NCBI GenBank assembly: GCA_014380815.1 | Contig: JACMJB010000139.1 | Coordinates: 1-36,007 of the forward strand | DNA from: Armatimonadota bacterium | GTDB lineage: Bacteria > Armatimonadota > Armatimonadia > Armatimonadales > Armatimonadaceae | DNA: 36,007 nt | Direction of reading: 5' to 3' | Shown: positions 1 through 36,007 of the stretch, piece after piece | Numbering within the stretch: position 1 is the first letter of the stretch | Layout of the letters: every line of letters starts with the position of its first letter | Translations under genes and position numbers: made by a program | Notes under the pieces: generated by a model | Database searches by the model: none | Seen by the model: only the letters and a program-made list of their open reading frames with translations | Told to the model about the DNA's origin: nothing

Positions 1-465
1 AATTCGGTCCCCGTCTCCGATGCCGCTACCGGGTTCGAGGTGCGGGTGACGGCGACCCCGGCGCGGCACGGCCCCGAAGGTATCGAACCCGTAACCGGCG
101 ATGTCATCGGCTTTGTTCTCGAATGGGAGGGCGCGACAAACGACGCATTGTACGTGTCCGGTGACACGGTTTGGTACGAGGGCGTCGCACAGATCGGCGA
201 GCGCTTCGGACGCATCGGCACGGCAGTTCTCTTTCTGGGCGGCGTGCGCCCCGCAGAGGGCGAACCGCTTTTGACGATGGACGCTGCCGGAGCGGTGCAA
301 ACAATGCGGACACTCAGCATCAAAACCGTGATGCCCGTCCACTACGAGGGCTGGCAACACTTCATCGAATCCCGCACCGTGGCGGAACAGGTATTCGCGA
401 AGGCCGGACTGGATTCGCGCATCGTCTGGCTGACGCCCGGCGAAGCGCAAAGCGTCGCGGTGTGA
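1..465 (+). CDS. MBL-fold metal-dependent hydrolase, 3' part
   Basis: The reading frame is open from the first base of the window, so this is the C-terminal portion of a gene that begins upstream. The visible protein has the second half of a metallo-beta-lactamase fold: ARHGPEG (a family metal-site histidine region), the strand LYVSGDTVWYEG in which the aspartate would be a bridging metal ligand, and VMPVHYEGWQHF with the last metal-binding histidine. This pattern matches the UlaG-like / YtnP-like subgroup of small cytosolic hydrolases whose substrates are mostly unknown. The first metal motif (HxHxDH) lies outside the window, so activity cannot be judged. A GTG at 40 is an internal codon rather than a start. 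The gene converges with purC. Family call is firm; substrate is unknown. Confidence 0.85.
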   Translation, partial: NSVPVSDAATGFEVRVTATPARHGPEGIEPVTGDVIGFVLEWEGATNDALYVSGDTVWYEGVAQIGERFGRIGTAVLFLGGVRPAEGEPLLTMDAAGAVQTMRTLSIKTVMPVHYEGWQHFIESRTVAEQVFAKAGLDSRIVWLTPGEAQSVAV

Positions 466-523
466 GCGTGCCACAACCGATCAAATGACCGAATGGCACG
501 GGCGGTCCTTAGCGGAGAAAAGG

Positions 524-549
524 AAAAAAGCCCCGTCGTTTACGCGGCT
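524..549 (-). terminator. Possible weak terminator of purC
   Basis: On the minus strand the end of purC carries AGCC, a 13-base loop containing the stop codon, then GGCT followed directly by six T. The T run is good but the stem is only four base pairs, so this is a weak candidate. It lies between two convergent genes, where a terminator is expected. Confidence 0.33.
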
Positions 550-1442
550 TCGGGCAGATCGCGACTGGTCAGGCGGCGATACGCCTCGCGGTATTTGTCG
601 GCGGTCTTTTCGACGACGTCCGGGGGAAGATCAGGGGCAGGGGCCTCGCCGTCCCAGCCGGGCACAGACTGAAGGTAGTCGCGAACGAACTGCTTATCGA
701 ACGAGGGTTGCGGGCCGCCGGGGCGGTAGGTATCCGCATCCCAGAATCGCGACGAATCGGGGGTCAATGCCTCATCAATCAGCAGGAGTTCCGGGGCGCC
801 GTTCGCACCCGATACCGTTCCGAACTCGAACTTCGTGTCTGCAAGCAGGATACCGCGCGCCCTAGCATAGTCGCGCGCGAACGAGTACAGCGCGACTGCG
901 GCATCACGCACCGGTTCGGCCCATTCACCGATGTAAGAGACGATCTCGCTCTGCGGTATCGGCAGGTCATGACCGGCGACGGCCTTGGTCGAGGGGGTAA
1001 AGAGGGGCACGGGCAGCCGGTCACTTTCCCGGAGACCGGGCGGGAGTGCCGCCCCCCACAGGGAGATAGGGCCGCCGTGGGAGTCGCCCAGACGCGCGTA
1101 CTCTTTCCAGCCGGACCCGGAGAGATAGCCGCGAATGACCGCTTCAATCGGGAGCGGCTGCGAGCGTCGGCATAGCAGGCAGCGCCCCGCTAGCATCTGC
1201 CGCAGGTCATCGGTCAGCTCTACCCCGCGCGCCTGCAGGCGCGCCGCGATCTCGTTGTCGTCAGCGGTGAGAAGGTGGTTCGGCAACAGGGACTTGGTCT
1301 TGGCGAACCAGAAGACCGAAAGCTGGGTCAGGACACGACCCTTGTCCGGGATTCCCTGCGCCAGAACCAGATCGAAAGCCGAGATGCGGTCGGTCGCGAT
1401 CAGCAGGAGAGCATCGTCCCCGACCTGGTAGACATCGCGCAC
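540..1442 (-). CDS. purC: Phosphoribosylaminoimidazole-succinocarboxamide synthase (SAICAR synthetase)
   Basis: Catalyses ATP-dependent joining of aspartate to CAIR in purine synthesis, in the cytosol. The protein reads through the family landmarks: VRDVYQ at the very start, ATDRISAFDLVL, IPDKGRVLTQLS, the PIEAVIRGYLSGSGWKEY segment, and a C-terminal DTKFEFG / IDEALTPDSSRFW block. The coordinates use the first canonical start, a GTG at 1442, giving 300 residues. That start is probably too short: the frame stays open upstream and encodes LATDIPGLRRHATGK immediately before VRDVY, which is the conserved family N-terminus, yet no ATG, GTG or TTG exists there. A CTG at 1526 overlaps the lepB stop as CTGA and has GGGAAAGG about 10 bases before it, giving 328 residues. 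The gene follows lepB on the same strand and is probably translationally coupled to it. Confidence 0.93.
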   Translation of the reverse strand: MRDVYQVGDDALLLIATDRISAFDLVLAQGIPDKGRVLTQLSVFWFAKTKSLLPNHLLTADDNEIAARLQARGVELTDDLRQMLAGRCLLCRRSQPLPIEAVIRGYLSGSGWKEYARLGDSHGGPISLWGAALPPGLRESDRLPVPLFTPSTKAVAGHDLPIPQSEIVSYIGEWAEPVRDAAVALYSFARDYARARGILLADTKFEFGTVSGANGAPELLLIDEALTPDSSRFWDADTYRPGGPQPSFDKQFVRDYLQSVPGWDGEAPAPDLPPDVVEKTADKYREAYRRLTSRDLPEAA

Positions 1443-1522
1443 CTTGCCCGTGGCATGGCGCCGCAGACCGGGAATATCCGTTGCCAGAACGACCGGACCG
1501 TGGCTCGCGGTGCCCGGAGCGC

Positions 1523-2137
1523 TCAGCGGCTCAGCACCTTTCCCAGCAGCTCATAGTCGAAGACCGGGCCAAAATCGCGGGAGTCCAGGCTGTTGTAGGT
1601 GTTGTCCCCCATGACCATGAGCGATCCGATCGGCACGACCGCCCCGCCCCCGGTGTACTCCGGGAACCAGGAATCCGCGCGGACCCGACCACGCCCCGTT
1701 TCCAGATACCGGGGCCAGAGGGCATTCCCCTTCTCGTTTTGCACGAACACGACGCGCTTGACGATCTCCTCGCCCTTGTTGGCGCCATGTTTGAGCTTGA
1801 CGATCACGATATCGCCGACTTTGACCGGCGCGAACAGACGAAATGTCTTCAGCAGCACCAGGGAATCACCGGTGGTATAGGTCGGTTCCATGGAATGCCC
1901 CTGTACCTTTGCCATGCCGAAGTTCGGAAGGGCCAGAAGACACAATCCCAGAATGGGCAGGAGGACCCGTCGCTCCCGCTTGATTCGAGCGGCAAGGCTG
2001 CCCCGGCGCTCTTCAGCCGCCCGAACCGCAACGAGGCGGGATTCCAGCACAGGGTCAAGGGGCGCTGCGGCAGCGATGGGCAGGGAATCGGAGAGCGTCG
2101 TCGCTGCTGCCGCCCCGGTTGGCACTCGTTCATCCAT
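1523..2137 (-). CDS. lepB: Signal peptidase I
   Basis: Membrane-bound serine protease that removes signal peptides from exported proteins. The 204-residue protein has a 55-residue polar N-terminal tail, one transmembrane segment around residues 57-75, then GHSMEPT with nucleophile Ser82, the general-base lysine at Lys127 in EEIVKRVV, and the box D/E segment MGDNTYNSLDSRDFGPV (residues 176-192). All catalytic elements are present. A single N-terminal helix with a long Ala-rich cytoplasmic tail resembles Gram-positive and cyanobacterial forms rather than the two-helix E. coli enzyme. It lies between thrC and purC on the same strand; its stop overlaps the likely purC start. About 110 bases separate it from thrC, so it may have its own promoter. 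Confidence 0.95.
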   Translation of the reverse strand: MDERVPTGAAAATTLSDSLPIAAAAPLDPVLESRLVAVRAAEERRGSLAARIKRERRVLLPILGLCLLALPNFGMAKVQGHSMEPTYTTGDSLVLLKTFRLFAPVKVGDIVIVKLKHGANKGEEIVKRVVFVQNEKGNALWPRYLETGRGRVRADSWFPEYTGGGAVVPIGSLMVMGDNTYNSLDSRDFGPVFDYELLGKVLSR

Positions 2138-2247
2138 TGCGTGTTCGTTCCTGATTAAACCCGTGGGTTCACCAACATTTTTAGCGGTCGTATTGGTGCA
2201 AACGCGCCACAGACCAATCGGTTCCAGCCCTCAACGCTTCGAGGACT

Positions 2248-3330
2248 TTAGAAAAAACGGTCCAGCTGACGGAGGATCGCATCGCGCTGCGCGGCTACCT
2301 CTACGATACCCGATGCCACCGTTTTTATCGCACGGTCCGGGTCTTTCAGTCCATGTCCGGTGAGGGTCACCGTAACGGTCGCGGGTTCGTCGGTGGGAAG
2401 ATCTTTGAAGTAGCCGTTCTCGGCAAGCATCTTCAGACCGGCGACCGGTGCGGCGCAGGCAGGCTCCGCGAAGATCCCCTCATTTGCCGCAACCGCGGCA
2501 TAAGCCGCAACGATCTGTTCGTCGGTGACTTTGTGGATCAAGCCCCCGGACTGATCCCGGGCGGCGATGGCCCCCTTCCACGACGCCGGGTTCCCGATGC
2601 GGATAGCGGTCGCGATGGTGCAGGGTTCATGAACCCGGCTGCCGTCCACGAGCGGGGCCGCGCCGAATGCCTGAAAGCCGAGCATCTTTGGAGTGCGGGT
2701 CGCGCGGCCCGCCGCGTGATATTCCTGATAACCACGCCAGTAAGCGGTGATATTCCCGGCGTTACCCACCGGGATCGCGTGAAAGTGCGGGGCATCGCCG
2801 AGCGCGTCCACGATCTCGAAGGCGGCGGTCTTTTGTCCCTCGATCCGGACCGGATTCACAGAGTTGACCAGCGCGATCGGGTGAGTGGCGCAGATGTCGC
2901 GCACCAGATTCAGGGCATCATCGAAGTTGCCGTCAATGGCGAGCACCTGCGCCCCGTGGATCAATGCCTGGGAAAGCTTTCCCAGCGCGACCTCGCCTCT
3001 TGGCAGAAGCACCACCGAGGCGATCCCCGCGCGGGCGGCGTACGCGGACGCAGCAGCACTAGTGTTTCCGGTCGAGGCACACATCACGACCTTCGCGCCC
3101 GTCTCGACCGCCTTACTGACCGCCATCGTCATGCCCCGGTCCTTGAATGAGCCAGTCGGGTTCATTCCCTCGAACTTCAGGAAGACCCGTAGCTGAGGCG
3201 GTACACCGATCCACCGGGCAAGACGCGGGGCCTCGATCAGCGGTGTGCTTCCCTCAGCGAGCGTGATCACCGGCGTCGCATCGGTGACATCGGGCAGCAG
3301 CGGACGATAGCGTTCAATGATTCCAGACAT
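2248..3330 (-). CDS. thrC: Threonine synthase
   Basis: PLP-dependent enzyme converting O-phosphohomoserine to threonine, the last step of the pathway. The 360-residue protein has the short threonine-synthase form: TLAEGSTPLIEAPRLA at the N-terminus, FEGMNPTGSFKDRGM with the PLP Schiff-base lysine at Lys63, CASTGNTSAAASAYAARAG for phosphate binding, and IPVGNAGNITAYWRGY for the PLP phosphate cup. The C-terminus is normal (VTLTGHGLKDPDRAI). It sits in the accB-hom-flavin reductase-thrC run on the minus strand, 30 bases after the flavin-reductase gene, so both threonine-branch genes are together. No homoserine kinase gene is in the window. No strong Shine-Dalgarno is visible before the ATG, consistent with coupling to upstream translation. 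Confidence 0.95.
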   Translation of the reverse strand: MSGIIERYRPLLPDVTDATPVITLAEGSTPLIEAPRLARWIGVPPQLRVFLKFEGMNPTGSFKDRGMTMAVSKAVETGAKVVMCASTGNTSAAASAYAARAGIASVVLLPRGEVALGKLSQALIHGAQVLAIDGNFDDALNLVRDICATHPIALVNSVNPVRIEGQKTAAFEIVDALGDAPHFHAIPVGNAGNITAYWRGYQEYHAAGRATRTPKMLGFQAFGAAPLVDGSRVHEPCTIATAIRIGNPASWKGAIAARDQSGGLIHKVTDEQIVAAYAAVAANEGIFAEPACAAPVAGLKMLAENGYFKDLPTDEPATVTVTLTGHGLKDPDRAIKTVASGIVEVAAQRDAILRQLDRFF

Positions 3331-3360
3331 AGTTTTCTATTTCGACCGAAGCGGCAGCCG

Positions 3361-3954
3361 TTATCCCCACACCTTGGGCAGCGTGAACGGGTCGCGCAGG
3401 CTGGCATAGCGCAGCGGGCCGACCGATGCCAGCACATCCGCGCCGACCGTATCGAACCCTTCGGAGATAAACGCCCCGACGACCCGCGCCACGACCAGGC
3501 GGCAGCGCGACGGCGGCAGGTCCACGATGCTTTCCACGACACAGCCCAGCGCGGCGGGCGATTCCGCGATCCGCGGGACACTAACCCCGTCTATTGGGGC
3601 GGCGTTCAAACCTAGCCGCTGGAAATCATCGGTTCCGCGCCCATACTCCCTTGCAGACTCGTTCATCGCTTCTGCGAGGGTTCTCGTGACAATATTCAGC
3701 ACGAACTCTCCGGTCGCTTCGATATTGGCGAGGGTGTCTTTTGGTTCGCTCTCACGCTCCGAGAAGGCCACCCCAACCAGCGGCGGGCTGTTGGCCAGGC
3801 CGGTGTACGAGTTGAACGGCGCGATATTCACGCCCTGCTCGGTGCCCTCTCCCACTGCCACGCCGCGCGAGGTGATCCAGGCCAGCGGACGGGGGGCGAC
3901 CACGGAGGCGAGGATCGCGCTGCGCTGCTCGAAGGGCAGTTCGTCGAAAATCAT
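3361..3954 (-). CDS. Flavin reductase-like FMN-binding domain protein
   Basis: A 197-residue protein of the flavin-reductase-like, FMN-binding split-barrel family. Diagnostic parts are ILASVVAPRPLAWITSRG near the N-terminus, NIAPFNSYTGLANSPPLVGVAFS (flavin-contact loop), KDTLANIEATGEFVLNIV, and the dimer-type C-terminal half ALGCVVESIVDLP ... LVVARVVGAFI. Such proteins reduce or bind FMN for partner oxygenases or act as stand-alone reductases; the substrate cannot be told from sequence. I chose the ATG at 3954 because it precedes MIFDELPFEQR, the usual family start, has a purine-rich GGGGGGAG upstream and avoids overlap with hom; a start at 4026 would overlap hom and encode unrelated residues. 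It lies between hom and thrC, an unusual position for this family. Confidence 0.88.
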   Translation of the reverse strand: MIFDELPFEQRSAILASVVAPRPLAWITSRGVAVGEGTEQGVNIAPFNSYTGLANSPPLVGVAFSERESEPKDTLANIEATGEFVLNIVTRTLAEAMNESAREYGRGTDDFQRLGLNAAPIDGVSVPRIAESPAALGCVVESIVDLPPSRCRLVVARVVGAFISEGFDTVGADVLASVGPLRYASLRDPFTLPKVWG

Positions 3955-3979
3955 GCGCCGCTCCCCCCGCGGAGACCGC

Positions 3980-5269
3980 TCATTCCGCCACCCGGATACA
4001 GTTGCTAACCGCCCGGACGGCGTCAAGTTTGGTGATCGTGGCGAGTGCGGCGCGCAGGTGCTTTTCCCGTACCAGGTGCGTCACCCAGACGATTTCGGCT
4101 TCCGCGGAGGGGAGGAGGTGCTGAATAACAGACTCGATGGAGACGTCATTATCGCCGAAAATGCTGGCGATCGAAGCCAATACCTTTGGCCGGTCGTCCA
4201 CCCGCACACGGATATAGTAACGTGATTCCAAAACGTCCACGGACAGCATCCGCTTCTCCTCGAAGCAGGTGCAGCCGATGCGCCCGGTGGAAGCCGCGAG
4301 GATATTGCGCCCCGCCGCGACCATATCCCCCACCACGGCGCTCCCCGTCGGCAGGCTGCCCGCACCACGCCCGTAGAACATCACGTCGCCCACTGCATCG
4401 CCGCGCACCAGAACCGCGTTGAAGACATCGTCCACGGTCGCGAGCGGGTGCTTGAGCGGCAGCAGTGCGGGGTGGACGCGCACCTGCATGGATTTGCCGT
4501 TCGCGGACTGCTCGGCGACCGCGACCAGTTTGATCCGGTAGCCAAGTTCCCGCGCCACGATGATATCGCGCGCTTCGATGCCGCGAATCCCCTCGGCGGA
4601 GATGTCTTCCACGTGGACGCGCGAGTTGAAGGCGATAGAGGCAAGAATCGCTATTTTGTACTGGGCATCGAAGCCGTCCACATCGCTGGTGGGGTCCGAT
4701 TCCGCGTAGCCGTGCGCCTGCGCTTCGGCAAGAACATCAGCGAAGGCCGCGCCCTCCTCGGTCATTTTGGTCAGGATGTAATTGGTCGTACCATTGACGA
4801 TCCCCATCACTTCGCGGATCTGGTTTCCGGTCAGCGATTCCTTCATCGCAGCGACGATCGGAATCCCGCCCGCGACACTTCCTTCCAGGAAGAAATCTTT
4901 CTTGGCCGCGCCCGCCGCTTCCATCAGGTCATGACCGGCCTTCGCCATCATCTCCTTGTTAGCGGTAATGATGTTCTTGCCGCTTTCGATAGCCCGCATC
5001 ACATACTCGTGGGCGGGTTCCACGCCGCCGATCAGTTCGGCGAGGATCTCGATCTCCGGGTCGTTGATGACCTCGTAAGGATCGTCGGTGAGCAAGGCGC
5101 GGTCTACGGAAACCGCGCGGGGCTTGTCAAGGCTGCGCACGGCGATCTTCTTGACAACCAGCTTTGCTCCGACGCGCTGCGCGATGGCGTCCGCGTTCTC
5201 CTGAAGGATACGCACGGCCCCCGACCCGACGACCCCCAGTCCCAGCACCCCGATTTTAATCTCGCGCAT
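3980..5269 (-). CDS. hom: Homoserine dehydrogenase with C-terminal ACT domain
   Basis: Reduces aspartate semialdehyde to homoserine, committing carbon to threonine and methionine. The 429-residue protein has an N-terminal nucleotide-binding fold (KIGVLGLGVVGSGAV, residues 5-19), ITANKEMMAKAG with Lys105, the catalytic domain EGSVAGGIPIVAAMKESL (129-146), GIVNGTTNYILTKM, and the substrate-site block SDPTSDVDGFDAQYKIAI containing the family catalytic lysine at Lys205. Residues from about 350 form an ACT domain (YYIRVRVDDRPKVLASIASIF), the usual site of threonine feedback inhibition. The length is typical of the ACT-bearing monofunctional enzyme. It begins two bases after the accB stop, so the two genes are very likely one transcript, and is followed by the flavin-reductase gene and thrC. 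Confidence 0.96.
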   Translation of the reverse strand: MREIKIGVLGLGVVGSGAVRILQENADAIAQRVGAKLVVKKIAVRSLDKPRAVSVDRALLTDDPYEVINDPEIEILAELIGGVEPAHEYVMRAIESGKNIITANKEMMAKAGHDLMEAAGAAKKDFFLEGSVAGGIPIVAAMKESLTGNQIREVMGIVNGTTNYILTKMTEEGAAFADVLAEAQAHGYAESDPTSDVDGFDAQYKIAILASIAFNSRVHVEDISAEGIRGIEARDIIVARELGYRIKLVAVAEQSANGKSMQVRVHPALLPLKHPLATVDDVFNAVLVRGDAVGDVMFYGRGAGSLPTGSAVVGDMVAAGRNILAASTGRIGCTCFEEKRMLSVDVLESRYYIRVRVDDRPKVLASIASIFGDNDVSIESVIQHLLPSAEAEIVWVTHLVREKHLRAALATITKLDAVRAVSNCIRVAE

Positions 5270-5271
5270 CG

Positions 5272-5772
5272 CTATTCCACCTCTTGCAGCAGCACCAGCG
5301 CATCGCCGGGCTGTACCAGCGCCCCGTTCTTCGCGGGAATCTCGACCACGGTTCCCGCCATCTCCGCCAGCACCTCGGAGAACACCTTCATCGCCTCGAT
5401 CATTCCGATAGGCTGACCGACCTCCAGAACATCCCCGGCCTCGATAAACGACGGCTCGCCGGGCGCGGGAGATCGGTAAAAGACCCCCATCACCGGCGCT
5501 TCGATGCGGACCAGATGCGGGTTCGCTTCCAGGGTCGCGGTTCCCGGTGTCGCCGCTTCCCTTCCCATCTCGGTCTCGACCCCCGCGCCTTCGGCAGGCG
5601 TTTGGGGGGTGTCCGGCGAGGCGTACACCGTGGCAGCCTGGCGAAAATGAGAAGCGGTACGGAGCGTGACCCGCAGGTCCCCCTCTTCATAGCGCAGTTC
5701 GCTCAGCCCGTTTTCTTCCACGAGATGCGCCAGGCGTTGAAGGTCCTCCGCGCTGATTCCAAAGTCGGTCAC
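5272..5772 (-). CDS. accB: Biotin carboxyl carrier protein of acetyl-CoA carboxylase
   Basis: Carries biotin between the carboxylase and transferase parts of acetyl-CoA carboxylase, the first step of fatty-acid synthesis. The 166-residue protein has the AccB layout: an N-terminal segment (DLQRLAHLVEENGLSELRYEEGD form) that contacts the carboxylase, a Pro/Ala/Thr-rich linker at about residues 50-85, and a biotinyl domain from about 88 with the biotin site IEAMKVF, lysine 129. The VMGVFYRSPAPGEPSF thumb loop is that of bacterial AccB rather than a pyruvate carboxylase domain. The start is GTG at 5772. It heads the minus-strand unit and lies just downstream of a near-consensus promoter. No accC follows; hom comes next instead. 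Confidence 0.94.
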   Translation of the reverse strand: MTDFGISAEDLQRLAHLVEENGLSELRYEEGDLRVTLRTASHFRQAATVYASPDTPQTPAEGAGVETEMGREAATPGTATLEANPHLVRIEAPVMGVFYRSPAPGEPSFIEAGDVLEVGQPIGMIEAMKVFSEVLAEMAGTVVEIPAKNGALVQPGDALVLLQEVE

Positions 5773-5847
5773 AGTGTAAAAACAAGCCTCTAAGATGCGT
5801 GCCGAAACAGGGAAAGTCCGGGGTTTGGGGCCGCAGTGGTGGCCTTG

Positions 5848-5876
5848 ATTTTAGCATTCAGGCAGGGGGGTGTCAA
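5848..5876 (-). promoter_or_regulatory. Sigma70-type promoter of the accB-hom unit
   Basis: On the minus strand TTGACA (5876-5871), a 17-base spacer and TAAAAT (5853-5848) form a nearly perfect housekeeping promoter. Transcription would start near 5841 and leave a leader of about 70 bases before the accB GTG. It is one of the two clearest promoters in the window. Confidence 0.8.
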
Positions 5877-5994
5877 GGCAGCCCAGCAATCCGCGCGGGT
5901 CAGCCCACCTCCAGCGGCAGAGATCAAGAGCGTTCCGCACCCAATCGGGGAAAAAGGGTAAACTGTCTTTGACGCTTATTACCCGCACCCGTAA

Positions 5995-7356
5995 ATGCCC
6001 CCTGAAACCCTAAAATCCATCGTCCTGGTTCTCGTGGCGCTGCTGCTCGTCCTTCTGAACGGCTTCTTTGTCGCCGCCGAATTCGCCATCGTCAAGGTGC
6101 GCACCACGCGAATTGACGAGCTAGCGGCCAAGAACGCCTTCGGGGCGAAGAAGGCCCAGGAGGCCGTGCGGCACCTGGACGCCTACCTGTCCGCGACCCA
6201 GCTTGGCATCACACTCGCCTCGCTTGGTCTGGGCTATATCGGTGAACCGGCTTTCGCCGATCTGCTCGACCCGCTGTTTGGCAGCCTTTCACCGACGACC
6301 CGTCATGTTGTCGCCGGAGCCATCGCCTTCACGATCATTACCGCGCTGCATATCGTGATCGGGGAGCTTGCCCCCAAATCGCTGGCGATTCAGCGCGCCG
6401 AGTCCACGACTCTCGCGATTGTCTACCCGCTCGATTTCTTTTACCGACTGTTCAAGGCTCCGATTGCGTTTCTGAACTGGACTGCCTCCCTGGTCCTGCG
6501 CCCGTTTGGGCTGACCGCCGCCGGGGAGCATGGCGGCGATGCCCACTCGGAGGGGGAGCTTCGTCTGATCCTGAATGCCAGCATGGCGGGCGGCGAGATC
6601 AAGGCATCCGAAGTACACCTGGTCAATCAGGTGCTGGATTTCGGGCATCAGCAGGCGAAAGATATCATGGTGCCCCGCCCGGACGTGGTGTTTCTGGATC
6701 AGGAACGGTCCCTTTCGGACAACATCGCCATCGCGGATGCCGCCGGATATACCCGCTTTCCGCTCTGCGACGGGTCGCCGGATCGCGTGGTGGGGATGGT
6801 GCATGTCAAGCAGCTTCTGGCGCAGGGCCGTCACACGCCCCTGGATGGTTCGATAGATTCGCATATAGTGCGCGGCGTGCTGCGGGTTCCGGAAACCAAG
6901 CCGATTGACCAGATGCTCCGCGACATGCAGCGGGAACGGCAGCACATGGCGGTGGTCGTGGATGAGTACGGCGGCACGGCGGGGATCGTGACGCTGGAAG
7001 ATATCGTCGAGGAGATCGTCGGCGACATCCAGGACGAGTTCGATCGGACTTCGCCGGAGCTGGAGCCGGCGGGCAAGGACTGCTATCAGGTGGACGCCCG
7101 CATGTCGCTGGAAAAGCTGCAGCGCGCGCTCGGCATCACCGGACCGGAGGACGAACCGGAGGTGGATACCGTCGGCGGCTGGGTGCTTTCCGCGCTCGGT
7201 GGAACGGCGGCCCGCATGGATGATGCCGTCCCGTTCGGCGAGGCGACCTTCACGGTCAGCGAACTCGCGGGCCGCCGCATCCGCAAGGTGCGTGTCTGTG
7301 TTCCTGAGCCGAAGACCGGCCTCGGCGAGATGGCGGGAACGGGGACTGGACACTAG
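5995..7356 (+). CDS. CNNM/CorC (HlyC-type) membrane protein with CBS pair
   Basis: A 453-residue integral membrane protein of the DUF21 (CNNM) - CBS pair - CorC_HlyC family, linked to Mg2+/Co2+ or Na+-coupled Mg2+ transport. The DUF21 part covers about residues 5-190 with hydrophobic helices at 8-30, 105-125 and 140-172 and the family motif NGFFVAAEFAIVKVRTTRI near the N-terminus. The CBS pair covers about 218-345 (AKDIMVPRPDVVFLD, then QHMAVVVDEYGGTAGIVTLEDIVEEIVGDI), and the C-terminal transporter-associated domain follows (DCYQVDARMSLEKL ... VDTVGGWVL). The length is complete for the family. It is transcribed alone, divergent from accB, and converges with the lactonase gene 22 bases later. 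The transported ion is inferred from family only. Confidence 0.93.
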   Translation: MPPETLKSIVLVLVALLLVLLNGFFVAAEFAIVKVRTTRIDELAAKNAFGAKKAQEAVRHLDAYLSATQLGITLASLGLGYIGEPAFADLLDPLFGSLSPTTRHVVAGAIAFTIITALHIVIGELAPKSLAIQRAESTTLAIVYPLDFFYRLFKAPIAFLNWTASLVLRPFGLTAAGEHGGDAHSEGELRLILNASMAGGEIKASEVHLVNQVLDFGHQQAKDIMVPRPDVVFLDQERSLSDNIAIADAAGYTRFPLCDGSPDRVVGMVHVKQLLAQGRHTPLDGSIDSHIVRGVLRVPETKPIDQMLRDMQRERQHMAVVVDEYGGTAGIVTLEDIVEEIVGDIQDEFDRTSPELEPAGKDCYQVDARMSLEKLQRALGITGPEDEPEVDTVGGWVLSALGGTAARMDDAVPFGEATFTVSELAGRRIRKVRVCVPEPKTGLGEMAGTGTGH

Positions 7357-7378
7357 CACGAGAGTGCCAGGTATCGTA

Positions 7379-8437
7379 TCACCGCTCGGCGGCGAACCGG
7401 ACGCAAACCGGGGCGGGCACCCCGGCGGTCTGCCCGGTCGCGAGGAGGCGGCCCGTGCGCGTGTCCAGTCGGAAGACCACCAGGTTATCGGAGTCCTGGT
7501 TTGCGGCAATCAGGAAATCGCCGGTCGGCGCGATGCCGAAATGGCGCGGTGTCTTTCCTCCCGTCGGAAACTGCCCGGTGGCGGTCAGGTTCCCGGAAGC
7601 GGTGTCAATCGCAAACGCGGCGATGCTGTCATGGCCCCGGTTTGAGCCGTAGAGGAATTTTCCCGAAGGGTGGACCGCGACCTCCGCTGTCGAGCTGCTG
7701 CCGGAAAACCCGGCGGGCAGCGTCGAGAGGGTCTGGATCTCCGTCAGCGTTCCCCGGTCGCCGTCGTAGCGGTACGAGGTGACCGTCGAGTCGAGTTCAT
7801 TGATCCCAAAGCCCAGCCGCCCGTTCGGGTGGAAGGCGAAGTGGCGCGGCCCCGCGCCGGGTTTGGTCGCCGTTCCTGGGGGATCGTTCGGGGTGAGAGT
7901 CCCCTTCGACGGGTCTATCCGGTAGACCAGCAGCTTATCCAGCCCTAGATCCGCCGCGACCGCGAAGCGTCCCTTCGCGTCCACGTTGATGGAGTGCGCA
8001 TGGGGGTTCTCCTGGCGGCCCGGATTGGCCCGACTGGCCCCCTGATGCTGGATAAAGGCGGAGGCGGGAAGCAGTTTGCCATCCCCACCAATCGGCAGCA
8101 GGGCGACACTTCCGCCACCGTAATTCGCCGCCACCACGCATTTCCCGCCCCGGTCCAGAGCCACGAAACAGGTTCCCCCGCCCTGGGAAGACTGCTGGTT
8201 CAGAAGCGTGGGCAGGCCGGTCACGGGGTCCAGCGCGAGCGCCGCGACGGCCCCGCCGCCAGCCTCACTGGCAGCGTAGAGGAATCGCCCCTTCGGATGC
8301 AGCGCGAGAAAGGAAGGGTTCCCCACGCTGCCCCCACTGTCCCCCACCAGGGACAGGACACCGGTTTTTGGGTCCAGACGATAGACGTAGATTCCCTTGC
8401 TACCGCGCCGGGAGTAGGTTCCGATATACACCAGCAT
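7379..8437 (-). CDS. pgl: 6-phosphogluconolactonase-type seven-bladed propeller (lactonase family)
   Basis: A 352-residue protein of the lactonase family, which hydrolyses 6-phosphogluconolactone in the oxidative pentose-phosphate pathway. It starts with the family opening MLVYIGTYSRRGSKGIYVY and shows repeated propeller-blade strands (SFLALHPKGRFLYAASE, KCVVAANYGGGSVALLPI, PRHFAFHPNGRLGFGINEL, GKFLYGSNRGHDSIAAF, RHFGIAPTGDFLIAANQDSDN). There is no signal peptide. This is the YbhE/Pgl propeller type, not the NagB-like PGL. Because some relatives act on other lactones or sugars, substrate rests partly on context: it follows rpiA by 48 bases, and fba precedes rpiA, all on the same strand. That neighbourhood supports a pentose-phosphate role. 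Confidence 0.87.
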   Translation of the reverse strand: MLVYIGTYSRRGSKGIYVYRLDPKTGVLSLVGDSGGSVGNPSFLALHPKGRFLYAASEAGGGAVAALALDPVTGLPTLLNQQSSQGGGTCFVALDRGGKCVVAANYGGGSVALLPIGGDGKLLPASAFIQHQGASRANPGRQENPHAHSINVDAKGRFAVAADLGLDKLLVYRIDPSKGTLTPNDPPGTATKPGAGPRHFAFHPNGRLGFGINELDSTVTSYRYDGDRGTLTEIQTLSTLPAGFSGSSSTAEVAVHPSGKFLYGSNRGHDSIAAFAIDTASGNLTATGQFPTGGKTPRHFGIAPTGDFLIAANQDSDNLVVFRLDTRTGRLLATGQTAGVPAPVCVRFAAER

Positions 8438-8485
8438 TGTTTTGTTGTTCCGTGTTCTGACCGGCAGAGGCTGTCGCCCAGCAGG

Positions 8486-9175
8486 TCACCGTGTCCGCTC
8501 GAACGTGGTGCCGTCGGGTCGTCCCACGATCATTCGGGAGGCGATCCCGACGAACAATCCCACCTCCGCGACTCCCACAACAGCGCGAAGCTGCGCCTGA
8601 AGGCGTTCTGGGTCTGTGATCGTCGGTCCAAAGTGGAGATCGAGAAGATGAAGACCGTCGTCCGTGATTGTGGGACTGCCTCCGGGGGCGAGCCGCAGCG
8701 TCACCGGCACTTGCGGAAAGACCTTCTCGATCCGGGCACGGGTCGTTTCCCAGCCGGTGGGGATGATGGCGACCGGCAGCGGGAACGCCCCGAGCGTTGC
8801 TACCAGCTTGCTTTCATCCGCGACCACGATCATCGCCCCGGAGGAGGCCGCGACCAGCTTTTCCCGCACCAGCGCCCCGCCGCCCCCCTTGATCAGATTC
8901 AGGAAAGAGTCTGCTTCGTCCGCCCCGTCAATGGTAAGGTCGGGCCGGGTCGTCTCCGTGAGCGGAAAAAGGGGAATGCCGCTCTGTCGGGCCAGACGCT
9001 CGGCGGCCTGAGAGGTGGGAACGCCGCGGATCGTCAGTCCCTCCTCCCTCACCCGCGCTGCCAGCGCCTCGACAAAACAAGAGGCGGTCGAGCCGGTGCC
9101 AAGACCGACGGTCATCCCGTCCTCGACGAGTCGCGCGGCGGCGCGACCCGCCGCGGCCTTTCCCGGGTCAGACAT
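8486..9175 (-). CDS. rpiA: Ribose-5-phosphate isomerase A
   Basis: Interconverts ribose-5-phosphate and ribulose-5-phosphate in the non-oxidative pentose-phosphate pathway. The 229-residue protein has the three RpiA signatures: GLGTGSTA at 24-31 for phosphate binding, IDGADEAD at 82-89 with the catalytic aspartates, and KGGGGALVREK at 96-106 with the catalytic lysine. The C-terminal half is normal (ESKLVATLG, LPVAIIPTGWE). The start is preceded by a purine-rich GGGGAGGGGG tract that can serve as ribosome binding site. It follows fba by 27 bases and precedes the lactonase gene, giving a compact sugar-phosphate unit on the minus strand. Confidence 0.96.
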   Translation of the reverse strand: MSDPGKAAAGRAAARLVEDGMTVGLGTGSTASCFVEALAARVREEGLTIRGVPTSQAAERLARQSGIPLFPLTETTRPDLTIDGADEADSFLNLIKGGGGALVREKLVAASSGAMIVVADESKLVATLGAFPLPVAIIPTGWETTRARIEKVFPQVPVTLRLAPGGSPTITDDGLHLLDLHFGPTITDPERLQAQLRAVVGVAEVGLFVGIASRMIVGRPDGTTFERTR

Positions 9176-9202
9176 GCGCCCCCCTCCCCTTCGTTTCAGC
9201 CC

Positions 9203-10159
9203 TCACTTCTTGGTCGCGAACTCGCGGACGGAGTCTAGCTGGCCCGCCGATCCGAGAAGCTCGTTGCGGCTGACGATGAACTTGGCATACTCCGCCATGA
9301 AGACTTTTCCTGCGGGGCGCAGGTCGAACTCTTCCGGCTTGCTTTGAAAGAACTCCCGGTGAACGCGGGTCCAGACCAGGCGACCATCGGTGTCAATGTT
9401 CACCTTGCAGACACCAAGCTGGGCAGCCGGCAGATACTGGTTGGGGTCCACGCCCTTCGCGCCCTCTTTCAGCTTGCCGCCGGCGGCATTGATGCGCTCG
9501 ACCTCGTCCTGGGGGACCGAAGACGATCCGTGCATGACCAGCGGAGTTCCAGGGATCTGCGCCTGGATCGCCTTGATGCGCTCGAAGTGCAGGCCCTGAC
9601 CGCCGCTGAACTTGTACGCGCCGTGGCTGGTCCCGATAGCGCAGGCCAGGCTGTCGCAGCCGGTCTGGGCGACAAACTCCTTGGCCTCGATAGGGTCAGT
9701 GAGCAGGGCGTTCTTTTCATCCACTGCGATGTCCTCCTCCACGCCGCCGAGCATCCCCAGTTCCGCCTCGACGGAGACGCCGCGGGCATGGGCGGCCTCC
9801 ACGACACGCTTGGTGATCGCGACATTCTCCTCAAACGGGTCGTGGGAGGCGTCAATCATCACCGACGAATAGAAGCCGGATTCGATACACTCATAACAGG
9901 TCTTCTCGTCGCCGTGGTCCAGGTGGACCGCGAAGACGGCTTCGGGAAACACCTCCTCGGCGGCGCGGATGATGCCTTCGAGCATCCGCTTATCGGTGTA
10001 GCCGCGAGCGCCCTTGCTGATCTGGATAATAAAAGGCGCTTTGCTGTCAATCGCGCCCTTGAACAGGCCCATAATCTGTTCGAGGTTGTTGATATTGTAG
10101 GCGCCGAGGGCATACTTTCCATAGGCATGGGCAAACAACTGCTTGGTGGTGACGATCAT
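9203..10159 (-). CDS. fba: Class II fructose-bisphosphate aldolase
   Basis: Zinc-dependent aldolase that splits fructose-1,6-bisphosphate in glycolysis and makes it in gluconeogenesis. The 318-residue protein carries FAVHLDHGD (Zn ligand His82), MIDASHDPFEENV (residues 101-113), EAELGMLGG with Glu132, AIGTSHGAYKF with His180, and LVMHGSSSVP with His210, so the metal and phosphate sites are intact. C-terminal NIDTDGRLVWT is the substrate-phosphate strand. The ATG at 10159 is chosen because MIVTTKQLFAHAYGKYALGAYN is the usual class II opening; a start at 10201 would add 14 residues unlike the family. It is the first gene after the promoter at 10254-10283 and leads rpiA and the lactonase gene. 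Confidence 0.96.
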   Translation of the reverse strand: MIVTTKQLFAHAYGKYALGAYNINNLEQIMGLFKGAIDSKAPFIIQISKGARGYTDKRMLEGIIRAAEEVFPEAVFAVHLDHGDEKTCYECIESGFYSSVMIDASHDPFEENVAITKRVVEAAHARGVSVEAELGMLGGVEEDIAVDEKNALLTDPIEAKEFVAQTGCDSLACAIGTSHGAYKFSGGQGLHFERIKAIQAQIPGTPLVMHGSSSVPQDEVERINAAGGKLKEGAKGVDPNQYLPAAQLGVCKVNIDTDGRLVWTRVHREFFQSKPEEFDLRPAGKVFMAEYAKFIVSRNELLGSAGQLDSVREFATKK

Positions 10160-10253
10160 GTGGTTTCGAGGCTCCAGAGCACGGCAGCGACGACGCCACA
10201 CTGCGCCCTCGGTCCGGCAAATATCGAGTAGTTTTGCGGAATACGGTCTTTTA

Positions 10254-10283
10254 AGTGTAGCAGGGCGCGGTGAGGACTGTCAA
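10254..10283 (-). promoter_or_regulatory. Sigma70-type promoter of fba
   Basis: Minus-strand TTGACA (10283-10278), an 18-base spacer and TACACT (10259-10254) make a good housekeeping promoter. Transcription would begin near 10247, giving a leader of roughly 88 bases before the fba ATG. I see no obvious riboswitch fold in that leader. Confidence 0.75.
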
Positions 10284-10421
10284 GATAAGCCCGGCATGCG
10301 ACGCGCCCTATCCTTGCCCCGACCCCACGGCTTCACAACTTCTTCATCACCACACCGCACACTGGAATCGGATCTCCGAAACGGCACCCGAAAAACGCCG
10401 CACGGAATGGAAAGGAACGCC

Positions 10422-11375
10422 ATGTATCGCAGAAACCGACACCATCCCTACCGAGCGGAGCGCGGCAGCGCCGTCTCCCGAAGAGCCCACGCCCTGAGGG
10501 CACTGACCGCCGCAAGTTTCGCCACGCTTCTCGCCGGGTGCGGAGGCGGCAGTGAAACGGGCAGCCCCCTCGTCTCTAGCCCGGTCGCCACCGTGACCCC
10601 GGCTCCGACTCCTACCCCGACACCGACACCGGTTCCGCCTGCATCGGTGTCTCCGTCACGGGAGCAGACCCAGGCCGCTGTCAACGGCGCGACCGCCGCC
10701 ATCACCCTGACCACACAGGCGCTGGAGCCGCTCGGCTATCTTTCAGAAGGCGACGCCACACGGTCCCGGCAGAGCGGGTCCAGCCGCCCACAGGTCACGG
10801 TCACCCGTGGCGGCGGGGACGGCATTACCGTCACGATTGATTTCGGCACCGGCACCACCGGGGCGGGCGGGGTCACCCGGAGCGGCAGCGTATCGGTCAA
10901 CTATAATCGGACGGGGCGCTCCGGGTTGGTAACGTTCGGCAGCTACACGGTGAATGGGCAGGCGGTGTCCGGGACACTGAGCCTAACACAGCTTACGATC
11001 ACAAGCCAGGATGTTTCCTACATCGCCGACGCGGACCTCGCCTTTCCTGGTGTCGGCACGCTCCAGGGGAGCCTGACCTGCGGTCTGTCTGGGGACGGCG
11101 TCGCCCTCAGCACCGGCAGCGTCACGGTCACCGGAGAAGGACAGCCCCCCCTGTCCGCTTCCGTCAGCGGGCTGATTGTCCGCCCATCAGCATCCGGGAA
11201 TTTCGTTCCGAATGCCGGCAGCGTCACCGTCATCTATCCCTACACGCTCCCGCTCGGTGCGGCTGCCACGGCCACCATTGCCATCACCTTTACGGATCAG
11301 AGTCCGGTCAGCGGCGCCGTGCAGGTATCTGTAAACGGCGGTTCGCAGGTCCTCTATACCCTGCCCGGCTTTTGA
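10422..11375 (+). CDS. Putative lipoprotein, function unknown
   Basis: A 317-residue exported protein. Residues 1-25 are basic, residues 26-39 hydrophobic (ALRALTAASFATLLAG), and the lipobox LLAGC places the lipidated cysteine at Cys40, followed by a GGGSETGS spacer. A Pro/Thr linker (TPTP repeats, about residues 59-72) separates the anchor from a Gly/Thr/Ser/Val-rich C-terminal region with strong alternating beta character (VTVTRGGGDGITVTIDFGTGTTG, GSVSVNYNRTGRSGLVTFGSYTV). I do not recognise a named domain. The ATG at 10422 has AAAGGAA eight bases upstream, better than the in-frame ATG at 10407. The gene stands alone, divergent from fba, and ends at the bidirectional terminator at 11394. 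A surface-displayed beta-rich protein is a reasonable inference. Confidence 0.75.
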   Translation: MYRRNRHHPYRAERGSAVSRRAHALRALTAASFATLLAGCGGGSETGSPLVSSPVATVTPAPTPTPTPTPVPPASVSPSREQTQAAVNGATAAITLTTQALEPLGYLSEGDATRSRQSGSSRPQVTVTRGGGDGITVTIDFGTGTTGAGGVTRSGSVSVNYNRTGRSGLVTFGSYTVNGQAVSGTLSLTQLTITSQDVSYIADADLAFPGVGTLQGSLTCGLSGDGVALSTGSVTVTGEGQPPLSASVSGLIVRPSASGNFVPNAGSVTVIYPYTLPLGAAATATIAITFTDQSPVSGAVQVSVNGGSQVLYTLPGF

Positions 11376-11393
11376 GCAGGCGGCCGGATCCAG

Positions 11394-11430
11394 AAAAACG
11401 GCTGCCGCGCACCCCGCGGCAGCCGTTTTT
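11394..11430. terminator. Bidirectional intrinsic terminator
   Basis: A perfect 16-base-pair inverted repeat: AAAAACGGCTGCCGCG (11394-11409), loop CACCC, CGCGGCAGCCGTTTTT (11415-11430). The arms end in A and T runs, so it works on both strands. It sits between the convergent lipoprotein gene and the exported-protein gene and should stop both. Confidence 0.93.
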
Positions 11431-11460
11431 GGGTCCTTTCCGTTTCCGGCTTTACCAGCT

Positions 11461-12297
11461 TTACCGGTCGCCCCTTCCCGGCCCCGGCAGGTCTACCTTC
11501 CGGTAATCGGCGGGGACCTGAAACAGCGAAGCGTCCAGGGTCGCCTTCTGGTTCAGCGTCACGACCTCCATCGAGAGCGTCGTCGGCATCGGCGCGGTGG
11601 CGGTGCCGGAGCGCGTCACCGTCACCACCCCCTTCAGCGGGATCACTTTGAGCTTCCAGAGATCGGAGACCAGCGGCCACGGTGCCCCGTCACTGCCCGT
11701 CATCTGTTGGAGAAGGAGCATCCGTATCTGCTCCGAGACCCTGCCGGAAATCACCGAATCGGAGGCGGCACCCTGAAATTGTCCCACCGCACGGAAGGTT
11801 CCCCCGAAACCAGCGCCGACGGGGGACGCCTGTTTCGGCTGAACGCGCACCTGAGCGAGCAGACGGTAAGGCTTTGTCGGCAGCCCAACGACGGTTTGCG
11901 GCGCGCCCTGCGCTGGCTTGATTCCACCGGTCACCTCCGTGGTCACAAAGCGCGCGAGACGGCCCGGTAGATTCGGCGGGGTGCCGAGGTCAGGGATCGC
12001 CTTTTCGTAATAAGTCTTCTCCACAAGGTTCAGGACCGCCACTGTTCGGGCCTGAAAGTCGTACAGGATCACCCTTCCCCTCCCGGCCTCCAGCCGTCCA
12101 TACCCCTCCTTGAAGTACGCGGTCACGGTGCGCGGCGACCGCGAAGCTCCACGCTTTGCCTCGCCTTTGACGACCGAGACCTTCGAGGCCACGATAACAT
12201 CCGCCTGGGCCGTGCCCGCGGTGCTCAGTAGTCCGGTCCCCGCTGCGACCGACGCGGATACCACTGCTCTTAGACGATTCCGGTTTGTTCCATTCAT
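11461..12297 (-). CDS. Exported protein of unknown function, outer-membrane-carrier-like fold possible
   Basis: A 278-residue protein with an N-terminal signal peptide: RNRLR, then a hydrophobic AVVSASVAAGTGLLSTAGTAQA with a likely cleavage after AQA near residue 32. The mature part reads like proteins that track a measured property through a reagent-like layout (VTAYFKEGYGRLEAGRGRVILYDFQARTVAVLNLVEKTYYEKAI), resembling DUF4412-type and LolA-like exported proteins, but I cannot fix a family. A C-terminal half of beta strands follows (VIPLKGVVTVTRSG, TTLSMEVVTLNQKATLDASLFQVPADYRKV). A good ribosome binding site AAAGGAAAT precedes the ATG. It lies 126 bases after the BTAD regulator gene on the same strand and could be cotranscribed with it. 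Function is unknown. Confidence 0.78.
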   Translation of the reverse strand: MNGTNRNRLRAVVSASVAAGTGLLSTAGTAQADVIVASKVSVVKGEAKRGASRSPRTVTAYFKEGYGRLEAGRGRVILYDFQARTVAVLNLVEKTYYEKAIPDLGTPPNLPGRLARFVTTEVTGGIKPAQGAPQTVVGLPTKPYRLLAQVRVQPKQASPVGAGFGGTFRAVGQFQGAASDSVISGRVSEQIRMLLLQQMTGSDGAPWPLVSDLWKLKVIPLKGVVTVTRSGTATAPMPTTLSMEVVTLNQKATLDASLFQVPADYRKVDLPGPGRGDR

Positions 12298-12423
12298 AGG
12301 ATTTCCTTTCGACCCGGGGGTCTGGTGGGGAAGTTGCCTTCCTCCTTTTCCAGTCTCCCGGCGGGCGATGAAGAAACCCTGAAGATCCTCCGCTAGTTTC
12401 GGCGCGGGCGTCCCGGCTGTGCC

Positions 12424-15021
12424 CTACTCGCCGCTGCCGCTGGCAAGGGCAAACGCGATCGCCTCTTCGAGCGTCATTGCGGTACCTCTGCCAAGGGCGG
12501 ACTTGAAGTCCTCGTGGCCCAGCGCGGCGCGCAGCTCCTTTTGGGCCTGCTCCTGCTCCTCCGGAGCAAGCGGGGCGCTCAGGGCGATTCCCAGGGCGAT
12601 CTGCGCTCCCAGCAGGATCGCGGCGGATTTCGGCTCTCCTTCCGCGAGGGCTAGGCCCGCAAATCCCCCGAGGCTTTCCAGGATGCCGTGGCGCAGACCA
12701 AGCTCGCGGCGCAGCTCCAGCGCTTCGCACTGCAAGCGCCGCGCTTTGGGAAACTGCTCCCGCTCCGCCGCCAGAACGCCCAGGTTGAACAGTGACGAGA
12801 CCACCCCCGCGCGGTCGTTCAGTTCCCGTTTGAGTGCGAGGCTCGCCCCAAGCCGCGCCTCTGCTTCGTCGCGGCGGCCGAGCGCGATCAGCACCAGTCC
12901 CAGACTGTTGAGGGCATAGGCGAGGCTTTGCTGATTTCCCACTTCTTGGTCCAGCAGGATCGCGGCCTCCAGTGCTTCCCGCGCCCCCTCGAAGTCGCCC
13001 TGACGACGGCGGACGATCCCCAGATTGTTCAGGGCCGCGGATTCCCCTTCTCTATTGCCGGTCCCCGCGAAAAACCGGCGCGTCTGCTCGAAACTTGCCT
13101 GCGCCTCGGCGAGCCGACCGAGACGCAGAAACGTCAGCCCCAGATTGTTGCGCGCCTTCGCGGCGACGGATAGGTCCTCGGCGATCGCGACCGCCTCCTC
13201 CTGCGTGGACAGCGCGGCGGCATGGTCCCCCTGCGCGTAGGCCAGCGCCCCAAGACCACTGAGCACCTTTGCCCGCAGGTCGCCGGAGCGCGGACACCCC
13301 GCGAGGGCAGCGGTCAGTCGGCGGCTTCCTTCCGCGAAATGGCCCCGGATCTCCCAGAACTTCCAGAACTCGCTGCAGAAACGAAGCCGGTCCCTCGCGT
13401 CAAGGCGCTCGAAGGCAGCCCGGTAATTGTCATGATCGGCCTCGAAACCGTCCAGCGTCCGCGCCGCCGCGCCACTGCTCAGCATCGCGTTCCCGCGTTC
13501 GGCGGCAGACAGGAAAAACGCGGCGTGACGGCTTTCCAGCCGGGTCTGCTCCCCTTTGGTCAGCCGCTCCCCCCCGAACTCCCGCAGGCTTTCCAGCATT
13601 CGGAACCGAATCTGACCGCTCTCTTGCGTCCCGGCGACCAGCGTGCGTTCCCGAAGCTGGGCCAGGATTTCCGCGGCGCTGGGTTCCTCGCAGACGCTTT
13701 CCGCCGCTTCGTGGGTCCATCCCCCGCGAAACACGGACAGCCCCACGAAAAAACGCCGCTGTTCCAGGGTCAGTAACCGGTAGCTCCAGTCCATCGCAGC
13801 AAACAGCGAGCGATGGCGCAGGGTACGGCTGGCATCGGACGATGTCAGCAGGGCGAAGCGTTCGGCGAGCCGTACGCGCATCTCGGTCACCGTGAAGACC
13901 CCGGCGCGGGCCGCGCAAAGCTCGATCGCCAGCGGGACCCCTTCCAGATCCCGGCAAAGGGCCGCCACCGCCTCGTTTGTCGCGGCCTGAGCAGACAGGT
14001 CCGCTTCCCCCGCACGGTCCCGAAACAGAGCGACGCTTTGTGCCTCGGGCAGTGGGGCGACGCTCTTCTGGCGCTCGCCGGGGACACCCAGACGACGGCG
14101 GGAGGAGACCAAACACGTAAGGTTGGGAACGCGCGCCAGCAGCAGCGAAACCGTGGGCGCTCCGAGGGCCGCCACCTGCTCGAAGTTGTCCAGCACCAGC
14201 AGGCAGGGCAGTGGGCCGATCAGGCAGCGCGCGATCTGCTCCAGCGGCGCGGTCTTCGGGTCGCGAGGAAGGCCCAGAGCATCGCGCACGGCGGGAAGAA
14301 TTCGTTCGGCTTCCCGCACCCCTTCCAGCGGCACGAACCAGACACCGCCGGGAAACAGCGCGGCATGGCGGCGAGCAGCAGCGATCGAAAGCCGTGTTTT
14401 TCCTATCCCACCCGCTCCCAGCAGGGTGACCAACCGATTTTCGGTGAGCAGCGAGGCCATCTGCTCGATCTCATCCTCGCGTCCGAAAAAGCGGCTGGGG
14501 GTGACGGGAAGCGCGAGGGGCGGTTCGAGGGGGGCCACCGCGCTTTGCTGCAGGACCGTTTCATACAGGACTTCCAGTCTTTCCCGCTCCGCGACGATCC
14601 AGTCCTCCCAGAAACCCGGCAGCAAAGGGCCTTTATACAGCCGCCGCGCCTCATCCCATCGCTTTGCTCTTGACGCCTGCTCGAAGGCGGTCACATCGCA
14701 GGCGAACGGGGCGACAATCCCGATGGTGTTGCGGTCAACGCCCAGAAAGGTCTCGCCGAGGCTTTTCCGCAGGTGCGAGAGGGCGACCCGGAAGCTGGCA
14801 CGGGCAGCATCAAAATCAGCATCGGGCCAGAAGGTATCGGTGAGTGTATCGCGGCTGTGACGGCGCGGGTTCAGCACCAGATAGGCGAGAAGAGCGGCGG
14901 TCTTGCGCGTCCGAAAGTGCGCGATTCGGGTTTCATCCCGACCGTCGCCGACGCTGTCGTTTCGCGTAATGCAAAAACCGCCCAAAAGCGCTACGTGCCA
15001 CTGCTCTGGAGCCATAGCCAT
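12424..15021 (-). CDS. AfsR/SARP-like regulator: BTAD domain, NB-ARC ATPase, TPR
   Basis: An 865-residue signal-transduction ATPase and transcription regulator. Residues 8-75 form a winged-helix output domain (HVALLGGFCITR, FRTRKTAALLAYLVLNP) and about 75-160 the bacterial transcriptional activation domain (ARASFRVALSHLRKSLGE, FEQASRAKRWDEARRLYKG PLL). A NB-ARC/STAND module follows: FFGREDEIEQM at 178-188, Walker A GAGGIGKT at 202-209, Walker B LLVLDNFEQ near 274-282, and sensor-like LVSSRRRLGVPGE near 304-316. From about 590 to 800 there are TPR repeats (AKARNNLGLTFLRLGRLAEAQASFEQ and similar). This is the AfsR layout. In other bacteria such proteins bind direct repeats and activate genes on an effector or phosphorylation signal. 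Its divergent neighbour, 76 bases away, is the membrane protein at 15098, the most likely target. Confidence 0.9.
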   Translation of the reverse strand: MAMAPEQWHVALLGGFCITRNDSVGDGRDETRIAHFRTRKTAALLAYLVLNPRRHSRDTLTDTFWPDADFDAARASFRVALSHLRKSLGETFLGVDRNTIGIVAPFACDVTAFEQASRAKRWDEARRLYKGPLLPGFWEDWIVAERERLEVLYETVLQQSAVAPLEPPLALPVTPSRFFGREDEIEQMASLLTENRLVTLLGAGGIGKTRLSIAAARRHAALFPGGVWFVPLEGVREAERILPAVRDALGLPRDPKTAPLEQIARCLIGPLPCLLVLDNFEQVAALGAPTVSLLLARVPNLTCLVSSRRRLGVPGERQKSVAPLPEAQSVALFRDRAGEADLSAQAATNEAVAALCRDLEGVPLAIELCAARAGVFTVTEMRVRLAERFALLTSSDASRTLRHRSLFAAMDWSYRLLTLEQRRFFVGLSVFRGGWTHEAAESVCEEPSAAEILAQLRERTLVAGTQESGQIRFRMLESLREFGGERLTKGEQTRLESRHAAFFLSAAERGNAMLSSGAAARTLDGFEADHDNYRAAFERLDARDRLRFCSEFWKFWEIRGHFAEGSRRLTAALAGCPRSGDLRAKVLSGLGALAYAQGDHAAALSTQEEAVAIAEDLSVAAKARNNLGLTFLRLGRLAEAQASFEQTRRFFAGTGNREGESAALNNLGIVRRRQGDFEGAREALEAAILLDQEVGNQQSLAYALNSLGLVLIALGRRDEAEARLGASLALKRELNDRAGVVSSLFNLGVLAAEREQFPKARRLQCEALELRRELGLRHGILESLGGFAGLALAEGEPKSAAILLGAQIALGIALSAPLAPEEQEQAQKELRAALGHEDFKSALGRGTAMTLEEAIAFALASGSGE

Positions 15022-15097
15022 AGTTTACCGGGAAATCAGGGCAGTTCCTCAGGCTCCGTCGCAGGAGGATTTGGGACGCTTGGCGCAATAGGAAACC

Positions 15098-17149
15098 ATG
15101 TCCAGCCTATTCTCCAGCGTCGGTGATGATGTGGCGACGTCTTCTCCACCGGGCCGCATTCCAGCGCCTCCGTCGCCGCTGCCGATCGCCCCCGCCGCAC
15201 CAGACACTCCCGCGCCCGAAGCAGGACCGCCCGCCGCCGCCAAGCTGCGCTGGTGGGCAGTCTTTCCGGTCGCGCTGCCGCTGATCGTGCTGGATGCTTT
15301 CTGGGTGATCCAAGCTGAAAAGCTGGGGAGCGGCCCGTACTTCACCACTATCTCGCTCTTTGCCAACGTCTTCTTTCTCCTGACGGTCCTGCTCATCGCC
15401 AACGCGCTCGTGAAACGTCTCGCGCCGCGCGCGGCTCTGTCGCAAGCGGAACTTTTACTGGCTTATACGATGATCGCGATCGGGGCCGCACTGGCAGGCC
15501 ATGACATGCTGCCATCCGTGATTCAGATGATGGGGCACCCCACCAAATTCGCGACGCCGGAGAACGGGTGGATGGACCGCTTCGGACAGTATCTGCCCAC
15601 CCCGTTGATGGTCTCCGACAGGGATGCGCTGAGGGGTTACTACCAGGGGGGGTCGTCGCTGTATCAGGCCGAGAACTGGCGGCCCTGGATGAAGCCCGCG
15701 CTGCTCTGGAGCGGTTTTACGATCGTGCTGGTCTGGACGATGATGTGCCTCAACGTCCTGGTCCGGCAGGGGTGGCAGGACCGCGAACGGCTTCCCTTTC
15801 CCGTGGTCGAGATTCCCCTCCAGATGACCGACCCCTCCGGAAAGCTCTGGAAAAACGGGCTGTTCTGGGCGGGCTTCGGCCTCCTTGCCGCTATCGAGAT
15901 CCTGAACGGGCTGGCGTTTCTGTATCCGAGCATCCCCCGCATCAATCTGCAGCATATCAATGTACAAGGTCAGGGCCTCTTCGCCACCCGCCCCTGGAGC
16001 GCCGTCGGCTTCACCTGTTACTCGTTCTATCCGTTCGCGATTGGTCTGGGCTACCTGCTGCCGCTTGACCTGCTGTTCTCCTGCTGGTTTTTCTATCTGA
16101 CCTGGAAGCTGCAGGCCGTGATCGCCGCCCAGTTCGCCCTGGATGTAACCCCGGACTTCCCCTATGTCCGCGAGCAGTCGTTCGGCGGCTACCTGGCGAT
16201 TGTTGGGTTCGTGCTCTGGAACGGTCGTCACTACTTCCGAGACGTTTTCAAACGGGTGCTGGGGGAGCCGACCGACCTGGAGGATCGAACCGAGGCGCTT
16301 TCCTATCGTCAGGCGACATTCGGGGCACTGGCCGGACTGGGCCTGCTGGTGGGCTTCCTGGTCTGGGTGGGCATGTCTCCGATCCTCGCGATCGTGGCGT
16401 TCCTTCTGTACTTTGCCCTGTCGGTCGCAGTCACCCGGATGCGGGCGGAGTTCGGCCCGCCGGTCCACGACCTTCATTATTCCGGCCCGGAGTATATTTT
16501 GACGCACAGCTTCGGTACGCAGGCATTTTCCGCGCAGGACCTGACCCTGCTCTCGTTCTTCTACTGGTTCAATCGGGCTTACCGCTCGCATCCCATGCCG
16601 TTTGGTATCGAGGGACTGAAGGCCGCGCACACCCTGCGCGCGAACCAAAAGGTGATGCTGTGGGGAATGATGACCGCCGCCGTGGTGGGCAGTGTCGCCG
16701 TCTTCTGGGCCTATCTGCACCTGGCCTACGCCAACGGCACCCAGGCGAAGTTCACCAACGGCAGCAACTTCGCCGCGGAAGCATACAACCGGCTGAACGG
16801 TTGGATCCAGGCACCGTCAAAGCCGAATACCGGCGCAATGGGGGCGATGGGGATCGGGTTCCTGTTCTGCGCCGCTCTGATGGCGGCGCGGATTCAGTTT
16901 CCCTGGTGGCCGCTCCACCCCATCGGCTACGCCATCTCGTCGTCGTGGGCGATCAACCTGGTCTGGATGCCGCTGCTGATCGCCTGGATCGTAAAAGGGA
17001 CCGTTCTGCGGTACGGCGGCAACAAGCTGTACAGTCAGCTCATGCCCTTTTTTATCGGGATCATTCTGGGCCAGGTGGTCACCGGCAGCGCCTGGCACCT
17101 CCTCTGCCTGTATCTGGGCGTCACCCCCTACTCGTTCTGGGGCGGCTAG
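15098..17149 (+). CDS. DUF6785/DUF6784-type multi-pass membrane protein, OPT-like
   Basis: A 683-residue polytopic membrane protein. After an Ala/Pro-rich tail of about 48 residues come some 13 or more hydrophobic helices, for example VFPVALPLIVLDAFWVI, TISLFANVFFLLTVLLIANAL, LLLAYTMIAIGAALAG, ALLWSGFTIVLVWTMMCLNVL, LWKNGLFWAGFGLLAAIEILN and FMPFFIGIILGQVVTG-like C-terminal segments. Features such as RERLPFPVVEIPLQM and MRAEFGPPVHDLHYSGPEYIL are those of the large DUF6785 proteins found in Planctomycetes and Armatimonadota, distantly like oligopeptide (OPT) transporters. Transport of peptides or metal chelates is only inferred. The start at 15098 has AGGAA six bases upstream. Its TAG stop overlaps the stop of the convergent hydrolase gene as CTAG. 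Confidence 0.85.
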   Translation: MSSLFSSVGDDVATSSPPGRIPAPPSPLPIAPAAPDTPAPEAGPPAAAKLRWWAVFPVALPLIVLDAFWVIQAEKLGSGPYFTTISLFANVFFLLTVLLIANALVKRLAPRAALSQAELLLAYTMIAIGAALAGHDMLPSVIQMMGHPTKFATPENGWMDRFGQYLPTPLMVSDRDALRGYYQGGSSLYQAENWRPWMKPALLWSGFTIVLVWTMMCLNVLVRQGWQDRERLPFPVVEIPLQMTDPSGKLWKNGLFWAGFGLLAAIEILNGLAFLYPSIPRINLQHINVQGQGLFATRPWSAVGFTCYSFYPFAIGLGYLLPLDLLFSCWFFYLTWKLQAVIAAQFALDVTPDFPYVREQSFGGYLAIVGFVLWNGRHYFRDVFKRVLGEPTDLEDRTEALSYRQATFGALAGLGLLVGFLVWVGMSPILAIVAFLLYFALSVAVTRMRAEFGPPVHDLHYSGPEYILTHSFGTQAFSAQDLTLLSFFYWFNRAYRSHPMPFGIEGLKAAHTLRANQKVMLWGMMTAAVVGSVAVFWAYLHLAYANGTQAKFTNGSNFAAEAYNRLNGWIQAPSKPNTGAMGAMGIGFLFCAALMAARIQFPWWPLHPIGYAISSSWAINLVWMPLLIAWIVKGTVLRYGGNKLYSQLMPFFIGIILGQVVTGSAWHLLCLYLGVTPYSFWGG

Positions 17150-18045
17150 CGCAGGTTCGCACGGAAAAAAGCGAGGGTGCGGGTCCACGCATCGCTGGCG
17201 GCAGCGGCATTATAGCGCTCGCCGGTATCGTTGAAAAAGGCATGACCGGCCCCGGCGTAGATTTTGGACTCGTATTTTTTGCCTGCCGCCTTCATCGCCG
17301 CCGTGGTCTCCGGGACACGTGAGGTGATCCGCTCGTCGGTCTCGCCGTAGAGGCCCAGCACCGGGCAGAGGGTCTTCGCCAGTTCCGGCGCGGACGGCGC
17401 GGTGCCGTAAAACACGACGCTGCCACGAAGGCGCGGGTCCTGGGTCGCGAGCGTGAACGAGCGCGCTCCGCCCCAGCAGAAGCCGACCACACCCAGTTTC
17501 CCTTTTTGGACCGCCGGATGAGCATCCAGGAAGCGGAGGGCGGATCTCAGGTCCGAGATCGCCTGTTCGGGGGTCAGCAGTCCAATCGCCGCGCGGGCCT
17601 CGTCGGGGGTCTTCATCGCGCCGGTTCCCCCACTGCGAGCCAGGGCGTCCGGGGCGAGTGCGACAAACCCCTCGGCGGCGAAGCGCCGGGCGACATCACG
17701 GGTGTGCTCGTTCAGGCCCCGATTCTCGTGGATCACCAGAACAGCAGGGAAGGGTCCCTTGCCCTCCGGCGCGCTGAGGTAACCCCCAAGGATCTCTTTC
17801 GCCTCTTCGGGGAAGGAGACAGCAGTGGAGGTCACCTTCGCTTTTTGCGACTCGGCGTCGGAAAGCAGGGTCGCCGCCATGCCGTTCGATTCCAGCAGCA
17901 GATGGGCCGCCCCCATGCTTCCGGTCACGGCGATCAGACGCGTGAGGAAACCGCGCCGGTCAATGGCCTGGGCGCGATACTCGGCGGCGATCGTTTCGAC
18001 GACACGGGCGATGTCGGTGCTGGCGGAATCGGAAGTTTTGGACAT
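17146..18045 (-). CDS. Dienelactone hydrolase family protein with Tat-like leader
   Basis: A 299-residue alpha/beta hydrolase. The dienelactone-hydrolase core is complete: VLVIHENRGLNEHTRDVARRFA (oxyanion region), the nucleophile elbow GVVGFCWGG with Cys190, Asp237 in GLYGETDERI, and His268 in YAGAGHAFFN, forming a Cys-Asp-His triad. The N-terminal 65 residues are unusual: a polar stretch, then DRRGFLTRLIAVTGSMGAAHLLL with twin arginines at 30-31 and a hydrophobic run, like a Tat signal or anchor. Similar leaders occur on DLH proteins labelled YghX-like. The ATG at 18045 is preferred over the in-frame GTG at 18063 because a TAAAAT element lies between them. The stop overlaps that of the convergent membrane-protein gene. 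Substrate unknown. Confidence 0.88.
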   Translation of the reverse strand: MSKTSDSASTDIARVVETIAAEYRAQAIDRRGFLTRLIAVTGSMGAAHLLLESNGMAATLLSDAESQKAKVTSTAVSFPEEAKEILGGYLSAPEGKGPFPAVLVIHENRGLNEHTRDVARRFAAEGFVALAPDALARSGGTGAMKTPDEARAAIGLLTPEQAISDLRSALRFLDAHPAVQKGKLGVVGFCWGGARSFTLATQDPRLRGSVVFYGTAPSAPELAKTLCPVLGLYGETDERITSRVPETTAAMKAAGKKYESKIYAGAGHAFFNDTGERYNAAAASDAWTRTLAFFRANLR

Positions 18046-18119
18046 AGTGACGTATTTTAGCACAGAACGCCGTGGCCCGGACCCAGGCTCAGACAGGGCA
18101 GAACGGTTCCTGGGCGCGC

Positions 18120-19010
18120 TCAGCCCGCAGCCTGGTACGCGCGGGCCAGTTCGAACGCAAACTCCTCAAAGGTCGTAGAGGTCGTATTTTCCGGCGTTCG
18201 GCCTTCGCGGGACCGGATCGTCCCATCGCTCAGGGCGTGGTTTGTCTCGATGCTCAGCGCGGCAAAGTCAGCAGCGATTCCCGCCCCCATGAGCGCCTCG
18301 GTCATCTCCGAGTCGGAAATCTGCACATACGCGAGGTCTGGCTTCCCGATTCGCTCGCCGAGAAGGTTCGCAACTTCGGCAAGGCTGAGGTCGCGCGGCC
18401 CCAGCAGTTCCCGCACGACGATACCGCTCCAGTCACGGGCTATCAGCGCGTGGGCAGCAGCATGGGCGATGTCGCGGGTCGCGATCATCGGTATTCGAAC
18501 CCCGGGCGGGATCGTGTCCGCGATCCCCCCTTCATTCCGGATAGTTTCCAGGGACACATAAAAGTTCTCGAAGAAATACCCCGGACGAAGGATGAGCACG
18601 CTGGTCCCCACGAGCGCCCCCAGCCCCTGCTCCTGGGCGTACAGGCTCGCGATGAACCCGGTGCCTGACGGCAGGTCGGCCCCGACACTGCTAAGGCAGA
18701 CAGCGTGTCGCACGTCCGCATCCTCGATCGCTTTCACCACCGTTTTGCCCAGCTTGTCCTGCAGGACATCGTAGCCGGGAGTGTAGGGGTCGTGGGGCAG
18801 CATCGCGAAAACCGCATCCGCGCCCCGGAAGGCATGGGTGAGAAAGTCGGCGTCGTTCGCATCGCCCGCGAGTGCCTCCGCGCCCGCACTCCGCAGCTCG
18901 GCAAGCTTCGCTTCCGACCGACCGAGCGCCCGCACCGGTTCGCCCTTCTCCAGCAGATGCCCGACAATCTGTTTTCCGACCTGACCGGTCGCGCCCATCA
19001 CGGTAATCAT
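18120..19010 (-). CDS. NmrA-type NAD(P)-binding protein (atypical SDR)
   Basis: A 296-residue protein with an N-terminal Rossmann motif GATGQVGKQIVGHLL (residues 6-20) and the RALGRSEAKLAEL cofactor-specificity strand, typical of NmrA/HSCARG-like and azoreductase-like atypical short-chain dehydrogenases. No YxxxK catalytic pair is in the expected place, as usual for this group, so a redox sensor, quinone reductase or azoreductase role are all possible. FIASLYAQEQGLGALVGTSVLILRPGYFFENF is the family middle segment. A perfect AGGAGG lies eight bases before the ATG, the strongest ribosome binding site in the region. It is single, 74 bases before the DLH gene on the same strand. Confidence 0.87.
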   Translation of the reverse strand: MITVMGATGQVGKQIVGHLLEKGEPVRALGRSEAKLAELRSAGAEALAGDANDADFLTHAFRGADAVFAMLPHDPYTPGYDVLQDKLGKTVVKAIEDADVRHAVCLSSVGADLPSGTGFIASLYAQEQGLGALVGTSVLILRPGYFFENFYVSLETIRNEGGIADTIPPGVRIPMIATRDIAHAAAHALIARDWSGIVVRELLGPRDLSLAEVANLLGERIGKPDLAYVQISDSEMTEALMGAGIAADFAALSIETNHALSDGTIRSREGRTPENTTSTTFEEFAFELARAYQAAG

Positions 19011-19215
19011 CGCGTTTCCTCCTGAAGGCGGTTTGCCCTACTAGCCAACAGACCGGGCATACCCTTTTGCGCATCCACCATACCGTCGGTGAACCCACGG
19101 AGCGATTAGGATGCCGGTCCAAGGCTGTGTTCCGCCGCACTAGAGGATTCTACCCGGCGCCAGGCGCTGTCGAACGATACCCGTGAGGCAACAGCGCCTT
19201 CCCCGATTCTCCCGA

Positions 19216-19920
19216 TCATCCTCCGTAGGTCGGCTTCTGGGGCCATCCGGGCGGTGAGTCCTCGAAGTCCTCCTGCCGGCCATAGGGGGTCAGGTCGAGC
19301 AGACGGTAGGCATCAGTGACACTCTCAACCCCGCGAGCGTAGGCGGAATAGGTGTGGAAAAGAGCGTCTCCGTCCTGAAAGAACACGCTGATGCCGTGCT
19401 CTTCCCCTTCGACACCCGGTTCCGGGCGATAATTATATTCGACCGGGACCACCGTTTTGTCCGCGGTGACGTGGAAGTCATAGTTGAAGTCGCTTCCCAG
19501 CGACGACACCCACCGCTGACTCCAGCCCTTTCGCCCCTTATACGCCTCCAATTTGGCGAGCGGGGCGCGCGAAATCAGCACAAAAGTCGTGTCGCGCTCG
19601 CTCAGCGGCGACAGGTCGCCGAGGGCGTCCACGAATCCCGTGCAGCCCTGGCAGCCTTCAGCCCATTCCGGGTCGAACATGAAATGATAAACGACAAGCT
19701 GGCGGCGGCCCTCGAACAGCTCTTCAAGTGTCTTTTCGCCCTCCGGGGTATCGAACGAGTAACGTTTCTCGATCTTCACCATCGGAAGCCGCCGCCGCTC
19801 GGCATTCACCCGGTCATACTGCCGGGTGAGTTCTTTCTCCTGTACCAGAAGCGTTACACGCTCCGCCCGCCATTCGCGCTCCGGCACAACCCTCGGTCTT
19901 GCAATCTCAGTCTCTGTCAT
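19216..19920 (-). CDS. DUF899 thioredoxin-fold protein
   Basis: A 234-residue DUF899 protein, a thioredoxin-like family with unknown reaction. The pattern is [25 protein letters not shown] at the N-terminus, [47 protein letters not shown] with CxxC at Cys90 and Cys93, then [18 protein letters not shown] and FNYDFHV. The C-terminal part ([33 protein letters not shown]) is complete. In many bacteria DUF899 genes adjoin VOC or SRPBCC genes and small regulators; here the next gene on the same strand upstream is a VOC protein 93 bases away, so the two may be coexpressed. A palindrome at 19941 may regulate it. Confidence 0.92.
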
Positions 19921-19940
19921 TGTGCTTCCGATTTTCTTTC

Positions 19941-19954
19941 TGACTATTCAGTCA
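19941..19954. promoter_or_regulatory. Possible regulator-binding palindrome before the DUF899 gene
   Basis: The inverted repeat TGACT-ATTC-AGTCA lies 21-34 bases upstream of the DUF899 start. Its form resembles operators of TetR-type regulators. Five-base arms with a four-base gap also arise often by chance, so only the position makes it notable. Confidence 0.3.
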
Positions 19955-20013
19955 TTAATTCCGGGGTGGGCACCGCCCCGCCGTATCCAGGGGTAACGTG
20001 TTGGTCATCGCCA

Positions 20014-20439
20014 CTATTTCCTCCCTGCCGTCCCCACCCTAAAGGGCAGCGATTGCCTGCCCATCTCTTCGGGGCTGACCTGTCGGACTGTGGTAGCGAT
20101 AGACCACTTATGCCCATAAGGATCGGCGGCCAATCCGTAGCGGTCGCCCCAGAACATCTCCTTCAAGGGCATCACCACCTGGCAGCCCGCCGTGACCGCG
20201 TTTTGAAAGACAGCATCGCAGTCCGTGACCTGCAGATGGAGCGTTACCGGCGAGCCGCCCAGTGCCCGCGAACTCTTGCCTCCGTGTTCCGGGAATTCGT
20301 CCGCGAGGAAAAGGTCGAAGTCACCCAGAAGGCGGACCAGCGTCGCGAAAACGCGGCGGGAGTCAGAGCGGTAGATGGCGTCCACCATTTTGCGCGCCCG
20401 CTCTGTTTTCGCCGGACTCTCAAGGGATTGCGTTATCAT
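20014..20439 (-). CDS. VOC family (PhnB-like) protein with shortened or altered N-terminus
   Basis: A 141-residue vicinal-oxygen-chelate protein. From about residue 45 it matches PhnB-like VOC proteins well: GDFDLFLADEFPEHGG, SSRALGGSPVTLHLQVTDCDAVFQNAVTAGCQVVMPLKEMFWGDRYGLAADPYGHKWSIAT. The first part does not: the usual opening beta-alpha-beta unit with an FY motif is missing and replaced by SLESPAKTERARKMVDAIYRS. No other frame upstream encodes it before the divergent oxidase gene begins at 20515. So the gene is N-terminally truncated or strongly diverged. The ATG at 20439 is the first sensible start. Such proteins often bind small molecules or act as antibiotic-resistance or glyoxalase relatives, but with half a metal site altered, activity is doubtful. 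Confidence 0.75.
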   Translation of the reverse strand: MITQSLESPAKTERARKMVDAIYRSDSRRVFATLVRLLGDFDLFLADEFPEHGGKSSRALGGSPVTLHLQVTDCDAVFQNAVTAGCQVVMPLKEMFWGDRYGLAADPYGHKWSIATTVRQVSPEEMGRQSLPFRVGTAGRK

Positions 20440-20514
20440 GGTTACCGTCCACTGCCGGGCAGTGGGACAGACCGGAAAGAAGGAAAACCGCGCCGCCTCT
20501 GCGAAGCCTTCGAC

Positions 20515-21693
20515 ATGAGCAGCGGCAGTTACGAGGTGATCGTGCTGGGGGTCGGGGCGATGGGCACGGCGGCCTGCTGGCATCTGGCACGGCGCGGCGT
20601 GCGCGTTCTGGGCCTGGAGCAGCAAGGTATCCCCAACGCGCTGGGCAGCTCGCACGGGTACAGCCGCGCCATCCGGCTGGCCTACTTCGAGCATCCGGAT
20701 TATGTGCCGCTGCTGAAACGCGCCTGGGCACTCTGGCGGGAATTGGAGGAGGTCAGCGGCCAGACACTGCTCTACCCGACCGGCTGCCTGTATCTGGGAC
20801 CGCCCGACTCTGCCCTGATCCAAGGTTCGCGGAACGCGGCACAGCTTCATGGCTTGCCACACGAATCCCTGGACCGGCAGGCCATCGCGGATCGGTTCGG
20901 GCAGTTTTGCGTGCCGGACGACTATCTCGGTCTGTTCGAGACACGGGGCGGGACGCTGCGCCCGGAACTCTCTGTCGCCGCGATGGCGGGCGAGGCGCTA
21001 AGCCACGGGGCCGTTCTTCACGGAAACGCCGCCGTCAGCCGCTGGGAAGCGGACGCAAACCGCGTGACTGTCTTTACCACAGCCGGTGAGACATACCACG
21101 CCGATCGTCTGGTTCTCTCCGGCGGGGCGTGGAGCAGCCAAGTGGTGACCGGGATCGGCGTTCCGCTGACGGTCACGCGGCAGGTGATGGGCTGGGCCTG
21201 GCCTCTCAAACCCGACCGATTCCGCCTGGAGTCCGGCTTTCCGTCCTGGGCCATCGAACACGGGGCGGGGGAGTTTCACTATGGCTTCCCGATGCTGGCG
21301 GATAACCCCGGCTTCAAGATCGCCCGGCATGCCCCACTCGGCGAGGTGACTACACCCGAGACGGTGCGCCGTACCCCGGCGCCCGGCGACGAGGCGACCT
21401 TTCGGCCTGCCCTGCAACAATTCTTTCCCGACGCCGACGGGCCGACGCTCGCCATCCGAATCTGCCTCTACACGAACAGTCCCGACGGGCACTTTATCCT
21501 GGATCGGCACCCCAGCCACGCTAATGTAGCTGTCGCCTGCGGCTTCAGCGGGCATGGCTTCAAATTCGCGCCCGTGATCGGCGAGGCGCTCGCCGACCTT
21601 GCGACAACCGGCGAAAGCGCGCTGCCCATCGGCTTTCTGGGGCTGAGTCGTTTCGCCACGGCGGGGGAAGTGCCGGGAGCGGCTCCGATCTGA
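20515..21693 (+). CDS. MSOX/MTOX-family FAD-dependent amine oxidase (sarcosine oxidase-like)
   Basis: A 392-residue flavoprotein that oxidises secondary amines such as sarcosine or N-methyl amino acids, making peroxide. The N-terminal FAD motif is VIVLGVGAMGTAACWHLARRG (G12, G14, G17), followed by GSSHGYSRAIRLAY, the family flavin-contact loop. Lys268 in GFKIARHA corresponds to the oxygen-activating lysine, and Cys317 in RICLYTNSPDGHF to the cysteine that holds FAD covalently. The C-terminus VACGFSGHGFKFAPVIGE is intact. Spacing matches monomeric sarcosine oxidase closely. The frame is open far upstream, but the family start is the ATG at 20515. It is divergent from the VOC gene. Whether the substrate is sarcosine, N-methyltryptophan or another amine cannot be decided. 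Confidence 0.93.
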   Translation: MSSGSYEVIVLGVGAMGTAACWHLARRGVRVLGLEQQGIPNALGSSHGYSRAIRLAYFEHPDYVPLLKRAWALWRELEEVSGQTLLYPTGCLYLGPPDSALIQGSRNAAQLHGLPHESLDRQAIADRFGQFCVPDDYLGLFETRGGTLRPELSVAAMAGEALSHGAVLHGNAAVSRWEADANRVTVFTTAGETYHADRLVLSGGAWSSQVVTGIGVPLTVTRQVMGWAWPLKPDRFRLESGFPSWAIEHGAGEFHYGFPMLADNPGFKIARHAPLGEVTTPETVRRTPAPGDEATFRPALQQFFPDADGPTLAIRICLYTNSPDGHFILDRHPSHANVAVACGFSGHGFKFAPVIGEALADLATTGESALPIGFLGLSRFATAGEVPGAAPI

Positions 21694-21716
21694 TCGGCTC
21701 CTGGTATCGCCCCCTT

Positions 21717-22028
21717 TCATTCGGTCGCGCCATGCTCCTTGAGCAGCCTTGCCACTGCCTTCGCATCGTGTACCCTCGTTTCGGCCAAAGGGGTAAGGGT
21801 AAGTCCCCGCTTGAAATGCCCCTTCCAGGCCGCACAGTGCAGCAGGACCGAACCATCCGCGTCGCGGGCACCAACGAGCATTAGATCAGAGGCAATCAGC
21901 GCCCTGATGGTATCGGTGTCGCCGTTTTTGGCCGCACGAACGACTTGATTCTGCTCTTTCGTCGACTTGGGGGCAGTCGCTTGGGCCGCCGCCCCCTGAG
22001 CATCTGACGCTTCTACAATACCGGACAT
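21717..22028 (-). CDS. Small ankyrin-repeat protein
   Basis: A 103-residue protein. Residues 25-70 form one clear ankyrin unit and part of a second: VVRAAKNGDTDTIRALIASD, then DADGSVLLHCAAWKGH. The last stretch (AKAVARLLKEHGATE) looks like the end of another repeat helix. The segment between, FKRGLTLTPLAETRVHD, is not repeat-like, as if a longer ankyrin protein had lost its centre. The start is well supported by TCAGGAGG six bases before the ATG. Ankyrin domains bind proteins; no partner is evident. It converges with the amine oxidase gene, 23 bases away. Confidence 0.78.
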   Translation of the reverse strand: MSGIVEASDAQGAAAQATAPKSTKEQNQVVRAAKNGDTDTIRALIASDLMLVGARDADGSVLLHCAAWKGHFKRGLTLTPLAETRVHDAKAVARLLKEHGATE

Positions 22029-22155
22029 TCCATCCTCCTGAGTTTTACCTGGCTTCTGGCGAGCAGCCTCTCCCGCGACTTCCGACCAGCACTGCGATGA
22101 CGCTCAGAAAGGCGGAAAGGTGTCCTGTTGCTGTAGTCGTTCCTGTTGGAGTCGT

Positions 22156-23091
22156 TCAGATGCGGAAGTCGGGACTTTGTCCATCGTTTCCCGGTTCCAC
22201 AACACCGGTGAAACCGGCGGGGCGACCGCTGCACTGTCCGCTTACTTTTTCCGGCTTGAACCACTTGGCGTGACCATCCCAGAACCCATAACTCCCTCCC
22301 CCACTGTGGCGCTCGGAGGACGGGCGGCTCTGCTCGATCTGGGCCTGCTGCGCGGGAAGTGCCGAGGCAAACAAGGCGTTGGAGCGGCTGTTGCCCGTGG
22401 TCAAGTTATCCCCGCGGTTTCGGTTCCACGTCGAACAGGTGCCCGCTGCAGGCTGAATGTCGGTGCGGCGCACAATCGTGTAATGGGTTCCGTACTGCCG
22501 GTCGCCAGAGGTGTTCATGCCTGCCCCGGTGTTAGACGCGAACTCGAACACCAGGATCGTTGTCGCCGGGTAGATCACCTCGGCGTCGGTCGCGGTCGCA
22601 CTGCCGTTGTTCGCCAGGTTGTTGTTGCGGGCGTAGGAGGAGCGGTTTTCGCCGCCCAGCAGGGTGCCGGGCACAATCGGCCCCCAAACATAGCCCGCCA
22701 GCGGGTCCATGACCGCCGTGCCATCCCAGTACTGCGTCGTGCTCGGCGGCATCGGGACCGCCTCCTCGCTGTCTGAAGGGCATTTGTAGACGCCCCGGTT
22801 CTTGACGTAGGGGAACAGGAGATCTACCCATCCACGGGCCGCCCGACCGTTGATACACGCTGCGCCGCCGGGATTGGAGCAGTCGCGGTTGAACGCGACC
22901 GTATCCTCGTAATCCTGCCGGTACAAAATATTGGCGAGGGTGATCTGCCGAATATTGGACAGACAGGAGGTCTGACGCGCTTTCTCGCGGGCTTGAGCGA
23001 AGACCGGAAATAGGATGGCAGCCAGAATCGCGATAATAGCGATCACAACGAGAAGTTCGATTAGAGTAAATCCATAGGTCGGCTTTTGCAA
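22156..23091 (-). CDS. Prepilin-type DUF1559 protein (H-X9-DG)
   Basis: A 311-residue type II pseudopilin-like protein. The N-terminus is a class III signal: cleavage after Gly7, methylated Phe8 and Glu12 in [17 protein letters not shown], followed by [17 protein letters not shown]. The C-terminal half has the DUF1559 end motif, His262, nine residues, then Asp272-Gly273, followed by HAKWFK. Such proteins are expanded in Planctomycetes and Armatimonadota and are thought to form pseudopili or surface structures; function is undemonstrated. The start is TTG at 23091, supported by GGAGG with a nine-base spacing; no ATG fits. It lies 29 bases after the LacI gene on the same strand, so they are probably cotranscribed. 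Confidence 0.92.
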
Positions 23092-23120
23092 GATACAGTT
23101 CCTCCAGGTTGGTCAGTTGG

Positions 23121-24128
23121 TCAGGGCGGTGCAGGGGCTGTCGAGTCGCGAATAGTCAATGTTGTTGGAATCAACGGGCCAGCGGGCGGCTCCTCGCCGC
23201 GATGCAGGGCCGCCAGCAAGTCGAGGCAGGCATCCGCCATTGTTTCCAGCGGATTTACCACCGTGGTCAGCTTGGGACGGGTCAGGACCGCCACCGCGCC
23301 GTCATCGAACCCGATCACGGAAATATCTTGCGGTACCCGCAGACCAGCATCGTGTGCAATGTCCATCACCTGGACCGCGTAAGCGTCGGCGTAGGCGAAT
23401 ACCGCGGTCGGGCGCTCACCTGGCGGCAGTCCGAAGCGCCGCCGAAGCTCGTCGCGCCGGTTATCCGGAATGATCGCCTGCTTCGCGGATACCGTGAGAC
23501 CATGCCGATCCATTGCTGCGAGGAACCCTTCCCGGCGCTGATGGTTGGCAGTCGAACCGGGATCATGACTGTAATGCAAAATCCGCTGGTGTCCCAGGGA
23601 GACCAGATAGTCTATCGCCGCCGCCGCCCCGCCCCGATTATCCGCCTCCACAGTGTGCCGCCCGCTCGCCGATCCGAATCCGACACAGGGCAGATTCGCA
23701 GCCTCGAGCGCCGCGAAGGTTTCCGGGCTTGCCGGGAAGGTGACGATCAAACGATCCACCCACTGATCCGAAAGATCCTGCCCGGTCAGCGTCCGGCTTT
23801 GGTCCACCAGAATCGGCATGATCCGAAGATTCCGCCGCGCCGCTGCGCCGGCGACCGCGGCTAAAACCTCCTTGAAGTAAAGCAGCGATCTTCCTTTTTC
23901 GTGGTCTCCCATCTGAAGCGGCAGAAACACCCCAATGGCGTTGATCTGCCCCGACGAGAGCGCCACCGCGATCGCATTGCGCCGATAACCCAGCGCTTGA
24001 GCGGCTTCTAGGACCTTCTTGCGCGTCTCCGGGAGAGTCTGGAAATTCGGGGAACTGCTCAGGATATAGGCCGCAGTGGATTTAGACACGCTCGCCGCCT
24101 TCGCCACATCTCGGATCGTTGCTGCCAT
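23121..24128 (-). CDS. LacI family transcriptional regulator
   Basis: A 335-residue DNA-binding repressor. The N-terminal helix-turn-helix is ATIRDVAKAASVSKSTAAYILSSS (residues 3-26), followed by the hinge ALGYRRNAIAVALSSG, then a periplasmic-binding-like sensor domain (AIGVFLPLQMGDHEKG, VDRLIVTFPAS, TVEADNRGGAAAAIDYLVSLGHQRI, PTAVFAYADAYAVQVMDIAHDAGLRVPQDISVIGFDD, PKLTTVVNPLETM). The ATG at 24128 gives the normal LacI start; an upstream start at 24200 would run through the operator. The effector is probably a sugar or sugar-derived molecule. A perfect palindrome 39 bases upstream indicates autoregulation. DUF1559 follows directly and is the likely co-regulated gene. Confidence 0.94.
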   Translation of the reverse strand: MAATIRDVAKAASVSKSTAAYILSSSPNFQTLPETRKKVLEAAQALGYRRNAIAVALSSGQINAIGVFLPLQMGDHEKGRSLLYFKEVLAAVAGAAARRNLRIMPILVDQSRTLTGQDLSDQWVDRLIVTFPASPETFAALEAANLPCVGFGSASGRHTVEADNRGGAAAAIDYLVSLGHQRILHYSHDPGSTANHQRREGFLAAMDRHGLTVSAKQAIIPDNRRDELRRRFGLPPGERPTAVFAYADAYAVQVMDIAHDAGLRVPQDISVIGFDDGAVAVLTRPKLTTVVNPLETMADACLDLLAALHRGEEPPAGPLIPTTLTIRDSTAPAPP

Positions 24129-24166
24129 AAAACGAAATAAGCACAAACTCTCGTTATAAATACTGA

Positions 24167-24180
24167 GTGGACCGGTCCAC
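24167..24180. promoter_or_regulatory. LacI-type operator palindrome
   Basis: GTGGACCGGTCCAC is a perfect 14-base palindrome with the central CG pair typical of LacI-family operators. It lies 39-52 bases before the LacI-family start codon. On the minus strand an AT-rich TATTTATAA, which can act as -10 element, begins four bases downstream, so bound repressor would cover the promoter. Confidence 0.78.
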
Positions 24181-24258
24181 CCACACCCCAATCGTATCAC
24201 AGGAAAGGTCCTGCGAAGATTAACAGAGGATTAAATTTTCGAGCGGGTCCACCCCGTT

Positions 24259-25437
24259 TCAGGGATAGAGCAGATACGGTTTTCGCGCCTGCTCGAACGC
24301 CGATGTTCCCTCGCTGAAAAGCTGCCAGAGCTGAGGGGCCTTCGCACCCGCCTGAAAGGCTCTGCGGATTTGGTCGGTGCCGCAGGAAAGATCGAACATC
24401 CGAATCGGCTCTTTGCCCACGAAGAACGAGCGGCCCGGCTGCAGGGCCCGCAGGGCATCCAGGATCTCGAAGTTCAGGCGCGACAGGGGCGCGGCGGCAG
24501 GGTCGGTGACATAGACCTGGACTCCACCGCAGCGCTTGCCACGGTAGGCCGCGTAGTACGGCTCCCAGGACATCGGACGAAAGGCAAAACCCGGCAAGTT
24601 TCGACGCCCCATCTCCCGTGCCAGCGAGTCGGCTCCGATATCGGGCGCACCGGCAAGCTCGAAGGGCAGCGGAAAGCCGATTCCAATGGAAAGCGTGGAA
24701 AGCTCCCCCACGATCCCCGTAGCCGCATAAAAAAGAGCGCTCTCTGGGCGTGGGATGTGCGGCGAGGTCGGCACCCAGGGCATGTCACCAAGCGCCTCCC
24801 AGCCGACGAGGCTTCGCATCAGGTTCTCGCAGGGGATTACGGTCAATTCGCAGGGGCGGCCGCCGGGCAGCCAGCCCCGCCGGTTGATCATGCGTGCCAG
24901 TTCGCCCAGTGTCATGCCATGCCGAAAGGGGACAGGATATTTCGAGATAAAAGAGAAGAAGCCCGGTCGTGTCGGCCCACCCTCTATGCGGCGAAGGCCG
25001 AGCGGGTTGGGCCGATCCAGCACGACCAGAGGAATCTTGTGGCGCGAGGCTCCCTCCATGACGCATCCCAGTGTCGAGAGATAGGTGTAGGAGCGCGTGC
25101 CGATGTCCTGAAGATCGAAGACCAGGACATCCAGACCACGCAGCATCCCCGCCGTTGGGACTTTGGTCGAGCCGTACAGCGAGTACACCGGAAGGCCGGT
25201 GGCGCTGTCGCGTCCCGATCCGATCATCTCCCCGGCGGGAACATCGCCGCGCACGCCATGCTCCGGCCCGAACAGGGCGCGCAGCCGGACACCCGGTGCG
25301 CGCCGCAGTGCCTCGACTGTGGAGGAGAGGTCCGGCAGGACGCCGGTCGGGTTGGTCACCAGCCCAACCTTTTGCCCCTGCAGCGACCGGAACCCACCGG
25401 AAGCCAGCGCTTCGATTCCCGTTCGCACTCGTGGCAT
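24259..25437 (-). CDS. namZ: DUF1343 exo-beta-N-acetylmuramidase (NamZ)
   Basis: A 392-residue DUF1343 protein. NamZ of Bacillus subtilis removes terminal N-acetylmuramic acid from peptidoglycan fragments during wall recycling. Landmarks: VGLVTNPTGVLPD at 24-36, LFGPEHGVRGD at 55-65, VFDLQDIGTRSYTY at 106-119, VVLDRPNPLG at 138-147, WVPTSPHIPRPESALFYAATG and GIGFPLPFE. These match the family along its length. There is no signal peptide, whereas several characterised relatives are exported, so this copy may act in the cytosol on imported muropeptides. It begins three bases after the crtYd stop and is therefore very likely in one transcript with the lycopene cyclase genes. Confidence 0.9.
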   Translation of the reverse strand: MPRVRTGIEALASGGFRSLQGQKVGLVTNPTGVLPDLSSTVEALRRAPGVRLRALFGPEHGVRGDVPAGEMIGSGRDSATGLPVYSLYGSTKVPTAGMLRGLDVLVFDLQDIGTRSYTYLSTLGCVMEGASRHKIPLVVLDRPNPLGLRRIEGGPTRPGFFSFISKYPVPFRHGMTLGELARMINRRGWLPGGRPCELTVIPCENLMRSLVGWEALGDMPWVPTSPHIPRPESALFYAATGIVGELSTLSIGIGFPLPFELAGAPDIGADSLAREMGRRNLPGFAFRPMSWEPYYAAYRGKRCGGVQVYVTDPAAAPLSRLNFEILDALRALQPGRSFFVGKEPIRMFDLSCGTDQIRRAFQAGAKAPQLWQLFSEGTSAFEQARKPYLLYP

Positions 25438-25440
25438 GCC

Positions 25441-25776
25441 TTAAAACGGCTCCCGTTTGGGCCGGAAGTATCCAGCGATCATAATGAAACCCTGGGCGCT
25501 CATGATGACCGTCAGGAAATAGAACAGCGCCTCTTCCAGCGGCAGATGGCTGCCGAACCGAATCCCGGTCACCCCCTCGGCATGGATCTGCCAGATCCCG
25601 CGCGCGATCGCGATAGCATCCGCCACGGAGAGATAAACCGTGCAAAGGGTGATGGAGGCCAGTAACAATCGCCGGGCGCGCCACAGCGCGCGCCCGGCGA
25701 CAATCCATTGCAGCAAGATCACCGGCGCGGCCCAAAGGGTCAGGATGAGCAGATAGGTGGCACTACCGAAAGGCAT
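25441..25776 (-). CDS. crtYd: Lycopene cyclase subunit CrtYd-like
   Basis: A 111-residue membrane protein with three hydrophobic segments (about 8-30, 38-60, 84-103). It contains DAIAIARGIWQI and the cyclase signature LPLEEALFYF at 78-87, which defines the second half of heterodimeric lycopene cyclase. Together with CrtYc it closes the ionone rings of carotenoids in the membrane. The ATG overlaps the crtYc stop by one base (TGATG), giving tight coupling. Order and size are those of actinobacterial and Armatimonadota split cyclases. Whether beta or epsilon rings are made cannot be told. Phytoene synthase and desaturase genes are not in the window. Confidence 0.88.
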   Translation of the reverse strand: MPFGSATYLLILTLWAAPVILLQWIVAGRALWRARRLLLASITLCTVYLSVADAIAIARGIWQIHAEGVTGIRFGSHLPLEEALFYFLTVIMSAQGFIMIAGYFRPKREPF

Positions 25777-26117
25777 CAGGAGCGACCTTCATCGTCTGGT
25801 TCCGGAGCGAGCCAGCGCACCCGGGCGAGCGCGACCACGGTTAGACAGACGAATACGGCCTCCGCCAGATAGAAAAGGTACTCCTCAAGGGGTAGGTACC
25901 CGATCCAGAAAGGCGGCCCCCACACGAATGCAGGGTCGAAACTCCACAGGGTCTTGTAGGCGGCGTAGTTGTCCCACGGCGTCGTGTAGACAAATGCAAT
26001 CAGGCAGACCAGGCCCAGGCCCAGTCTGTGGAATCTTGTCAGCCGCCGCCGGAGCACCAGGAGCAAAAGGGCGATCGGAAGGGCGAGGAAGAGAAGCAGA
26101 AAGCCGCTATAGGTCAC
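25776..26117 (-). CDS. crtYc: Lycopene cyclase subunit CrtYc-like
   Basis: A 113-residue membrane protein and the first half of a heterodimeric lycopene cyclase. Hydrophobic helices lie at about 5-22, 32-45 and 80-98. Motifs are FVYTTPWDNYAAY (residues 43-55), the family PWDN element, and GYLPLEEYLFYL (73-84), the cyclase signature. It is followed by crtYd with a one-base overlap and then namZ. Acting with CrtYd it cyclises lycopene; membrane location is clear from the helices. The start ATG at 26117 gives the normal family length. Confidence 0.88.
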   Translation of the reverse strand: MTYSGFLLLFLALPIALLLLVLRRRLTRFHRLGLGLVCLIAFVYTTPWDNYAAYKTLWSFDPAFVWGPPFWIGYLPLEEYLFYLAEAVFVCLTVVALARVRWLAPEPDDEGRS

Positions 26118-26137
26118 GCCCTATTGTACCGGTTTTC

Positions 26138-26157
26138 CCCAGCCCGCAGGCTGGGGC
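26138..26157. repeat. Short perfect hairpin before crtYc
   Basis: CCCCAGCC-CGCA-GGCTGGGG is an eight-base-pair stem with a four-base loop between the small gene at 26179 and crtYc. There is no T run after it on either strand, so it is not a classical terminator. It could stabilise or process the transcript. Confidence 0.45.
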
Positions 26158-26178
26158 ATGTCCGGTCCCAGATGCGTT

Positions 26179-26436
26179 CTAAATACGGTTCGCAGCCGCG
26201 CTATCGCTGGTCGGCTCTCCTGGACCGCCGGTGGTCGCCAGGGAGTCAGCCCCGGCAAGCAGGTTTTCGATGACCGTGCCGATCCGCTGGTAGTCGCCGC
26301 CCTTCAAAGACAGCGCACTGGTGAGGTCACGCAGGTGCGGGCGCACCCCCTGGTAGGTGTCGAAGAGATCACCGGTCGCGCTCGCCCCCGACATCTCCAG
26401 GTCGTCCAGAATCTCGGAAAGCTCTCTCGTTGCCAT
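26179..26436 (-). CDS. Small protein of unknown function
   Basis: An 85-residue acidic protein, predicted soluble and mainly helical (RELSEILDDLEMSGASATGDLFDTYQGVRPHLRDLTSALSLKG, IGTVIENLLAGADSLATT). I recognise no domain. The ATG at 26436 has AGGAAAAAGTA directly before it, a good ribosome binding site, and an upstream in-frame start at 26493 would add residues of poor coding character. It precedes crtYc by 61 bases on the same strand, with a hairpin between, and is divergent from the stress-type SDR gene. It may be the first gene of the crtYc-crtYd-namZ unit. Confidence 0.65.
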   Translation of the reverse strand: MATRELSEILDDLEMSGASATGDLFDTYQGVRPHLRDLTSALSLKGGDYQRIGTVIENLLAGADSLATTGGPGEPTSDSAAANRI

Positions 26437-26672
26437 TACTTTTTCCTGTCTATTCGTCCACTCAGCCCTTTTCGAAACCCATACGCCAAACACCGTATAC
26501 CTCTACAAAGTACCTCCTCAAGAGCAGGATCGAACCGAGAAAGCATAAAGAAGAAAGTTATAAATTTGTCTATGACAGGACGGTTTTCGTTCTTTTTTGA
26601 TCGGGAAACACCCACTGTAGCCTGGATTTACGGGCAAACGAAGTAGCGGAAGAGCCAGAAGGGTTTGACCAA

Positions 26673-27539
26673 ATGTCTGACGAAAAGCCGAAATCGCCGA
26701 TGCCGGCACAGCACCAGGACCGACAGCCGGGCCTTGAGAGCGAAATGACCCCACGCCCCGAATTCGAGTCGCCCACCTACAGGGCGGCGGGCAAGCTCGA
26801 GGGCAAGGTGGCTATTGTGACCGGTGGTGACTCCGGGATCGGACGCGCGGTCGCCGTGACCTTCGCCAAAGAGGGCGCGGATGTCGCTATTGTTTACCTC
26901 GACGAGCATGACGATGCCAAAGAAACGGTGCGTCAGATCGAGCAGGAGGGGCGGCGAGGTCTCGCCATTGCTGCCGACCTGCGCGGGGAGGCTGCCGCGA
27001 TGGACGCCGTTGCCCGGACTGTGCGGGCATTCGGCAGACTGGACACTCTGGTCAACAACGCAGCCTATCAAGTTGTACAGGAGAGCATTGCCGACATCAC
27101 CGAGGAGCAGTTGGACCGGACTTTCCGGACCAACATCTATGCCTACTTTTTCATGGTCAAGGCATCGTTACCTCATCTGAAGCCGGGCAGCACGATCATC
27201 AATACCAGTTCGGTCGTCGCGTACCGGGGAGCACCCATGCTGCTGGACTATTCGTCCACCAAGGGCGCGAATGTCGCCTTTACGCGCTCGCTCTCCCAGC
27301 AGCTCATCGAAAAAGGGATTCGGGTTAACAGCGTCGCCCCCGGTCCGATCTGGACGCCGTTTATCCCCTCCGCGCTGCCGCCCGAAGAGGTGGCGCAGTT
27401 CGGTGCGGACACCCCGATGAAGCGACCTGGTCAGCCGTCGGAGCTTGCTCCCGCCTACGTATATCTGGCCTCGGAGGATTCGTCCTATGTCGCGGGACAG
27501 ACGATCCATGTCAACGGCGGCGAGGTCATCAACGGTTAG
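26673..27539 (+). CDS. SDR oxidoreductase, general stress protein 39 (YdaD/YhdF) type
   Basis: A 288-residue classical short-chain dehydrogenase. The 40-residue N-terminal extension with PAQHQDRQPGLESEMTPRP is the signature of the Bacillus GSP39/YhdF group, linked to general stress and solvent or osmotic tolerance. Rossmann motif TGGDSGIG (50-57), NNAAYQ (128-133), catalytic Ser180 (NTSSV), Tyr193 and Lys197 in YSSTK, and PGPIWTPF (223-230) are all present. The cofactor and substrate are unknown. It opens the plus-strand stress-type cluster; a 236-base A/T-richer gap on its left holds the divergent promoters. No clear alternative-sigma consensus could be read there. Confidence 0.92.
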   Translation: MSDEKPKSPMPAQHQDRQPGLESEMTPRPEFESPTYRAAGKLEGKVAIVTGGDSGIGRAVAVTFAKEGADVAIVYLDEHDDAKETVRQIEQEGRRGLAIAADLRGEAAAMDAVARTVRAFGRLDTLVNNAAYQVVQESIADITEEQLDRTFRTNIYAYFFMVKASLPHLKPGSTIINTSSVVAYRGAPMLLDYSSTKGANVAFTRSLSQQLIEKGIRVNSVAPGPIWTPFIPSALPPEEVAQFGADTPMKRPGQPSELAPAYVYLASEDSSYVAGQTIHVNGGEVING

Positions 27540-27588
27540 GACTCAAGCGCTCTTTCAGTTAAAGGCAGTCATTGGGGGCTGCAACATT

Positions 27589-27936
27589 ATGGCAAAAACC
27601 TACGATTCGAAAACCGCTGAGAGCATTCCAAGTACGGGCGCGACGGATTCCAGTGTCACAGTAAGCGATTCCGGACGCAAGGGAGGTGCGACCTCCGCCG
27701 CGCTAAGCGACAGCGCTTCCTCCGTGCGCGCCTACAATGCCGATGAGCATAACAGCGGGAAGTCACCTGTACAGCGATGGCTTCCGCTTCTGATCGCAGC
27801 CCTTGTGCTCTTTTTGGCGGTAGCGCTCGGTTCGCGACTCTTGAATCGTGCCCCCGCCCAGAACGGGGCTGAGACAGGTGCACCCAGCAGTGCCAGCCAG
27901 GGTGGCAGCAGAAATGCGACCGGTGCGGGCCAATAG
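27589..27936 (+). CDS. Small single-helix membrane protein, unknown
   Basis: A 115-residue protein with one transmembrane helix at about 64-81 (WLPLLIAALVLFLAVALG) between a Ser/Thr/Asp-rich cytoplasmic-type N-terminal region (residues 1-60) and a 30-residue Gly/Ser/Ala-rich tail. No domain is recognised. It starts 49 bases after the SDR gene and is followed by another small membrane protein, in the same direction. Its first four residues and twelve bases (ATGGCAAAAACC) are the same as those of the glycine-zipper protein at 29014. Probably an envelope-stress accessory protein by context only. Confidence 0.7.
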   Translation: MAKTYDSKTAESIPSTGATDSSVTVSDSGRKGGATSAALSDSASSVRAYNADEHNSGKSPVQRWLPLLIAALVLFLAVALGSRLLNRAPAQNGAETGAPSSASQGGSRNATGAGQ

Positions 27937-27983
27937 CGCGGCGACACCACAAGACTTAAGACTTAGGAAAAGGAGTTCTGGTT

Positions 27984-28211
27984 ATGGCACCAACGCGGGA
28001 AAGTATGCGCTCCCCACTGGAAGACACGGCAGGCGACACGGAGCGCGGAGAGCGGATCGTTCTGGGCACACTACCCCCCACCGGGAGCATGGACAAACGG
28101 CAGGCGAAGAAAACGCGGGTTCCTGCGGTGATTTTCGTGCTGACCGCGTTCGCGGTTGCGGCGATCCTGCTTATCCTTGTTCCGATATTTTACGACGTCC
28201 TCCAGAGTTGA
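27984..28211 (+). CDS. Small single-helix membrane protein, unknown
   Basis: A 75-residue protein: polar N-terminal half (residues 1-45, acidic then basic near KRQAKKTR) and one hydrophobic helix at about 47-70 ending in YDVLQS. The positive charges before the helix suggest an inside N-terminus. AAAAGGAG lies about nine bases before the ATG, a good ribosome binding site, which makes this a confident small gene. It lies 44 bases before the DUF2382 gene start used here and within the same plus-strand cluster. No family is recognised. Confidence 0.75.
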   Translation: MAPTRESMRSPLEDTAGDTERGERIVLGTLPPTGSMDKRQAKKTRVPAVIFVLTAFAVAAILLILVPIFYDVLQS

Positions 28212-28255
28212 ACGCAGACGTGACCGACAAGTCGTCGGGGGAGCAGAAGCCGTTA

Positions 28256-28930
28256 ATGATCGAGAACGAAAACAGTCGGATCGTGGTGGGTGAGGGTGGC
28301 TGGCGGGGACGGCTGGATTCTCTGCCCGCTCGGGACGCCGAATACGTCGTGTTACGCCCGGAAGATGGTGGACCGGCTCTGACACTGCCGGTCCACCTGC
28401 TCAGGCAGGGAGAGAATGGAACCTTTCACTTGCCCCTGGTGCGGTCAGCCGTGGCGGCCCACGCGCAGGAAGCGGGAAGTGGGATGACTGGTGCGGCGAC
28501 TGCTGCGGCAGGTTTTGGCGGGGAGCGTATCACGGTGCCGGTGATCGAGGAGAGCGTCGAGATCCACAAGCGCGTGGTGGAGACAAGCGGTATCCGCATC
28601 GTCAAGACGGTTACGGAGCGTGAAGAGATCATCGAGGAGCCTCTGGGGCGCGAGCAGGTCGAGGTGACGCGCGTTCCCGCAGGCCGCATTGTGGAGGCTG
28701 CGGTCGCGCCGCGTCAGGAAGGCGACACGCTGATTATCCCAATTTACGAGGAGCGGCTAGTGGTTCAGAAGCAGCTTTTTTTGATCGAAGAGTTACATGT
28801 GACGCGAAACCGCATCGTGGACCGTCGCGAACAGCAGACGGTGACATTGCGCCGTGAAGAAGTCGCTGTCGAGCGATTTCCTATAGACTCCGCCCCAGGC
28901 GGTATCGGAGACAGTGACACGCCGCGCTGA
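28256..28930 (+). CDS. DUF2382 (YsnF/AvaK) stress protein with N-terminal barrel-like domain
   Basis: A 224-residue protein. Residues 1-70 (GGWRGRLDSLPARDAEYVVLR ... LTLPVHLLRQG) look like a small PRC-barrel-type domain, a common partner of DUF2382. Residues 90-208 are the DUF2382 domain, built from two similar halves: ITVPVIEESVEIHKRVVETSGIRI ... EQVEVTRVPAG and LIIPIYEERLVVQKQLFLIEELHV ... EEVAVERFP. DUF2382 proteins appear in stress and desiccation regulons; the biochemical role is unknown. An in-frame GTG at 28220, nine bases after the preceding stop, is an alternative start adding 12 residues; the ATG at 28256 follows GGGGGAG at a long spacing. It belongs to the same run as the gene at 29014. 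Confidence 0.85.
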   Translation: MIENENSRIVVGEGGWRGRLDSLPARDAEYVVLRPEDGGPALTLPVHLLRQGENGTFHLPLVRSAVAAHAQEAGSGMTGAATAAAGFGGERITVPVIEESVEIHKRVVETSGIRIVKTVTEREEIIEEPLGREQVEVTRVPAGRIVEAAVAPRQEGDTLIIPIYEERLVVQKQLFLIEELHVTRNRIVDRREQQTVTLRREEVAVERFPIDSAPGGIGDSDTPR

Positions 28931-29013
28931 GATCGGGCTTGTCCAATGACCGCGAGCGCGCCGCAGAATGCGCGTCAAAGTCCTGGCAACACCAGGCAGT
29001 ACAGGAGAGACAG

Positions 29014-30075
29014 ATGGCAAAAACCGTAGTGGGATTATTTGACGAGTTCAACGAGGCGCAGAGCGTAGTGACCGAACTGGAGTCGTCGGGATTCAACCGC
29101 AGCGACATCAGTATTATCACCAATGAGCATGGTGCAAGCTATGGAACCGCGACCCAATCGGCAGGTCACGATAGCGGACCTGGCGTGGTCGGTGGGGCGG
29201 CAGGCGGCGCGGTCAAGGGCGGGGTTATTGGCGGCCTGACGGGTCTTGCCGCAAGCCTTGCCATGCTGGCAATTCCGGGAGTCGGACCAGTACTTGCAGT
29301 CGGGCCGCTGGCGGCGACCCTTTCCGGGGCGGGCCTTGGCGCGATGGGTGGCGGCGTTATCGGCGCGCTGAGCGGGCTGGGTATTCCCAAGGAGGACGCC
29401 GGGTATTATGCGGAAGGTGTTCGCCGCGGCGGCACGCTGGTTTCGGTGAGCGTGAACGATGACAGCCGGGCCGATGCGGCGATGGCGATCTTCAATCGTC
29501 ACAATCCCGTGGACATTGACGAGCGCGGCAGCTACTATTCCGGGTCAGGGTACGCAGGCTACACCGAGACGGCTCCTGCCTATACCCCGGAACAGATCGC
29601 GACCGAACGCAGCACCTACGCCACCGCTCGTGCCGCGGCCCCGGCAAGGACTGGCACCGACGAGGTCACGATTCCCATTGTGGAAGAGGAGCTTGCGGTC
29701 GGTAAGCGGCAGGTCCAGCGGGGCGGCGCGCGCATCCACACGTATATCACCGAGCGCCCAATCGAGGAGCAGGTCACGCTTCACGAGGAGCATATCAGTG
29801 TCGAGCGGCACCCGGTAAATCGCGCTGCTACCGCCGCTGACCTGAACACCTTCAAGGAAGGGACGTTCGAGGTGACCGAGCGGTCAGAGGAGGCGGTCGT
29901 CTCCAAGCAGGCCCGCGTGGTCGAGGAGGTGGTCGTGGGCAAGCAGGCCACGGAGCGGACAGAGACGATCCGCGACACGGTGCGACGCACCGATGTGGAC
30001 GTGGACGAGCTTGACAACGACGACGTGACGACGACGAAGACGACCGGCACGACCACTGGTACGGGCCGGATCTAA
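29014..30075 (+). CDS. GSP17M-like glycine-zipper domain fused to DUF2382
   Basis: A 353-residue two-part protein. Residues 1-36 (AKTVVGLFDEFNEAQSVVTELESSGF) form the start of a GSP17M/YflT-like heat-induced stress domain, and 57-123 a glycine-zipper membrane segment (GGAAGGAVKGGVIGGLTGLAA, then GLGAMGGGVIGALSGLG), closed by GYYAEGVRRGGTLVSVSV. A Tyr/Ser/Ala linker follows. Residues 215-330 are DUF2382 (VTIPIVEEELAVGKRQVQRGG, HEEHISVERHPVNR, FEVTERSEEAVVSKQARVVEEVVVGK). The C-terminus is Thr/Gly rich. ACAGGAGAGACAG before the ATG is a strong ribosome binding site, so the start is firm. The terminator at 30091 closes this transcript. Likely a membrane-associated stress protein. Confidence 0.9.
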   Translation: MAKTVVGLFDEFNEAQSVVTELESSGFNRSDISIITNEHGASYGTATQSAGHDSGPGVVGGAAGGAVKGGVIGGLTGLAASLAMLAIPGVGPVLAVGPLAATLSGAGLGAMGGGVIGALSGLGIPKEDAGYYAEGVRRGGTLVSVSVNDDSRADAAMAIFNRHNPVDIDERGSYYSGSGYAGYTETAPAYTPEQIATERSTYATARAAAPARTGTDEVTIPIVEEELAVGKRQVQRGGARIHTYITERPIEEQVTLHEEHISVERHPVNRAATAADLNTFKEGTFEVTERSEEAVVSKQARVVEEVVVGKQATERTETIRDTVRRTDVDVDELDNDDVTTTKTTGTTTGTGRI

Positions 30076-30090
30076 GGCAGGCACCCGGTC

Positions 30091-30126
30091 ATGGCCCCCG
30101 CTTTCACTCGGAGAAGCGGGGGCCAT
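30091..30126 (+). terminator. Strong hairpin terminator after the DUF2382 genes
   Basis: ATGGCCCCCGCTT (30091-30103) and AAGCGGGGGCCAT (30114-30126) form a perfect 13-base-pair stem with a ten-base loop, 16 bases after the stop. The following CTTCTGCCTT is only moderately T-rich, but stem strength and position support termination. Confidence 0.78.
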
Positions 30127-30154
30127 CTTCTGCCTTACAGAAAGCAGCGAAACG

Positions 30155-30508
30155 ATGAGTGATACCACGATTATCAAAGTGCAGTCTGCGCATTCGCCAC
30201 AGGGCGAACTAGGTCAGACATACCTCGCCAGCGGCAAAAACGTCGCCATGCGTCTCTGGAAGGACGAGCAGCCCGGCGAGCCGAAGCCCGCCGTAGCGCG
30301 TGACTACGAAACGGTGGGCTACGTGATCGCGGGCCGGGCCGAGCTTCATAGCGAAGGCCAGATGGTGTTGCTGGAGCCGGGCGATTCCTGGATCGTGCCA
30401 AAAGGAGCGACACACACCTACCGCCTGCTGGAGGCCTTCACCGCCGTTGAGGCCACTTACCCTCCAGCTCACATCCATGGGCGCGACGAGAACAAGACCG
30501 CCGGGTAA
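30155..30508 (+). CDS. Cupin-domain protein
   Basis: A 117-residue single-domain cupin. The motif region reads YVIAGRAELHSEGQMVLLEPGDSWIVPKGATHTYRLLEAFTAVEATYPPAHIHG, with the PGDSWIVPKGATHTY second-motif signature and a histidine that can bind metal; the first motif is degenerate (no clear HxH before the YETVGYV strand). Such small cupins can be isomerases, quercetinase-like or storage and signalling proteins, so function is open. It starts 28 bases after the terminator hairpin and is followed 10 bases later by the propeller gene, so those two probably share a transcript. Confidence 0.85.
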   Translation: MSDTTIIKVQSAHSPQGELGQTYLASGKNVAMRLWKDEQPGEPKPAVARDYETVGYVIAGRAELHSEGQMVLLEPGDSWIVPKGATHTYRLLEAFTAVEATYPPAHIHGRDENKTAG

Positions 30509-30518
30509 GTCGAGGAAA

Positions 30519-31745
30519 ATGAGACACATGGTCGCAGCGAATAGATTCCGTAAGAACCGCGAAAAATGCCTTGCTGTCGCTTCCTGGGCCGCGGCAGTGT
30601 TTGGCGTCTGCGCCGTTGCCGAGAACCGAGTGGGTGTCGCGGCCCTTCCCGCAAGCCTGCCGCGGGAGAGGCTGACCGGGGCGGCAAAGCTGGAGATCGT
30701 CCATGAGTTTCAAACCCAGATGCCCGTAGGCGTGGCAGTGACCAGTGCAGGTCGCCGGTTCATTAGCTACCCGCGCTGGGAGGACCCGCTCCGCTTCACA
30801 CTCGCGGAGCTTCGCAACGGGCGAGAGATCCCCTACCCCACCTCTGGCGCGATTCAGAACGGCGCGAAGAGCGGACCGCGCGCGAACATGGTCTCGCTGC
30901 AGGGAATCCTTGTGGACGCAAAGGACCGGCTCTGGGCGCTCGATACGGGCACGATCAACATGAAACCGATCGCCCCCTTCGTCCCCAAGCTGATCTGCAT
31001 TGACACGAAGACAAACAGAGTCTCACGGATCTATCCGCTCCCCGCCGCTGTCGTGCCGCCCGGCGGCTACCTGAACGATCTGCGGATTGATCTGCGGAAG
31101 GGTAACAAGGGCATCGTCTATATTACCGACTCGGGAAAGCAGCCTGGTCTGGTCATGGTGGATCTGGCATCCGGGCGTGCCTGGCGGCGGATGACCGGTC
31201 ACCCCAGTGTCCAGCCGGAACCGGGCTTTGTCGGATTCGTCGAGGGAAGTGCGCTGTTCAAGCGTCCCAGACCCGGTGTCGCCACCCACCTGAACATCGG
31301 GTCCGACGGCATCACGCTCAGCCCTGATGGGTCGCGTCTCTACTACACACCGCTTGCTGGCCGCCGCCTTTACAGTGTCGCCACCGATGCCCTTGCAAGC
31401 CCCGATGGCACCGAGGAGCAGGTGCGCGTGACCTTGAAGGATCACGGCGATAAGGGCACGGCGGATGGTCTCGGCACCGACCGCAAGGGCCGGATCTACG
31501 TCACAAACTGGGAGCAGAACGCCGTTCTGCGCCGCCTGCCCTCCGGGCTGTTTGAGACCGTGGTCCACGATGACCGGCTACTCTGGCCCGACACGCTGGA
31601 CATCGGGCGCGACAACTACCTGTACATCATCAGTAACCAACTCCACCGCCAGGGCGGCTACAACGAGGGCCGGGACCGGCGTGAAAAACCGTATCTGCTC
31701 ACCCGGATCAAGATTGATGCGGGTCCGGTCCTGCTGGATCGCTAG
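30519..31745 (+). CDS. Major royal jelly protein/Yellow-type propeller protein
   Basis: A 408-residue protein with an N-terminal hydrophobic segment (about residues 17-38, CLAVASWAAAVFGVCAVA) that may be a signal peptide or anchor. The rest is a Yellow/MRJP beta-propeller: VGVAVTSAGRRFISYPRW, LVDAKDRLWALDTGTIN, LNDLRIDLRKGNKGIVYITDSG, GSDGITLSPDGSRLYYTPLAGRRLYSV, GTADGLGTDRKGRIYVTNWEQNAV, WPDTLDIGRDNYLYIISNQLH. Bacterial members are usually named L-dopachrome-tautomerase-related, but no activity is shown. AGGA precedes both ATG codons at 30519 and 30528; spacing favours neither clearly. It follows the cupin gene by 10 bases and precedes a second SDR gene by 17. Confidence 0.88.
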   Translation: MRHMVAANRFRKNREKCLAVASWAAAVFGVCAVAENRVGVAALPASLPRERLTGAAKLEIVHEFQTQMPVGVAVTSAGRRFISYPRWEDPLRFTLAELRNGREIPYPTSGAIQNGAKSGPRANMVSLQGILVDAKDRLWALDTGTINMKPIAPFVPKLICIDTKTNRVSRIYPLPAAVVPPGGYLNDLRIDLRKGNKGIVYITDSGKQPGLVMVDLASGRAWRRMTGHPSVQPEPGFVGFVEGSALFKRPRPGVATHLNIGSDGITLSPDGSRLYYTPLAGRRLYSVATDALASPDGTEEQVRVTLKDHGDKGTADGLGTDRKGRIYVTNWEQNAVLRRLPSGLFETVVHDDRLLWPDTLDIGRDNYLYIISNQLHRQGGYNEGRDRREKPYLLTRIKIDAGPVLLDR

Positions 31746-31762
31746 GAAGGTTTAGGCTTGTT

Positions 31763-32656
31763 ATGACTATCGTGCAAAACGGACGACTTCAGAACAAAGT
31801 AGCCATTGTGACCGGTGGCTCCACCGGAATCGGCGAGGCGATCTGCCATAAGTTCGCGTTGGAAGGGGCGAAAGTGGTCTGCGTCGGCCTCCCGGACGAC
31901 CCGGTCAACGAGGTTGTGGATGCACTCACGGCAAAAGGCAGCGAGGCTATCGGTTATCTCGGCGATATTGCCAGCGAGGATCAAGCCCGGGCAGCAGTCG
32001 AAGCCACGATCGCACGGTTCGGCAGGCTCGACATTCTGATCAACAATGCGGGCGTCTTTCTGGCGACTGCTGAGGTGGACCGGTACCCGATCGAAGACTT
32101 TGACCGAACAGTGCGCATGAACCTGCGCTCCGCTTTTTTGATGACAAAATTCGCGCTGCCACATCTTCAAAAAACGCGCGGTAACATCGTCAGTGCGGGG
32201 TCCGAGGCGGGCTTCAATGGTCTGGCGCTAAATGCACCCTATGGAGGAACCAAGGCATTTATACATGCCTTCATGATGGGGGTTGCGGTCGAGCAGGCAA
32301 AATATGGGGTTCGTGCAAACTGCGTGTGCCCTGGCGCAATTGACACGGCCTGGACACATAAAGAGACCGGGCCGATGGATGCCAAGATGGAGAAGCAGCT
32401 CGTGGATGCGACGCCGATGGCACGCCGCGGGACCCCCGCTGAGATGGCGAACGTGTACGCATTCCTGGCCTCTGACGAATCGAGCTATGTTACCGGTGCG
32501 CTCTGGCTTGCCGATGGCGGCGTCACTCCCGCCAAGGGGGCCGCCGGGCAGGAGACCCCACGATCCCTGCGGGTGGAACCCGGCAGCGACGTGGATGCAG
32601 ACCTCGACCATGAGAGAGGCGGACTGGAGAACAAAGAGTACCACACCATTCGCTAA
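31763..32656 (+). CDS. SDR family oxidoreductase
   Basis: A 297-residue classical short-chain dehydrogenase. Motifs: TGGSTGIG (17-24), DI strand end GDIASED (68-73), NNAG (94-97), catalytic Tyr160 and Lys164 in YGGTK, and PGAIDTAW near 190. The usual catalytic serine region reads NIVSAGSEAGF. A 45-residue C-terminal tail after the family end (GGVTPAKG...) is acidic and unlike the core. The gene follows the propeller gene by 17 bases and is the last of the plus-strand cluster. Substrate unknown; sugar or alcohol dehydrogenase or fatty-acid-like reductase are possible. Confidence 0.92.
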   Translation: MTIVQNGRLQNKVAIVTGGSTGIGEAICHKFALEGAKVVCVGLPDDPVNEVVDALTAKGSEAIGYLGDIASEDQARAAVEATIARFGRLDILINNAGVFLATAEVDRYPIEDFDRTVRMNLRSAFLMTKFALPHLQKTRGNIVSAGSEAGFNGLALNAPYGGTKAFIHAFMMGVAVEQAKYGVRANCVCPGAIDTAWTHKETGPMDAKMEKQLVDATPMARRGTPAEMANVYAFLASDESSYVTGALWLADGGVTPAKGAAGQETPRSLRVEPGSDVDADLDHERGGLENKEYHTIR

Positions 32657-32904
32657 GTGCGGCCCAGCAGGCTTTGCGCAGGGGCCGCCGAGACGGGCCG
32701 GAACCAGCAAAACGGGAACCGGCAAGACGCCCTGCCCTCGCGCTCTGACGAAGGGTGTTTAAGCCCGCCAGGCATCGGGGCAGAATAGGAGGCGTCACTC
32801 GCTTTTTCGGTGGGTCAGTCAGAGGCGGACTCGATCCCAGTGGCAGGGGATCGGGAAGTGGTAGGGCGATTTCAGAGCGGCGACCCGCTTCTGAGGAAAT
32901 GGAC

Positions 32905-33648
32905 ATGATAATGAAGAGATCGAATGCGCCCGGCGGAATTTCCCGCGGGCGGTCCATCCCCTGGGCAGCGGGCCTGACTCTGGCGCTGCTGACCCTTTCG
33001 CCGCTTCCTCCTTCGGGCGCGCGCGGGGCGCAGACCGGACCTCCCGTGGAGAAACCGGGGGCCGCATTGACCGAAGACCCGGCAAATCCGATCGCCAAGC
33101 CGACCGAGTTCAGTGATTTAGGATCGGCGATCACGAAGCGGGCTGTCAAGCTCCCGGCGGGTGCGACCCTGCTGCGCCAGGCATCGGCCCCATTGGATGA
33201 GAACGGCGAATCGCTTGTGCTGAACCTCTACAAACGGAATAATGTTTTGTTCGCGGACGTTCTGACCTCAAAGAACGGGCAGGCGCTGACCGTCCGAAAC
33301 CATGTCCGTCTGAAAAGCCCTTTCGCGGTGCGTCCCTCGAAGATGGTGCTGACCCTGCGCTATCTGGAGCCTCAGCGAAAGCGTGGCTACCTTATCCTCG
33401 CCGCCGATGAGGCCGCCAATTTCGCGATGGTCTTTCCCAAAGGCTTTGGTGGCGCAGTCGTGCAGCAGGATTTCCTGGCGAGTTCCACGGCGAAGGTCAA
33501 GCGTACCTACGATTTTAGCCAGGCGGACAGTCGTGGGTTTGTGATCGTCAAGGCAGCGGTTGAGAGCACCGGCGAAGTAAAGCCGTCCGATGACGTTCTC
33601 ATCTACGTCTGGAATGGCAAGCAGTTCATCCCGCGCCGGGCGAACTAA
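32905..33648 (+). CDS. Exported protein of unknown function
   Basis: A 247-residue protein with a signal peptide: basic start MIMKRSNAPGGISRGR, hydrophobic WAAGLTLALLTLSPLP and a likely cleavage near GARGAQ. The mature chain has no recognised domain; it alternates beta-like strands (SLVLNLYKRNNVLFADVLTS, SKMVLTLRYLEPQRKRGYLILAADEAANFAMVF, RGFVIVKAAVESTG, DDVLIYVWNGKQFIPRR). AGGAA lies seven bases before the ATG at 32905, which is preferred over the in-frame ATG at 32899 and 32911. It stands alone, 248 bases after the SDR gene; that gap holds nothing I can identify. It is the last gene of normal composition before the low-GC tail. Confidence 0.75.
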   Translation: MIMKRSNAPGGISRGRSIPWAAGLTLALLTLSPLPPSGARGAQTGPPVEKPGAALTEDPANPIAKPTEFSDLGSAITKRAVKLPAGATLLRQASAPLDENGESLVLNLYKRNNVLFADVLTSKNGQALTVRNHVRLKSPFAVRPSKMVLTLRYLEPQRKRGYLILAADEAANFAMVFPKGFGGAVVQQDFLASSTAKVKRTYDFSQADSRGFVIVKAAVESTGEVKPSDDVLIYVWNGKQFIPRRAN

Positions 33649-33928
33649 GCGCAGGAAAGAGACCAAGCCACTACTGGGTTTGGTTCATAGGTATATGAAC
33701 GTGATTGTTCATCGGCCCGACCATACACGCTTGCAGAACGGCTAAGACCTGCTTTATAAGTGAGTCGGGATACGCCCGTGCATCGGGGCTGATGATGTTG
33801 TTGCCACAGAAGGTGGGACGGCACAAAACCAACGCTTGGTTGTACAACAACGTATGGGAGGCTACTAACCACTACCCCGCCATCCTCTATGGTTCTGGAT
33901 ATGAACTTGGCGAGAATACGATAAATTT
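33649..33928. other. Unassigned A/T-richer segment at the island border
   Basis: No gene I can defend. A 75-codon plus-strand frame (33705-33932, TTG start) overlaps the end of the ankyrin gene and has no ribosome binding site or known motif. The segment contains a weak stem, ACCAAGCC / GGTTTGGT (33662-33669 and 33677-33684), that may help terminate the exported-protein gene, and a GTTCAT-AGGTAT-ATGAAC inverted repeat (33683-33700) with a third GTTCAT at 33707. It may hold remnants of mobile DNA. Confidence 0.4.
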
Positions 33929-34432
33929 CTAAACACTGCGGATGGCCTTCAGAACAGATGTCATTTTATTCTGCTCTGCGTATTTTATAGGAGTCATCCC
34001 GTCATCGTGCTCTACATAAACATCTGCGCCACGACGAATCAGCAACAGACTCGCTCTAGTGTGTTTTTTCGCAAGAGCTTCTATCAAAGGAGTGCCACCG
34101 ATGACTGTAGCAGCGTCGATTTGCGCCCCGTTATCAAGCAACAGCTGCATGAGTTTCAGATTTCCGTGTGAGGCAGCAAGTAGAAGAGGGCTGACACCGA
34201 CAAAATTTTGAATGTTAACATCGGCGCCCAGGTTTATAAGTAAGTCTGCCATTTCATATCGGTTCATTCGGCAGGACAAGAGTAGACAATCACCGAAGAT
34301 CTTCGACCACTTGTCTGAAGTATCCAATTTGGATCCTCCAAAATGCTTTCCAAATATCGCAACCACCTCTAAGTAATTTAGCTTGACAGCGGTGATGCAA
34401 GCTAAAGTGGCCGCCTCCGGCGTCACACTCAC
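33929..34432 (-). CDS. Ankyrin-repeat protein
   Basis: A protein of about 167 residues with four ankyrin repeats: an opening unit (TPEAATLACITAVKLNYLEVVAIF), MADLLINLGADVNIQNFVGVSPLLLAASHGN, LKLMQLLLDNGAQIDAATVIGGTPLIEALAKKH, and ASLLLIRRGADVYVEHDDGMTPIKYAEQNK, with a capping helix ending in KAIRSV. Codons are more A/T-rich than in the rest of the window. The start is uncertain: the frame stays open to 34603, but that extension is the antisense of a conserved domain on the other strand, so I use a GTG at 34432. Ankyrin proteins of this size are common as effectors, immunity proteins and adaptors; none of these is shown. Confidence 0.75.
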   Translation of the reverse strand: MSVTPEAATLACITAVKLNYLEVVAIFGKHFGGSKLDTSDKWSKIFGDCLLLSCRMNRYEMADLLINLGADVNIQNFVGVSPLLLAASHGNLKLMQLLLDNGAQIDAATVIGGTPLIEALAKKHTRASLLLIRRGADVYVEHDDGMTPIKYAEQNKMTSVLKAIRSV

Positions 34433-34442
34433 CCTGACGACA

Positions 34443-34739
34443 ATGGGGAAAACAGCGGCACCCGTTAAATCTCCGCCTATTTCCCAGCGCCAATTGCTTG
34501 CCGTCTGGCAGAAACATCTTTCCGTACCACAGGGACGTATCCTCGAATACCTTTGGGAGCGGCGAGGCATATCCGTCTCTCGAAGGGAGATAGCCGGTGC
34601 CATTGAGGTGAGCGAATCTTCTAGCGGCTTTCGGAGTAATTTGACGGCCCTGCGGACGCTTGGGCTGATCCACTATCCCGATAGCCAGACAGCCGCCGCC
34701 ACAGAGCTGATCCTGGTGCCGGGTCTTCTGATCGAATAG
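34443..34739 (+). pseudogene. C-terminal winged-helix fragment of a larger protein
   Basis: A 98-codon frame encoding PPISQRQLLAVWQKHL, PQGRILEYLWERRGISVSRREIAGAIE, SSGFRSNLTALRTLGLIHYP. This resembles a winged-helix module I know from the C-terminus of large P-loop ATPases on mobile elements, with the order Q-RIL-L, SRxExA, SxGFxxxLxxLRTLGLIxYP. No ATPase part is present; an in-frame stop at 34374 and the ankyrin gene on the other strand cut it off. The ATG at 34443 lacks a ribosome binding site. I read it as the remnant of an element gene. It could still be a short DNA-binding protein if transcribed. Confidence 0.5.
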
Positions 34740-34864
34740 TGGAGTTCTTGTGAAATTGGTCAGATCACCGAGTAACGTGTGCCTAGTCTCCGTCGCTGGC
34801 CTCAATGGTTTCGAGCACAAATTTGCATCGTGTTCTATGGTCTGATGGCCCTTCAAAAAGATGG

Positions 34865-35479
34865 CTATTCACTGCTCCTCATCATGTTGCGCTCCAATTC
34901 TTCGGCGGTTTCTGGACCGATTACAGGTTGAGCCTGTATCTGCTTGATTAGTTCACGATGTACTTTGTCAGAATTGGGTCCAGGTGTAGATCCTACCGCA
35001 CCTAATAATCCTGCCTGCTCTTCGTCTGTGAGATGAGAAAAATCGTTAACAACGGTCTCCAGCAAATGCGGAAACTTTTCGTTTTTCGCTTCTGTCGCTA
35101 TCAAAAGTAAGCAGGCGCGCTGTTCACCTCGCTTATCCACAATGGGAGCTATCTCCTCCGCGAGCAAATCTGGGGCGTAATGTGCCCACTCCTGAAGCAC
35201 GTCTCCAACTCGAAAAAGCCACTGCTCTTCATCCCAGCCCCATTCGTAATTACTAAAAGGAAAAGCTGCGTTGTATTCTTCCGGTGTCGGATAGTTCAGC
35301 AGTAGATCGACGGCGACTGGCAGCCACTCTTTGGGGGCATTTTCAAGTACATCGGCGCGGTGCTTGATAAGGCGATCCCATCTGTCAGAAAAAGAACCAG
35401 TAGACATTGGTCCAACATCGCAGTTATTAAGTTCAACGATGAGTTTAATCATTTCAATTCGGGTCATAGTTGTGTCCAT
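34865..35479 (-). CDS. Uncharacterised helical protein, paralogue of the gene at the window end
   Basis: A 204-residue acidic soluble protein. Predicted mainly helical; notable segments are WLPVAVDLLLNYPTPEEYNAAFPFS, YEWGWDEEQWLFRVGDVLQEWAHYAPDLLAEEI, ACLLLIATEAKNEKFPHLLETVVNDFSHLTDEEQAGLLGAV, and the tail AQPVIGPETAEELERNMM. No known domain recognised; the helix-loop spacing recalls HEAT-like or immunity-type proteins. The ATG at 35479 is preferred because AGGTG lies five bases before it; GTG 35485 and ATG 35467 are alternatives. The end of the window carries a related tail (STPG ... QP-x-IGPETAE-x-LER), so this is a local gene family. Base composition is low in G+C compared with the rest of the window. 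Confidence 0.72.
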   Translation of the reverse strand: MDTTMTRIEMIKLIVELNNCDVGPMSTGSFSDRWDRLIKHRADVLENAPKEWLPVAVDLLLNYPTPEEYNAAFPFSNYEWGWDEEQWLFRVGDVLQEWAHYAPDLLAEEIAPIVDKRGEQRACLLLIATEAKNEKFPHLLETVVNDFSHLTDEEQAGLLGAVGSTPGPNSDKVHRELIKQIQAQPVIGPETAEELERNMMRSSE

Positions 35480-35563
35480 ATGCACCTACTTTTGCTGTAT
35501 AAAATTATTATAGCAATTTTTGCTTATACACGTTCGCCGGTCCAGGTTGTCGTTGACCCATGA

Positions 35564-35603
35564 AAGGTCTGCCACTCTGATGCGTTTCCGAGTGGCAGAC
35601 CTT
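35564..35603. terminator. Perfect 14-bp-stem terminator after the small HTH gene
   Basis: AAGGTCTGCCACTC (35564-35577) and GAGTGGCAGACCTT (35590-35603) pair perfectly around a 12-base loop. It begins one base after the minus-strand stop of the HTH gene. Arms end in AA/TT on both sides, so it may act on either strand. Confidence 0.85.
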
Positions 35604-35604
35604 A

Positions 35605-35766
35605 TTAAGACTCTCTGGCAGTTGGGTTCTCTAGTTTCGGCTGGGTATAGCGATAGAACGTAGTTCGCGCAATTCCCAGCGTCTTGTAGATGTATTGGAT
35701 GCTCTGGGTAGAATCGTCACGCAGTGCCTGTGCTGCCTGTGCTAGACCTTCCCACATTACTTCCAT
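35605..35766 (-). CDS. Small HTH protein resembling a serine-recombinase DNA-binding tail
   Basis: A 53-residue frame: MEVMWEGLAQAAQALRDDSTQSIQYIYKTLGIARTTFYRY, then a short tail QPKLENPTARES. The core SIQ-IYKTLGIARTTFYRY is the helix-turn-helix found at the C-terminus of resolvases and invertases (Hin type). The catalytic recombinase domain is absent. The start has GAGG eight to nine bases upstream and lies 11 bases after the stop of the upstream gene, so it is probably translated in the same transcript, and a strong terminator follows at once. It is either a domesticated small DNA-binding protein or the tail of a broken recombinase. The tidy start and terminator favour an expressed gene. 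Confidence 0.55.
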   Translation of the reverse strand: MEVMWEGLAQAAQALRDDSTQSIQYIYKTLGIARTTFYRYTQPKLENPTARES

Positions 35767-35777
35767 CAGTATCGTCC

Positions 35778-36007
35778 TCACAAGGCTTTATCATACTCGG
35801 TGTTGTGTCGCTCCAGCGTCTCAGCGGTTTCCGGTCCTATCGTCGGCTGAGCGAGAATCTTTTGTTTCAATTCCTCTAACAGACGTTCCGCCTCCGCACC
35901 GGGCGTAGAATCCACTGCATCGAATAGGGTAGCTATATCTTCATCGTCCATACTGTCAAAAGCCGCGACACCGGCTTTGACGATGGGAAGGAAACTGACA
36001 TGTTCGG
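35778..36007 (-). CDS. C-terminal part of a second member of the unknown local family
   Basis: The frame runs off the right end of the window; 76 codons including the stop are visible. They read EHVSFLPIVKAGVAAFDSMDD, then EDIATLFDAVDSTPGAEAE, LLEELKQKILAQPTIGPETA and ETLERHNTEYDKAL. Aligned with the tail of the gene at 34865-35479, the shared pattern is L-x-AV-x-STPG, a helix with EL-x-x-x-I-x-AQP, then IGPETAE-x-LER. Its stop is 11 bases before the HTH gene, so the two are likely cotranscribed. No known domain; start and N-terminus are outside the window. Confidence 0.75.
   Translation of the reverse strand, partial: EHVSFLPIVKAGVAAFDSMDDEDIATLFDAVDSTPGAEAERLLEELKQKILAQPTIGPETAETLERHNTEYDKAL

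Follow-up and report, generated by a model that had tools for sequence, protein, structure and literature searches.

A small membrane protein and two distinct DUF2382 proteins form a conserved gene core that suggests a membrane-bound stress complex

Do the five plus-strand genes at positions 26673-30075 of this Armatimonadota contig form one membrane-associated stress device, as a first-pass annotation proposed? The window, meaning the whole 36,007-nucleotide stretch that was analysed, contains these ORFs as claimed and the domains ascribed to them are largely supported, but the unit does not begin with the SDR gene as proposed, and it does not clearly end at the hairpin. The features of the region are as follows.

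26673-27539, plus strand: SDR, with a match to PRK06701 (NCBIfam)
27589-27936, plus strand: TM1, small single-TM protein of 115 aa, with one hydrophobic segment (TM at about residues 62-85) and a polar tail
27984-28211, plus strand: TM2, small protein of 75 aa with a C-terminal hydrophobic segment, an ORF seen in the window only
28256-28930, plus strand: A, with a front resembling a PRC barrel (about residues 1-78) and a DUF2382 domain (residues 96-205)
29014-30075, plus strand: B, with a GSP17M/YflT ferredoxin-like domain, a glycine-rich hydrophobic insert and DUF2382 (residues 220-330)
30091-30126, plus strand: GC-rich hairpin between B and the cupin gene, without a T-run (from folding)
30155-30508, plus strand: cupin, neighbour of the A-B pair and conserved in the window's family

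The labelling of the SDR as GSP39-type holds, with a score of 454.2 bits against the PRK06701 cut-off of 413 (NCBIfam); the Bacillus GSP39/YhdF protein presumably falls under the same model. Its place in the device does not hold, and it was rejected as a unit member. The annotation had taken scattering of the genes in close relatives as evidence against a single device, and the close SDR homologues of G017, G018 and G010 are indeed on contigs other than those with DUF2382, as is a second SDR copy in the window's own genome. In G010 no SDR separates TM1 from the divergent gene upstream of it, and none of 79 DUF2382 loci contains an SDR of at least 40% identity, the best full-length match being 37% identical (L139). 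Because the SDR homologues lie apart from DUF2382 in relatives, we place the start of the conserved unit after the SDR, which is a local neighbour only.

The two DUF2382 (PF09557) assignments are strong, with 80.9 bits for A (E 1.1e-22) and 87.3 bits for B (E 1.1e-24) against a Pfam gathering cut-off of 23, and both proteins narrowly miss the cut-off of 49.75 for the YsnF/AvaK domain TIGR02271 (49.2 and 46.2 bits, NCBIfam). An alternative in-frame GTG start for A is possible at 28220. The front of A had been described as barrel-like, and its model (pLDDT 86-96 across residues 11-70) supports this: the best structural matches are 3htr, a PRC-barrel protein (Z 6.5), and the H chains of reaction centres (Z about 5-6), all of them below 8, where the tool cautions that only a common arrangement may be shared. 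Foldseek likewise returns two H chains for this segment (E about 1, probability 0.82-0.87), the Pfam PRC model has no match in A, and neither the A nor the B model matched anything in Foldseek at E <= 0.001. The front of A is a candidate PRC barrel on the strength of its model. In B, the claimed GSP17M and glycine-zipper front is recovered as a GSP17M start (PF11181, 30.4 bits against a cut-off of 26.2, E 5.5e-7, residues 5-41 only) followed by the glycine-rich hydrophobic insert. The B model is confident in the GSP17M part only, which has a beta-alpha-beta fold, and is poor in the DUF2382 part; the DUF2382 domain of A is modelled as very long beta strands. Solved structures searched by sequence gave none for A and weak matches for B (E 0.14 and above). 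The idea that amphipathic beta strands lie on the membrane found no support against shuffled sequences.

The pairing of A with B reaches far beyond the window. In loci collected with B as bait (A was not a bait), A is immediately upstream of B in 47 of 76 further loci spanning eight other phyla, and likewise in the window, G018 and G016; duplicate contigs (L071, L072 and L074) were removed before the pair and tree counts. The DUF2382 domains of A and B separate with a 100/100 split in a tree of 97 domains, from which L114 (carrying both domains) and L122_1 were left out; the A of the window groups with the A clade. A and B are fused into one ORF in 10 of 50 pairs (six Nannocystis, three Alphaproteobacteria and one Burkholderiaceae), and overlap by 4 bases in seven pairs when the longest starts are taken. 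These counts are not independent, because some loci share a genome (L073 and L077, for example) and Nannocystis provides 7 of the 50 pairs. There is no A immediately before B in the other 29 of the 76 loci, some of which are cut by contig ends; the reverse order, B then A, occurs in 12 of 67 adjacent pairs, and distant pairs show weak co-divergence of A and B (r 0.22). Within the window's own family, G017 has a B without DUF2382 and a 77-aa remnant of A, and retains TM1.

Both small proteins of the window have the single hydrophobic segment attributed to them (by inspection, and for TM1 also in a separate analysis), and neither has a Pfam or NCBIfam match. TM2 has no homologue in the relatives' clusters or in the DUF2382 loci searched. 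TM1 homologues occupy the same position in G018, G010, G016 and G017, and a small single-TM ORF precedes A in several distant groups. In the first set, limited to loci whose A lies more than 300 bases from a contig end, such an ORF is present before A in 17 of 49 loci and absent in 32, compared with 31 of 1020 control genes; two of the 17 (L115 and L118) form the end of a longer membrane protein. Among 40 fresh regions it is present in 29, and six of the 40 duplicate earlier loci, so that the new regions contribute 27 of 34; in the Pyrinomonadaceae family it is absent from 11 of 13 fresh regions. Many of these ORFs carry a short motif before the single TM, in its clearest form K-[VIF]-G-V-Y-[DE]. 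The strict motif is present in 24 of the 29 TM ORFs and the remaining five have F before GVY, and in the Azospirillum family 27 of 27 pairs are preceded by a peptide that contains K[VIF]GVY[DSNEP] and has its TM at the C-terminus. In the discovery set eight hits of the motif lay immediately upstream of A and one stray hit nearby, with none in 897 kb farther off. Because the motif was first spotted there, the 40 regions, and 10 further places without DUF2382, are fairer tests; in those 10 the peptide precedes a GSP17M-only gene in every case, although they were hand-picked from motif matches away from DUF2382, six (L267-L272) are close orthologues, and at least 10 other such matches fall outside the sample. 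The unit is thus modular, since the peptide is also found in the absence of A and in the absence of DUF2382. Searches for a known family for the peptide gave stray single-member matches only. TM1 of the window has the right place and the TM, with a long tail after it, and is degenerate at the motif position when aligned with the KVGVYD peptides (VRAYN); its homologues in G018 and G010 have VRVYD.

The five genes were also said to end at a strong terminator. The hairpin at 30091-30126 is strong (-35.3 kcal/mol for an 80-base stretch), but it lacks a T-run and is absent from the list of a terminator scan, and it may be either a terminator or a processing/attenuation site. A similarly strong hairpin (-33.0) is present at the same position between B and the cupin gene in G016. 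The DUF2382 clusters of G010, G016 and G018 contain cupins 74-82% identical to that of the window, and four of six such cupins in 291 genomes, counting the window's own, are in a DUF2382 cluster. In the window's family the cupin past the hairpin belongs to the cluster, and since relatives keep it there, the unit does not clearly end at the hairpin. At Rfam gathering scores the window has no match. The neighbourhood comparison retains a widespread A-B core and adds the cupin; the SDR is scattered. Of the proposed device there remains a conserved unit of the DUF2382 proteins with a small membrane protein, without the SDR. The small single-TM protein, A and B appear from gene order to be a conserved core in several distant bacterial groups, which suggests a membrane-bound stress complex that has not been described.

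The link to stress is upheld by the alphaproteobacterial versions, which carry a general-stress promoter box. PMC6599016 gives the EcfG motif GGAAC-N17-20-GTT for Sphingomonas melonis, and boxes of this type are upstream in 22 of 29 loci (21 of 28 distinct ones, as L136 and L249 represent one place), in 7 of 15 alphaproteobacterial pairs against 0.5 expected (L111 and L136 being counted in both sets) and in 10 of 10 places with peptide and GSP17M only. As in the EcfG regulon of the Alphaproteobacteria, the motif precedes members of this class, whereas it is absent from all 35 pairs outside the class, the window included; within 600 bases upstream of the A domain the window has no such box, and a sigma-70 promoter scan of 26000-30600 gave one site against 1.0 expected. 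Two studies describe YsnF-labelled transcripts rising in dried lichen bacteria (PMC6331575) and in desiccated roots (PMC11985526).

We consider the chances about even that the unit encodes a stress-induced complex at the inner face of the cytoplasmic membrane that serves as a protective scaffold. The small single-TM protein would hold above the membrane its short cytosolic motif (K-[VIF]-G-V-Y-[DE], which in the window is VRAYN), and this would recruit the ferredoxin-like GSP17M domain of B; the glycine-rich insert of B could give an extra membrane contact, and A would join B via their two distinct DUF2382 domains. As a scaffold, the complex would protect the membrane against general stresses, for example drying, salt or oxidation. 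We infer each binding step, the topology, the protective role and, for Armatimonadota, the induction by stress; computation contributes the gene order, the divergence and the fusions of A and B, the constant position of the peptide, a PRC-like fold and the alphaproteobacterial EcfG-type boxes. A broader version is unlikely in our estimation: that undescribed tiny tail-anchored peptides anchor GSP17M in many bacteria, that the A/B DUF2382 pair forms long beta ribbons, that VGVYD may imitate a GSP17M strand, and that the whole is an old general-stress membrane scaffold. Imitation of the first GSP17M beta strand (TVVGLFD in the B of the window) is weakly suggested by a PSSM comparison, with a median control fraction of 0.027 over 36 partly related peptides and 0.32 for TM1 of the window; as a test of mimicry it was set aside, the signal being weak and mostly from one lineage.

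It is possible, if somewhat doubtful, that these are separate general-stress proteins under a common stress promoter that form no complex, their order being kept by co-regulation alone. Shared EcfG-type boxes fit such a reading, as do the partial sets of peptide, GSP17M and DUF2382 genes, but the A-B fusions, fixed order, 4-base overlaps and A/B split exceed what co-regulation needs. A stress sensor or adaptor for two-component signalling, in place of a protective scaffold, seems improbable to us. Of the genes within 3 kb of the pairs, 7 of 148 match response regulators and 6 of 148 match histidine-kinase ATPase domains, compared with 2 of 147 far genes for response regulators (the scan covered 148 of the 159 near proteins and 147 of the 159 far proteins sampled, from 33 loci), which is suggestive only; the excess is small and uncorrected for kinship, the kinase domain is absent from the first 25 families listed for the far set and so could reach 2 of 147 there, and none of ten window proteins scanned is a kinase or response regulator. 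Least probable is the original device, which joined the SDR to A, B and both small membrane proteins. With 49 bases between the end of the SDR and TM1 a common transcript is possible, but the arrangement in relatives described above largely refutes this device.

YsnF, AvaK and YflT have long been recognised as stress proteins, but to our knowledge no mechanism has been established for them, and for the scaffold proposed here the fixed partners, natural fusions and short motif reduce the question of what they do to a simple binding test. EcfG-boxed versions are present in Azospirillum relatives and Microvirga, genera with cultured strains in which deletion and localisation should be feasible. 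The YsnF/AvaK-type proteins of Bacillus and Nostoc share the Pfam domain of A and B. In PMC7660261, Nostoc AvaK and two adjacent genes encoding PRC-barrel proteins are co-induced under alkane overproduction, a neighbourhood that recalls the PRC-like front of A. In contrast to the present unit, the portions of the sources available mention neither a GSP17M partner nor a membrane peptide for YsnF/AvaK, and among the matches listed in a literature search there was no tail-anchored partner of GSP17M. With YflT/GSP17M the likeness is in the front of B, which matches PF11181 and to which B adds the glycine-rich insert and a C-terminal DUF2382 domain.

The five plus-strand genes at 26673-30075 lie where the first-pass annotation, which read them as a single stress cluster, had placed them, and its assignments of two DUF2382 proteins and of GSP17M in the second are borne out by Pfam, as is that of an SDR by NCBIfam, which places it as PRK06701-type. 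The genes and their neighbours are:

26179-26439 (-), an 86-aa protein without a Pfam match, divergent from the cluster
26673-27539 (+), SDR
27589-27936 (+), TM1, a small single-TM protein
27984-28211 (+), TM2, a second small membrane protein
28256-28930 (+), A, DUF2382 with a PRC-barrel-like front
29014-30075 (+), B, GSP17M-DUF2382
30091-30126, hairpin
30155-30508, cupin
30519-31745 (+), MRJP (major-royal-jelly-protein family; Pfam E 1.9e-42), 3' of the cupin
31763-32656 (+), a second SDR (PRK07231 model, glucose 1-dehydrogenase-type, 217.9 against a cut-off of 215), 37% identical to the first

The A-B arrangement is widespread. A scan of genome contigs with the B alignment as bait, A not being part of the search, yielded 79 loci. 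Removal of three duplicates left 76, to which the window and 20 stretches from the phylum were added. Of the 67 neighbouring DUF2382 pairs on one strand in this set, 50 are ordered A to B (GSP17M absent in the first and present in the second), with 12 in reverse order, three lacking GSP17M in both members and two having it in both. The 50 comprise the window, its family members G016 and G018, and 47 of the 76 further loci, these in eight other phyla as labelled by their records; three of these phyla are represented by one locus each, and a binning error may, at a guess, explain the Gracilibacteria record. Ten of the 50 pairs are single ORFs. A tree built from 97 pair members splits A from B on one branch (100/100). 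Across 173 domains the GSP17M label has to change 12 times, and one supported group holds 66 rows that lack GSP17M, the window's A among them. Distances among the A members correlate with those among the B members (r 0.64, with 0 of 2000 permutations as high), weakly so among distant pairs (0.22). A conserved membrane protein also occurs near DUF2382 genes in Armatimonadota and Acidobacteriota (L035, L038, L080, L091, L098); the Pfam mechanosensitive-channel TM-helix model matches 3 of 148 genes lying near pairs. Another membrane protein family lies beside pairs in several phyla (L117, L129, L080, L142, L115, L087; 32-64% identical to the Microvirga copy).

No protein of solved structure is related to DUF2382 by sequence. 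The model of A (mean pLDDT 80.6, pTM 0.37) has DUF2382 strands of 35-37 residues and the small barrel-like front that had been proposed. Of its 10 best PDB matches after re-alignment, nine are reaction-centre H chains and a PRC-barrel protein, all with Z of at most 6.5. The model of B is confident for GSP17M only.

DUF2382 was matched in 18 of 291 genomes of the phylum (17 above the cut-off), and A and B are its sole matches in the window's own genome as assembled, among whose 495 contigs the window makes up the entire contig C230. When neighbourhoods are compared across Armatimonadota, as the first-pass annotation had proposed, TM1-A-B stays together in the window's family but the SDR is scattered. 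G016 has the window's order, TM1-A-B-cupin-MRJP, and G018 has TM1-A-B-GSP17M-cupin; in G010, TM1, A and the start of B lie on one contig and the end of B, GSP17M and cupin on a second, and the two are taken as one cluster. The nearest SDR homologues of G017, G018 and G010, and a second copy in the window's own genome, are on contigs separate from the DUF2382 genes, with no DUF2382 beside them in the stretches read, three of which are short contigs (4-5.5 kb). In G010 a homologue of the 86-aa divergent gene (43% identical; L037:2056-2322) faces TM1 with no SDR between. The SDR is therefore a local neighbour only, and we reject it as a member of the unit. No TM2 homologue was found among the relatives compared or the DUF2382 loci. 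Cupins at least 74% identical occur in six of 291 genomes, four of them (the window's counted) in a DUF2382 cluster; that of G022 is on a contig other than DUF2382, and G002 has such a cupin but no DUF2382 was seen. An Acidobacteriaceae record (L146) has a 63% identical cupin close to its pair. We also note that G016 has a strong hairpin between B and cupin (L034:7809-7880), different in sequence from the window's but in the same place, and a 53% identical MRJP homologue likewise 3' of the cupin, and that the complete-looking genome G020 carries two similar tandem DUF2382 arrays (L038 and L039) about 1.1 Mb apart.

A small single-TM ORF lies 5' of A in 17 of 49 cases (two being ends of longer proteins) and of control genes in 31 of 1020, counts uncorrected for kinship. 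Eight carry [VI]xVY[DENPSG] before the TM, directly 5' of A, and 897 kb farther off contained no [VI]xVY motif with a TM. Fresh regions from two families contained a TM ORF in 29 of 40: 27/27 in the G292 (Azospirillum record) family and 2/13 in that of a Pyrinomonadaceae record. The G292-family peptide, which matches no Pfam or NCBIfam model, is 42-97 aa long, with K[VIF]GVY[DSNEP] near its start, a variable linker and the TM at its very end. Of the 82 genomes in that family 44 match its profile, some of them lacking DUF2382, and at all 10 such places that we chose it is followed by a GSP17M-only gene and no DUF2382 is present. This arrangement suggests that the peptide's partner is GSP17M and that A's is the DUF2382 of B, and G017, which retains TM1 together with a B lacking DUF2382 and a 77-aa remnant of A, is consistent with this pairing. 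The window's TM1 can be aligned with the peptides, but with VRAYN at the motif position and a long tail following its TM it is a likely rather than proven member of the family.

No title among the literature matches listed, a scope mostly outside subscription literature, corresponds to this unit, whose novelty is thus not proven. Excerpts of published reports describe transcripts labelled no more closely than YsnF as raised in dried lichen bacteria (PMC6331575) and desiccated resurrection-plant roots (PMC11985526), and a gene labelled 'ysnf-like repeats' is among the changes tabulated for an oxyR mutant of Deinococcus (PMC2225504). The first set includes 15 pairs from Alphaproteobacteria, the class with the EcfG general-stress regulon; a box of the EcfG type precedes A in seven of them (0.5 expected) and in 0 of the 35 other pairs (0.8 expected), and no comparable box was found for the window. 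Such boxes lie within 300 bases 5' of all 10 GSP17M-only units, and GGAAC-N16-18-GTT is present in 22 of 29 Azospirillum-family loci, 57-86 bases before the peptide start (0.03 expected per locus); the boxed loci are related to one another, and the boxes are kept while spacer letters vary. The EcfG motif of Sphingomonas melonis, as given in an excerpt of PMC6599016, is GGAAC-N17-20-GTT.

Follow-up and report, generated by a model that had tools for sequence, protein, structure and literature searches.

Gene content and composition of the locus

The window, that is, the whole stretch of DNA analysed here, is the complete contig G000:C230 (36,007 bases) of a draft genome of 4.22 Mb in 495 contigs. 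Its right-hand end carries on the minus strand, in this order, P0002 (cut at its 5' end), a 53-aa helix-turn-helix (HTH) frame, a strong hairpin and P0001, followed by a plus-strand ORF and an ankyrin gene (Table 1). GC content is 0.493 at positions 33929-36007 versus 0.63 at positions 1-33500, bearing out a preliminary description of this DNA, which had called the region A/T-richer than the chromosome. GC3 is about 0.45-0.52 for the genes in the low-GC end, with 0.61 for the plus-strand ORF, as compared with about 0.74-0.79 in most of the housekeeping genes tested. The low-GC end is probably a small, horizontally acquired gene island, visible over the last 2.1 kb of the window; the remainder is ordinary chromosome (63% GC). 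Searches for RNA families and tRNAs in the window gave none. Extension of the contig past position 36007, proposed in the preliminary description, failed because no contig in the assembly overlaps its end; as the window is the whole contig and has no such overlap, P0002 is truncated by the assembly.

Table 1. Features of the low-GC end of the window, in coordinates of the window.
Feature	Position	Strand	Basis
Predicted 132-aa ankyrin-repeat protein	33929..34327	-	Ank_2, E 1.4e-20
Winged-helix-like ORF	34383..34739	+	LexA_DNA_bind, E 0.0017 (below cut-off), C-terminal half
P0001, predicted all-helical HEAT/ARM-like solenoid protein	34865..35485	-	206 aa from GTG; AF2 and Foldseek
Strong hairpin between HTH and P0001, possible terminator	35564..35603		17-nt inverted repeat
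Putative solo C-terminal HTH domain, Tn3-type serine resolvase	35605..35766	-	Pfam HTH_7; resolvase tail in G007
P0002, C-terminal 75 aa of a predicted HEAT-like solenoid paralogue	35778..36005	-	46% identity to P0001; profile A3

P0001 and P0002 as diverged paralogues

The P0002 frame is open to the contig end and its 5' part is missing. A search of the genome aligned it with P0001 at 46% identity across 61-63 residues (E 4e-10), and the alignment (29/63 identical) had a local score of 130, against a maximum of 52 among 1000 shuffles, so the C-terminal pattern previously noticed in these two minus-strand genes is real. P0002 also matched the family profile A3 (E 1.9e-19). The strings STPG and AQP-x-IGPETAE-x-LER are exact in this pair but not kept by more distant relatives. 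Identity at first, second and third codon positions was 59, 70 and 27%, respectively, with pN 0.36 and pS saturated; the saturated third positions indicate that P0001 and P0002 are coding copies and not a chance similarity and, judged by this codon pattern, the duplication is old and both copies have been selected as protein.

For P0001, an alternative ATG at position 35479 has a better upstream AGTAGGTG than the GTG start, and is likely the actual start. Comparisons of P0001 with Pfam, PHROGs, NCBIfam and PADLOC gave no match. The earlier suggestion of divergent paralogues from an unrecognised family is thus supported by their 46% identity and by the lack of any curated match.

P0001 is predicted to be an alpha-solenoid

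We modelled P0001 with AlphaFold2 (AF2) from an alignment of six sequences, comprising P0001 and its relatives. The model was all-helical, with 11-12 helices (pLDDT 86, pTM 0.79), so that the structure prediction advised in the preliminary description yielded a confident all-helical solenoid. Prediction from the single P0001 sequence was poor (pLDDT 54), and we therefore used the alignment-based model alone. In Foldseek searches the best PDB match was a designed armadillo repeat (E 2.9e-3, prob 1.00), and the best matches included designed armadillo repeats, HEAT-type and alphaRep proteins, with TM only about 0.45-0.5; given this best E value and a TM of ~0.45, the fold class is clear and no specific structural relative stands out. 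Profile searches matched a VPS34 helical region (E 0.005), and the family profile also matched a canonical HEAT-repeat protein from another phylum (E 4e-5). The curated Pfam HEAT cut-off was not reached by P0001 or by a relative that scored against HEAT_2 (E 0.11), and no significant match to the P0001 model was found in a viral structure library. Together, model and profile matches support well the assignment of P0001 as a HEAT/ARM-like alpha-solenoid of an uncurated family, with predicted stacked antiparallel helix pairs.

Distribution of the family

Family profile searches found members in 4 of 291 Armatimonadota genomes, with a different context in each. Counting paralogues in this genome, as had been advised, added a third copy (G000:C322, L005; 8767-9411, minus strand), which stands by itself, with miaB on one side and a pyridoxamine-oxidase-like gene on the other, and has 56% GC, versus 62% for its contig. 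This copy aligns along its length, as do the relatives in G017, G160 and G018, and none of them keeps the tail motif. The family had no matches in plasmid, phage and viral-contig collections; likewise, the genome_contigs collection gave no close relative of P0001, and there the G017 relative matched nothing but its own contig. The family has no stretch conserved well enough for scanning such collections with its profile. An early weak match in G016:C27 lay in an unrelated long frame and vanished under profile search.

A resolvase-type HTH between the paralogues

The 53-aa HTH frame is intact and has GAGG upstream; if begun at the GTG at 35781, it would overlap the P0002 stop. It matched the resolvase helix-turn-helix of Pfam (HTH_7) at E 1.5e-4, just short of the curated cut-off, and it also matched the C-terminal ends of other resolvases, full-length ones in G004, G005, G013 and G025 and a frameshifted one in G007. 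The best pair was with the resolvase tail of G007, a genome of the same family, with 22 of 36 residues identical (61%), starting from the linker before the HTH; in both, the region of the recognition helix ends in TFY(RYT). Unlike Tn3-type serine resolvases, which have an N-terminal catalytic domain, the frame has none; no serine-recombinase catalytic domain was found in the window, where tblastn with the relatives' resolvases recovered the HTH part alone. At E 0.01, the assembly gave no further copy of this HTH.

From these similarities it is well supported that the frame encodes, on its own, the C-terminal DNA-binding domain of a resolvase of the Tn3 serine type, which is either a relic or has been retained for binding DNA. 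A retained role would be compatible with the frame being intact, with its ribosome-binding site and with the overlap that it may have with the P0002 stop. The small HTH gene with its own ribosome binding site had thus been correctly recognised, but it belongs to this resolvase type and not to a new family.

Other resolvase sequences were observed among the relatives. In G007:C441 (L030; 1034-1599, plus strand), a serine resolvase is frameshifted across two reading frames at the contig end, and G017:C141 (L037; 163-441, plus strand) contains a second solo resolvase-type HTH frame, of 92 aa, with no catalytic part upstream.

Hairpin and neighbouring genes

The hairpin between the HTH frame and P0001 is very strong (-31 kcal/mol, z -5.5, 17-nt arms), but it is hardly the perfect terminator once proposed: its tail is just TTT-CATGG, a weak U-tract, and a terminator scan did not call it.

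The plus-strand ORF shares 33% identity with the C-terminus of a frame of 337 aa in G060, and may once have been the C-terminal domain of a longer protein such as that one before becoming detached. For the ankyrin gene, the TTG at 34327, after GGAGG, is the probable start; extending the frame to 34603 makes it overlap the plus-strand ORF. The ankyrin gene shares no transcription unit with P0001 and does not directly adjoin it, contrary to the preliminary description, as 538 bp containing the opposite-strand ORF separate it from P0001. Ankyrin relatives occur in 104 of 151 genomes, so the presence of this gene tells little as a marker. PADLOC gave it generic ankyrin matches only, to ankyrin-bearing models, and no match for P0001, P0002, P0003 or P0005.

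Context of the relatives

In a same-order relative (G017:C205, L012; JAFAZD010000153.1, an Armatimonadetes MAG), the family gene lies at 4637-5209, and behind it on that strand come a DUF4926-like gene (E 0.0014, below cut-off) and a ComJ/Nin-like gene (3653-4135, minus strand). The latter matched the DNA-entry nuclease inhibitor 4mqd, which we take to be ComJ/Nin of B. subtilis, in phmmer (E 4.5e-5), suggesting a divergent ComJ/Nin-like nuclease inhibitor; the Pfam ComJ model gave no score on this gene, and the call comes from that single phmmer match.

No toxin gene was found beside family members in the flanks from G000, G017, G018 and G160, which are short contigs or contig ends except for C322, and the genome contains no RHS repeats or RHS toxins. 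The search for an adjacent toxin or recombinase called for earlier therefore returned the resolvase HTH remnant between the paralogues, and no toxin.

Interpretation of the locus

Imm-HEAT, Imm-Ank and Imm-ComJ are listed as immunity families, and polyimmunity loci consist of short co-oriented genes, some of them next to recombinases (PMC3482391). Recombinase-associated arrays of diverged orphan immunity genes have been described as Bacteroidales rAID (PMC12247911), and the immunity protein Tdi5a, with a HEAT-like all-helical fold, binds a nuclease toxin (PMC13392607).

We tentatively prefer, at a little under an even chance, to read the low-GC end as one piece of an orphan (poly)immunity array whose immunity proteins are HEAT-like. 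P0001 and P0002 would most likely bind and block toxins, each acting on one delivered by, or common to, competing bacteria, and the diverged copies would have been retained because they recognise different toxin variants. The HTH, a resolvase leftover by its similarity, would be a sign of past mobile-element activity in the array, and the ankyrin gene might perhaps encode a further interaction protein of immunity type in the island. In favour of immunity are the G017 trio, with its ComJ/Nin-like and DUF4926-like genes, the HEAT-like fold, the sporadic spread of the family, the low GC and GC3, and the old, diverged tandem copies selected as protein. The same reading is weakened by the lack of a toxin beside any member and of RHS repeats in the genome, by the lone C322 paralogue among housekeeping genes, by the opposite-strand ORF before the ankyrin gene, by the single match behind the ComJ-like call, by the many roles of HEAT solenoids and by the 2.1 kb in view. 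The immunity-gene array of the preliminary description is thus favoured by the G017 neighbourhood and the fold, but lacks a toxin adjacent to it or known in the genome.

The proteins could instead be ordinary accessory HEAT-like adaptors with a housekeeping or regulatory binding role and no toxin link, their tandem arrangement reflecting plain old duplication. This explanation would fit the general nature of HEAT/ARM solenoids as binding scaffolds, the solitary C322 paralogue next to miaB and the lack of any toxin near family members; we nevertheless consider it rather unlikely, as the family occurs in so few genomes of the phylum and in no fixed position, the locus has low GC and the G017 neighbours are immunity-like. 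Improbable to a greater degree is that the end is functionless debris of mobile elements, with a solo resolvase HTH, a solo winged-helix and a paralogue remaining at a hot spot for insertions. A resolvase without its catalytic domain, a winged-helix ORF matching the C-terminus of a longer frame and the low GC would fit such debris, but P0001 is open over its full length and has a ribosome-binding site, the frame of the HTH is unbroken and the codon pattern of P0001 and P0002 indicates purifying selection at some stage.

An anti-phage or toxin-antitoxin accessory island appears very unlikely, even with the low GC, small genes, recombinase relic and an ankyrin gene similar to PADLOC ankyrin-bearing models in its favour, because PADLOC was otherwise silent, no effector gene is in view and the family has no phage, plasmid or viral relatives; the anti-phage island proposed earlier is accordingly not upheld. 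We would give an equally slight chance to a bolder form of the immunity reading, in which Armatimonadota have their own recombinase-associated interbacterial defence arrays, with a new HEAT-like immunity family and the resolvase HTH kept as a regulator or docking factor.

Comparison with known immunity loci

Like Imm-HEAT and other repeat-type immunity proteins (PMC3482391) and Tdi5a (PMC13392607), P0001 is a small, predicted all-helical HEAT-like solenoid, the likeness to Tdi5a being one of fold class as described and not of directly compared structures, and a relative of P0001 is co-oriented with another immunity-type gene. Unlike those proteins, the family has no identified cognate toxin and P0001 no detectable Pfam HEAT match. 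With polyimmunity loci (PMC3482391) and rAID arrays (PMC12247911) the locus shares short co-oriented genes, low GC, diverged paralogues and a recombinase association. It differs from both in having two array genes in view and an opposite-strand ORF before the ankyrin gene, and from the Bacteroidales rAID arrays in its phylum and in showing, within view, a solo serine-resolvase HTH relic where those have a tyrosine recombinase. P0002, the HTH and P0001 are co-oriented in an array that breaks off where the contig does; the polyimmunity layout is better matched by the G017 trio.

We conclude that the P0001/P0002 family is real, new and uncurated, and tentatively, as the likeliest reading, that it belongs to an already known type of locus, orphan immunity arrays. 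To call it an undescribed system, as before, was too strong, since polyimmunity loci, as well as immunity proteins of the HEAT, ankyrin and ComJ types, are known (PMC3482391). If correct, the immunity reading would add an undescribed family of immunity proteins, extend the range of (poly)immunity-type islands to the little-studied phylum Armatimonadota, and point to not-yet-seen toxins acting on its members; the one open-access paper found with both 'Armatimonad' and 'polymorphic toxin' in it mentions the phylum a single time.

We also observed a tandem array in the relative G018 (C99, L019; 299-4261, plus strand), made of about six short, co-oriented, paralogous frames, several of which start like MEQQWPPAP and have hydrophobic stretches. 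None of its genes matched a curated family. In the frame at 2135-3214, the solenoid domain is at the C-terminus, fused behind another domain, and the array also resembles a diversifying array.
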